A DNA stretch of 64,000 nt from Spongilla lacustris (Eukaryota; Porifera; Demospongiae; Spongillida; Spongillidae). The DNA lies in contig OX442437.1 of assembly GCA_949361645.1 (NCBI GenBank), positions 5,102,026 through 5,166,025 of the forward strand, written 5' to 3'. The notes beneath the pieces are model-generated. The model was not told the origin of the DNA and made no database searches. It was given only the letters and a program-made list of their open reading frames with translations. Shown here piece after piece: positions 1 to 64,000 of this stretch. Numbering within the stretch: the stretch's first letter is position 1; every line of letters starts with the position of its first letter. Made by a program: the position numbers and the translations under genes.

Positions 1-188
1 TGCTCCCTTCAACACCATGACCCCTCACCCCCATAGTAAAGGACAGATGAATAATGCTCCCTTCAACACCATGACCCCTCACCCCCATAGTAAAGGACAG
101 ATGAATAATGCTCCCTTCAACACCATGACCCCTCACCCCCATAGTAACGGACAGATGAATAATGCTCCCTTCAACACCATGACCCCTC
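1..188. repeat. 54-bp tandem repeat
   Basis: About three and a half copies of a 54-bp unit run in from the window edge. One strand stays open because 54 is a multiple of three, but the translation is only the repeat itself, so I do not call a protein. Confidence 0.9.
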
Positions 189-407
189 ATGACGTCACTA
201 CCACTGCCAAGCCAAGTGAAGAGTAACTCACATGTGGTGATGATCCTGGGAAGTTGTATTTCCCGATACACTCCGTTCCAACAGCCCAAGCTTGAGCCAT
301 TTCATAACACAGATGTGTTTACCACTATAAATCTGTGTGTGTACGTGCGCACGCATGAGTATACGTGCATGCATGTGTGTGTGTGTGTTTGTGAGTGTGT
401 ATGTTGT

Positions 408-439
<32 letters not shown>

Positions 440-2473
440 GATGATACAATATAAACAATCTGGAGTCATATGGGAGACAAGCATTGAATGTTGTACCTTT
501 GTGCATAGCCCCGACAATGCCATCCCTACAACACATTAGTTAAGCAGTCACATGTAAATCAGAACGAAATTGAAAGCCCTCATACAAACCAACACTAAGT
601 ATGCGTGTAGGTGGAATGTGTGGGTGAATGCACAAAACAGCACACAACGTAAGTACACATCCGCAAAGTGCAAACATCAACATACCATGGCCACAAAGCA
701 CAACACATTACATACACCATCATCCATGACAGATTACACACACCTCATCACCACCATAATCACCATGTACATCACCACACACATCACCACACACAACACC
801 ACCACCACCACCACACTCATATCACCACACACTAAATATCACCCCCCACACACACACACCACACTATACATGTTAATCACCAACACATCACCAGGGGTAG
901 AGGAAGAGAATGGTAGGGGAGAGGGGGAGAGGGGTGGGAATGGTAGGGGAGAGGGATAGAGGGGTAGGAATGGTAGGGGAGAGGGATAGAGGGGTGGGAA
1001 TGGTAGGGGAGAAGGGTGGGACAGGAAGAGAATGGTAGGGGAGAGGGGTAGAGGGGTGGGAATGGTAGGGGAGAGGGGAGAGGGGTAGAGGGGTAGAGGG
1101 GTGGGAATGGTAGGGGAGAGGGGAGAGGGGTAGAGGGGTAGAGGGGTGGGAATGGTAGGGGAGAGGGGTAGAGGTGTGGGACAGGAAGAGAATGGTAGGG
1201 GAGAGGGGTAGAGGTGTGGGACAGGAAGAGAATAGTTGAGGGAAAGTAAGTCTGAGGGTAATGATCGCGAAAAATGGGTTGCAACAAGGAAGGTACTGTA
1301 ATAAAACAGGTGTGAGTTTTTCTTTTTTTTTTAAATGTGTGAAACTCTTTACGTAGTCAACAATAATACTTGCAATGCAAAAGCAACACATTCCCCTAAT
1401 GTAAATAGTCGTGTTTACAGCGGAAGCATCGGCACAGCAAGACACACACGAGGACCACTCAAAGGACGAGTACAGTAACTCATGACTATCCCTTGGACAA
1501 CACGTTAACGTAACAAAACAAATCGGTTGTGCAGGTCACAGCGAGTTATTAAAGAACAGCCAGATTCCTTTTCACGGCGGCATATAAAAGGGCTAAGCCA
1601 ATTTCAGCACCAATTCATCGGGTCGTTTCGAAGGGAAGGGGTGGGTCTAGCCAAACAACGCATCCCCCCCCCCACACACACACACTCACAAACACACACG
1701 CACACTAAACCCCTCTTTTATTACCTTAGCCTAGGTGACTGAGACCCCACCCCATCAGCAAAATACACGACTGCGAGGCTTAGTAATGTGCATGCGGACA
1801 GGACGAGCATTGCATGGTGTGTGCAGCGTGTCACTAAACACATTGAGAACGGTTGTAAAAAGTACTAAGCTTACTAGTACTTGTAAAATGCGTTCAAACG
1901 CTGAAGTTACCGGTATATAAGTTTATATTACTGAGTATGCTAGTTACTACCTCTCAACATATGCCACTAGTAACAAGACACACTCACCTCAGAAACTAGG
2001 CCAACCAAAACTTTGCGTGTGTTGTTCTCTGCACTGCTTATCAAACAATCAAAATTGCTCAGTCGCCATTTTGTCCGAATTCATACTATAGTCCTTCCTT
2101 ATTTGGGCAGGCCAGCGCATGCTCAGTGCTGCGTGGGCGAATGAAACCGTATAAGCTAAGCATAAGCTACATGTAAGCAGTTGGAAATGCTTTCAATTCA
2201 GTTTCTCCCTTGACTGACCACAACCGGATAGATGATGTACTTACTTACTGTACCTCGATTTATTCGGCTAGATGTTTTGACTTTCGAAGGTTTAATTAAG
2301 TAACGTTTTCAATTTTCATGATTCAATTAGTCATTCGTAACTTACGTTCTCCTGCCTTTCAGTATTACTACATGTATATTACCCCCTTTCCAGTTTCATA
2401 GTTTGTGGCTTCTGAGTGGGGTGGGCACGGGGCCAAAACTTCCGGTTAGTATCATAGCAACGGCGCTACAAAA
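189..2473. other. Repeat-rich intergenic DNA upstream of CFAP161
   Basis: Holds a TG-rich microsatellite at about 365-440, CA-rich DNA at 700-870, and a purine-rich minisatellite at about 893-1235 built from short blocks such as GGGAGAGGGGTAGAGGGG. 1236-2473 is unique sequence with no recognisable exon. The last few hundred bases before 2474 are the likely promoter and 5' UTR of CFAP161; I see no clear TATA box. Confidence 0.6.
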
Positions 2474-3240
2474 ATGAGCGTACGAACCTACAGTCCATCT
2501 GTGAGAGTAGGCAACTGGAATGAAGATCTTTGCTTGGAGGAGGTACATAATATATATTATATAATAAATACATCACTAAAAGCTTATTGATCCCACAGGA
2601 GCAGCTAAAAGATTTCCTAGATAAGCAGGAAAAAGGCGAGCTACTGGTTCAGAAAACCCACAATCTTCTCAAGACCATCCTTAGGAAGGTTAGCTTGGCA
2701 GCCTATAATCGAACAGCCAATAACTAGAAGTACGTGCATTGTCAAAACCAGAGATATATATATCTATTCGTCTCTTCAGGTCGAACTGTCAAACTCGCCT
2801 GATGGATACCTTCACGTTGGAGATGCGGTTTGCATGCTACATGTACCTTCCAAGTCCGTCGTGGCGGCGTACATGTCAGCGGGAAGAGCTCATGAGGCCA
2901 CGAAACTACTGTCTCCGTGCAACGTAGCCTGCTCGAGAAAACACCTATCGTGCCCTAGAAACGTGTTTGTAGTTGGAAGGTAGTATAAGTGTGCTGATCG
3001 ATTGGTTGCATTCACGTTCAAATGTCGCTTTTCAGGTACGACAAGCCGGATGCGGCAGCTGGGGACGTTATCTGCTATGGTCAGCAGATCACTTTCACGA
3101 CGTTGCCCAATGAAGGTGGACAGGTGGGTGACGTCATACCCCTCTTGTATTTATGATGCGGCGACGAGTACGCGGAATTGAAGAGCTGAAATAATTTGAA
3201 CGCATGTTACTTATTTTTATTACTTAATTCTCAAAAGCCA

Positions 3241-3291
<51 letters not shown>

Positions 3292-4299
3292 AGAGTCGGT
3301 CATTTATTTAACTTTTTTCGTAATTCCCATTTAATGTCATTTTGTGTATTAGAAATGATCAGAGAGCTCTGGGTATGGGATCTGCGCTGATTAAAGTATT
3401 TATGTATCAGGTTTACCCCATCACTGATGTACATGTACTTCACATAATCCCTCCATGCACATGCTCTGTCATATACTTCACATGGGCTTCCACATGCCCC
3501 ATCATGTAACTTCACGTGCCCCATCGTGTTGATCCCTCACATGCCCCATCATGTAACTTCACGTGCCCCATCGTGTTGATCCCTCACATGTCCCATCATG
3601 TAACTTCACGTGCCCCATCCTCACATGCCCCATCATGTAACTTCACGTGCCCCATCATGTTGATCCCTCACATGCCCCATCATGCAACTTCACATGCCCC
3701 ATTATGTAACTTCCTTGCAGCTCAACCTCAAGACGGACCGCGCCACCTTCATGAAGCACTCCCACTACACCAGGGAGCAGGAGGTCACCCTGGAGGATGA
3801 AGTGTCCTACAACAGTGCGTGGTAAGCAACACCCATCACCGTATCCTCCCAAGCAGCATGGTGGGTGCATCTAGCCGTCATGCCCCTACCCCACTAACCT
3901 GTAGGAACATACTGTGCTTCAAACAGGAGGATAGGTTGGAGACAGAGGGGACACCAGTTCCTGTAAGTGAGCCTTGAAACCAACTGCTAAATGTAACCAT
4001 GAAGCATTTTTACTTTTATTTCACTTTACATGTAGGTCAATGAGAAGATTTTCATAAATCACTGCAAGACCAACCAAGACCTTGCTGTGCACACAGATTT
4101 CTGCCCCAGGTAAACGGGCACATCACAAACATTTACGTTACAGTACTGTAACCAGTGCAAGCAATTCCACAGGACCCCATATGGTCGTGAGTATGAGGTG
4201 ACAGCCTGCACAAAATATGACATCCACAAGGCTGAGGACTCCATCAACCACTTCATGATCGTGACTGGAGATCTAGAGAAGATGGTTCTTTCTCTCTGA
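2474..4299 (+). CDS. CFAP161: Cilia- and flagella-associated protein 161
   Basis: Eight exons: 2474-2542, 2599-2688, 2780-2979, 3036-3123, 3721-3821, 3905-3962, 4036-4109, 4173-4299. Every intron has GT-AG ends and phases agree, giving 268 residues against about 300 in human. The family hallmark VRVGNWNEDLCLEE lies at residues 10-23; further shared stretches are DGYLHVGD, the WNILCFKQEDRLETEGTPVP block and a C-terminal NHFMIVTGD. In other animals this protein is a microtubule inner protein of motile ciliary doublets, so it should act inside the axoneme. The ATG at 2474 was chosen because it immediately precedes the conserved N-terminus. Human residues between the two central blocks are partly lacking here, where a Ser/Cys-rich segment is found instead. 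It is convergent with SMC6. Family assignment is firm; exon 3 is the least conserved part. Confidence 0.93.
3241..3290. repeat. (CA)n microsatellite in CFAP161 intron 4
   Basis: An uninterrupted CA run of about 50 bases inside the longest CFAP161 intron (3124-3720). Confidence 0.95.
3470..3716. repeat. Minisatellite abutting the exon 5 acceptor of CFAP161
   Basis: Irregular copies of a unit resembling CATGTAACTTCACGTGCCCC with GTTGATCCCTCA inserts. The last copy runs directly into the splice acceptor at 3719-3720. Confidence 0.85.
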
Positions 4300-4435
4300 C
4301 AGACTGTTTTTGCATCCTGGATGACTCATGACAAGACTTCAACAATAACCATTTAGTAGCAGCCAAAGAGAATTGTTTGATTATGAGAGAAAAAAATGTT
4401 GTTATATAATGAACATACCCTCAATATTGTGTGTC

Positions 4436-4441
4436 AATAAA
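4436..4441 (+). other. Polyadenylation signal of CFAP161
   Basis: AATAAA lies 137 bases after the stop codon. It is followed at 4447 by a genomic run of about 21 A, so cDNA ends here would be hard to tell from internal priming. Confidence 0.75.
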
Positions 4442-4467
4442 ATGGAAAAAAAAAAAAAAAAAAAAGG

Positions 4468-5374
4468 CTAAAAACACTAATGGATATATTGAGCATATCT
4501 AAAATTAGGACCTCAGTTATATATATCTGAGAGCTCATCAATTACTAGTGGCTGTTATGTGAGAACAACCCTATTCTTTGAGGCACACATGAGGATGTAC
4601 ACAGCCTTTTTTGCAGGCTTTGCTATGTACACATTTTGTTTACATGACTCAGCTGACGTGATTGTTTGCAGGTGCATTTCCATGTCCTTATATGGGGTGG
4701 TGGCCTAAAGTTATATTCAACCCAACTTAAGTCTCCTTTTACAAGGGATGCCTTTGGCTGTTAATATATTTCGATGTACAACCGCAAATCAAGACCAGCA
4801 CGAGCTTGACAATTACCATAGACCTAATGGGTGAAATATCGTTTTAGATACATATAGTAGAATATTGCATCATCTAAATAGTATGTTTTTTGCCGCATCA
4901 ATACATAAACAGGAACACATAAAGATACTGTTTGCATTAAAGATAAAGCAGCAAAAAAAAGAAAAAAAGATCAACATTGTAAAAAAAATATGGCCATGAT
5001 ACATTACAAGCCCAGACAGCTTGTTTAGCCTAATAGCATGTATGCAAAGATATTAATGACATACACACGTGTATGGATAGATATAAGATAAAATGTACAC
5101 CGCGGTGTGTATAGGCAGAGGTAGCAATAGAAAAGCCACTACCACCCAGTGTCCCTGTGCATGTGATAGAGTTGACGGTTTGGCCACACAGATTGACTGA
5201 GTACACAATGAGCATTGAATATATACGATAGAAATGAAGAAATGTTAGTTTTAAAAACAAAGGTTGAAGGCAGATAAAAACAAGCCTTGCTTCAGTACGT
5301 GGAAACTGCTGAAGATGAATAATGAAAGTTAGAAGTGGCGCCACAAGAAACGTTGTGTGTGTGTTATCGGTGAG
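4468..5374. other. Intergenic DNA between convergent CFAP161 and SMC6
   Basis: AT-rich unique sequence holding the 3' UTRs of both genes. No exon, RNA gene or element is recognisable, and I could not place a clear AATAAA for SMC6. Confidence 0.6.
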
Positions 5375-19337
<13,963 letters not shown>

Positions 19338-19360
19338 TCTGAAGGCCTCAAGGTGCCACG

Positions 19361-19371
19361 TTCCCGCCAAA
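19361..19371 (-). promoter_or_regulatory. E2F-type site upstream of SMC6
   Basis: On the SMC6 sense strand TTTGGCGGGAA lies 24 bases before the start codon at 19337. It matches the E2F/DP consensus used by S-phase genes, which fits an SMC protein; function is inferred. Confidence 0.5.
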
Positions 19372-19653
19372 TGCTGTCCTCGTCCCCTCCCACGTGTGGT
19401 ACAAGGTCGTACCCAGCACCTGCGTGGTCTGGGTACGAGACGTTTTGCTCAAATTGAAACGGCTCTACATGTATACAGTAGGACGATGATGTCATGTGAA
19501 TACTTGTGCCGCTCTTACTAAGCCTTGCTGTGTACACGCGGATTTTCCACACACTGTGGTATGAAGATTGTGATCCATCATCATCCATGAAGACGCGATA
19601 CACGTACACAGCAGGTTAGTAAGGACCGAGCACGAGCAATCGTCTCATACGTT

Positions 19654-21100
19654 TTAAAAAATAATAAGTGGATTACATATCAGCGCCAACAGCCTCCTCG
19701 CCTCCCTTTGACCAGACTCAAACGCTCCATCCGTGGTAGAGAACCGAGAGGGGTGTGTGGCCTCCCCCGCAAACAGGAGCTGCATGGGAGTGGTTCCGTC
19801 CACGGGTTCCGAGAGGGCCAAGCGGTCCTCCTTTCTGGCCCCCCGGGGGTTGTAGGAGTACGACCCCAGGAAGAGCTTGTCCCTCCCCCAGGCGCTGCGC
19901 CCCACTATGGATGGCCTCTCCACAGGCCTCTTCAGAAACAGCTCTAGTGTTGAAACTATTCCGCTCACCAGTTCCGCATCCGACATATTCTCGATTGCGT
20001 GGGCATCGTCCCCACAGAACCATGCCGTATAGACATTGGAATCACCCACCCGATCAATTTTCGACTGACATCTTGCCCATGGTGGAACGGAAGGATGGTC
20101 CTTGTCACCCGCTGTCCAGAAGAAATTGATTTCATCGTGTTCCTCCTCGACAAGGGGCCTTGTGAACCTCAAGGCCACCTTGTCGACAACGCCAATAGCA
20201 AGCCTGTCGACAGCGGCTTGCTTCCAACCAGGTAGTGGAGGTTCGAACAGCTCCCTCCTCTTCTGGAGCACGCCCAGCGACACCGTCACTATCACGTGGT
20301 CCGCTTCGTGTACCTCGCCGTTCGAACAAATTACTTGAACGGGCGAGCGCGCTGCGACATGACGATGTGACGGCGATGGGCATGGGGACGTGGACGGAGA
20401 CCACCTGATACGTTCTACTTCCGAGCTCAAGCGGAAACAACCGTTTGGGATCTCTCCGCCGGCGGCGCTAACGATGGCGGAGTACCCTTTTCGTACTACA
20501 ATGGCACAATCTTCCAGGCCGTCTTCAGAGAGATCATAGTCGCCGTAGGACAGCAGGTCGACCCCTTCGGAGAGCTTGACGCCATTGTCTAGTCCTTCCT
20601 CTCTAAGGAGGTGATCGAGCACGGCTCGCATCGCCGGAGATCTCTAGCAACCGCGCGGCCAAATAGTCGGACAAATCCGTACGGCTTGGTGGCAACGGAC
20701 AAAGTGTCGCGGCACCGCGTCCGTCGAGGGTAAACGTCCAATCATTGGCTCGCGAGCACTGTACCGTTTCCTTCTGAACCTCGTAGAACAGGTCCCTGTA
20801 TCGATCGATCGTGACCTCCGAGAGCTTCTCCCCGTTGCTGAGCAGGTTAACGGTCCTCGCGAGGTGGTGATGCTGCTCCTCTATCACGTGATGCAGCGTG
20901 GCGAGGCTGTAAAGAGCGTTGCGCTTGGATCCGTGCAGAAAGGTGCAGCCGAGCTCCAGCTTTGTGTCTGGTAGGGTGGCCGTCTTGGCCCTACCCCCTA
21001 TGTAGTCGTTGCCTTCGATTATGGTAACGTCGCATTTTGGAAAGAGGACGGAAGCCGCTCCGAGGCCTGCGAAACCCGCACCGACTATGATCACCCTCAT
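19654..21100 (-). pseudogene. Flavin-containing amine (polyamine) oxidase, frameshifted
   Basis: Intronless reading frame of 1447 nt, which is one base off a multiple of three. The 5' part (21100-20603) starts MRVIIVGAGFAGLGAASVL, the GxGxxG FAD-binding fold, followed by the dinucleotide-fold acidic residue in IIEGNDYIGGRA and ELGCTFLHG. The 3' part is in another frame (to 19654) and carries GVVDKVALRF, whose lysine matches the catalytic-site lysine of polyamine oxidases, and FAGEATHPSRFSTTDGAFES, the C-terminal FAD motif. The frames can switch only at about 20631-20645. Total length near 480 residues fits PAOX/SMOX-like enzymes, which oxidise spermine or spermidine. High GC and no introns contrast with all neighbours. 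A sequencing error would turn this into an intact gene; true decay looks very recent because everything else is conserved. Confidence 0.8.
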
Positions 21101-21367
21101 GATCGATCATGTGACGCCGACATGGTTGGCATTGTGTGGGCGGTACCCACAAGACAATGATTATAATTAACTCATACGTAATTGTGCGCTCACATCATGT
21201 GGTCTGGGGACCGGAGAAGGAAGGGAGTAAACGGATTGGAGACAAAATAGAAACGCGCGAGCGGAATTTGCATCGTGTATACATGCATCTGTCACGTACA
21301 TGTATACATGTATATTTAGTGCGTAGACATTCTAGCAGCAACAAACTTTTTACATTTATAATTAGCA
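21101..21367. promoter_or_regulatory. Shared intergenic region of divergent oxidase and SDR genes
   Basis: Only 267 bases separate the two start codons, so both promoters must sit here. I see no obvious TATA box or known operator. Confidence 0.5.
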
Positions 21368-23604
21368 ATGGGTGCCAAACCAAGTGTACCGCAGGTGGAC
21401 CTCACTGGGAGGGTGGCGGTGGTAACCGGTGGAAACACCGGTATTGGCTACGAGACCACCAAGGCGCTTGCTTTAATGGGAGCGCACCTCATCATTGCGT
21501 GCAGGTCCGAGCAGAGAGCCACAGAGGTAAAGAGCAACTACAATAACGAAACATAACAGCTCTTTTCTATACATCTTCTATAGGCGCTACAACGAATGAG
21601 GGAGGAAGTAGCCCGGGAGTTTCCCAATAAACAGATCAACGTGGAGTACATGCAGTTAGACTTGGGGTCGTTCGAGTCCACCAAGAAATTTGTGAGTGAC
21701 TTCAAAGGCAAAGGCCTTCCGCTGCACATTCTCATCAACAATGCTGGAATCATGGCTGTACCTTTCGGTAAATTCATAAATGGGTGTGGGGATTAATTGA
21801 GTAATTACATGTAGGTAAAACCACTGATGGATATGAGATGCACTTCCAGGTATGTATGCCTCCCCACTATCTTCTTTCCTTCTTCTGGCCTCCTCCCACC
21901 CTTCCTCTTACATATTGATCCCTCCCTCCCTCCCATACATGTACTGATGAAAGGTCAACCATCTAAGCCACTTTCTGCTGACTTTGGAGCTATTACCTTT
22001 GATTTTGGAGACATCTTCCACATCTAGAGATGGAAGGATTGTATTTGTATCATCCAAAGGACACGCATTTTTTGGGACATTTGACCCTGCCAACATGAAT
22101 GTTGAAGTCAGTTATGGTCGGTTAAAATTCTATGGCAACAGCAAGCTATACAATGTGAGGGTTGTAACTGTCCTTATCTTAACCTCCCATCATCTTTGCT
22201 CATCTAACCCTGCCTCACCTTAAACCCTTCATCTCAATGTCCTCATCTACTCTTTATGTCCACTATTAATTCCCCATCATCGTCCTTCCTCCTCCATGGT
22301 GACATCATCTTCCTTCCTCCTCCATGGTGACATCATCTTCCTTCCTCCTCCATGGTGACATCATCTTCCTTCCTCCTCCATGGTGACATCATCTTCCTTC
22401 TTCCTCCATGGTGACATAATCTTCCTTCCTCCTCCATGGTTACATCATCTTCCTTCCTCCTCTATGGTGACATCATCGTCCTTCCTCCTCTATGGTGACA
22501 TCATCTTCTATCCTCCGGTGACATCATCTTCCTTCCTTCTCCATGGTGACATCATCTTCCTCCTCCATGGTGACATCATCTTCCTACCTCTGGTGACATC
22601 ATCTTCCTACCTCCGGTGACATCATCTTCCTTCCTCCTCCATGGTGACATCATCGTCCTTCCTTCTCCGTGGTGACATCATCTTCCTCCTCCATGGTGAC
22701 ATCATTTTCCTTCCTCCTCCATGGTGACATCATCTTCCTTCCTCCTCCATGGTGACATCATCTTCCTTCCTCCTCCATGGTGACATCAACTTCCTTCCTC
22801 CTCCATGCACGGTGCCATCATCTAGGTCATGACAATGTATGCTTTGCAGAGACGGCTGGCTGGAGTGAACATCACTGTATCATCTCTTCATCCAGGAGTT
22901 GTAAGCCAGAGGCCGGGTCATTTGAAGTTGCATGGTTATATTAATTAAACATAATAATCGTTCTCATAAATCATCTTTTACTTACTTGTAGGTTGACACG
23001 GAGTTGACAAGAGGTATAGATGACATGACCCTGCTTAGGCTTCTCTTGAGTGTGGTAAACAGTAGTAAGAGCTGTCAATCTATTTGATTCTACCTGCTGT
23101 TTAGATATACTGGAATTTGCTTCACACAGCTTTCTTAAAGACCCCACAGCGAGGTGCATTTTCATCCATCAACTGTGCAGTAAACCCAGCACTGAACACA
23201 CAACAAGCATTTTATTACAATGAAGATGGAGAGGCTATTGAGCCTAGTGAAATAGCAAGGTGCGTGCTTTCAACGTTTCAAACAGCTACTAAAAATGTGG
23301 ATGAGGCACTGTGGGTGGTGGTGGGCATGAAGTGTAACTCCAAGCATGTGTAATGTGATGGTGCTTAGCCACGGCATGGTGATGTCCTTACAGGAATGAG
23401 GCCTTTCAGGAACAGCTGTGGGAGCTCAGCATTAATGCAGTGAAGAACCATCTGTCAGCAGAAATACTGGAGAGATATGGCCAGGCCCAGCAGGTGGCAG
23501 GCCAGGCAGCTACCTCTCCAGTAAGTGAGGAAGCAGCTACACAGGAAGTACCAGTCCCTGGCAGTGAAGTACCTCCAACAGGTGGTGGTACAACAGCAGA
23601 TTGA
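21368..23604 (+). CDS. Short-chain dehydrogenase/reductase, copy 1
   Basis: Eight exons: 21368-21526, 21584-21767, 21815-21849, 21954-22154, 22826-22900, 22992-23054, 23105-23259, 23394-23604; 360 residues with all phases consistent. The classical SDR motifs are visible: [10 protein letters not shown] (NADP-binding TGxxxGIG), NNAGIM, the serine in IVFVSS and the YGNSK catalytic Tyr-Lys pair. It is closest in feel to retinol dehydrogenase/WWOX-type SDRs, which reduce or oxidise retinoids, steroids or other carbonyls with NADP(H); the actual substrate is unknown. A Gly-Gln-rich, Thr/Ser-rich C-tail of about 50 residues follows the fold. Copy 2 lies 2 kb downstream with the same exon structure, marking a tandem duplication. 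Relative to copy 2 the tail lacks 33 codons and exon 7 has one extra codon. Confidence 0.92.
22286..22810. repeat. 28-bp minisatellite in SDR copy 1 intron 4
   Basis: About eighteen copies of TTCCTTCCTCCTCCATGGTG plus ACATCATC. The homologous intron of copy 2 has only about seven. Confidence 0.93.
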
Positions 23605-23765
23605 AATTAGACAACTGATGGCCATGTATGCCACTGTCAGAACCAGCATGTACACTTGTATATAAACCACATGTTCCATATAAACACAGCAATGCACTTT
23701 AAAAGCAGTCCATATGTTGAACATTAGTAGGACACCATGGTATAAGATATTGGAGCCAAGTGTCA

Positions 23766-24098
23766 GGACAGCAGGGGTTGGGTGTAGGGACAGCAGGGGT
23801 TGGGTGTAGGGACAGCAGGGGTTGGGTGTAGGGACAGCAGGGATTGGGTGTAGGGACAGCAGGGGGTGGGTGTAGGGACAGCAGGGGTTGGGTGTAGGGA
23901 CAGCAGGGGTTGGGTGTAGGGACAGCAGGGGGTGGGTGTAGGGACAGCAGGGGTTGGGTGTAGGGACAGCAGGGGGTGGGTGTAGGGACAGCAGGGGGTG
24001 GGTGTAGGGACAGCAGGGGGTGGGTGTAGGGACAGCAGGGGTTGGGTGTAGGGACAGCAGGGGGTGGGTGTAGGGACAGCAGGGGTTGGGTGTAGGGA
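23766..24098. repeat. 22-bp minisatellite between SDR copies
   Basis: About fifteen copies of GGGACAGCAGGGGTTGGGTG plus TA, with GGTT and GGGT variants. Not present after copy 2. Confidence 0.95.
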
Positions 24099-24446
24099 TC
24101 AGTGGTGATATAAAGATCAACTCAGTACAACAGTCCCATATATGGTAGGGGTGGGACCTCAGCAAATCCAATGACACTACTTCACTTTTTTTTTTAGCTC
24201 TTCCACCTTTTTTTTTTAACTATATCTATACTATTAAAATAGTTGTTTAGGTTAAGACTTCCTTTAGTTATGGGTCTTCCTTTGATCACGAGAAGCTACT
24301 AAAAAGTTACAACTAACAATGACAATCCTGACCTGATGCTGAGCTGGTCTCAGTTAACACAGATATATATTTTTTCCTTGAGTATTTCTTAATGTTAACT
24401 TATGCATCAGTGACATTTCCCTCGTTATCTTGTCCACTTCCTGAAG

Positions 24447-24571
24447 TACTCAACTTTCAGAGGACACACATCTTTTATCCTTCATATCTGGAGTAAACCT
24501 AACATTGAAAACACAACAGGTGTTTTATATTAAAATGGAAGGATGTCCAGCCTATTTAAATAGCATGCAGC
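24447..24571 (+). pseudogene. Decayed SDR exon 7, third paralogue relic
   Basis: Reading along exon 7 of the intact copies, the stretch keeps AGTAAACC, ACATTGAA, ACACAACA, TTTTAT, AAATGGAAGG and AATAGCA in the same order and spacing, while most codons are changed. It corresponds to the segment from the CCACAGCGAGG region to the exon end. No other exon of this third copy was found, so it is a fragment. Confidence 0.65.
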
Positions 24572-24578
24572 TAAAGAC

Positions 24579-24580
<2 letters not shown>

Positions 24581-24662
<82 letters not shown>

Positions 24663-24683
24663 GTGTGTGTGCGTGTGTGTGTG

Positions 24684-24749
<66 letters not shown>
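24581..24749. repeat. (GT)n microsatellite
   Basis: About 168 bases of GT with four GC interruptions, starting at the place where the exon 7 donor of the decayed SDR copy would have been. Confidence 0.97.
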
Positions 24750-24750
<1 letters not shown>

Positions 24751-25608
24751 TGGACAGGCAAATCTAGACAATCTGTAACAGCTTACACCTGGACTTATCC
24801 AGCATTGCATAAATATCCACCCATTTTCCCCAGGGATAGCTTTGTAGTTGGTGGATGTGTACAGTTTGGGCCCACACAAAAAACATGATAGACACAAGGT
24901 GCTCATCATTATGGGCTGAACATCATGTTGAACATCATGTTATCATGTTTTCATGCATTAAAGTGAGGGGGGCATACATGTAAGAGTACAAGGTTAAGGT
25001 TGGCCCCACCTCCTGAACAGCAACTGCTATTCCTTCAGCTCCGATAGCATAGGTCATCCCTTCACGGAGTCCAATCATAAGCCACCCCATTCTGTGTTCT
25101 GGCACATTGACTGCCTGGCAATATGTGTGCATAAGAACTGCCAACTCCTACTATATGCCACCCTTAACCAGATAATTGAGCCTGGGGGGAGGGGGGAGGG
25201 CAGACCAGTGGGGCAATGTAATGCGTGAAAGGTGGTATAGTGGTACGTATGGTGCCTACATTCTCCTGATTTGAACTCGTTAATATATATATTGTCCAAG
25301 AGCAAGCAGGACAAGATTTCTTATGTGAAATGCTCATACTTTGTCTGGAAAAATCTGTTTTAAACAAGGGAATGAATTCAGCCCTAACCTACGCATCAGC
25401 TATAATTAGTTGTAAGTGTTATTTTAAATGTTCTGGCATGCTGCTAGTGTACATGTCGCTCGACCAGCCACGCCCGGTTTAGCAAACCTGGTTTCGCACC
25501 TCCGCCCAATTACGTCTGTGGAGATGCTAAATTATGCATCGTGTAAAATTAGTGTAGCAGCAGTCAGTCAATTCAAGTAATATAGTGCACATAGCTATAT
25601 TGCAATCA
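24750..25608. other. Intergenic DNA and promoter of SDR copy 2
   Basis: Unique DNA with no supported exon. The 5' flank just before 25609 is not obviously similar to the flank of copy 1, so the duplication may end near the start codon. Confidence 0.5.
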
Positions 25609-28186
25609 ATGGGTGCCAAACCAAGTGTACCGCAGGTGGACCTCACTGGGAGGGTGGCGGTGGTAACTGGTGGAAACACCGGTATTGGCTACGAGACCAC
25701 CAAGGCGCTTGCTTTAATGGGAGCGCACGTCATCATTGCATGCAGGTCCGAGCAAAGAGCCACAGAGGTAAAGAGCAACTACAATACTTACAGTAACGAA
25801 AGCCAGCAAAATTGTGTCTTCGATTTGGTCACTATGTTTGAAGATTAACTGATTAAGACAGCTTTACTCACCTTTAGAACGTGCGTTAAACTGAACCCTT
25901 AATATCCTACTCTCACGAATGAACCCAGGCACTACACCGAATGAGGGAGGAAGCAGCCCGGGAGTTTCCCGATAAACAGATCAGCGTGGAGTACATGCAG
26001 TTAGACTTGGGGTCGTTCGAGTCCACCAAGAAGTTTGTGAGTGACTTCAAAGGCAAAGGCATTCCGCTGCACATTCTTATCAACAATGCTGGAATTATGG
26101 CTGTACCTTTCGGTAAATCCATAAATGGGTGTGGGGAATATTGAGTAATTTTAATTCCCCCATACAAACGTATTACATGTAGGTAAAACCACTGATGGAT
26201 ATGAGATGCACTTCCAGGTATGTATGCCTCCCCACTATCTTCTTTCCTTCTTCTGGCCTCCTCCCACCCTTCCTCTTACATATTGATCCCTCCCTCTGTC
26301 CCTCCCTTCCTCTTACATATTGATCCCTCCCTCCCTCCCTCCCTCCCTCCCTCCCTCCCTCCCTCCCTCCCTCCCTCCCTCCCTCCCTCCCTCCCTCCCT
26401 CCCTCCCTCCCTCCCTCCCTCCCTCCCTCCCTCCCTCCCTCCCTCCCTCCCTCCCTCCCTCCCTCCCTCCCTCCCTCCCTCCCTCCCTCCCTCCCTCCCT
26501 CCCTCCCTCCCTCCCTCCCTCCCTCCCTCCCTCCCTCCCTCCCTCCCTCCCTCCCTCCCTCCCTCCCTCCCTCCCTCCCTCCCTCCCTCCCTCCCTCCCT
26601 CCCTCCCTCCCTCCCTCCCTCCCTCCCTCCCTCCCTCCCTCCCTCCCTCCCTCCCTCCCTCCCTCCCTCCCTCCCTCCCTCCCTCCCTCCCTCCCTCCCT
26701 CCCTCCCTCCCTCCCTCCCTCCCTCCCTCCCTCCCTCCCTCCCTCCCTCCCTCCCTCCCTCCCTCCCTCCCTCCCTCCCTCCCTGATGAAAGGTCAACCA
26801 TCTAAGCCACTTTCTGCTGACATTGGAGCTTTTACCTTTGATTTTGGAGACATCTTCCACATCTAGAGATGGAAGGATTGTATTTGTATCATCCAAAGGA
26901 CACGCATTATTTGGGACATTTGACCCTGCCAACATGAATGTTGAAGTCAGTTATGGTCGGTTCAAATTCTATGGCAACAGCAAGCTATACAATGTGAGGG
27001 TTGTACCTGTCCTTATCTTAACCCCCCATACATCTTTGCTCATCTAACCCTGCCTCACCTTAACCCCTTCATCTCAATGTCCTCATCTACTCTTTATGCC
27101 CGCTATTAATTGTTCTTTTTCCCCATCATCTTCCTTCCTCCTCCATGGTGACATCATCTTCCTTCCTCCTCCATGGTGACATAATCTTCCTACCTCCGGT
27201 GACATCATCTTCCTTCCTCCGGTGACATCATCTTCCTTCCTCTGGTGACATCATCTTCCTCCTCCATGGTGACATCATCTTCCTTCCTCCTCCATGGTGA
27301 CATCACCTTCCTTCCTCCTCTGTGCACGGTGCCATCATCTAGGTCATGACAATGTATGCTTTGCAGAGACGGCTAGCTGGAGTGAACATCACTGTATCAT
27401 CTCTTCATCCAGGAGTTGTAAGCCAGAGGCCGGGTTATTTGAAGTTGTATGGTTATATTAATTAAACTTACTAATCATTGTCATAAATCATCTTTTACTT
27501 GTAGGTTGACACGGAGTTGACAAGAGGTTTAGATGACATGACCCTGCTTAGGCCTCTCTTGAGTGTGGTAAACAGTAGTAAGAGCTGTCAATCTATTTGA
27601 TTCTACCTGCTGTTCAGATATATGGGAATTTGCTACACACAGCTTTCAAGACCCCACAGCGGGGTGCATTTTCATCCATCAACTGTGCAGTAAACCCAGC
27701 ACTGAACACACAGCAAGCATTTTATTACAATGAAGATGGAGAGGCTATTGAGCCTAGTGAAATAGCAAGGTGCGTGGATGAGGCACTGTGGGTGGTGGTG
27801 GATGAAGTGTAACTCCAAGCATGTGTGGTGTGATGGTGCTTAGCCACACATGGTGATGTCCTTACAGGAATGAGGCCTTTCAGGAACAGCTGTGGGAGCT
27901 CAGCATTAATGCAGTGAAGAACCATCTGTCAGCAGAAATACTGGAGAGATATGGCCAGGCCCAGCAGGTGGCAGGCCAGGCATCTACCTCTCCAGTAAGT
28001 GAGGAGGCAGCTACACAGGAAGTACCAGTCCCAAGGGAGGGCAGGACCCCTCAAGTGACAGAGGTCAAAGCAAAAGAGGGTGACGTAGCTCCTGAAATGA
28101 CAGAGGGAGGTAATGTAACCCAAAGGACCAGCCCTGGCAGTGAGGTATCTCCAACAGGTGGTGGTACAACAGCAGATGGAAATTAG
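25609..28186 (+). CDS. Short-chain dehydrogenase/reductase, copy 2
   Basis: Exons 25609-25767, 25929-26112, 26183-26217, 26793-26993, 27343-27417, 27505-27567, 27618-27769, 27868-28186; 395 residues. The sequence is nearly identical to copy 1 through the whole enzyme fold (same [17 protein letters not shown] and YGNSK motifs), so the same chemistry is expected. Differences: GTGR-type substitutions are few; exon 7 lacks one leucine codon; the tail keeps an extra 33-residue Glu/Thr-rich stretch beginning [16 protein letters not shown] and ends GGGTTADGN. Intron 3 carries a 460-base CCCT expansion that copy 1 lacks. Both reading frames are intact, so both copies are probably functional. Confidence 0.92.
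26323..26784. repeat. (CCCT)n expansion in SDR copy 2 intron 3
   Basis: About 115 tandem CCCT units, unbroken, ending eight bases before the exon 4 acceptor. The same point in copy 1 has only about four units. Confidence 0.98.
27121..27325. repeat. 28-bp minisatellite in SDR copy 2 intron 4
   Basis: Shorter version of the CTCCTCCATGGTGACATCAT array found in copy 1. Confidence 0.9.
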
Positions 28187-28190
28187 GCAA

Positions 28191-28553
28191 CTATGGATGT
28201 GGCACATATGAACTCGGTCCGTTTTTAATGATGACTTTTAAGGTGTTTTTGAAAACGTTATATATCCGCAACCATTCATTTGTTTCTTGCCAAATTCGAG
28301 AAACATATTGCCCAATTCCTTCGTACATATGATATGATTTTGATGTTATAGAATCACTCCGCTGGCTGTATCCGAGGCCTGATAGGTCACCAAGGTAAAC
28401 CTTATCATAATTCCAACACCGAAAATATTTTACTTCTAAGCCAAATCTTAGACTAAACAAACAATGGATTTTCACAATAAAGTGAGGCTTAGTGTCAAAC
28501 TTATTGCAGGCTTTGCAGCGGTGAACCATTTTATAAATTTGCTTGCGTTCCAC
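28191..28553 (-). CDS. Unrecognised 120-residue reading frame
   Basis: Open frame beginning MERKQIYKMVHRCKACNKF, with one CxxC pair, aromatic-rich and with no repeat content. It ends a few bases after SDR copy 2 on the other strand. I recognise no family, and there is no promoter or splice evidence. It could be a fragment of the retroelement relic that follows. Low confidence. Confidence 0.25.
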   Translation of the reverse strand: MERKQIYKMVHRCKACNKFDTKPHFIVKIHCLFSLRFGLEVKYFRCWNYDKVYLGDLSGLGYSQRSDSITSKSYHMYEGIGQYVSRIWQETNEWLRIYNVFKNTLKVIIKNGPSSYVPHP

Positions 28554-28729
28554 ACCTCCTATTACTTATTAAATAACTGGACGGCTGAAATATGTATTAT
28601 CAGTGTTTAGGTAGAAAAGTCATTAAGACATTGCCAAGTTTGGGTAAAGCTTAATGAAAACTGTAATATAATCACAGGATGTGTTCGGATAAGATATTTC
28701 CTAGTCCAAAACAACAATGAGCACCTCTA

Positions 28730-29590
28730 TACTAATAAATCCTATCAATAAATCTTCACGTGATATACAGTCCCATCACATCTTCCCTTCTGTAACGGAG
28801 AGGAGGTTTGATAGCAGTTCCTGTACGGGAACATATAGCCACTGGACTTCTGGGTGCCTCAGGCTGCGCCTGTGTCTCAGGTTCTGGTTGGGGTAGGGAA
28901 GGTGGGAGGTCTTGTGGAGTTAGTTCTTCATTGGGTCCTGTTCCGTCTTAATAGTCCAGATGAAGTCTCTACCAAGTATGATCTGGGTGCAGGGGTAGGG
29001 CCAACAATCTATCCTGGTGTTTTATCCGCATCCAGTGACACCCATACATCCATTCCCTCCTCCAGATCTGGACATGGCCGTACACGATGGATTCTATCAT
29101 TGTACCACTTCTGTTTCAGCCTGAATGCTTTATTTTTATGTTGAAAATCTCCGAGGAAGGGCCATTTTGGCAGGAGATGTTTGGTGATTTGTGGTACAGT
29201 TGTACGAAGCTTCCTTCCCATCAACAATTCTGACGGGGCTAAGTTGCACCAAGGCATGGGTGAGGCATTATAGTTCAGGATGGAGTCTTGAGAGCATTTG
29301 AACAACCTTTTGACTGTTTTGACTGCTCATCCAGCTTGTCTGTTGCTCTGCGGGTATTTTGGGCTGCTAGTGGTGTGTTTGAAGTCATGTTTTTGCAAAC
29401 TCTTTCATCTCTTGTGAAACAAACTGAGGTGTGCTCCCGATAATAAGGCCAGAGTTGTGTCTACCTTGGGAAGAGGGTGTGTCCCACGGAGGACAACTTC
29501 ATTTAAGGGTTTAAGGTCAACACATATTCTCAGGTCACCGTTCTTCTTGGGCACAACAGCCATATGGCCATACCCGCACACCAATCAGTA
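28730..29590 (-). mobile_element. Decayed Ty3/gypsy-like retrotransposon fragment
   Basis: On the minus strand, about 29573-29455 encodes a reverse transcriptase start (VPKKNGDLRICVDLKPLNEV). About 29440-29009 encodes an integrase core and C-terminal part (QFVSQEMKEFAK, SSPKYPQSNRQA, then LAPSELLMGRKLRTTVPQ) with several stops. The DNA between these parts of pol has been lost, so this is an internally deleted dead copy. No long terminal repeats were identified. Confidence 0.85.
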
Positions 29591-30235
29591 GGTAATTAAC
29601 TCTTACAAATGATGAATCTCATTTTGCAGTTACATCTCGCTTCAACTTTCATTCTGACAACATACATGCATCGACCTTCATTGTAATGCAGCCATGGCCA
29701 GAACGGAAAGACATATTTTATCGGCAGGTGATGAAACTTTCAAGAGCCTGCCATACTACCGTAGAATACCAGATTAAACGACCCCTCCTCCGCCCCCTTA
29801 CGTGAGACCCTAAAAAAAATGGCATGTTTTTGAAACGAGCAAATCTCCAAAACCCTTTATGCCACCACGTACCTTTTTCAAGCGCACATAGTAGTACCAC
29901 TTCTTTCTTTAAAGATCTAACCGTTTGGGATTGCAATGACATGCTTCAATATAGGCACGGTCACACAGTCATGTATTTCCAACCGCTCGTATCTAAACGC
30001 GGAGAATTGGTGTATACGTAGTAACAACACCCTTCAACACAAACACGGCGTCTCTATTACTTTAACCTGTTGGTTTGAGGAGGTAAACACCAATGACTTT
30101 GACCATCCACTTCGCTCTTTAATTAAAGATAAAATTACCCCAAATAATAAATGATCTGAATGACATTGGGGTACATTTTGAATACATTAAATCTGTAAGA
30201 TGTATTTAAAAAAAAATAAAAGCACATGAATAGTA
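29591..30235. other. AT-rich intergenic DNA
   Basis: No coding, RNA or element signal that I can support. Confidence 0.5.
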
Positions 30236-30239
30236 CACA

Positions 30240-31001
30240 CTTAACACAAGCACAACTAAATCTTTGTGAATTACATCAGTAACAAATTGCACCAATGTAA
30301 TATATTCATCTTCTCCATCATATTCAGTTTCTACCACTGTCCAATATGAAATAATTAACTTAGCACCTCGTTCTTCATAAACAGCACTTTTCCACTAAAG
30401 TTTTTGTTCATTCCAGGTGAGATGTTCCACTCTTGCTCTATGTATTTACCGAAGGGTTTTTATTCCAATGTATTTGTTGAGATTTGAGGAAATGTTTCTT
30501 CTATTTTGCATTCATTAGGAAGTGTAGACTTTACTTTTTTTTCAGTTTTGCCTCTAGAAACTTTACCTTGCTTACTTTGCTCTTCTTGAAGTCTATAATG
30601 TTGAATTTGTATTCTCAGTTCATCATTGGCTTTTCTCTGTTGCCATGTAAATCTTGCTCTTTAAATAATATAAGTTTTTCTTGAATCTTCAAACTGTTTT
30701 TGCAGTAACACATATTTTGCAGATAATACAATAATCTCTCTTTGAACTTAAAAAAAAAAAAAACTTCCAGCCAAATAAAATAAAACATTGAATCGATTTC
30801 CTACATATCAAACAACAGTCCCTGGCTTAGTTTTTCACAGCACAAGAAGTGCTCAAAGCCACTTGGGTCTCCTGTGCCCTGTTTAAATCGCATTTTGGTT
30901 ATAACATTTGTCATTGCACAATCACTGCCAAATGCGCAACTTTGTATCCCATTGTCATGTACTTCTAATCTTATTTGATGTACCATCCAGTGGATGCACA
31001 T
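30240..31001 (-). pseudogene. Decayed coiled-coil protein locus
   Basis: The minus strand keeps coding character over 750 bases but only through several stops and frame changes. Segments include FEHFLCCEKLSQGL, a helical stretch WQQRKANDELRIQIQHYRLQ followed by EEQSKQGKVSRGKTEKK, then WNISPGMNKNFSGKVLFM and SYWTVVETEYDGEDEYITLV. These would be a coiled coil followed by an acidic C-terminal domain. I do not recognise the family; it may be an old transposon-encoded protein or a dead host gene. Confidence 0.45.
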
Positions 31002-33180
31002 TACATTTAAACTCTAAAAGTGTGTGCTGAAACAGTTCTTCTATGATTGAATCATATTTTAAAAGCATTCACATGCACTTCAGGCTGATCAAACGGTTTT
31101 TGTATGCGTGGTTAACGCATCTCCCGCAATCCTATAACTTGGTCTGTGGCGAAAATAAATCATTGCGCACAGTCCAAAAATTCTGAAAGGTGCAAATATA
31201 TACTCTCAAAAAAGGGCGTATTTATGTGTCTCGAAGGTTGATTGGATTACACAATTCTACAAAGAAGTGTATTATAAATCCAATTACTATATATCCTAAC
31301 AGAGTATTGATTCCTTTCTATGAAAACCAAATTCTGTGTTAATACGATTAACAATGACATAGCTGTGACACATTCAACGGCGAGCTGAAAATGAGTCATT
31401 GCGCATAGCCTAATCGTCCCAAAAGTTTCATGGTAGATAGAAATTGCTTGCCTGCAACGTTTTTTGATGTTTTTGAGGAGGACCCGTCATTGGAAGGGTA
31501 AAATAAACAACGTTGACTTTATACTCTAATTAGAAAGCAGTACATCCTTAACTTAGATATTGCGTACGATTTTATATACAATACTGCGTGAAAGAGCGCT
31601 CAAAGCTTCATAATCCAGGCAAATTTGAAGTTTTTTCGTCTTTAAACTATCGAGAACTAGATTTTCAAAAATACCTACCTCTCTTAAAAACCAGTCACAA
31701 TTTTTACTGCAGATATTTGGATATGCGGAAGTACGTTACGTGACATGATGTGAAAGTACCTACTACATGTAGTGGTCGTAAAGTGCTCATATTAAAGTTA
31801 AATGACTTGAACTGTATTTACATCGAAGGTTCCCACTTTAACTCATTAATTGTCAAGCCGAGTGCCATACATGCAATTGTGCCACCACTCACGATCTGGA
31901 CCTTTACATTTACAGAACTCTATGCAAGAGCTGTACATTTTTTGGTTACGACAAAGTGAGTTTCTCATTCCCGTGCACAAATGACCATGATATGGTAATG
32001 CTAAAGAACTCCATTATTCCTCTAGGTGCATGCATGTATATTTTAATCACCGGGAAGAGGAATCTGCATGTAATGAAACACATCTTGCTAAAAGGGTATT
32101 CCCCCACTTCCACCCGAGTCACCACTGCCGTGGGCCACCCTTCACCTCCATAAAAATGGTCGGTAGTTGCAACATTATGTACCAGGATATTTGCTTTGGC
32201 CTGCATCTCTATATGTGATCAGGCATGCAGTGTACATTTATGTATGTACAAGATATAAAAAACATTCTCTCTGTATACGTTGTTCCAATGTCACAAGCGC
32301 ATTGCATCACATATAGAATAACTAATCAAAAATAAAATATAATGCAACTCCTCCAATAGTTGTATTTATTTATTTTGCTCTGAAACAAGAAATAAGTAAA
32401 TGTGACAATCTCATTCTCGATTGTACTTAAACTAACTAGCATGGACTTCAATGAAAGACCTGCAAGGAAGGACAAAATAAGGTAGAGGCTTAAATTTCCA
32501 CTTCTAGGTCCATTGTATACTTATTACTTAAATAAACCAAAGATATCAATTCTGCTTTGGTTTCTTGTGATAAATTAATCTGCTATTTCAGTGATTGACA
32601 GTTTTTATCTGTCCTATCCTTGTGCAAGTGTGGTATCATGCACCAGTTAATTCTTTGCTGGCTCGTCGTAGTGTTTTTAACCTTCTAATCTTAGAGCACT
32701 GAAACTTCTCTCAGAAGTCACGTTAGTCGCAGGCATAAGTAGAATAAGTTTGAGAATCTTAGCCCTTCTGAAAAGTATTCCTTTTGTTGAGGTGTCAATG
32801 TCATCATATATATAATAACTGACTGCAAGTTATACGTTTCTGAGTCTCTATGTCAGAACTAGATATCAAAATGTGTAACTGTCTATCAGCACTACCAAAA
32901 TATGAGCCATAAATCTTCAATAAGTGGTTCCGCTTGATTAATTGACTGTCGAGCAACGGGATTGTCAATTTGAAGATGACTGCCTGTACCCTCAAGGTTA
33001 TCGTCATAAGCTGATTGAGTTGGAAGTGTACAGCTCTTTGGTTTATGTGTAGCAAGCCAGGAGAGCAACGACATCGTATTCACAAACAAAACCCACGCGC
33101 ACGCAAAAAGTAACCACAAATAGGTTAAATTAATTAATAGTTACTAATTTTACTAACTTAGCTCCCCCCACCCTAAAAAC
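31002..33180. other. AT-rich intergenic DNA without recognised features
   Basis: Read on both strands; short open frames only (the longest near 31946-32206, minus), none with family character or splice support. Confidence 0.5.
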
Positions 33181-33205
33181 TTGTCTACGCCCTTGGCATG
33201 CATGT

Positions 33206-33615
<410 letters not shown>

Positions 33616-34070
33616 TCGTGTGTATGTAACACGTGTGTGTGTGTGTGTGCGTGTATGTATATATGTATTTATGTATGTATATATGTATGTATCTATTTAC
33701 ATCAGTACATGTAGATTGATGACCTAACGTCATCAATCTATGGTCTGAGTATGTATGTGTATGAATGCTTGTGTATAAATTTTTGATTTCAAAGCTCATT
33801 GGACCATGCATGGGAAATACAGCCATCCCATATGTGTATATAACATTTGAATGCATCAGATGGACAGAAAATGCATCCAGTATGAAATTGGGAGAGTACA
33901 TGTACCTATACCTATTTTATCAGTATAAAGGTGATAAGTAAATTTAACTCCTTCAACAATTCAGGAGCCCTTTGCTGCTGGCAGAACACACAAGGTGAAT
34001 GCCACAAATGCAATAGTGAAAAACTAAGTTGTTCGTTAAAAACCAGAACAGAATAAAACTTGTGTGTGCA
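33616..34070. other. Unique intergenic DNA
   Basis: Short TATG-type repeats at 33650-33690 and a TGATGACCTAACGTCATCA palindrome at 33717-33735; nothing else identified. Confidence 0.5.
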
Positions 34071-34100
34071 TGTGTGTTTGTGTGTGTGTGTGTGTATGTA

Positions 34101-34165
<65 letters not shown>

Positions 34166-34177
34166 ATGTACAAATGT

Positions 34178-34535
34178 GTGTGTACAAGTTTCTTTGTGTG
34201 TGTTTTTGTGTTTGCATGTTGTGTGTAAAAAACTGAACTCATTTCTGGAAGGCTTACATGTGAAGCCACACACAGTTTACATAGACATGCTCATCATTCA
34301 TGGCTTCATAATGTCAGTTTGGCCAGGGATCTTGCAGGACATATGTTTTTGTGTGTATGTGTGAGTGTGAGTGTGTGTGTGTTGTGTGTGTGTGTTTGTG
34401 TGTGTACAAGTTTCTTTGTCGATGTAAACTGTGTATGGCTTCACATGTAGCCTTCCAAAAATGATTACACAACATGCAAACACTAAAACACACACAAAGA
34501 AACTTCTACACACCTACACACACAACACACACACA
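34178..34535. repeat. Foldback with microsatellite arms
   Basis: 34178-34281 (ending GCCACACACAGTTTACAT) is the reverse complement, with few differences, of 34420-34530 (starting ATGTAAACTGTGTATGGC). Arms are about 100 bases around a 140-base centre. The outer part of each arm is TG on the left and CA on the right. Confidence 0.85.
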
Positions 34536-34599
34536 CACAAAGAAACTTCTACACACACACAAAGAAACTTCTACACACACATTAATATATTAATAGAAG

Positions 34600-35095
34600 T
34601 CCATGAAAATAGCTTGCCAATCAAAGAGAGGAGCTCCCGTTTGGTAGCCGTACGACGCCCCAACCATTTGCAGACGGTAGTCATTATGTCAGACACCTTG
34701 TCCGAGGGGAGCGAGAGGACCTGAGTTACCGAATCCAATTGGATGTGCCAAGGAAGGTGATTGTCGTGGAGGGCCCTTCCAATTTGTCCAACGCTACCGG
34801 AATGCCCAGCCTGTCGCAGACTGCCAAGGTCCTCTGGATTGAAGACGCACACTGATCCAACCCTGGAGCCCCAACGATCAGAAAGTCATCCAGGTAGTGG
34901 AATGCAGTCACTTGGTAGTTTTGGCACAGGATCCAATTGAGGGCCTCTGCGAATTGGTTGAACAGGAATGGGGCCGATCACATAGTTTTTCCCTTGCCAC
35001 TGCATGCCAAGGAGATCCCAATCAGCAGGAGACACAGGGACCATTCTGAAGGCTGCATGGTCTTTCAGGATCTGATGGAGGCAGACCTTAACCCA
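34600..35095 (-). mobile_element. Reverse transcriptase fragment, DIRS-like
   Basis: The minus strand encodes, after a frameshift near 34965, FNQFAEALNWILCQNYQ, then YLDDFLIVGAPG with the YLDD catalytic motif, DKLEGPSTTITFLG, and KRELLSLIGKLF. The KxEGP-FLG and KREL-SLIGKL signatures are typical of DIRS/tyrosine-recombinase retrotransposons (family memory, not searched). The fragment is cut at both ends. Confidence 0.75.
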
Positions 35096-35401
35096 TATGG
35101 TGGTTGTAGGGTTTTAAAAAGTACACATCTAACCTTTTTATCATATAAAAGTAGGCATGTATGTACATCTGTGCAACCAAATGTACAGGTGTTTGCTGTG
35201 AAGACATTTTTTTTTTTAAATCTACATGCACATTGTGGTCTCACTTGTTTAGGTAGATTATCTGGTATGGGTAAACAGAAAACCTATCACAAGATGTTGA
35301 ATTTGCATGAAATCATTAGGGCTGGTACATGTCAAATACCTGGTCGTGGCTGTGGTCTTGTCCAATCAGAAATGGGTCCCACGCAGCATCATGGCTGATA
35401 C

Positions 35402-35472
35402 TAGTTGGGTGTGGCCCGCCCTTCGTGTTGTCGGAAGAACTTCCGAGAACGCAAAGGGCGGGCCACGCCCTC
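35402..35472. repeat. Hairpin with ~31-bp arms
   Basis: TAGTTGGGTGTGGCCCGCCC opens an arm whose reverse complement closes at GGGCGGGCCACGCCC. Related to the hairpin at 62074-62137. Confidence 0.85.
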
Positions 35473-35636
35473 CTAAGTTGATACCTCAGACCTGGCGTGC
35501 AAAACTATCATTTGTTACTGGAATAACTTTGTCCTGAAGATCAACAAAGACCTTGCGATCACCCCACTGTTCTTCGATCTGTATCAGAATGGATTATTTA
35601 ATCGTACATCTCTATGGATGACAATAATTGCAAACA

Positions 35637-35905
<269 letters not shown>

Positions 35906-36138
35906 CGGACATGCATTTCTTATGTCCTCACCCCCCCCTCCCCCCCCCTCGGGACAGACTTATAAATGCCCCCTGGACACGCTTGTGTTTTGTTCCGTCC
36001 TCCCTCGACAAGCTTCTGTTATACCTTCTAGCCCCCCAGGACAGGCATGTAAATGACCACCACCACCCCCCCCCCCCCCGCCCCCCCCGGACACCATTTA
36101 TTGTCATCCATCACGGGTGTTTCAATTACCTCACCTAG

Positions 36139-37521
36139 CAATGGTTGTAATGATTTGTACCCGTTGGAATTCGCTGTACAGTTATTACTGAATGGAACAC
36201 GTGATGTCCCTATAGACGAGGTATTGTTGAAGATGAAACTCTGTGCTCTACTGAACAAGGTGTGTTTGGGCATCAAAGAATGTTACGCTCTGGAGAAGTG
36301 TCGTTCAAAAGCGGCATACTTACACGGAGGTAGGTTTTCAAAACTAGTTAGTCCCCATCCAGTTGAGAAACGACTTTTACAAAGGTATTGTACATAGATC
36401 GAGCTTTCGTTTTATGGTATTTATTTTCTGAGACTGTCAAGTGTGTGCTGCACGCATGTATGGAGGGAGTGTACTGTAGGCCTACTTGAATACCGGCCCG
36501 ATATAAATCCACTATGCTATGAAGCAGCAACGTGTTTTGGCCGGCGTACGTTTTGCTCTCTTTGTGGGTGGTGGCTGAGCACGGATTGAGTCAGGAGCAA
36601 TACTTATCAAGTGCTCTTTGACGATACACCGTAGCCTCTTTGTTTCTGATTGAACTGTAGATGGTGTTCAGTGCGTTGAAACGCTAATCGAGCTGTAGTT
36701 GGTGTTCAGTGTGTTGAAACGCCGGTGAGTTGATTCAGCACCTTGTTCACCCAGTATGCCAAATCCTAAGTTGTATCTTCTCACCCACTCAACTGTGTGC
36801 TCCTCTAATAGGTGCATTTTGGGTGAGATATTTTCATTTGCCATGGGGAAATTGGTTCTAAAGTAGTTCAGAATGGAAACAATAGCGAAAAATAATCACA
36901 TAGTTAATACCCATTCACAGCTATGATGTCATGGTGCTATATCCTAATCATCTGTCAGTTACAAAACTTTGGTCATGGATGGAGTGGCATGCTCCAAGCC
37001 TAGCAAATGCCCCTTCAAATGTGTCTGCAACCTGCTGAGCATCCATGAGGAGAACAGGATACTGCTGGGCCACATTTTGTATACACCAATCATCATTCAG
37101 TATGTGCCTCACTTGTTGAAGGTGAAGGTGATGACTCAAAGTTCACCGGCTTTGATCGTGATCGGCCTTGACCTTTTGTAATCCTTACAAGAGTTATTGG
37201 CTGGAATGATGGTGAGTAGTTTGTGTAATTATTATTGCTGTACAAATTTACTTACTCTTCCACCTCCCCCCCCCCCCCCCCCCCCCAAGATGGAATCTGC
37301 AAAAAAAATTGGGCTCTGGGCTTTCAGACAGCATTCTTTGAATTTTGAATTATGGATGCTAAGTTTACCTCAGTACCACATGGAGGAGATGGTGTTGCAA
37401 ACGTGTGAGAGGTACGCTCCTGCTGGAAGGTTTGTTTTACATGAGTTGCATTGAAGCAATACATCACTTAGGAGGGACAAGAAGACGTCAGGAGCTGCAT
37501 TTATGCTGGAAGCAGTTAAAG
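36139..37521 (+). CDS. Candidate exons of an unrecognised gene
   Basis: Three segments look like real exons. (1) 36139-36329, after a CACCTAG acceptor and before GTAGGT, encodes LEFAVQLLLNGTRDVPIDEV and a helical Lys/Cys-rich continuation. (2) 37290-37429 encodes KKIGLWAFRQHSLNFELWML and VLQTCERYAPAG. (3) 37472-37521 joins exon 2 in phase to give RRDKKTSGAAFMLEAVK before a good GTGAGT donor. Exons 1 and 2 do not match in phase, so another exon must lie between them. The stretch 36965-37190 is open on both strands and could be it. I do not recognise the family. Confidence 0.45.
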
Positions 37522-38900
37522 GTGAGTTGTCATGGCAACAGGAACGTGTTGTTTGCCGACAATGTCAGTTATGATACATACTGCACAGACAAGACTTTGG
37601 CACGGTAGCTCTACTGGTCTGTGCAGAATACAAAGGGCAGAGTGGACACTTTAGATAGTTGATGGCTGAAACTGATTGTGTAGCAGCTGGCTGGACACTG
37701 GTTGAAATTGAAACTCTTTGGTGCAATGTACCCAATATGTGTAAATAATGACTGTAGTGATTCACTTGACATTTGGCAGTATGTTTTGTCACTTTTTTTT
37801 CTTCGTACCACCTTTCACCAGCACCTCAAAATGCTGGCAAACCTAACTGTGATCATGCAATTAAATTCAGTTATAATTTGCTCCTCGCTCACTTCACACT
37901 TTTCTTACGGTATGGGCTTTCCACTTGCAGGGCACGACCAAACTTTTAAATGGTATTAGCTTTTTTTGCCTCAAAGCTTTTAACACCCTCCCTTTAGCTT
38001 ACATGGTTTGCATAACGATTATGGGTGGATCTCGATATGATCATCGATACCAAAAGCTAGTTTTTAAGCTCCTTTTTGTAAAATATGTAGTTGTATATGC
38101 TTCTTTGACTTATTTGCCACCACCAACCTCCCACCGCACACTCTGCAATGTTTTGTAAGCTAACTGTTATGGAACTCCATCGCAAAAAGCATATATAAAA
38201 ACCAAGATGTGGATAATTATTCATAGATTTCAACCGCGATTTTATATGTCCTACATGTAGATGTCGCGTCTCGAGACATGACCCAGCTTAGATTGTTTTA
38301 CAATGCCCCTAGATTCTGTATTTTATCGTCACAACTCACCTGGAAGTTCGAGAGCCTCACAAATAGCCCACCAAAAGATGCACTCGTAACGAATTAAGGG
38401 GCACGTGATTACTAGAAGCGTTGCGCCGTATGTTGAAATGCTGTAAACATGTGAGCAGTTGATTTGGGTTTGTGCTTAGACTATTACTATGCTTGGAATT
38501 ATCAATAGAGAGGCGTAGTGAAACTGGGTTGTAGCTGAAACAGGCCTTGAATATGTTAGCCCGTTAATGAGCTATCAAAATCATTTTTACGTAGATGTGC
38601 AATTGGACATCTAAATGTCCGCTGTGAAACACCCGTGCCATAGGGGTGTACGGTTAAATATTGGAATAGCCCAATATATACTACGCCGAGAACGCATATT
38701 AATACGCCCTAACTGCATCGATTCAGTTTGGTCGATGAATACTAATAGCTAGTGTGGACGCACCCCCAATAATGCGCCTTATTATTTTTCGTTATCGAAT
38801 TGTGTATGAATACTTTACCTGCTACTAGAATTCTCACTGGTTCCCAGTCCTGGGTCATCCAATAATTTTTCTTCATTGACCGTCCAAATTTTTGGCGGTC
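37522..38900. other. Intergenic DNA
   Basis: AT-rich unique DNA. No exon, RNA gene or element that I can support. Confidence 0.5.
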
Positions 38901-38924
38901 CACGGTTGTTACCTCAATTAGGTA

Positions 38925-39532
38925 ATTTTCGTGGGGTTAAATTTTCGTGGTTTACGTGGTTTATTTTTTAACCGACGAATATTGGTTCTTGTCACGCCCA
39001 TAAACACGCGTGTACGCTATACGTAAATCTAAAACGCAGTATGGCCTTATTTCGCTACTTCAAGAGAAAACACCTACAAACTTCAAAACACATGGCACTT
39101 CCAGTCCCCCTTGTTCTAAATCAGCAGAGTAGCGTTTTGCACCAGTAACTGTACAGCGAATCATTCCTCCATGTCGGAGAAACAATGAGCAAGTGGACGA
39201 TATTTTTTTCGGTACATGACCAACTATTACTCATGATTTCAGAACCGCAATGGCATAAATATCGTGGGGAATGCCAGTTTCTCTTAGGCATTGAAGAGTT
39301 GTGCCAACTTCAGCTTCCCAGACGTCTTTGCATGTATTTATGGTAGCCTCGCACCATACATAATAACATTCACATTCGCATTTTTACCTGAGAACGCCCG
39401 CACAAGGGTAGGTGTGTCCATGGACGTGACGTCATTAAAATTTCGAGGTTAACTGAAACTACAAACTAATTATATATGGACAAACCAGGAAAATTTAACC
39501 GCAAGAAAATTACCCGCTATACGGTATTACTA
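38925..39532. mobile_element. MITE-like element with related inverted ends
   Basis: Left end GGTAATTTTCGTGGGGTTAA and, on the other strand, right end GGGTAATTTTCTTGCGGTTA plus AATTTTCCTGG are alignable inverted repeats; the right end extends to TACCGTATAGC. No open frame inside. Boundaries and target duplication not resolved. Confidence 0.6.
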
Positions 39533-39701
39533 AGTAGTTTCGCGCGAACTACTAGAATATTAATTTAATTTTCACTTCTCCAGACGCAACCGTATCACCC
39601 CTAGTTTGACGGTTGACGGGCGAACCGCGGCATCGCTGTCTGTAAGCCCTGACACCACACAATAAGAAATTGAACGCGCGACGGAGAAATTCGAAGTGTC
39701 G

Positions 39702-39816
39702 ATGTCGCAGTCGCACGCTGTGCTACTACTCATAGCGGCAGTGATACTTACTGTTGTGGTTGCAATTCTACGACAAAAGAGCTGGAAGGAGCCACATGTA
39801 CATCCGCATCCCGCCA
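39702..39816 (+). CDS. Signal-anchor first exon, probably of the glycosyltransferase
   Basis: ATG at 39702 opens 38 codons plus one base, ending at a GTAAGT donor. The peptide has a short polar start, then LLLIAAVILTVVVAIL, a clear single membrane segment, then RQKSW and a His/Pro linker: the design of a type II Golgi glycosyltransferase anchor. The exon ends in phase 1, and the glycosyltransferase exon at 63378 requires exactly one preceding base. No other exon with a matching role was found in between on this strand. Linking the two is inference; the intron would be 23.56 kb, far longer than any other here. Confidence 0.6.
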
Positions 39817-39819
39817 GTA

Positions 39820-40605
39820 AGTATAATACGTTTTTGTTCGGTCTGCATGCGTAAAATGATTTTAACAACCCGTAGATTGTTTAGTCTGGCGTAGCCGCAC
39901 CCTTGCGTATCCACACCCTTGCCGGCGTATCCACATAGGGTCTGGGGAAATGCCTATACACAACTTGTTCTAATGCACGGTTGTTCGGAGTTGGAAACTA
40001 GGTTGCGTATTAAGAACAATCGCAGTCGTTTTATCGTACCTTTTCAGAGGTCTATTTCTTACTGTATTAACAGTTTAACACTCTTATTAAAAACTAAATC
40101 ATGGCCAGAAATGGAGGACATGAGTGAATATGTAAGGTTGTGATAGAGATTTGAGAATTCTGATTTCACAAATAAATTTGTCACCTTTTTAAATGATTTA
40201 TCATGTTTCAGGACGAAATTATTAATTCAAGTCAATTAACTAAAATTAATTCTTTCAAATTGAATTCCAAATACATTCAGTATTCGCTAAAAATCGGTCT
40301 GATTATAATATATGTGTATCATGAAAAGAACATTAAGCATCCATTAACTAAATTCAAGACAAATTGATCAATTATAACTGAGCATAATTAATTAATTCAT
40401 AAACGTATGTCATTACGTGATACCGTGCGTCATATTGATGTGCCGTCTGCTCACGAGACTTCTATCACAGGCGAATTGGGAAGGGGGGGGGGGCACCGGT
40501 GAGGGTGTGGCAAGGGGTGGGGCAAAGTAGTAGATGGGGCCGCCCCGGGGAGGGTGCGGGTGGGGGTCTGGGGCGGAGCCCGAGAAGCCAACGCTTTTTG
40601 CGTAG

Positions 40606-40639
<34 letters not shown>

Positions 40640-40696
40640 CCAAAAAAAAAAAAAAAACTTAAAGTACGTAAAAGCTGAACTAAAAATGTAAGTACA
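39820..40696. other. Intron or intergenic DNA with GC-rich hairpin end
   Basis: Mostly AT-rich. 40480-40640 is GC-rich with poly-G, a GGGTCTGGGGCGGAGCCC hairpin (one member of the recurrent module) and a poly-C run of about 30. Confidence 0.6.
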
Positions 40697-40984
40697 GATC
40701 GAGGCACCGAATAGAAGTTAGCCTCACATTCCTCAGCCTCACATTCCAGCGGTTAGATCGTTATTTTGATAATGACCGGCCATTATCTAGTTATGAATAA
40801 AATTGAGGTTCTTTTTGCAGAAACCAACTAAAATAACATCTTTTTATTTTAAAAAGTAACAAATTCTAGACATAGCGATCCATCGAGCGTTTATGTTCAT
40901 GTATACCTCCGAATTGCAATTTGGATATCACACATTTTCTACCTTCATGTCTTACATATGCAAAATCACCACAACAACGCTGAC

Positions 40985-41960
40985 TATCTACATCCAGGAA
41001 GGGGTGTGGTTAAAACCAGTGGTACCCTGAAGTAGGGTAAGCACCCTTGTGTACCGCTGGTGTATAGCCTCACATGGATATGCACGTGGTTCATCACTAC
41101 AGCCATCACCACAAGATGGCTGCCTATCTTACTTCAGGAAGGGGTGTGGTCAAAACCAGTGGTACCCTGAAGTAGGGTAAACACATTTGTGTACTGCTGG
41201 TATATAGCCTCACATGGATATGCACGTGGTTCATCACTACAGCCATCACCACAAGATAGCTGCTTATCTAACTCCAGGAAGGGGTGTAGTCAAAACCAGT
41301 GGTACCCTGAAGTAGGGTAAGCCTCACATGGATATGCACGTGGTTCATCACTACAGCCATCACCACAAGATGGCTGCCTATCTTACTTCAGGAAGGGGTG
41401 TGGTCAAAACCAGTGGTACCCTGAAGTAGGGTAAACACATTTGTGTACTGCTGGTGTATAGCCTCACATGGATATGCACGTGGTTCATCACTACAGCCAT
41501 CACCACAATGTAGCTGCTTATCTGACTCCAGGAAGGGGTGTGGTCAAAACTAGTGGTACCCTGAAGTAGGGTAAGCAAGCACACCTGTGCACTGCTGGTG
41601 TATAGCCTCACATGGATATGCACGTGGTTCATCACTACAGCCATGCCAACACCTTAGTTTTAAGAAATAACCACAAGATAGCTGCCTATCTTACTTCAGG
41701 AAGGGGTGTGGTCAAAACTAGTGGTACCCTGAAGTAGAGTAAGCACCTTTACCTTACATGGCTATGAATGTTGTTCATCACTGCAGCTATACCCGCACCT
41801 TAGATTCTTTAATATCACCATGCACATGATGGCTGATTATTTTATGTCAGGAAGGGGTGTGGTCAAAACCAGTGGTACCCTGAAGTAGAGTAAGCACACC
41901 TGTGTACTGCTGGTGTATAGCCTCACATGGATATGCATATAGTTCATGACTACAGCCATC
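40985..41960. repeat. Left subterminal satellite array
   Basis: About seven monomers of 140-165 bp containing GTGGTACCCTGAAGTAGGGT and TAGCCTCACATGGATATGCA. This is the reverse complement of the array at 45604-47392. Monomers are more diverged here, and some carry extra AT-rich inserts. Confidence 0.93.
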
Positions 41961-42761
41961 TCCTCACCTTGGCTATAATGGTTGTTTTACATGGTATTGA
42001 TACACGTAAGCATTGTAACAATGAAGTGATTGAATTGTTTCTTGGAACTGTAATGCGAAGTTACACAATATGTGACTGCAAAACGTTTGGATTTGCATTG
42101 TGAAAATGGAGTACTTCCTGTGATATAAGACAGCAGCACAGATGGCATATAATATACAGTTATACAGTTAATGGGGTAACTTGTGTCCGAGAAAACATTC
42201 AACAGCTTGCTGATGATCCACTGCATATTTCTTCATCATGAGAGTAGTGATAATCTGCATGACGGTGTGGTTATTGAGGGGAAATACATGTAGAATTTAT
42301 TTACCTCAGGCCAAACAATAAATTTATTTATAAGTGTAGTGCATATAATGCCTGTTGATTTAACATCACTTTCCAGCTCTTGCAGGTAACGAAATATCTC
42401 AAAAACCTGTAGTATAGATATAATGTTTAAATGCCTACAGGTATAAAAATGGGTTGAGGTACCATATCATAGCAGTGATGTAAGGCCAGCCTCAATCCGT
42501 CTTGGTGATTTTTTCCACAATTTTGATTTTCTAGTGATAGTCTGGTTAACTGCTTTCCTTCTAAAATGTTCCTTATCATGGGCTGAAATGCATTCACAGG
42601 GTATGACCTAAACTACCAAATCATGATCATGAAATGCTTATTACTTCCATAGCTTTCACTTCTCTTCTTATAAATTCTCTTGAAAAAGGACACTTATTAT
42701 CTCTAAAAGAAATTGTTTGACCAATGTTACAACTTAACATCTAAATTGATCATGCCTTAAC

Positions 42762-45700
42762 TCACGTGTACAAGCATCTACTAAGAGAAGGAAAATGTCT
42801 AATGTAATGGTCTTTCCCCCATTGTAGGCCACATATGTCATCTGGATCTGGTTGATTCTTATAATCCGGAATTAGAAATTGTGATTCAGTCTGGTTCTGT
42901 ACATCGTTGGTTGGGCTGCTGGTTTCAGATATAATACTACTACTGCTACTGATATCAATGTGTTCACTATCACTAGTACTGTGGTCATTGCTCTCGGACT
43001 CATCACTATATGCAGAATTTTGGTCTTGTTTTCTGACATCATTTTGGTAGCTGTCCATGCTGTTGCTGGACTGATACATTACCATGTCTGATATACACAA
43101 TATTATATGAATCATGGAAGCACATACCTTCTCATCTGCACCACCTTGCAAAGGGTATAGACTGCCTTTAGATAGTTCATACACCATTTGTAACCTAAAC
43201 TTGGTTACTGATTCCTTTGATTCAGAATTACATATCTTATACTGTTATCATAGCATATGCATGAAACTTTACCCGTGTATGAAAACAAGGTAACCCCTCT
43301 GCCAGTTGCCGTGCTGCCTATGTGGTATATGCATGTTTAAACCAAAATTGATTTATACATGTATATATGCACTTACAAAACACACAAATGCTCCACAATC
43401 ATTTGCATTTTTCTGAGTTGGGGCATCATTCTAGCAAAGGCAGTAATCCATATCAGGTGTAGTGTTAAATTGTATGTACACATTTACTGAATCATGATAT
43501 TTCCATTCACAAGATGAAATTTGTTGACTGGATTGATTGTAGCTTTTGCTACACAGATACGTGTTAATGGTGTATCCATGCACAACATATACTATCTTGC
43601 CATATCCAGTTCACTTCATCTACATTGGAGAAGTGCAAAGAGTCAATGCAGAGTATGAATATTAATTTAGGATAAACAACCTGTATATTACAATAATAAC
43701 ATTTGAAAAAACTCATTGTGTGACAACTAACCACTAAACTCCAATGTTTTGGTTTGTGTACTGGAAAAAGCATGATTTCCTGCTCAAAAATATTGCATCC
43801 CTTTTTAAAAATAAATTGCTTTACATTATATAATCATACCACTGATACAGTTTGTACAATGATACCTTGGTGTAATGTTTGATGCTCTGATATCCTCTAC
43901 TGAGAAAAGTTGGAAGAAAAGTAGGATCAAAGGAGATCACCTTTTGTATATCCTAAATGTCATAAATAAAAGATCATACAAATAACCGGCACAACTACGG
44001 ACGGAATTACTGTTACTGTGGAAGTTTTCAAAAGCTCCATATGTGCTGCAATGATCTGGAAAAAAAAAAGGATTAATGATTAGTAAGTATATATATTTCG
44101 TACTGTTGAATTAATCCATGAATCAGAAACTAGAAGGCTTAAATCACTTCTGTCTAACTGAAATCCTGAGTGTGGATCAGGAATACTCTGGCTGAGCTAT
44201 GATATAAGCATAGAAATTATATCAGTACCACAATAAACAGTTGGCATTTATTTACCTTTGACTGTTCGTGCAGTGGCAAGCCTTTGTATTTTTGCATGTA
44301 ACATATAGTTTTCAATTTCAAAAATACAAACATATCGATTATGTTTACAAATTTGTGACTGGGAGTCATGAATTCTTCAATTGATGTGGCATTATTCAGA
44401 AGTGGCTAATGACATTATGCAGCAGTATGAATGTATTAATATACATATCCCTTATACTTACAAAAACTTCATTGGTGATGTATATACTGCAAGACAAACA
44501 TTTTCCTACATTGTTGCATGGATTATGCAAGCCATTTTAAATATGAAACAAAATTTATACCTTTATTTCATTGGATGAAGTGAATTGCGTTGATAAAACT
44601 TCGAATACCTTTGAATCATTGTAATGAATCCACTTGTTATGGCTCTGTACATAACAGGTATCTGCAACACAATTGTATAAAACATAACATTCGAACAAGT
44701 ACAAACGTATTACAGTGACCTTGATAGGAGTCATCGCCATGATGTACCTATATATACATGATGTACCTAAATACACATGAGTGTGTGCATACCACGACTG
44801 CGCTAAGTTGGTATTCAGTGTTTCCTTGCTGACTCTTATGCGATAGTGAAATTTTACACTTAATTAAAATGGTGTTAGGATACAAATAATAAAACACCTT
44901 GGAATTGTAATTCTGCTCTTAATTTTTCGTGCAAGGCCATCATCTGACACCCTGTCACAATGTATAATCAGAATCGAGGGTGTCTGACTGAACTTCAGAA
45001 CTTCAGTTTTTTGCACAATCAGTCGATTCAGACACACTCTGCAGAAACTGCAAATGACACTGCTCTATATTCTGTGTGTATTAAAACACCTGCTTACACT
45101 TTAGACAACTGCATGTGATATGGTGTTGTTTTTGCATCAAGGAAGCTCATCAGCAGATGATATATGCTTCTTTCTTCACAACTCTCCCTAACTCCACATG
45201 TAAGTAATGTCCATGATTCCGTTTCATTTACATTCCTTTACAAAAGAGTGTAACCATACGGTAAAATGCACAAACTTGAACTTATTATCACCTATAAAAA
45301 TACTAATAAAAATAATAAAACACTTCTGAATGGATGTATGACGCTTAGCACATGTGGCAGCTGTAAAAAGATGAAATGTAAATGCATCATGGTTAAAAAA
45401 CCACAGCACTGCACTTCATGTAACATAACAACAACAATTCACTGAGTTCATTGAATGTACATGGTTGTATTCATAATATATATAATTACATAAATAAATA
45501 ACTGAGTTCATTTACAATCTGCAAGAATGCCATCATAACCTAGAACGAACGGATGGATTTAATGACACACAACATGCATAGCTAAGTGAGCAGTACACAT
45601 GTATGCTTACCCTACTTCAGGGTACCACTGGTTTTGACCACACCCCTTCCTGGAGTTAGATAGGCAGCCATCTTGTGGTGATGGCTGTAGTGATGAACCA

Positions 45701-47590
45701 CGTGCATATCCATGTGAGGCTATACACTTGCAGTACACAGGTGTGCTTATCCTACTTCAGGGTACCACTGGTTTTGACCACACCCCATCCTGGAGTTAGA
45801 TAGGCAGCCATCTTGTGGTGATGGCTGTAGTGATGAACCACGTGCATATCCATGTGAGGCTATACACCAGCATTACACAAGTGTGTTTACCCTACTTCAG
45901 GGTACCACTGGTTTTGACCACACCCCTTCCTGGAGTTAGATAGGCAGCCATCTTGTGGTGATTTTTAAAATCTTAGGTGTCGGCATGGCTGTAGTGATGA
46001 ACCACGTGCATATCCATGTGAGGCTATACACCAGCAGTACACAAGTGTGCCTACCCTACTTCAGGGTACCACTGGTTTTGACCACACCCCATCCTGGAGT
46101 TAGATAGGCAGCCATCTTGTGGTGATGGCTGTAGTGATGAACCACGTGCATATCCATGTGAGGCTATACACCAGCAGTACACAAGTGTGTTTACCCTACT
46201 TCAGGGTACCACTGGTTTTGACCACACCCCATCCTGGAGTTAGATAGGCAGCCATCTTGTGGTGATGGCTGTAGTGATGAACCACGTGCATATCCATGTG
46301 AGGCTATATACCAGCAGTACACAGGTGTGCTTACCCTACTTCAGGGTACCACTGGTTTTGACCACACCCCTTCCTGGAGTTAGATAGGCAGCCATCTTGT
46401 GGTGATTTTTAAAATCTTAGGTGTCGGTATGGCTGTAGTGATGAACCACGTGCATATCCATGTGTGGCTATACACCAGCAATGCACAGGTGTGCTTACCC
46501 TACTTCAGGGTACCACTGGTTTTGACCACACCCCTTCCTGGAGTTAGATAGGCAGCCATCTTGTGGTGATGGCTGTAGTGATGAACCACGTGCATATCCA
46601 TGTGAGGCTATACACCAGCAGTACACAGGTGTGCTTACCCTACTTCAGGGTACCACTGGTTTTGACCACACCCCTTCCTGGAGTTAGATAGGCAGCCATC
46701 TTGTGGTGAGTTTTAAAATCTTAGGTGTCGGTATGGCTGTAGTGATGAACCACGTGCATATCCATGTGAGGCTATACACCAGCAGTGCACAGGTGTGCTT
46801 ACCCTACTTCAGGGTACCACTGGTTTTGACCACACCCCTTCCTGGAGTTAGATAGGCAGCCATCTTGTGGTGATGGCTGTAGTGATGAACCACGTGCATA
46901 TCCATGTGAGGCTATACACCAGCAGTACACAGATGTGCTTACCCTACTTCAGGGTACCACTGGTTTTGACCACACCCCTTCCTGGAGTTAGATAGGCAGC
47001 CATCTTGTGGTGATTTTTAAAATCTTAGGTGTCGGTATAGCTGTAGTGATGAACCACATGCATATCCATGTGAGGCTATACACCAGCAGTGCACAGGTGT
47101 GCTTACCCTACTTCAGGGTACCACTGGTTTTGACCACACCCCTTCCTGGAGTTAGATAGGCAGCCATCTTGTGGTGATGGCTGTAGTGATGAACAACGTG
47201 CATATCCACGTGAGGCTATACACCAGCAGTACACAAGGGTGCTTGCCCTACTTCAGGGTACCGCTGGTTTTGACCACACCCCTTCCTGGTGTAAGATAGG
47301 CAGCCATCTTATCGTGTCGACGTGATGGCTATAGTGACGGACAAAATGCATATCCATGTGAGGCTATGCACCAGCAGTACACAGGTGTGCTTACCTTATC
47401 ATGTGTATCACTGTAGTTGGTTGCACCAGACCACTTCGTACCGGTCCACTTCGTCGAATTATAGCGTACCCGGTAGTATAGACTAAGCGTAGGGTTATTC
47501 AGCTCATGTAATTGTCGCGTACATCCAGTAGATGGCACTCCAAATCGAATGGGAAAAGGGCCAAGTCCTTCTTTGAAGGTTTTTGTCGAT
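42762..47590 (-). CDS. USP-Ulp1 fusion isopeptidase of the transposon
   Basis: Minus-strand exons in order: ~47590-47395 (5' end open), 45539-45516, 45360-45324, 45291-~45242, ~45187-45098, 45047-44898, 44832-44793, 44747-44714, 44661-44561, 44505-44462 (USP part), then 44358-44256, 44157-44104, 44055-43987, 43952-43866, 43800-43732, 43680-43624, 43548-43488, 43430-43377, 43317-43273, 43214-43128 and a tail ending 42762 (Ulp1 part). USP signs: IYHLLMSFLD, TPSILIIHCDR, HHGDDSYQGHYTCYVQ with the catalytic His, KWIHYNDSKV. Ulp1 signs: DSWINSTIIAAHMELL, FLSRGYQSIKHYTK, PVHKPKHWSLV (His), IDSLHF (Asp), PTQKNANDCGAFVCF (Gln and Cys). The tail is Ser/Asp-rich. All phases agree across the USP-to-Ulp1 junction. 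Unresolved: start codon, the USP Cys box, one join near 43600, and the tail acceptor. It should cleave ubiquitin-like or SUMO-like conjugates. Confidence 0.85.
45604..47392. repeat. Right subterminal satellite array
   Basis: About twelve monomers, alternating irregularly between ~140 bp and ~163 bp forms; the longer form has an extra TTTTTAAAATCTTAGGTGTC block. Each contains CCCTACTTCAGGGTACCACT with the short palindrome ACCCT-ACTTC-AGGGT. The array forms most of the first intron of the USP-Ulp1 gene. Confidence 0.95.
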
Positions 47591-47731
47591 CACAGCTCCT
47601 TGCGCTATCTTGGTAATGTAGGCTATATTATAGTGTATACCGCGCGCGCCGGTTATCGGCATGCTATTGATCTAACCGCTGGAATGTGAGGCTGAGGAAT
47701 GTGAGGCTAACTTCTATTCGGTGATCGAGGC

Positions 47732-48930
47732 TGGGGTGCGACAGATCAAGAGCTCAGCCGCTATATGTTCAATGCGCCGATGCATCGCCGTTGATAGCAC
47801 ATGTACTGAACTCACCGTTTATTTGTTTAGAAAATACTAGGTACCAGTAGGCTGTTTTTTATATGGTCACATATGCGTTAATTGTTTTATTTGCCTCCAC
47901 AGAAATATATGGGTTTATGCTCGGTTTTTGGTACTTTTCGATACGTTACACATGCTCTCGGGAGGGAAAACTGAATAACAAACGCTAAACGGCCGGCTAA
48001 TGTAACCAGAGATTGCCCGTACTTCTATTGTAAGAGCCAAATGCTATTACCATAATTAGGTCAAGCGATAAATCATATTCATACTTGGCCCTGACCATGT
48101 ACACCGGTATCATTACATGTACGTACGTAGACGTTCATGCATGTAGGCCATTTCTGCCGTATAGCTACGCTGTGCCTGCATATGTTCGCGTACACAACCA
48201 TGCATATACAGCAAATGTGTAATATATGATGCGTTGAAAATAGGAAGTCCATAGCAGTTGTGATTACAAGGAGATGTCCATTTATGATTTCTAAAATATA
48301 CAAAACTAATTTAGGAAAGCGTCATATCATGCCCACATACGAACAGCTACATGTAAAAAAAAACCCCTGAAATAACTCGAGCTTGTGTATGGTTGCTATA
48401 CATCATGAACTAGCTGAGATGCACAAAAGTACAGTGGTTAAGCCATGATTATCTGTTGGAATGCACCATTTTATCACGTTCATAGGCCAGTGGATGTTTG
48501 AAGGCAAACATTATGAACTCCTGCAGGCAACATCATGCAGAGCTCATTCAAAAACATGCATCTGTATACAGGAGTAACAAGAGAGACAATAGAGATAGGT
48601 CAAAAGTGCAGACAACCTATAGACCTTATTCACAGCATGGTCTAGCCAGAGAATCAATTCCTGAACTGCTTTCACATTGATCAGCTGAATTAAGTCAGGA
48701 TGAGGTGGATACATGCATGTGGTACACGTGAAGTCCACTACATGATCCATTTTATCACACCCATTTAAAGTTCATAGGCCCGTGTATGTTTGAAGGCAAG
48801 CATTATGAACTCTTGCAGGCAACATCATGCAGAGCTCATTCAAAACATTGCAGCTCATATAGTAAACAACATTGCAGTATATACATGTACTGACGTGTAT
48901 TCATGGTAACTACATTGGGCATGAGTCTGG
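47732..48930. other. Unique DNA between transposons
   Basis: No exon recognised. A direct repeat of about 80 bases occurs at 48485-48560 and 48770-48850 (both contain TGAAGGCAA, TGCAGGCAACATCATGCAGA). Confidence 0.55.
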
Positions 48931-48938
48931 ATCATCAC

Positions 48939-49288
48939 CAGTGGCGTAGCAAGGGGGGGGCAAGGGGGGCGGTCGCCCCGGGCGCCGAGTTGAGAGGGGC
49001 GCTAAAATCGTGGGGAAAATTTTTTTTTTATAGGTCAAACAAAAATTTTAAAAGTAGGTCTAAGGTCAGGCTCAGCATAATTTCTTTGATAATCGTACGG
49101 TACCGGTTGTATTCAGGCTCACTCAAGGAAAAATTATATAGCGATCATAGGACGACTATCGTTTGGATCGGTGTCTCTTGGCCTGAAATAGTTCGAAGAG
49201 GCAGGTAAACAGAAAATAAGTTAATTAACCCCAACTGATTAACCCGCTAGTCTCGCTTAAAAAACTTTGTTGTCCAAACGCAAGGGGG

Positions 49289-49322
<34 letters not shown>

Positions 49323-49349
49323 CTCGTATGTTCGGCCAAACGCAAGAGG

Positions 49350-49381
<32 letters not shown>

Positions 49382-49429
49382 ATTAGTGCATTTTGCCCCC
49401 GGGCGCCCAACACCCTCGCTACGCCACTG
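48939..49429. mobile_element. hAT-type MITE, 491 bp
   Basis: Ends CAGTGGCGTAGC and GCTACGCCACTG, flanked by the 8-bp duplication ATCATCAC (48931-48938, 49430-49437). Both the end motif and the duplication length fit hAT elements. The centre contains a poly-C tract (~49290-49320) and a poly-G tract (~49353-49376) that could pair. No transposase. Confidence 0.93.
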
Positions 49430-49535
49430 ATCATCACACAGCTACATGCCTAGCTTATATAGCACTGAACAACAAAGTCAGTTCATTGCATATCACTCTC
49501 TACTATCTATGGATATATTCAGTGTGCTTAGGTAC

Positions 49536-49751
49536 TTTTGCATTTAATAACGCCACGAAGCTTGTATCGGTGCTCCGTGAATTTGCCCAGTCTTCTAGCA
49601 GACGATTTGGTATCGATGCAGATAGAATACCATCAAGTTCAGTGGACCCCACAATAGTCACAACTAGTGTCTCCAACGGAGGTAGCACATCTTTCGAAAG
49701 CGTATAGCTTCTTCGGCTGGTAGCTGGTTGCACGTTCTCTTCCAATTCCAT
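49536..49751 (-). CDS. Candidate first exon, unrecognised
   Basis: A true ATG at 49751 opens 72 codons (MELEENVQPATSRRSYTLSK, then VVTIVGSTELDGILSASI) up to a GTACCT donor. Composition is protein-like with no repeats, but I recognise no family and no partner exon. It lies outside the 40706-47722 element, so it is unlikely to be the missing start of the USP-Ulp1 gene unless the element captured a host gene. Confidence 0.3.
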
Positions 49752-49759
49752 GTAGATAT

Positions 49760-50372
49760 ATGGTTGTCTTCACAAAGCGAAAGCTAGATTGAACGCGAGG
49801 ATACGATTTTGGATGTATATATAGCATGTAACGACCAGTGTACTGTACAATAATTAACCATAACGTTTAATAATTTCATGCTGCACAACCTACAAAAGTG
49901 CATTTCGAATCATCTGTGTATGTGGCAAAATTAACACCATAGTAGAAGTATATGGCCAGATGATTTGGCTTTTAGGATCTGCCTTGGAAACTTGAGTAGC
50001 GGGTCTACACGGCGTGCTATAAGGGAGAAACGCTTGATAAATGCACCATCCTCCATTCAATGTATGTATTTCATAAAACCCAGTTTCGAATTAGCTGTGT
50101 GCACATTTTGGCAGAACAAAATGATACAAGAAGATGCATTCAGAGTACCTCTATCACTATTAGGCCTGGAAACATAGTTACGGGTCTCCAGCAAAGAATT
50201 GTACTCATTTGAATGCAAATCTCCATAGACGTTCCATACTTCATTATTTTATGACGCGCGTCGCGGGTTTCAATTATTCATGCATGTCCGCTATTTCTGG
50301 CCATGTATAGTTTCCACATCTTCTAACATTCCTCTTCTAAAATATGTCTGCATGTGTTGATCTCATGTCGTC
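49760..50372. other. Unique DNA
   Basis: No supported feature. Confidence 0.5.
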
Positions 50373-50375
50373 TAA

Positions 50376-50911
50376 GGCCATTCCAAATGTGATTGTAGTT
50401 TCCCGTCCTCCGCCCGCGTCATTATAGACCACCCACCATTATGTCATTATTCTAATTATCGGAATACCGGTACTTTTAATTTCAATTCATTTGTTAGAGA
50501 TGTTGGTTAACGTGTGCGTGTACGACGAATGTTGCCATACAACACTGCTATTTTAGGCCATTCCAAATGTGATTGTAGTTTCCCGTCCTCCGCATCGTAC
50601 AGAACATATGCACACTTCGACGTTAATTTACCAATGTAGTCCAAAAGGTTGTCCGCCATTTAATAATAGCAATTTAAGAAAAGGCTTGCCTGTTTCTTCT
50701 TGCCTAAGTGTCTCAGACATCAATAGTTACCGGTCCGGACATACTGCGCCATAATTTTCAGTTCTGTCACCTTTTGTATTCATGCCTGATGATGTGAATA
50801 TAGAGTATTCATTTTAAATAATTATATGTAAATAATGGATAATAGCCGCCCGCCCGCATGGGTTTTGGTAAAAGGTTCGGACGGGAAACTATTTTCACAT
50901 TTGGAATGGCC
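50376..50911. mobile_element. Harbinger-like MITE with duplicated left end
   Basis: Left end GGCCATTCCAAATGTGATTG pairs with right end CACATTTGGAATGGCC; TAA flanks both sides (50373-50375, 50912-50914), fitting the 3-bp TWA duplication of PIF/Harbinger. The left end is repeated at 50556 with TTTCCCGTCC following, so either two elements are nested or the end was duplicated. Confidence 0.75.
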
Positions 50912-50915
50912 TAAA

Positions 50916-51069
50916 GGTCGGCATACACGGGGCGACTTCCTGCCGACTTGTCGCATGCAACTCAGCAAACCATCAGTAAACTAAACAATTACATGTACGG
51001 AACTTTTACCCATATTCATTCGAGTTGCATGCGACAAGTCGGCAGGAAGTCGCCCCGTGTATGCCGACC
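50916..51069. repeat. Perfect 48-bp foldback
   Basis: Arms 50916-50963 and 51022-51069 are exact reverse complements (outer end GGTCGGCATACACGGGGCGA), around a 58-base loop with ACATGTACGGAACTTTTACC. A diverged relative of the right arm is at 62164-62213. Confidence 0.95.
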
Positions 51070-52640
51070 CCAGAGGCGGATACAGGGGGGGGGGGGGGGG
51101 GGGGGGGAGTCCAGGGTGTCCGGACATCCCCCTTGGAACCATTAATGAATATAATTAGTCCACATCGCGCGCATATAAATGTAATGATAGGAACCGAAAC
51201 GTAAATGTATAGTACCGTATATACTCACCAAACAGAATTTTGTTTGCCTTGAATTGGAATAACGTAATATATGATTGATAGCTTTACAATGACGTAATAT
51301 TTTGCAAAAGGCTGGACATTAGTCCATTGGTAAACGCGTTTATACACATAATTCAATACATTGGCGAATAATGCCATAGGCTACATACATCACATAACGT
51401 TTTTAAAAGTAAGTGGGGTTGGGGACTTGGAAGGCAGACTTGATTTCAGTACTCATCTATACATATAGGCAATTATAAGTTAGTTCCTATATAGTTAGCA
51501 GCAAATGTAGAAATCTAATAGGCCAGGCCTGTTTGAGAGCACTAAATACATTGTTTTAATACATTAAAATGCATGCAGCATCTGCCTCTTTTTTTAAAAA
51601 CATAATATTAGCGATCTCGAAGTCGAAATGGTTTAAAAAGAGGTTACAAAAAAATTCAAATCCAGTCAATAGAAATAAAAATACCACCATCGAAAAGAGC
51701 GTAAAAAACAAAACTTTATGATACTCAAACACAGTACAGATGTTTAATACTTAAAAAGTTTTCGTCTTTTGAAGAAATTATCCGATTCGTTAATTTTTGT
51801 CACGAACCTCAATGAGAGCCGTGCGACCCTTTCTGCGTATTGAGAAACTGCATTAAATAAGCAACATAATACTGTTGAACTTTCTGTGACAATAGAAAAT
51901 GGGTTCTTCTATTGAATGCCTTTATGAAAAGATTAAACTCAAAAGTATAAGAGTGCACCATTGTTCAGAACAATAAAACCGCTTTGCACGTCGCAGCGCT
52001 ACTATAGTTTTTTACCATCCGTCTTTTGTGCTGTCACCAGTGTCTCGTGCTCTAATGAAATAGAGAACAAAATGCTAGTATCAATACACAAGTGTAACAA
52101 CTAAACAAGTTAAATAATCAATGTAAAATTAAAATCAATAGATGTGAATAGTATACAAAATGTCGGGCGTTATAACATTTTTTGGAATCGTCAGATTGTC
52201 TCGAAGCTTTGTCAAATAAACAGCACTAAGAGTCCAGATACTTTTCTAAGTGGTCTGAACCTTAGATCTGGGTGTTCTGATACGTACAAAATGTGTCACT
52301 GATTTTTTAGTAACGGTCAGTATCGTCAAGACGAGAGTGAATTTCAAAAGGTCAATACAGAATGCCAAAGAGGAGCCTTCGAACTACGGCAGTAACTAAG
52401 CAACTGCCATAAATGCCACGCCGTGAACCAACAGGAGATTGCTACATCAGATATACAATGTACGCGAAGATGTGTTAATTTGGATGCAAAAGTAGGGAAT
52501 AAGATGGCGGTCAATTATTTGCAGAATTGTGACATATGTACTAATATTGTATGGAACGCTCCAGCTTCTGGGGCTCCGCCCCAGACCCCGGTATATATGA
52601 TGTGTGCATGGGGTCGCATGTATATGGACCTCTAGCTAGC
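51070..52640. other. AT-rich intergenic DNA
   Basis: A poly-G run of 25 at 51087 follows AGGCGGATACAG, which resembles a hAT terminus without a visible partner. 52563-52595 has a TGGGGCTCCGCCCCAGACCC hairpin. Otherwise nothing identified. Confidence 0.55.
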
Positions 52641-54916
52641 TCCTTAATCTTCTCACGGTTGAAGACAGCAGGGCTGTCACTGAGAGGGAGAAAATGTCAA
52701 ATAGGAATGCCACAGGTGACATATCTGCATGGGACATGTCTTCTGTGCAGCAGGTGTAACTCCTGATGAGACAAATTAAAGTGAAAGCAGTGATGGAATG
52801 GCCAACACCAAGCAGTGCTACAGAGGTACGACAATTCTTAGGTCTGACTTCCTATTATCAGAAGTTCATCTGTCACTTTTCGGACATTGCAGCTCCTCTG
52901 TACAAACTGACACAGAAGGACTACTGAGTGTGCATGAGGCAGCTTTTCGAACCTTGAAGTCAAAATTGACAAGTGCACCTGTTTTGACGTACCCAAGGTT
53001 TGACAAACGAGCTAGTCTTTTTGTGCTACAAACGGATGCAAGTGCAGTTGGGTTAGGTGCTATACTACAGCAAGATGGCTATGTGATTGGATATGTTAGT
53101 CGGGTGCTATCCAAATCTGAAGCCAACTATTGTGTCATCCAACGAGAGTGCTGGGCCGTCCGTTCCAGCTGTGGACTGATCATGAACCATTACAATGGCT
53201 CTCCGGCCAGAAAATGGAAGGCTTGCTTTGTAGATGGGCCCTGGCATTGCAGGAGTATGATTTCAGAATAGTGTATCGAAAAGCGAGTTTGAACACTAAT
53301 GCAGATGCCCTGTCTCGGAGAAAGGATCCAGAACTCACAGCCACCACCAGAATAGATGCAGGGTTGTCAACAGCAGATCCATTAAGCTCAAAGAAGTGAT
53401 GAAGTATTAAGCCAGTTATACAGAGCATTGAAAACGTCACAGAGATGCCCTAAAGGAGGGAACTGGAGGAAGCCATGCACCCTTGCGAGGATATAACCAG
53501 CTGTGGTCTCAACTCATCCTAAAGGATAACGTAGTCTGCAGACAGTACACACCTGGTCCCACCTCAGAGAGCATAACTGACAGCGTTTCCCACAGCATAG
53601 CAAAAACAGGGCGCTCCGCCCTGTTTGGAAAATGGGCGTGGTCATATAATTAACTCACTTGCAGTTTGCGATCGCGCGAGCGCATAAATCACGATAGGAA
53701 TTGAACGCGTGCGACGGACTGTTTGAATCAGTGCAATCGGCCAAGCACCCCTCCCCCCTCCCCGCCGAAGTCATTCGCGTGCGAACGTGGGCGGTACCGC
53801 ATACGGCGTCATTTATTTTTCATGAGCGCCCTGTTTGAAAAGCATTCTGTGGGAAACACTGATAACAGTCCCGGTGGCCCAAATGTCTCCATAGAAATGG
53901 ATCGCCTAAGACATTCGGCAGGGTATTGGGTCAGCATGTTACAAGATGTGGAGCAACATTGCCAAGAATGCATGACTTGCCAAAAAAGCCAACCAACTGG
54001 ACCGATGAGAGCTCCACTTGTGAATGTTCCAATTGGTAGACCCTGGCAAATGGTAGCCGTGGATATCCTGGAAGTACCAGTCTCCCCTAACAACAACAGG
54101 TACCTGTTAGTGATCCAGGATTACTTCACCAAGTGGGCTGAAGCCAGACCACTACCAGACCAAACAGCTGCACGGATAACCCGTGAATTGATGGAGGTTT
54201 TCACGCACTACGGGTTTCCAGACATAGTGCATTCAGACCAGGGACGAAAATTTTGAGAGTGCTATATTTCAGCAAACCCTGGAGGCATTTGGAGTGAACA
54301 AATCTCGGACCACAGCATACCACCCTCAAGGTGATGGGTTGGTGGAGCGATTTAATCGCATGCACTGTTGCAGCTGCTGAGAACATATGTTGAAAAGAAG
54401 GAGTGGGAGAAGTATCTCCCATTAGCCCTTTTTGCTTACAGAACTACTATTCACCATTCAACAGGTGTCTCACCATTTGAGATGATGTATGGAAGGAAGC
54501 CTTGTAAGGATGCTTTGCCCTCACTGACAGGATATGAGGTGCAGGATTATCAGACTATGCTGAAGGACAAACTAGCTGAGCTGAGAGACCTCGTGGAGGT
54601 GGAGATAACAAAAGCTGCAGAAAGCCAGAGAGTTGAATACAACAAGCATATGGCAAAGAGGGAATTCCACCAGGGGGATCTGGTCTGGCTGTCCATACCA
54701 ACTGCTGGTAAATTAGATGCACGCTGGGAAGGAAAATGGACAGTTACATCACTTACAGTGGAGATAACCAACGGTGCAAGAACAAGGGTAGTTCATGTGA
54801 ATAGGTTAAGATACCGTGTTCAGCCAGAAGCAAGTCCCTCGAGGAATACCAGTCATAAGGAAGACTGGCAACCACCCCAAACAGATCTTAACCTTACGCG
54901 AGCAGATGGCTACTGA
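52640..54916 (+). mobile_element. Ty3/gypsy pol fragment, 5'-truncated and broken
   Basis: Order of domains: end of reverse transcriptase (GLSLRGRKCQ, EVRQFLGLTSYYQKFI), RNase H (FVLQTDASAVGLGAIL, then WTDHEPLQWL and NADALSRR), integrase zinc region (HCQECMTCQKSQP), integrase core (DILEVPV, DYFTKWAEA, VHSDQGRKF, TAYHPQGDGLVERFNR) and C-terminal domain (FHQGDLVWL, WTVTSL, VNRLRYRV), stop at 54916. Frameshifts near 52925, 53170 and 54255, and a MITE at 53581, disrupt it. The RT catalytic YxDD and everything upstream is missing. Confidence 0.93.
53581..53861. mobile_element. MITE inside the gypsy element, 281 bp
   Basis: Ends CAGCGTTTCCCACAG and CTGTGGGAAACACTG, with ATAACTGA before and ATAACAGT after (an imperfect 8-bp duplication). 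hAT-like. Internal GCGCTCCGCCCTGTTTG near the left end is echoed by GAGCGCCCTGTTTG near the right. Confidence 0.8.
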
Positions 54917-55379
54917 AGTCGAATCTACATTGATACTTTTGGGTGGCCATTTTTAAGAATTGGTCGGCCCTTTACGACAGTGACGTTAGCGCTGCTATTA
55001 TGGGCGCGGAAGCGGCACTTGATTCACCTCGAGTGGCTCCAGGCATAGAATTGACATCGCATGTTGATGTTATTCACTCTTTGCATGGTCTCTAATTGTG
55101 CTTGTACGCAGTGAATCGGCCCCGGTGATCCATCGATCGCTGTAATTACGTCGTCCGATTATTCTGCTTTTGTGCTTAGGTTTATAGTCTTAGCACATTT
55201 CAGGTGAGTCACGTACGTTTTTCCAGCAGACGTTTCAGTTGCGCAGCCGGCCCATCCACGTAACAGTCTTCAGTTCACTATCAAAGTCACGGCGCCACTT
55301 CTAGATCTGGTACATTGAAAACGTTACCTTTCTCTTTGTAGATTCGACTTCAGTAGCCATCTGCTCGCGTAAGGTTAAG
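54887..55379. repeat. 43-bp perfect inverted repeat spanning the gypsy 3' end
   Basis: 54887-54929 (CTTAACCTTACGCGAGCAGA onward) is exactly the reverse complement of 55337-55379. The left arm includes the last codons and stop of the gypsy frame. The 407 bases between contain no open frame. Confidence 0.95.
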
Positions 55380-56040
55380 CGTTAAATTATTATTCGGATT
55401 ACTTAGTTGAAAATTAAAACATCAGTCGAGCCATCCTAGCCCTCCAATGTGATCTTATCTAGTAACCACACATGTAAATAAAACCCAGTCGGCCAAATGG
55501 CCGATTGCTTAACTAAATTGCTCGGTCGCTTTAAAGAAATGATCTGAAATTGGCCATGGGCCGCCCGCTATTTCGTGCTCTGGAAGTTGAATAAGTATAT
55601 GTATTTACTTGCACAGCTAGCTACATGCAATTACTGCAAATTTCACAAGTACGCTTTGTTATGATGTGCGACGCGCAACACATTATACTACAGTGTAGCT
55701 CATATTGCATCGTTGGTGCGGTTGCTTTGTCGTTGGTACTCATGGAAGTTCTTTGTTTTAACCTGCGGTATGCTACAAACCTACATGCACCAGATTATCA
55801 TTTTAGCGCGCCAATATTCAGTTGGAATCGTGACGAATGACGATGACCGCCCACATGCACAATACATGTAGAGGCGAGTTAATTTGTTAATTTTATACAT
55901 GTAACCATTATTAAAATCAGACGATTGAGCTCTGGTGAAGTATAAGTTGTGGCGCCCTTTAGTGCCCGTGGCGCCCCACGTCATAAAGCGGCAGGTGGGT
56001 TGGTGCCCCCCCCCCCCCCCCCCCCCCCCCGGCCTACGGT
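55380..56040. other. Unique DNA ending in a poly-C run
   Basis: No supported exon; about 24 C at 56009. Confidence 0.5.
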
Positions 56041-56306
56041 GGCACGGTAGGTCGCGCGTACGAGTAATGGTTGGAGAGCAAAAATTGGTACGAGCGGTGG
56101 TTGGAGAGCAAAATTGCGTACGAGCCAAGAGCAAAAATAGGTACGATCCGAGAGCAAAAATGAGTACGAGCCGACAGCAAAAATGTGTACGATCAGAGAG
56201 CAAAAATGAGTACGAGCTGACAGCAAAAATGGGTACGATCCCAGAGCAAAAATGTGCACGATCCCAGAGCAAAAATGCGTAGGAGCTGAGAGCAAAAGTG
56301 CGTAGA

Positions 56307-57706
56307 CAGTGGCGGATTTAGGGGGGAGGGGGGGGGGGGCGTGGAGGGCGCACGCCCCCCTCCCCCCTTCCTAATATACGGATGATAAAAATATATAATA
56401 AGACTATTAAGTTAACCTGTAACCCTTAACCTTTAATCTATTTTCATCCTTAATTCAGGATGGAAATCCTGAATTAAGGATGACTCGTATCGACATAAAT
56501 TCGTGATGATTTTTTAAAAAAATATTTAGCTTCTGTAGGCTTTCATCTAAACAGCGCTATCCATTTTAGTCATTCAAATCTTTATTTCTTTTAGAAAAAC
56601 AATGTTTAGGCTTAGTTTACTTTTTCGTTCGCAAATAATGCCGCGGTTACCATCGAAGTCGGGTATAAGGTTGAGGAAAGAGCAGGAAGCTTACTTTCAA
56701 GATAGAAACTGTTACTACGATCTGTAAGGAGAGCCATATAAGCAAATTAAACACTATGGGACACAGGAGGTACGAGCATCGAATTAACTCAAGGCGGACT
56801 AAGAGAAGCGAGTCAGAGCGGGTGTTACGATGGGTAGCCTCTGCAAAATAAAAATAAAAAAGCATTTCTGTCGTTGAGAGCGATGCAGAAATGCCTGGCA
56901 TTGGTAGAAATGCTGTCACCAGTACTGTTGGCACATAAAAAGAAGGGGTGGATGCTCGGACAGTGATAATAAATTACACTTTTCTATTATTTTGTGTACA
57001 AGTTTGATAAAAATACAACTTCTACCAAGAGTCTGCATGAAGGTGCTACCACCAATAAGTAGTGAAAAGGAGTAAAATTGATATGTTCAATGCTCGCATT
57101 ACAAACTATAAATTGCTAATCATTTAATTTATGTACGCGGGAGCAACGAACGTGCTTATGCATCCTTGAAGTTTGGGCTGCTTTCTAGATGATAAAAATT
57201 ATTCCATGCTATAGAATGTGTGCACCATTGTTGAAACAAACAGCTTTTATGTTCTAATGATTTTAATTTTCACTGCAATGGTTTTTATAAACGGCAGAAC
57301 TCACCATCCTGAATTCAGGATTTTATACCGATCCTGAATTCAGGGTCGTTTCACGCAGATTAAAGGCTAACCTGAGCTGAAGCGTGCTAGAGAGAAAGTG
57401 AACGGTTGTGCTTCAGACGAACGTCAAACCCAAAGCTGCTGCAGCACGTGCGCATGCGCAGTTTGCACAACTCGAAGGCATAAAGGCTGTTTCGGTATGA
57501 AATTCCGTATTGTTCTGAAGCTTCATAACGCGGAACTTGCAAAGCTTCTGGGGCTTCGCCCCAGACCCCAATGGGGGAGTTTACAGCGCTCCCCCATACC
57601 CCCTAGCTGGAGCGGGAGGGGGCGACGCCCCCTCCCGCACCCACTCCCCTTTCCTACCCTCTGCTCTTAGCGCCCCCCCTAACACTAAATCCTGCGTCCG
57701 CCCCTG
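56307..57706. mobile_element. Element inserted in the inverted duplication
   Basis: Ends CAGTGGCGGATTTAG and, inverted, CAGGGGCGGACGCAGGATTT. The uninterrupted counterpart near 61245 shows the pre-insertion site. A 5-bp GTAGA flanks both ends, shorter than usual for hAT, so the class is uncertain. The interior has no long frame but carries TGAATTCAGGAT palindromes and the three-hairpin module. Confidence 0.7.
57549..57637. repeat. Three-hairpin GC module, copy A
   Basis: Three consecutive stems: TGGGGCTTCGCCCCA; ATGGGGGAG with CTCCCCCAT; GGGAGGGGGC with GCCCCCTCCC. Confidence 0.9.
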
Positions 57707-57958
57707 GTAGAAGCTAAGACTAAGAGGCAGTTGTTTACATGCGTTTTCCAATACGTCATTGGTCATGGCGGTAAAAATAGCAACATGTCTTCCATCGCGA
57801 TTTGTTCCTGATGATCCGTTTTTATTATAACTTGCCCACGGAATGCAGAGCGTTATTAGGCAGCGCAAGGTTATGCCAGTTATACTCCCTATTTGCGCGT
57901 GTGTGTACTACTGTACACTGTCGAGTAAGTATCATACTCACGTCTGTGCCAGACTGTG

Positions 57959-58104
<146 letters not shown>

Positions 58105-58109
58105 ATAGA

Positions 58110-58870
58110 TCTCAAGGGTTTTTTTTGTAAGCGGGAGGCAGTGGGTTATTAAGCGTGAGATTGGCAGTTCTAGGCGTGAGATTAGTATAATAAGTTCATT
58201 TCACATCATCGTATCATCAGAATTTTCTTTTTATCTCGCGCTAGTCTCATAGTCAAACGCTACGCGGTACAATACGTTACACGACACTAAGTGTAGGGCT
58301 TATAAACATGCAATTTAACACTTCACTGGTAGGTTCAAAATAATGCCGGTGCTCAAAGTACATAAATTTGACTGAAACACAAACGGATTGTCTCTGATCT
58401 TAACGATATTTGTCCACTCACGATGGAACCTAGTATGGTATTTTCCTGCACTTATGGCATACTTAGCTCGTTTTGAGGGTCTTAGTCTCGTTCCCAGACC
58501 CACATACGGCAGTAGCGGATGGACTACATCACCGCTAAGCGAAAAGTGGCGCGAATGCATACATGTATCAGGCTGGGGACGAGACTAGATTTGTCTTATC
58601 TTCCTCTTCTTTTGTCGGACACTATAAATTCGTCATTCTCTTCAGCCATTGTTTCGTTCGCGCATGTGTAATATAACTAAGTAGACTTATTCATTTGCGT
58701 GCACGTGCATGCAATTTACGATCGTGATACCACACGTAGCGATTAATTCATCAATATTATTTTTAATGATAGGGTAATTTTGAAATAAAAACCGTATGCG
58801 TGAGATCAAATGGGCTATGCGTGAGAGCGTGAGATTGGACTCTTATGCGTGAGACTCACGCTTAAGGCGT
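58110..58870. other. Unique DNA within the left arm
   Basis: Absent from the right arm. Contains repeated GCGTGAGA motifs at 58150-58180 and 58797-58872. No exon found. Confidence 0.5.
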
Positions 58871-59059
58871 GAGACTTGAGGTGTCTGAGTGACTGTGTGT
58901 GTGTTGTGTGTGTGAATTACATACAATGTGCGTGTGTGTGTGGCCTTGCTGCTAAAGCCACAAGGTATGTCTCCCTTGTAACAAAGCTCATGTCTTCTCT
59001 TACTATTACAGTCCAAATGCTGACAGAACGTGACAGGGTCTTCACGAAAGAACGCAACG

Positions 59060-59814
59060 CTTTTACATCACTATAACTTAGGATTGAAATTAATTAACTG
59101 CTTGATTTCTTTAACCTATGTTGCAGAAGTTAGGCACATACTACAATCCAATTTATTGTAAGCGGTTAAGAAATTGTATCAAAGCCCTCATAAATCAAAA
59201 TATTCAAAGCCCTCTATTATCAACATTATTCAAGATTACGGTTAGAGATAATTGATTACTAATAAGTAATGCAAGATCTGAGTATGCAGTGGAACAGCAC
59301 TGATTTCAAGTTACTGAGTTCAATAGTGAGTTATTAACATTTAAAACCGTAATTTGCTTTAAGTTATTTAGATTGAAGCTGTTATGGGGTAACTAATTTT
59401 AATAACTATCACTAATTACTCCATACAATTTGAGTCTGTATTAGATCATGTAATGGTGAGTTACTATAAGTCAAAGTTAATTACAATTGTAGTGGCCCTT
59501 TAGCATTTTCAAGTTTGATTTGTTGTTTTGAATATTAATTAGTAAAACGCCAATTAAATTTCATACTCTTTCAAACTTTTTTCACGGCTATTCTTTAGAT
59601 TATGAATCTTGTAATTATTTAAAAGTTGTCGTACATTTCTGTGTCAAATTAATTGCAAGGTATTTGATTTTATCTTTTGAACTGTAAAAGATAATTGAAT
59701 TTTAATAATGCATTTGGTATTTGCCTAACCATGGTTATTGTGTATTCATAAATTGATTTATATTTATAATCTTATTTAAAAATTACGTTCATTCAAAAGT
59801 GTTGCATTCTTTCA
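59060..59814. other. AT-rich DNA in the left arm
   Basis: No feature that I can support; absent from the right arm. Confidence 0.5.
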
Positions 59815-60480
59815 TGAAATAAAGCTGGTGATTTCAGTTTGTAAATAGGATTTCAGTCTTCTGGTTCTAGAAGGGACATAAAACTCTGAAACCATACTTA
59901 ACTGCATGATTAGTGTAATAATCTATTTTCCTGTAGATGATCATGCAGGAGTCACTACTCTCCATTTGGGATTCTGCCATCACACAATGGTCCAAATGTC
60001 GCAATGAACCACATCCCTCTGGCCCAAGTTCACACCGACAAAAGTCATGAGATCTAGCAAGGGTTTCTTCCATTTCATCTGAACTCCTGGCCACTGCCCC
60101 TGATCCTGTGTCCAACCTCTAAAAAGGAATCTGGTGCCTGGTTGTACACCTTACCAGTTACATCAGATAGTGTTACCGTCCATGCGAAGGCCCAGGGATG
60201 TGACTGGTAAGGTGTGCAACCAGGCACCAGATTCCTTTTTAGAGGCAGATAATGAAATGGAAGAAACCCTCGCTAGATCTCATGACTGGGCCAGAGGGAT
60301 GCGGTTCAGTATGACATTTGGACCAATGAGTGATGGCAGAATCCCAAATGGAGAGTGGTGACTCCTGCATGATCATCTACAGGAAAATAGATTGCTACAC
60401 TAATCGTGCAGTTAAGTACGGTTTCAGAGTTATATGTCCCTTCTAGAACCAGAAGACTGAAATCCTAACCAGCTTTATAT
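59815..60480. repeat. Central palindrome of the duplication
   Basis: Arms of about 300 bases with occasional mismatches around a 32-base spacer at 60165-60196; the inner ends are CCTTACCAGTTACATC and GATGTGACTGGTAAGG. Confidence 0.93.
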
Positions 60481-60835
60481 ATATGTGTGTATGACATAAC
60501 TATTATACAGCTTTATAAAGCCAAACTCACGTACTGTCAGCATTTGAACTGTAATAGTAAGAAAAGACATGAGCTTTGTACAAGGGAGACATACCTTGTG
60601 GCTTTAGCAGCAAGGCCACACACACACGCACACTGTCTGTAATTCACACACAACAGACGCACACACACCCATAGACATAGTAACTGGCCATGGGGGGAGT
60701 GGGGGGGGGGGGAGGAGGGCAGAGGGGGCCTTGACTCCCCCAATTCCAATTTTGGGCAATATGTATATAAAGTACGCTGAATTTATATTGGACACACCCT
60801 TTGGGCCCCCCAATTTTGTTTGCGTTCCTACGCTT

Positions 60836-61049
<214 letters not shown>

Positions 61050-61595
61050 GCGCGCGCAAATAGGGAGGATAACTGGCATAACCTTGCGTTGCCTAATAAC
61101 GCTCTGCATTCCGTGGGCAAGTTATAAACAAAAACAGAAACTGTAAAATGGATCATCGTGAACAAATCGTGATGGGAAGACATGTTGCTATTTTTACCGC
61201 CATGACCAATGACGTATTGGAAAACGCATGTAAACAACTTCCTCTCAGCTCCTACGCATTTTTGCTCTGGGCTTGTGCACATTTTTCATCTGGGATCGTA
61301 CCCATTTTTGCTGTCAGCTTGTACTTATTTTTGCTCTCGGATCATACCCATTTTTGCATTCATGGTGCTAATTAGCATTTTAATAATTAATTAGCTAACA
61401 GTTGATGGCCCGGCCCCAGCTGTTTGACCCTAGTCTGCCACTGACTGCCAGGCAATACAAATTGTACGGGAGCTATAGTATAAATTAAAATTAAATATAA
61501 TAAATTAAATGTGATATACATGCATGTACTCGAAATTAAAACTGTTTAACCTTTAATCCCCCGGAGAACCGCCTAACCCGTTATGCACGTTAAAC

Positions 61596-61820
61596 CTAAG
61601 CAGTTAGGCTGTGTATCGTCTCTTTTTCCTTCTCGTCATTCTCATCCACTTCCTCACATTCGCTAGCTATGGAATCTAATCGAGCTGATCTCTTCCGCTT
61701 CCTCCCCCATCGCTTAGCCTTCGCATAACCACGTATCGCTATCCCAGGCCCGTAGGCTGGGGGGGGTCGGTGGGTTCGGTCGACCCCCCCCCGCTCGTCA
61801 GAACTAGTTCCGCTTGCCAT
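61596..61820 (-). CDS. Small basic-acidic reading frame, unrecognised
   Basis: ATG at 61820, 74 residues. A Gly/Pro-rich start containing a run encoded by poly-C, then RWGRKRKRSARL (nuclear-localisation-like) and an acidic end CEEVDENDEKEKE. It lies inside the composite element, near its left end. A second frame, MGRPRPTHNKQQRRNRGR, opens divergently at 61929. Neither matches a family I know. Confidence 0.25.
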   Translation of the reverse strand: MASGTSSDERGGVDRTHRPPPAYGPGIAIRGYAKAKRWGRKRKRSARLDSIASECEEVDENDEKEKETIHSLTA

Positions 61821-62009
61821 CAAAATAATTTATTCATAACTTCTATACATGTACATGTATAGCTATAGCCCGCGAGAACGAGATAACAATACATGCAGGC
61901 TTAGCAACCGCGGGACATCCATTCTAAAATGGGGCGCCCACGTCCCACCCACAACAAACAGCAGCGGCGGAACAGGGGGAGGGTCCGTGAATTAAATTAC
62001 GGGTTCCGT

Positions 62010-62137
62010 GCAACTATGGGTAAAAGTTCCGCATACGATCAAGAATTGCGGAACTTTTACCCATGCATACTGTTAGTTGGGCGTAGCCCGACCTTCGCGT
62101 ATTGGCGGATACGCGAAGGTCGGGCTACGCCCAACTA
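62010..62137. repeat. Two adjacent hairpins
   Basis: First: ATGGGTAAAAGTTCCGCA pairs with TGCGGAACTTTTACCCAT (about 62016-62064). Second: perfect 29-bp arms at 62074-62102 and 62109-62137, beginning TAGTTGGGCGTAGCCCGACC, with a 6-base loop; same family as 35402-35472. Confidence 0.93.
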
Positions 62138-62345
62138 GCATATACTGTTACATGTAGTCATTTGAGTTGCATACGACAAATCGCCCGGAAGTTGCCCCGT
62201 GTATGCCAGCCTTTAGACTCGCAACTCGCAAGGCAGACCTATATGTACTTCATTATTGAACGGGAACACAAACTGGGCTATATCCATGTTTCTATGCAAT
62301 TATGCTATGTTTTGTGGATGAAAAATTGCAAAAGTTGCAAAGCGG

Positions 62346-62431
62346 CTGGGGCTTCGCCCCAGACCCCGATGGGGGAGCTTACAGCGCTCCCCCATACCCC
62401 CTAGCTGGGCGAGAGGGGGCTACGCCCCCTC
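62346..62431. repeat. Three-hairpin GC module, copy B
   Basis: Same order of stems as copy A at 57549-57637 with only scattered differences. Confidence 0.9.
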
Positions 62432-62860
62432 CTGCTCCCACCCGCGCTCTTAATCAGTTCCACCTTATTGCTTTCCCGAACCCCCCCGTCTCCCGATCAG
62501 CCTACGGGCCTGTATCCCCCACTCAGTCTCGTCCGTTCGCGTGCCATCGCTCCATTTGACGTGTAATCGTCTTTGGGACCAACGCCAGTCACTTCTACCA
62601 CCTTCCTTCTATTTGGAGTTTTTTTGCGATACATCCATCAACTTCGGCACCGTTTGCCAGTGCGCCATTTTGTCCACTCGAACTTTGACACTTTGTACCA
62701 CCGCATTGGTTTATGTAATCACGAACAAAGGTTGAAACCCCGACCTAGCAAGCATCTAGCTATCAAATGAATATAGGCATAATAAGAAGATATCAACCAA
62801 ACAAGTGGTATCCCACTTTAAAAAAATGCTAAACCGCCGTTATGCATCGGGGGATTAAAG

Positions 62861-63377
62861 ATTAATAATATGCAACCGCAACGCGGAACTGAAACAACAG
62901 ACAACATGTTATGCGGAACTTAAACAACGCAGAACTGAATTTAAAGTACTTACTGGCAACAATTCAGAACTGAAACAATAGGTAACAATGGGCAACAATT
63001 GGAACTGGAAAGAACAAGCTAGATAAGATCGCCAAGTTAATAAAACATGCTAACAACAATCAGAGAGAAAATTAAAATGGGAGGGAGGGTTCGCGGAGAT
63101 GGGCATACTGTAACATTTTCGCGCTGTATGACCGAATAGCATATCAGACTATTCCATTCGGCTGACCAATAACTATAATACATGTATGAGAATGTGAGAT
63201 GTACAGCTTTGGGATATAGATGTAACAACAGATTGATAATTTGGGCTTTCATTTCATATAATATGCTTATATTACACCATCTTTAGATTAAAATAATTAG
63301 CACCATTTAAGCTGCATAGCGCATATGACACATGTATGGCTTAATTGAAATAAATTGCTTTTTTTTTTACACCATAG
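62861..63377. other. Sequence upstream of the glycosyltransferase exon
   Basis: AT-rich unique DNA, probably intron; ends in a T run and the acceptor ACACCATAG at 63369-63377. Confidence 0.6.
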
Positions 63378-64000
63378 CAACTTCAGCTTTACCCTTAAAT
63401 GAGGACTTGAAAATTCATACGGATGCTCCTCAGCATTCTGGAATCAACACAGCATTTATTTTCACTGGCAGGTGGGAATTTCTTAAGATCCAATTTCCCT
63501 ATTTATTTGCAAACTTGAAAGGGAATGGAGGTGTGCTCGACAAAATCGTATACGTGATGATGAATTATAAGAATGATACACATGACAACCTTGTGCGCCT
63601 GAAAAATGTCGTCAACAGGTTATCAGGACAGGACATACTAAGTATGGACTACATGGGCCACCCCCCAGGCTATGTTCTTCCTAAAGGCCATCCTCTTCAT
63701 GATGGCCTGTATGCTGCAGCATACATGAACGTACTACAGGATATTACACAAAATCCCACTAATAGATACTTCAAGATAGATGATGATGTAATATATATTC
63801 ATCCAGGAACATTTGAAAATATGATTATCAGGGAAAACACATCTTGCACAATCCGATTTGCAAATATTGCAGGTGCAAACTGGAGATGTAGTTACATCCA
63901 CCAAACAATGGGTTTGTACAATGATAGAAATCTTAATCCAAATGGACTCCAATTTGGATTTTCTCCTCTTGCAGACTGTGGTTGGCATTCAGCAGAATGT
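63378..64000 (+). CDS. Putative GT-A-type glycosyltransferase, partial
   Basis: Open from the acceptor at 63377 to the window edge, about 207 codons, requiring one base from an upstream exon. After a short linker come NTAFIFTGRWEFLKIQFPYL, DKIVYVMMNYKNDTHDNLV and NRYFKIDDDVIYIHPGTF. The KIDDDVIYI stretch, hydrophobic residues around an acidic DxD, is the nucleotide-sugar and metal-binding motif of GT-A glycosyltransferases. Cysteines follow (ENTSCTIRF, NWRCSYIH, LADCGWHSAEC), fitting a secreted or Golgi-lumenal domain. With the membrane-anchor exon at 39702 it would be a type II Golgi enzyme. The exact family and acceptor sugar cannot be told from this part. Confidence 0.75.

Follow-up and report, generated by a model that had tools for sequence, protein, structure and literature searches.

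What kind of element occupies positions 40697 to 47731 of the analysed window, a 64,000-nucleotide stretch of the Spongilla lacustris genome, and what does the protease inside it do there? The preliminary description had read this segment as a transposon with perfect ends in which a protease is the only visible gene, and had named Mutator, KDZ/Zisupton or a new group as its possible class. With a probability of roughly four in five, we place it in a Mutator/Rehavkus-type family of cut-and-paste transposons, as a non-autonomous copy derived by internal deletion.

The two terminal inverted repeats (TIRs) lie at 40706..40759 (+ strand; in the direction of the gene, this is the element's 3' end) and 47669..47722 (- strand). 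Each is the exact reverse complement of the other throughout its 54 bp, and the nonamer GATCGAGGC flanks the element on both sides (40697..40705 and 47723..47731). Within the window the outer 27 bases of the TIR occurred twice with up to three mismatches allowed, against an expectation of 0.00. About 31 genomic loci matched the TIR end region, part of them incompletely, and 12 end pairs were read; this set is without C1c and C16 (left TIR not recognisable), C2 (right TIR not recognisable) and the remaining TIR-matching loci, which stayed unpaired, and for C12 the ends come from two end loci rather than from one whole copy. Perfect 9-bp target-site duplications (TSDs), differing between copies, flanked 9 of the 12 pairs, and the length was 9 bp in all nine. 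The ten paralogous empty sites that were fetched each held a single nonamer, in nine cases exactly GATCGAGGC. Because other copies and empty sites exist, a chance origin of this arrangement is excluded. Terminal inverted repeats, a target duplication of fixed length and precise empty sites, as expected of cut-and-paste transposition, were all found, and the earlier view of a mobile element with identical ends and a Mutator-like 9-bp duplication was borne out. It also withstood the refutation proposed with it, which would have been an end repeat without other flanked copies, or empty sites that do not restore a single GATCGAGGC.

The preliminary description also placed a satellite of about 150 bp in opposite orientation inside each end, and we indeed observed it in both arms, with units of 140 and 164 bp. 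The left arm (~40965..41930, + strand) consists of ~140-bp units and contains six exact copies of the motif AGCCTCACAT, all on the + strand, while the right arm (~45589..47395, - strand, the 5' end of the element) consists of 140/164-bp units and contains ten, all on the - strand. Inverted satellite pairs were 90-96% complementary among the longest 25 of 82. The motif AGCCTCACAT is found twice in each TIR and once in most satellite monomers, always in the same orientation relative to its own end. Among the satellite matches listed (40 of 132 candidates scored), all lay within loci of the TIR search except two, at C1 near 10.026 Mb and at C22 near 5.17 Mb, so that, on this sample, satellite arrays free of the element may exist. 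The C22 locus near 5.17 Mb also carries a C19 exon.

Long inverted ends filled with tandem repeats are likewise known from foldback-type elements (FB/NOF, Tetris and Galileo), and the satellites could have arisen by convergence in an element of another superfamily. According to the accessible parts of the literature, the TIRs of Tetris contain tandem repeats of ~220 bp and its TSDs measure 8-10 bp, and the internally repetitive TIRs of Galileo hold extra transposase-binding sites; the described copies of Tetris, however, are without a transposase gene, and Galileo is classed with the P elements. We regard a foldback-type origin as very unlikely.

The gene remnants inside the element lie on the - strand. 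They comprise a conserved C-terminal tail (FLIPDY..., 42765..42878), common to the Ephydatia relatives P0014 and P0048; a C48 (Ulp1/SENP-like) peptidase remnant (43377..43767) with the motifs HKPKHW, IDSLHF and QKNANDCG; C19 (USP) peptidase remnant exons (44606..44980, with the NKWIHYND exon at 44606-44665 and the PSILIIHC exon at 44900-44980); and a fragment of the first C19 exon (45317..45415) from which the Cys box SNLCWLN is gone. Two internal deletion junctions on the - strand were located by comparison with copy C7: the main one at 45416..45427, where ~4.3 kb are missing, and a second one at 45298..45313, where ~335 bp are missing. The ~4.3-kb deletion removed the N-terminal exon, the PHD finger, the transposase and the start of C19, and the window copy is without the C19 catalytic cysteine. 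Both isopeptidase domains claimed before can be recognised, but as remnants only. The window element is a shortened, non-autonomous internal-deletion derivative of longer family copies, consistent with the former suggestion of a protease-bearing non-autonomous element.

A second copy with the window-type deletion was present at another site with a different target duplication, and the interiors of the two deletion copies were 99.24% identical. The perfect ends had been taken as evidence of recent activity; on their own they do not demonstrate it: both TIRs were exact in 7 of the 12 pairs (one base apart in four and three bases apart in one) while the compared interiors differed by 0.7-3.6%, measured over a shortened region and without the partial copies C6 and C13a. 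The close agreement between the interiors of the two deletion copies points to recent spread more reliably.

The preliminary description proposed to look for longer, transposase-bearing copies, and the same genome has them. At 11-15 kb, they carry the exons of a PHD finger, a DDE transposase, C19 and C48 one after another on a single strand. The PHD exon of C7 precedes the transposase exon, with which it shares a strand, and scored 38.8 bits against Pfam as a single exon and 41.6 bits joined; it was also found in C2, C10 and C1b, but in none of the seven relatives scanned. One of five splice models supports the joining of the PHD exon to the transposase, which we infer for the family. The splice models leave out the C19 Cys box. 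When the C7 exons were joined by hand, a UCH domain with Cys and His boxes was recovered at 71.9 bits over 4-237 (Pfam); single C7 exons stayed below the Pfam cut-off for C19, and the joined C19 exons had no match among PDB sequences at 0.001. C48 reached 23.3 bits in the hand-joined C7 exons (Pfam cut-off 20.7), and the relative P0048 matched SENP2 at 1.5e-20; the H, D, Q and C catalytic motifs of C48 are present, their residues being assigned by eye.

The transposase core had no match in Pfam, the transposase exon gave five weak matches among PDB sequences (best E 0.26), and all relatives bearing an organism name or an Ephydatia gene label came from the sponge Ephydatia muelleri. Folds were predicted for relatives, the first led by P0014 and the second by P0069, the latter chosen since its single frame covers all three candidate acids. 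The closest solved structure to the predicted catalytic region was ISCth4, with 8-13% sequence identity and low TM-scores, and a WRKY-like domain was predicted before the DDE domain. ISCth4 is bacterial, and its transposase belongs to the IS256 family; IS256 and WRKY/FLYWCH fingers are linked to MULEs, and a DNA-binding domain of the WRKY/FLYWCH type is typical of the Mutator superfamily. The predicted fold of the relatives is thus that of an IS256-like DDE transposase, as in Mutator elements.

These data bear on the KDZ/Zisupton alternative, an element with subterminal repeats and a protease cargo. The preliminary description had raised it on account of the subterminal repeats, and Zisupton likewise has a multi-exon gene and long proteins in the text available. 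The duplication, however, was 9 bp in all nine of the pairs that carry one and not 8 bp, the figure given for such elements in that description (for Zisupton, the consulted text reports no TSD in the species studied), and the predicted fold points to ISCth4. Among 42 sequences searched against Pfam with E up to 10, 13 families were listed, and no transposase model was among them, neither KDZ (PF18758) nor MULE; since both are equally missing, Pfam does not discriminate here. On duplication length and predicted fold, a KDZ/Zisupton origin is disfavoured and highly improbable.

The protease could instead be cargo that a Mutator element picked up from its host, irrelevant to transposition, as MULEs are prone to acquiring host gene fragments (PMC6446971, in the part available). 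In window-type copies the protease part showed no sign of constraint when exon and intron differences were counted, and the genome also has 20 divergent C19 matches, which may be host genes. In the longer copies, however, exons had fewer differences than introns (p 0.03-0.06, counted under mechanical exon rules), and transposase and C19 share a single reading frame in the divergent relatives P0069 and P0080 (34% and 22% identity, respectively, to the first sequence of the profile). The joining of transposase and C48 is based on a single Ephydatia gene model. Shared frames and exon conservation make independent cargo unlikely; the protease looks like an old integral component rather than a recent capture, and what had appeared as a gene of its own seems to be the C-terminal portion of the transposase gene, truncated in the window copy.

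Within the Mutator superfamily in the broad sense, which includes Rehavkus, the 9-bp duplication lies in the range of 8-11 bp (PMC6446971, Table 1, as far as accessible). Rehavkus is described with a 9-bp TSD, TIRs of 26-400 bp, a PHD finger and a minisatellite near the end, and this 2019 review states that only Repbase entries document it (PMC6446971, accessible part). Rehavkus-1_TC of Tribolium measures 9.5 kb, and its inverted termini contain a satellite of 164 bp (PMC10218199, accessible part). The present family has the 9-bp TSD, the 54-bp TIR, the 140/164-bp arrays in both inverted ends and the PHD finger encoded with the transposase, its splicing being inferred. By the published descriptions its anatomy fits Rehavkus, and the term 'new group' was therefore too strong. 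In contrast to the present family, the available descriptions of Rehavkus (e.g., Rehavkus-1_TC and Rehavkus-1_HR) mention neither a C19 nor a C48 peptidase, and give insect and annelid hosts, whereas the organism-named relatives found here are from Ephydatia muelleri. With MULEs the family shares the common 9-bp TSD and, by prediction from relatives, the ISCth4-like DDE fold, and the WRKY-like domain predicted before it may be a further likeness; it differs in its PHD finger, its satellite-filled ends, its pairing of the transposase with two isopeptidase domains of different kinds and the missing Pfam MULE match in the 42 sequences. ULP1 occurs in plant MULEs. An OTU domain is listed for one cnidarian MULE group (PMC6446971, Table 1, accessible part). 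Judged by titles and the beginnings of abstracts, outside subscription journals and Repbase, we recognised no transposon with a C19 or C19 plus C48 transposase, and a PHD finger, DDE transposase, C19 and C48 in one element family were not found described in the accessible text of the papers compared (PMC6446971, PMC13359780, PMC4079207, PMC9297572, PMC10218199, PMC4298943).

How might such an element move? A longer copy would have supplied the transposase in trans, and the predicted WRKY-like domain may bind AGCCTCACAT in the TIRs and the satellite monomers. As the motif recurs in both with constant orientation per end, the satellites could act as arrays of additional binding sites. The DDE domain would then cut at the element ends and attach these to the target at positions staggered by 9 bp. 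More speculatively, the PHD finger, which is close to the H3K4me3 readers PHF2, PHF8 and BPTF, might direct the complex to active chromatin, and C19 and C48 might free the transposase, or local silencing and repair proteins, of ubiquitin or SUMO. It is possible, though on balance doubtful, that these elements represent a Mutator-related class whose single transposase polyprotein includes a deubiquitinase and a SUMO protease, here with an H3K4me3-type PHD finger. Such a protein would steer itself to open chromatin and, at the ends of its own element, clear away ubiquitin/SUMO-based signals for silencing or repair. The transposon would in this way bring along its own counter-defence against silencing by the host, and the deubiquitinase part would be of old origin and shared by lineages that have diverged widely.

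The Spongilla genome provides a family with longer copies, mobilised deletion copies and exact empty sites, and the predicted fold links a Rehavkus-like family to ISCth4 and to WRKY domains. The motif AGCCTCACAT, repeated in the satellites, is a testable candidate for transposase binding. The C19-C48 part may let transposons counter ubiquitin- and SUMO-based control by the host.

The element occupies positions 40706-47722 (7017 bp). Each of its 54-bp ends is the exact reverse complement of the other, and GATCGAGGC stands on both flanks. Internal to either end there is a tandem array of 140/164-bp units, the left and right arrays running in opposite sense. The word AGCCTCACAT was counted 20 times in the 64-kb window, every time inside the element (expected count 0.12; as the word was chosen post hoc, this expectation is no test), two occurrences falling in each 54-bp end and a single one in the majority of satellite units. 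It lay on the plus strand at 8/8 occurrences in the left arm and on the minus strand at 12/12 in the right arm, an orientation rule kept in 12 of 14 loci compared, with one exception in copy C13b and nine in copy C16. Between an end and one satellite monomer the longest common word measured 11 bases, a length reached by 3 of 1000 shuffled ends. By their sequence, the satellite arms with AGCCTCACAT are read as arrays of candidate transposase-binding sites. Directly outside the left end, a run of about 35 C (40607-40641) is followed by an A run, and C or G runs were also seen in the flanks of copies C7 and C13b.

Searching the genome (248.6 Mb, 51 contigs) twice with the best 40 of 150 candidates scored each time, and grouping loci within 20 kb, we found end region matches at at least about 31 loci, part of them partial or diverged. 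The preliminary description had proposed a transposon, and other copies with different nonamer flanks were indeed present: perfect 9-bp duplications, no two the same, bounded 9 of the 12 end pairs read. These were GATCGAGGC, GCGCAATGT, CTGTCGCCC, GTCTAAAGG, GCCGCGGTT, AGCATAATT, AGGTTTTTC and CTAATGCAA in eight pairs and GAATGCGAA in C12, a pair read from two end loci; C10, C13a and C13b (3/12) had no 9-bp duplication. The target of the window copy is a dispersed repeat distinct from the element (about 40600-40705 and 47732-47870), and its joined flanks matched at least 40 places across the junction at 91-98% identity, the best 40 of 247 candidates being scored. All 10 empty sites fetched from the best 13 listed held one nonamer, exactly GATCGAGGC in nine and with one change in the tenth, and the proposed insertion thus survived the search for empty sites. 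Two empty paralogues of C1b, a longer copy, each had a single CTAATGCAA; the joined flanks of C5a, whose flank is itself repetitive, matched at least 40 places across the junction. The family is mobile.

Long retrotransposon-like reading frames were noticed between the ends of C13a (L023/L024) and C16 (L035/L036), and could represent either nested insertions or a chimeric pairing of ends (C13a being without target duplication). Satellite units also occurred at two loci absent from the TIR searches, C1:10026461-10027372 and C22:5172952-5174870 of the same genome (G000), the latter adjoining a C19 exon with two stops; both are perhaps decayed copies.

Longer copies with a transposase, for which the preliminary description had advised a search, were present on other chromosomes. 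Measuring 11.2 to about 15 kb, they have the same ends and satellites together with a multi-exon gene region, with putative transposase exons in C7, C2, C10, C3a and C1b. In C7 the order on one strand is N-terminal exon, PHD, transposase exons, C19, C48 and acidic tail. The PHD finger (PF00628, cut-off 24) scored 38.8 bits as a single exon and 41.6 joined; the main transposase exon is open for 431 codons and followed by further transposase exons. With exons joined by hand, the C19 peptidase (PF00443) reached 71.9 bits (cut-off 23.9) and the C48 peptidase (PF02902) 23.3 bits (cut-off 20.7); among single C7 exons compared with Pfam, C19 stayed under the cut-off though correctly ordered and C48 gave no match. 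Automatic splice models of the five copies disagreed, including the PHD exon in 1/5 and the C19 Cys-box stretch in 0/5; the latter was added by hand because it runs on in an open frame into the following exon and can be aligned to P0048, an Ephydatia relative. The full length of the main transposase exon was covered in C7, C2 and C10, and a portion of it in C3a and C1b; of these five copies, the PHD exon was found in C7, C2, C10 and C1b and not in C3a. The finger is closest to PHF2, BPTF and PHF8, and the residues Y, Y, M and W, which we take to be the H3K4me3 cage of PHF8, all recur when the finger is aligned with PHF2.

The window copy derives from a longer form by deletion. Compared to C7 it is missing about 4.3 kb, with the N-terminal exon, the PHD, the transposase and the C19 Cys box, and a further approximately 335 bp inside C19; none of DATGTIV, YCLCQQP, TSGTIEAW and SNLCWLN occurred on the minus strand anywhere in the window. 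C5a, on a different contig, carries the same deletion within a different duplication and is 99.24% identical to the window copy over 2372 interior sites. Between this deletion pair and the five longer copies, identity is 96.4-96.8%; among the longer copies themselves it is 98.85-99.32%.

The transposase exon had 46 relatives in one search, and a profile search gave 70 proteins, mostly the same set. Conserved motifs included DATGT, IDRS and a C..H motif, and a candidate third acid was picked by eye in TSGTIEAW (C7), SRIEKRF (P0069) and SIVEGW (P0080). Judged from these protein sequences, transposase and proteases seem to be linked. P0069 (929 aa, 34% identity to the profile's first sequence) and P0080 (946 aa, 22%) run from transposase into C19 in a single reading frame, with C19 above the cut-off in P0069 (32.4 bits) and under it in P0080 (16.3 bits, first 20 positions only). 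The gene model P0048 (1295 aa), without part of the transposase, has transposase, C19 (24.5 bits, barely over the cut-off) and C48 (68.2 bits, closest to SENP2/SENP1) in one protein. No PHD match was obtained in the seven relatives scanned (P0014, P0041, P0048, P0049, P0069, P0080 and P0083), evidence against a PHD shared by the whole group, although several of the models are partial. P0049 (Ephydatia Em0013g910a) fuses a class-C GPCR with parts of the transposase-C19 protein; this gene model may be an artefact of annotating across an insertion. The C19 Cys-box exon had 32 matches in the host genome, 12 at 78-100% identity from the window copy's family and 20 at 34-52% identity, with stops in 15 of the 20. 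These divergent matches, among them G000 C2:6402104, C24:1720367, C3:5465347, C17:5566416, C2:10089223 and 15 others, may be further, older C19-bearing transposon families or host genes.

The element agrees with every point described for Rehavkus in the parts consulted of the published accounts (PMC6446971; PMC10218199) and, matched by description alone, is most likely a Rehavkus, so we regard it as Rehavkus-like. For Rehavkus, PMC6446971 gives a 9-bp TSD, a TIR within 26-400 bp, a PHD finger and a minisatellite close to the end; PMC10218199 describes Rehavkus-1_TC as 9.5 kb long and bearing a satellite of 164 bp within its inverted termini. Those parts mention no isopeptidase, whereas this family has C19 and C48. 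One cnidarian MULE group carries an OTU domain (PMC6446971, Table 1), and the mere presence of a tag-removing enzyme in a MULE is therefore no novelty; among the titles and abstract starts of the papers searched, no description of two such enzymes with one transposase was found. What is said here of the element's activity, binding and targeting, and of the purpose of the proteases, we infer.

Exon and intron sites were counted in the 3' region, an exon being the vote of at least two of five splice models. Variable sites among the longer copies numbered 13/954 in exons and 31/1123 in introns (Fisher p = 0.032), fixed differences to the deletion pair 28/954 and 25/1123 (p = 0.33), and the contrast of variable and fixed sites gave p = 0.024. 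Two stricter exon rules yielded p = 0.033-0.039, 0.31-0.32 and 0.025-0.031, respectively, and the union of all splice models 0.060, 0.59 and 0.079. Small as these numbers are, and related as the copies are, the counts suggest mild constraint on the protease part of the longer copies and none on that of the deletion pair.
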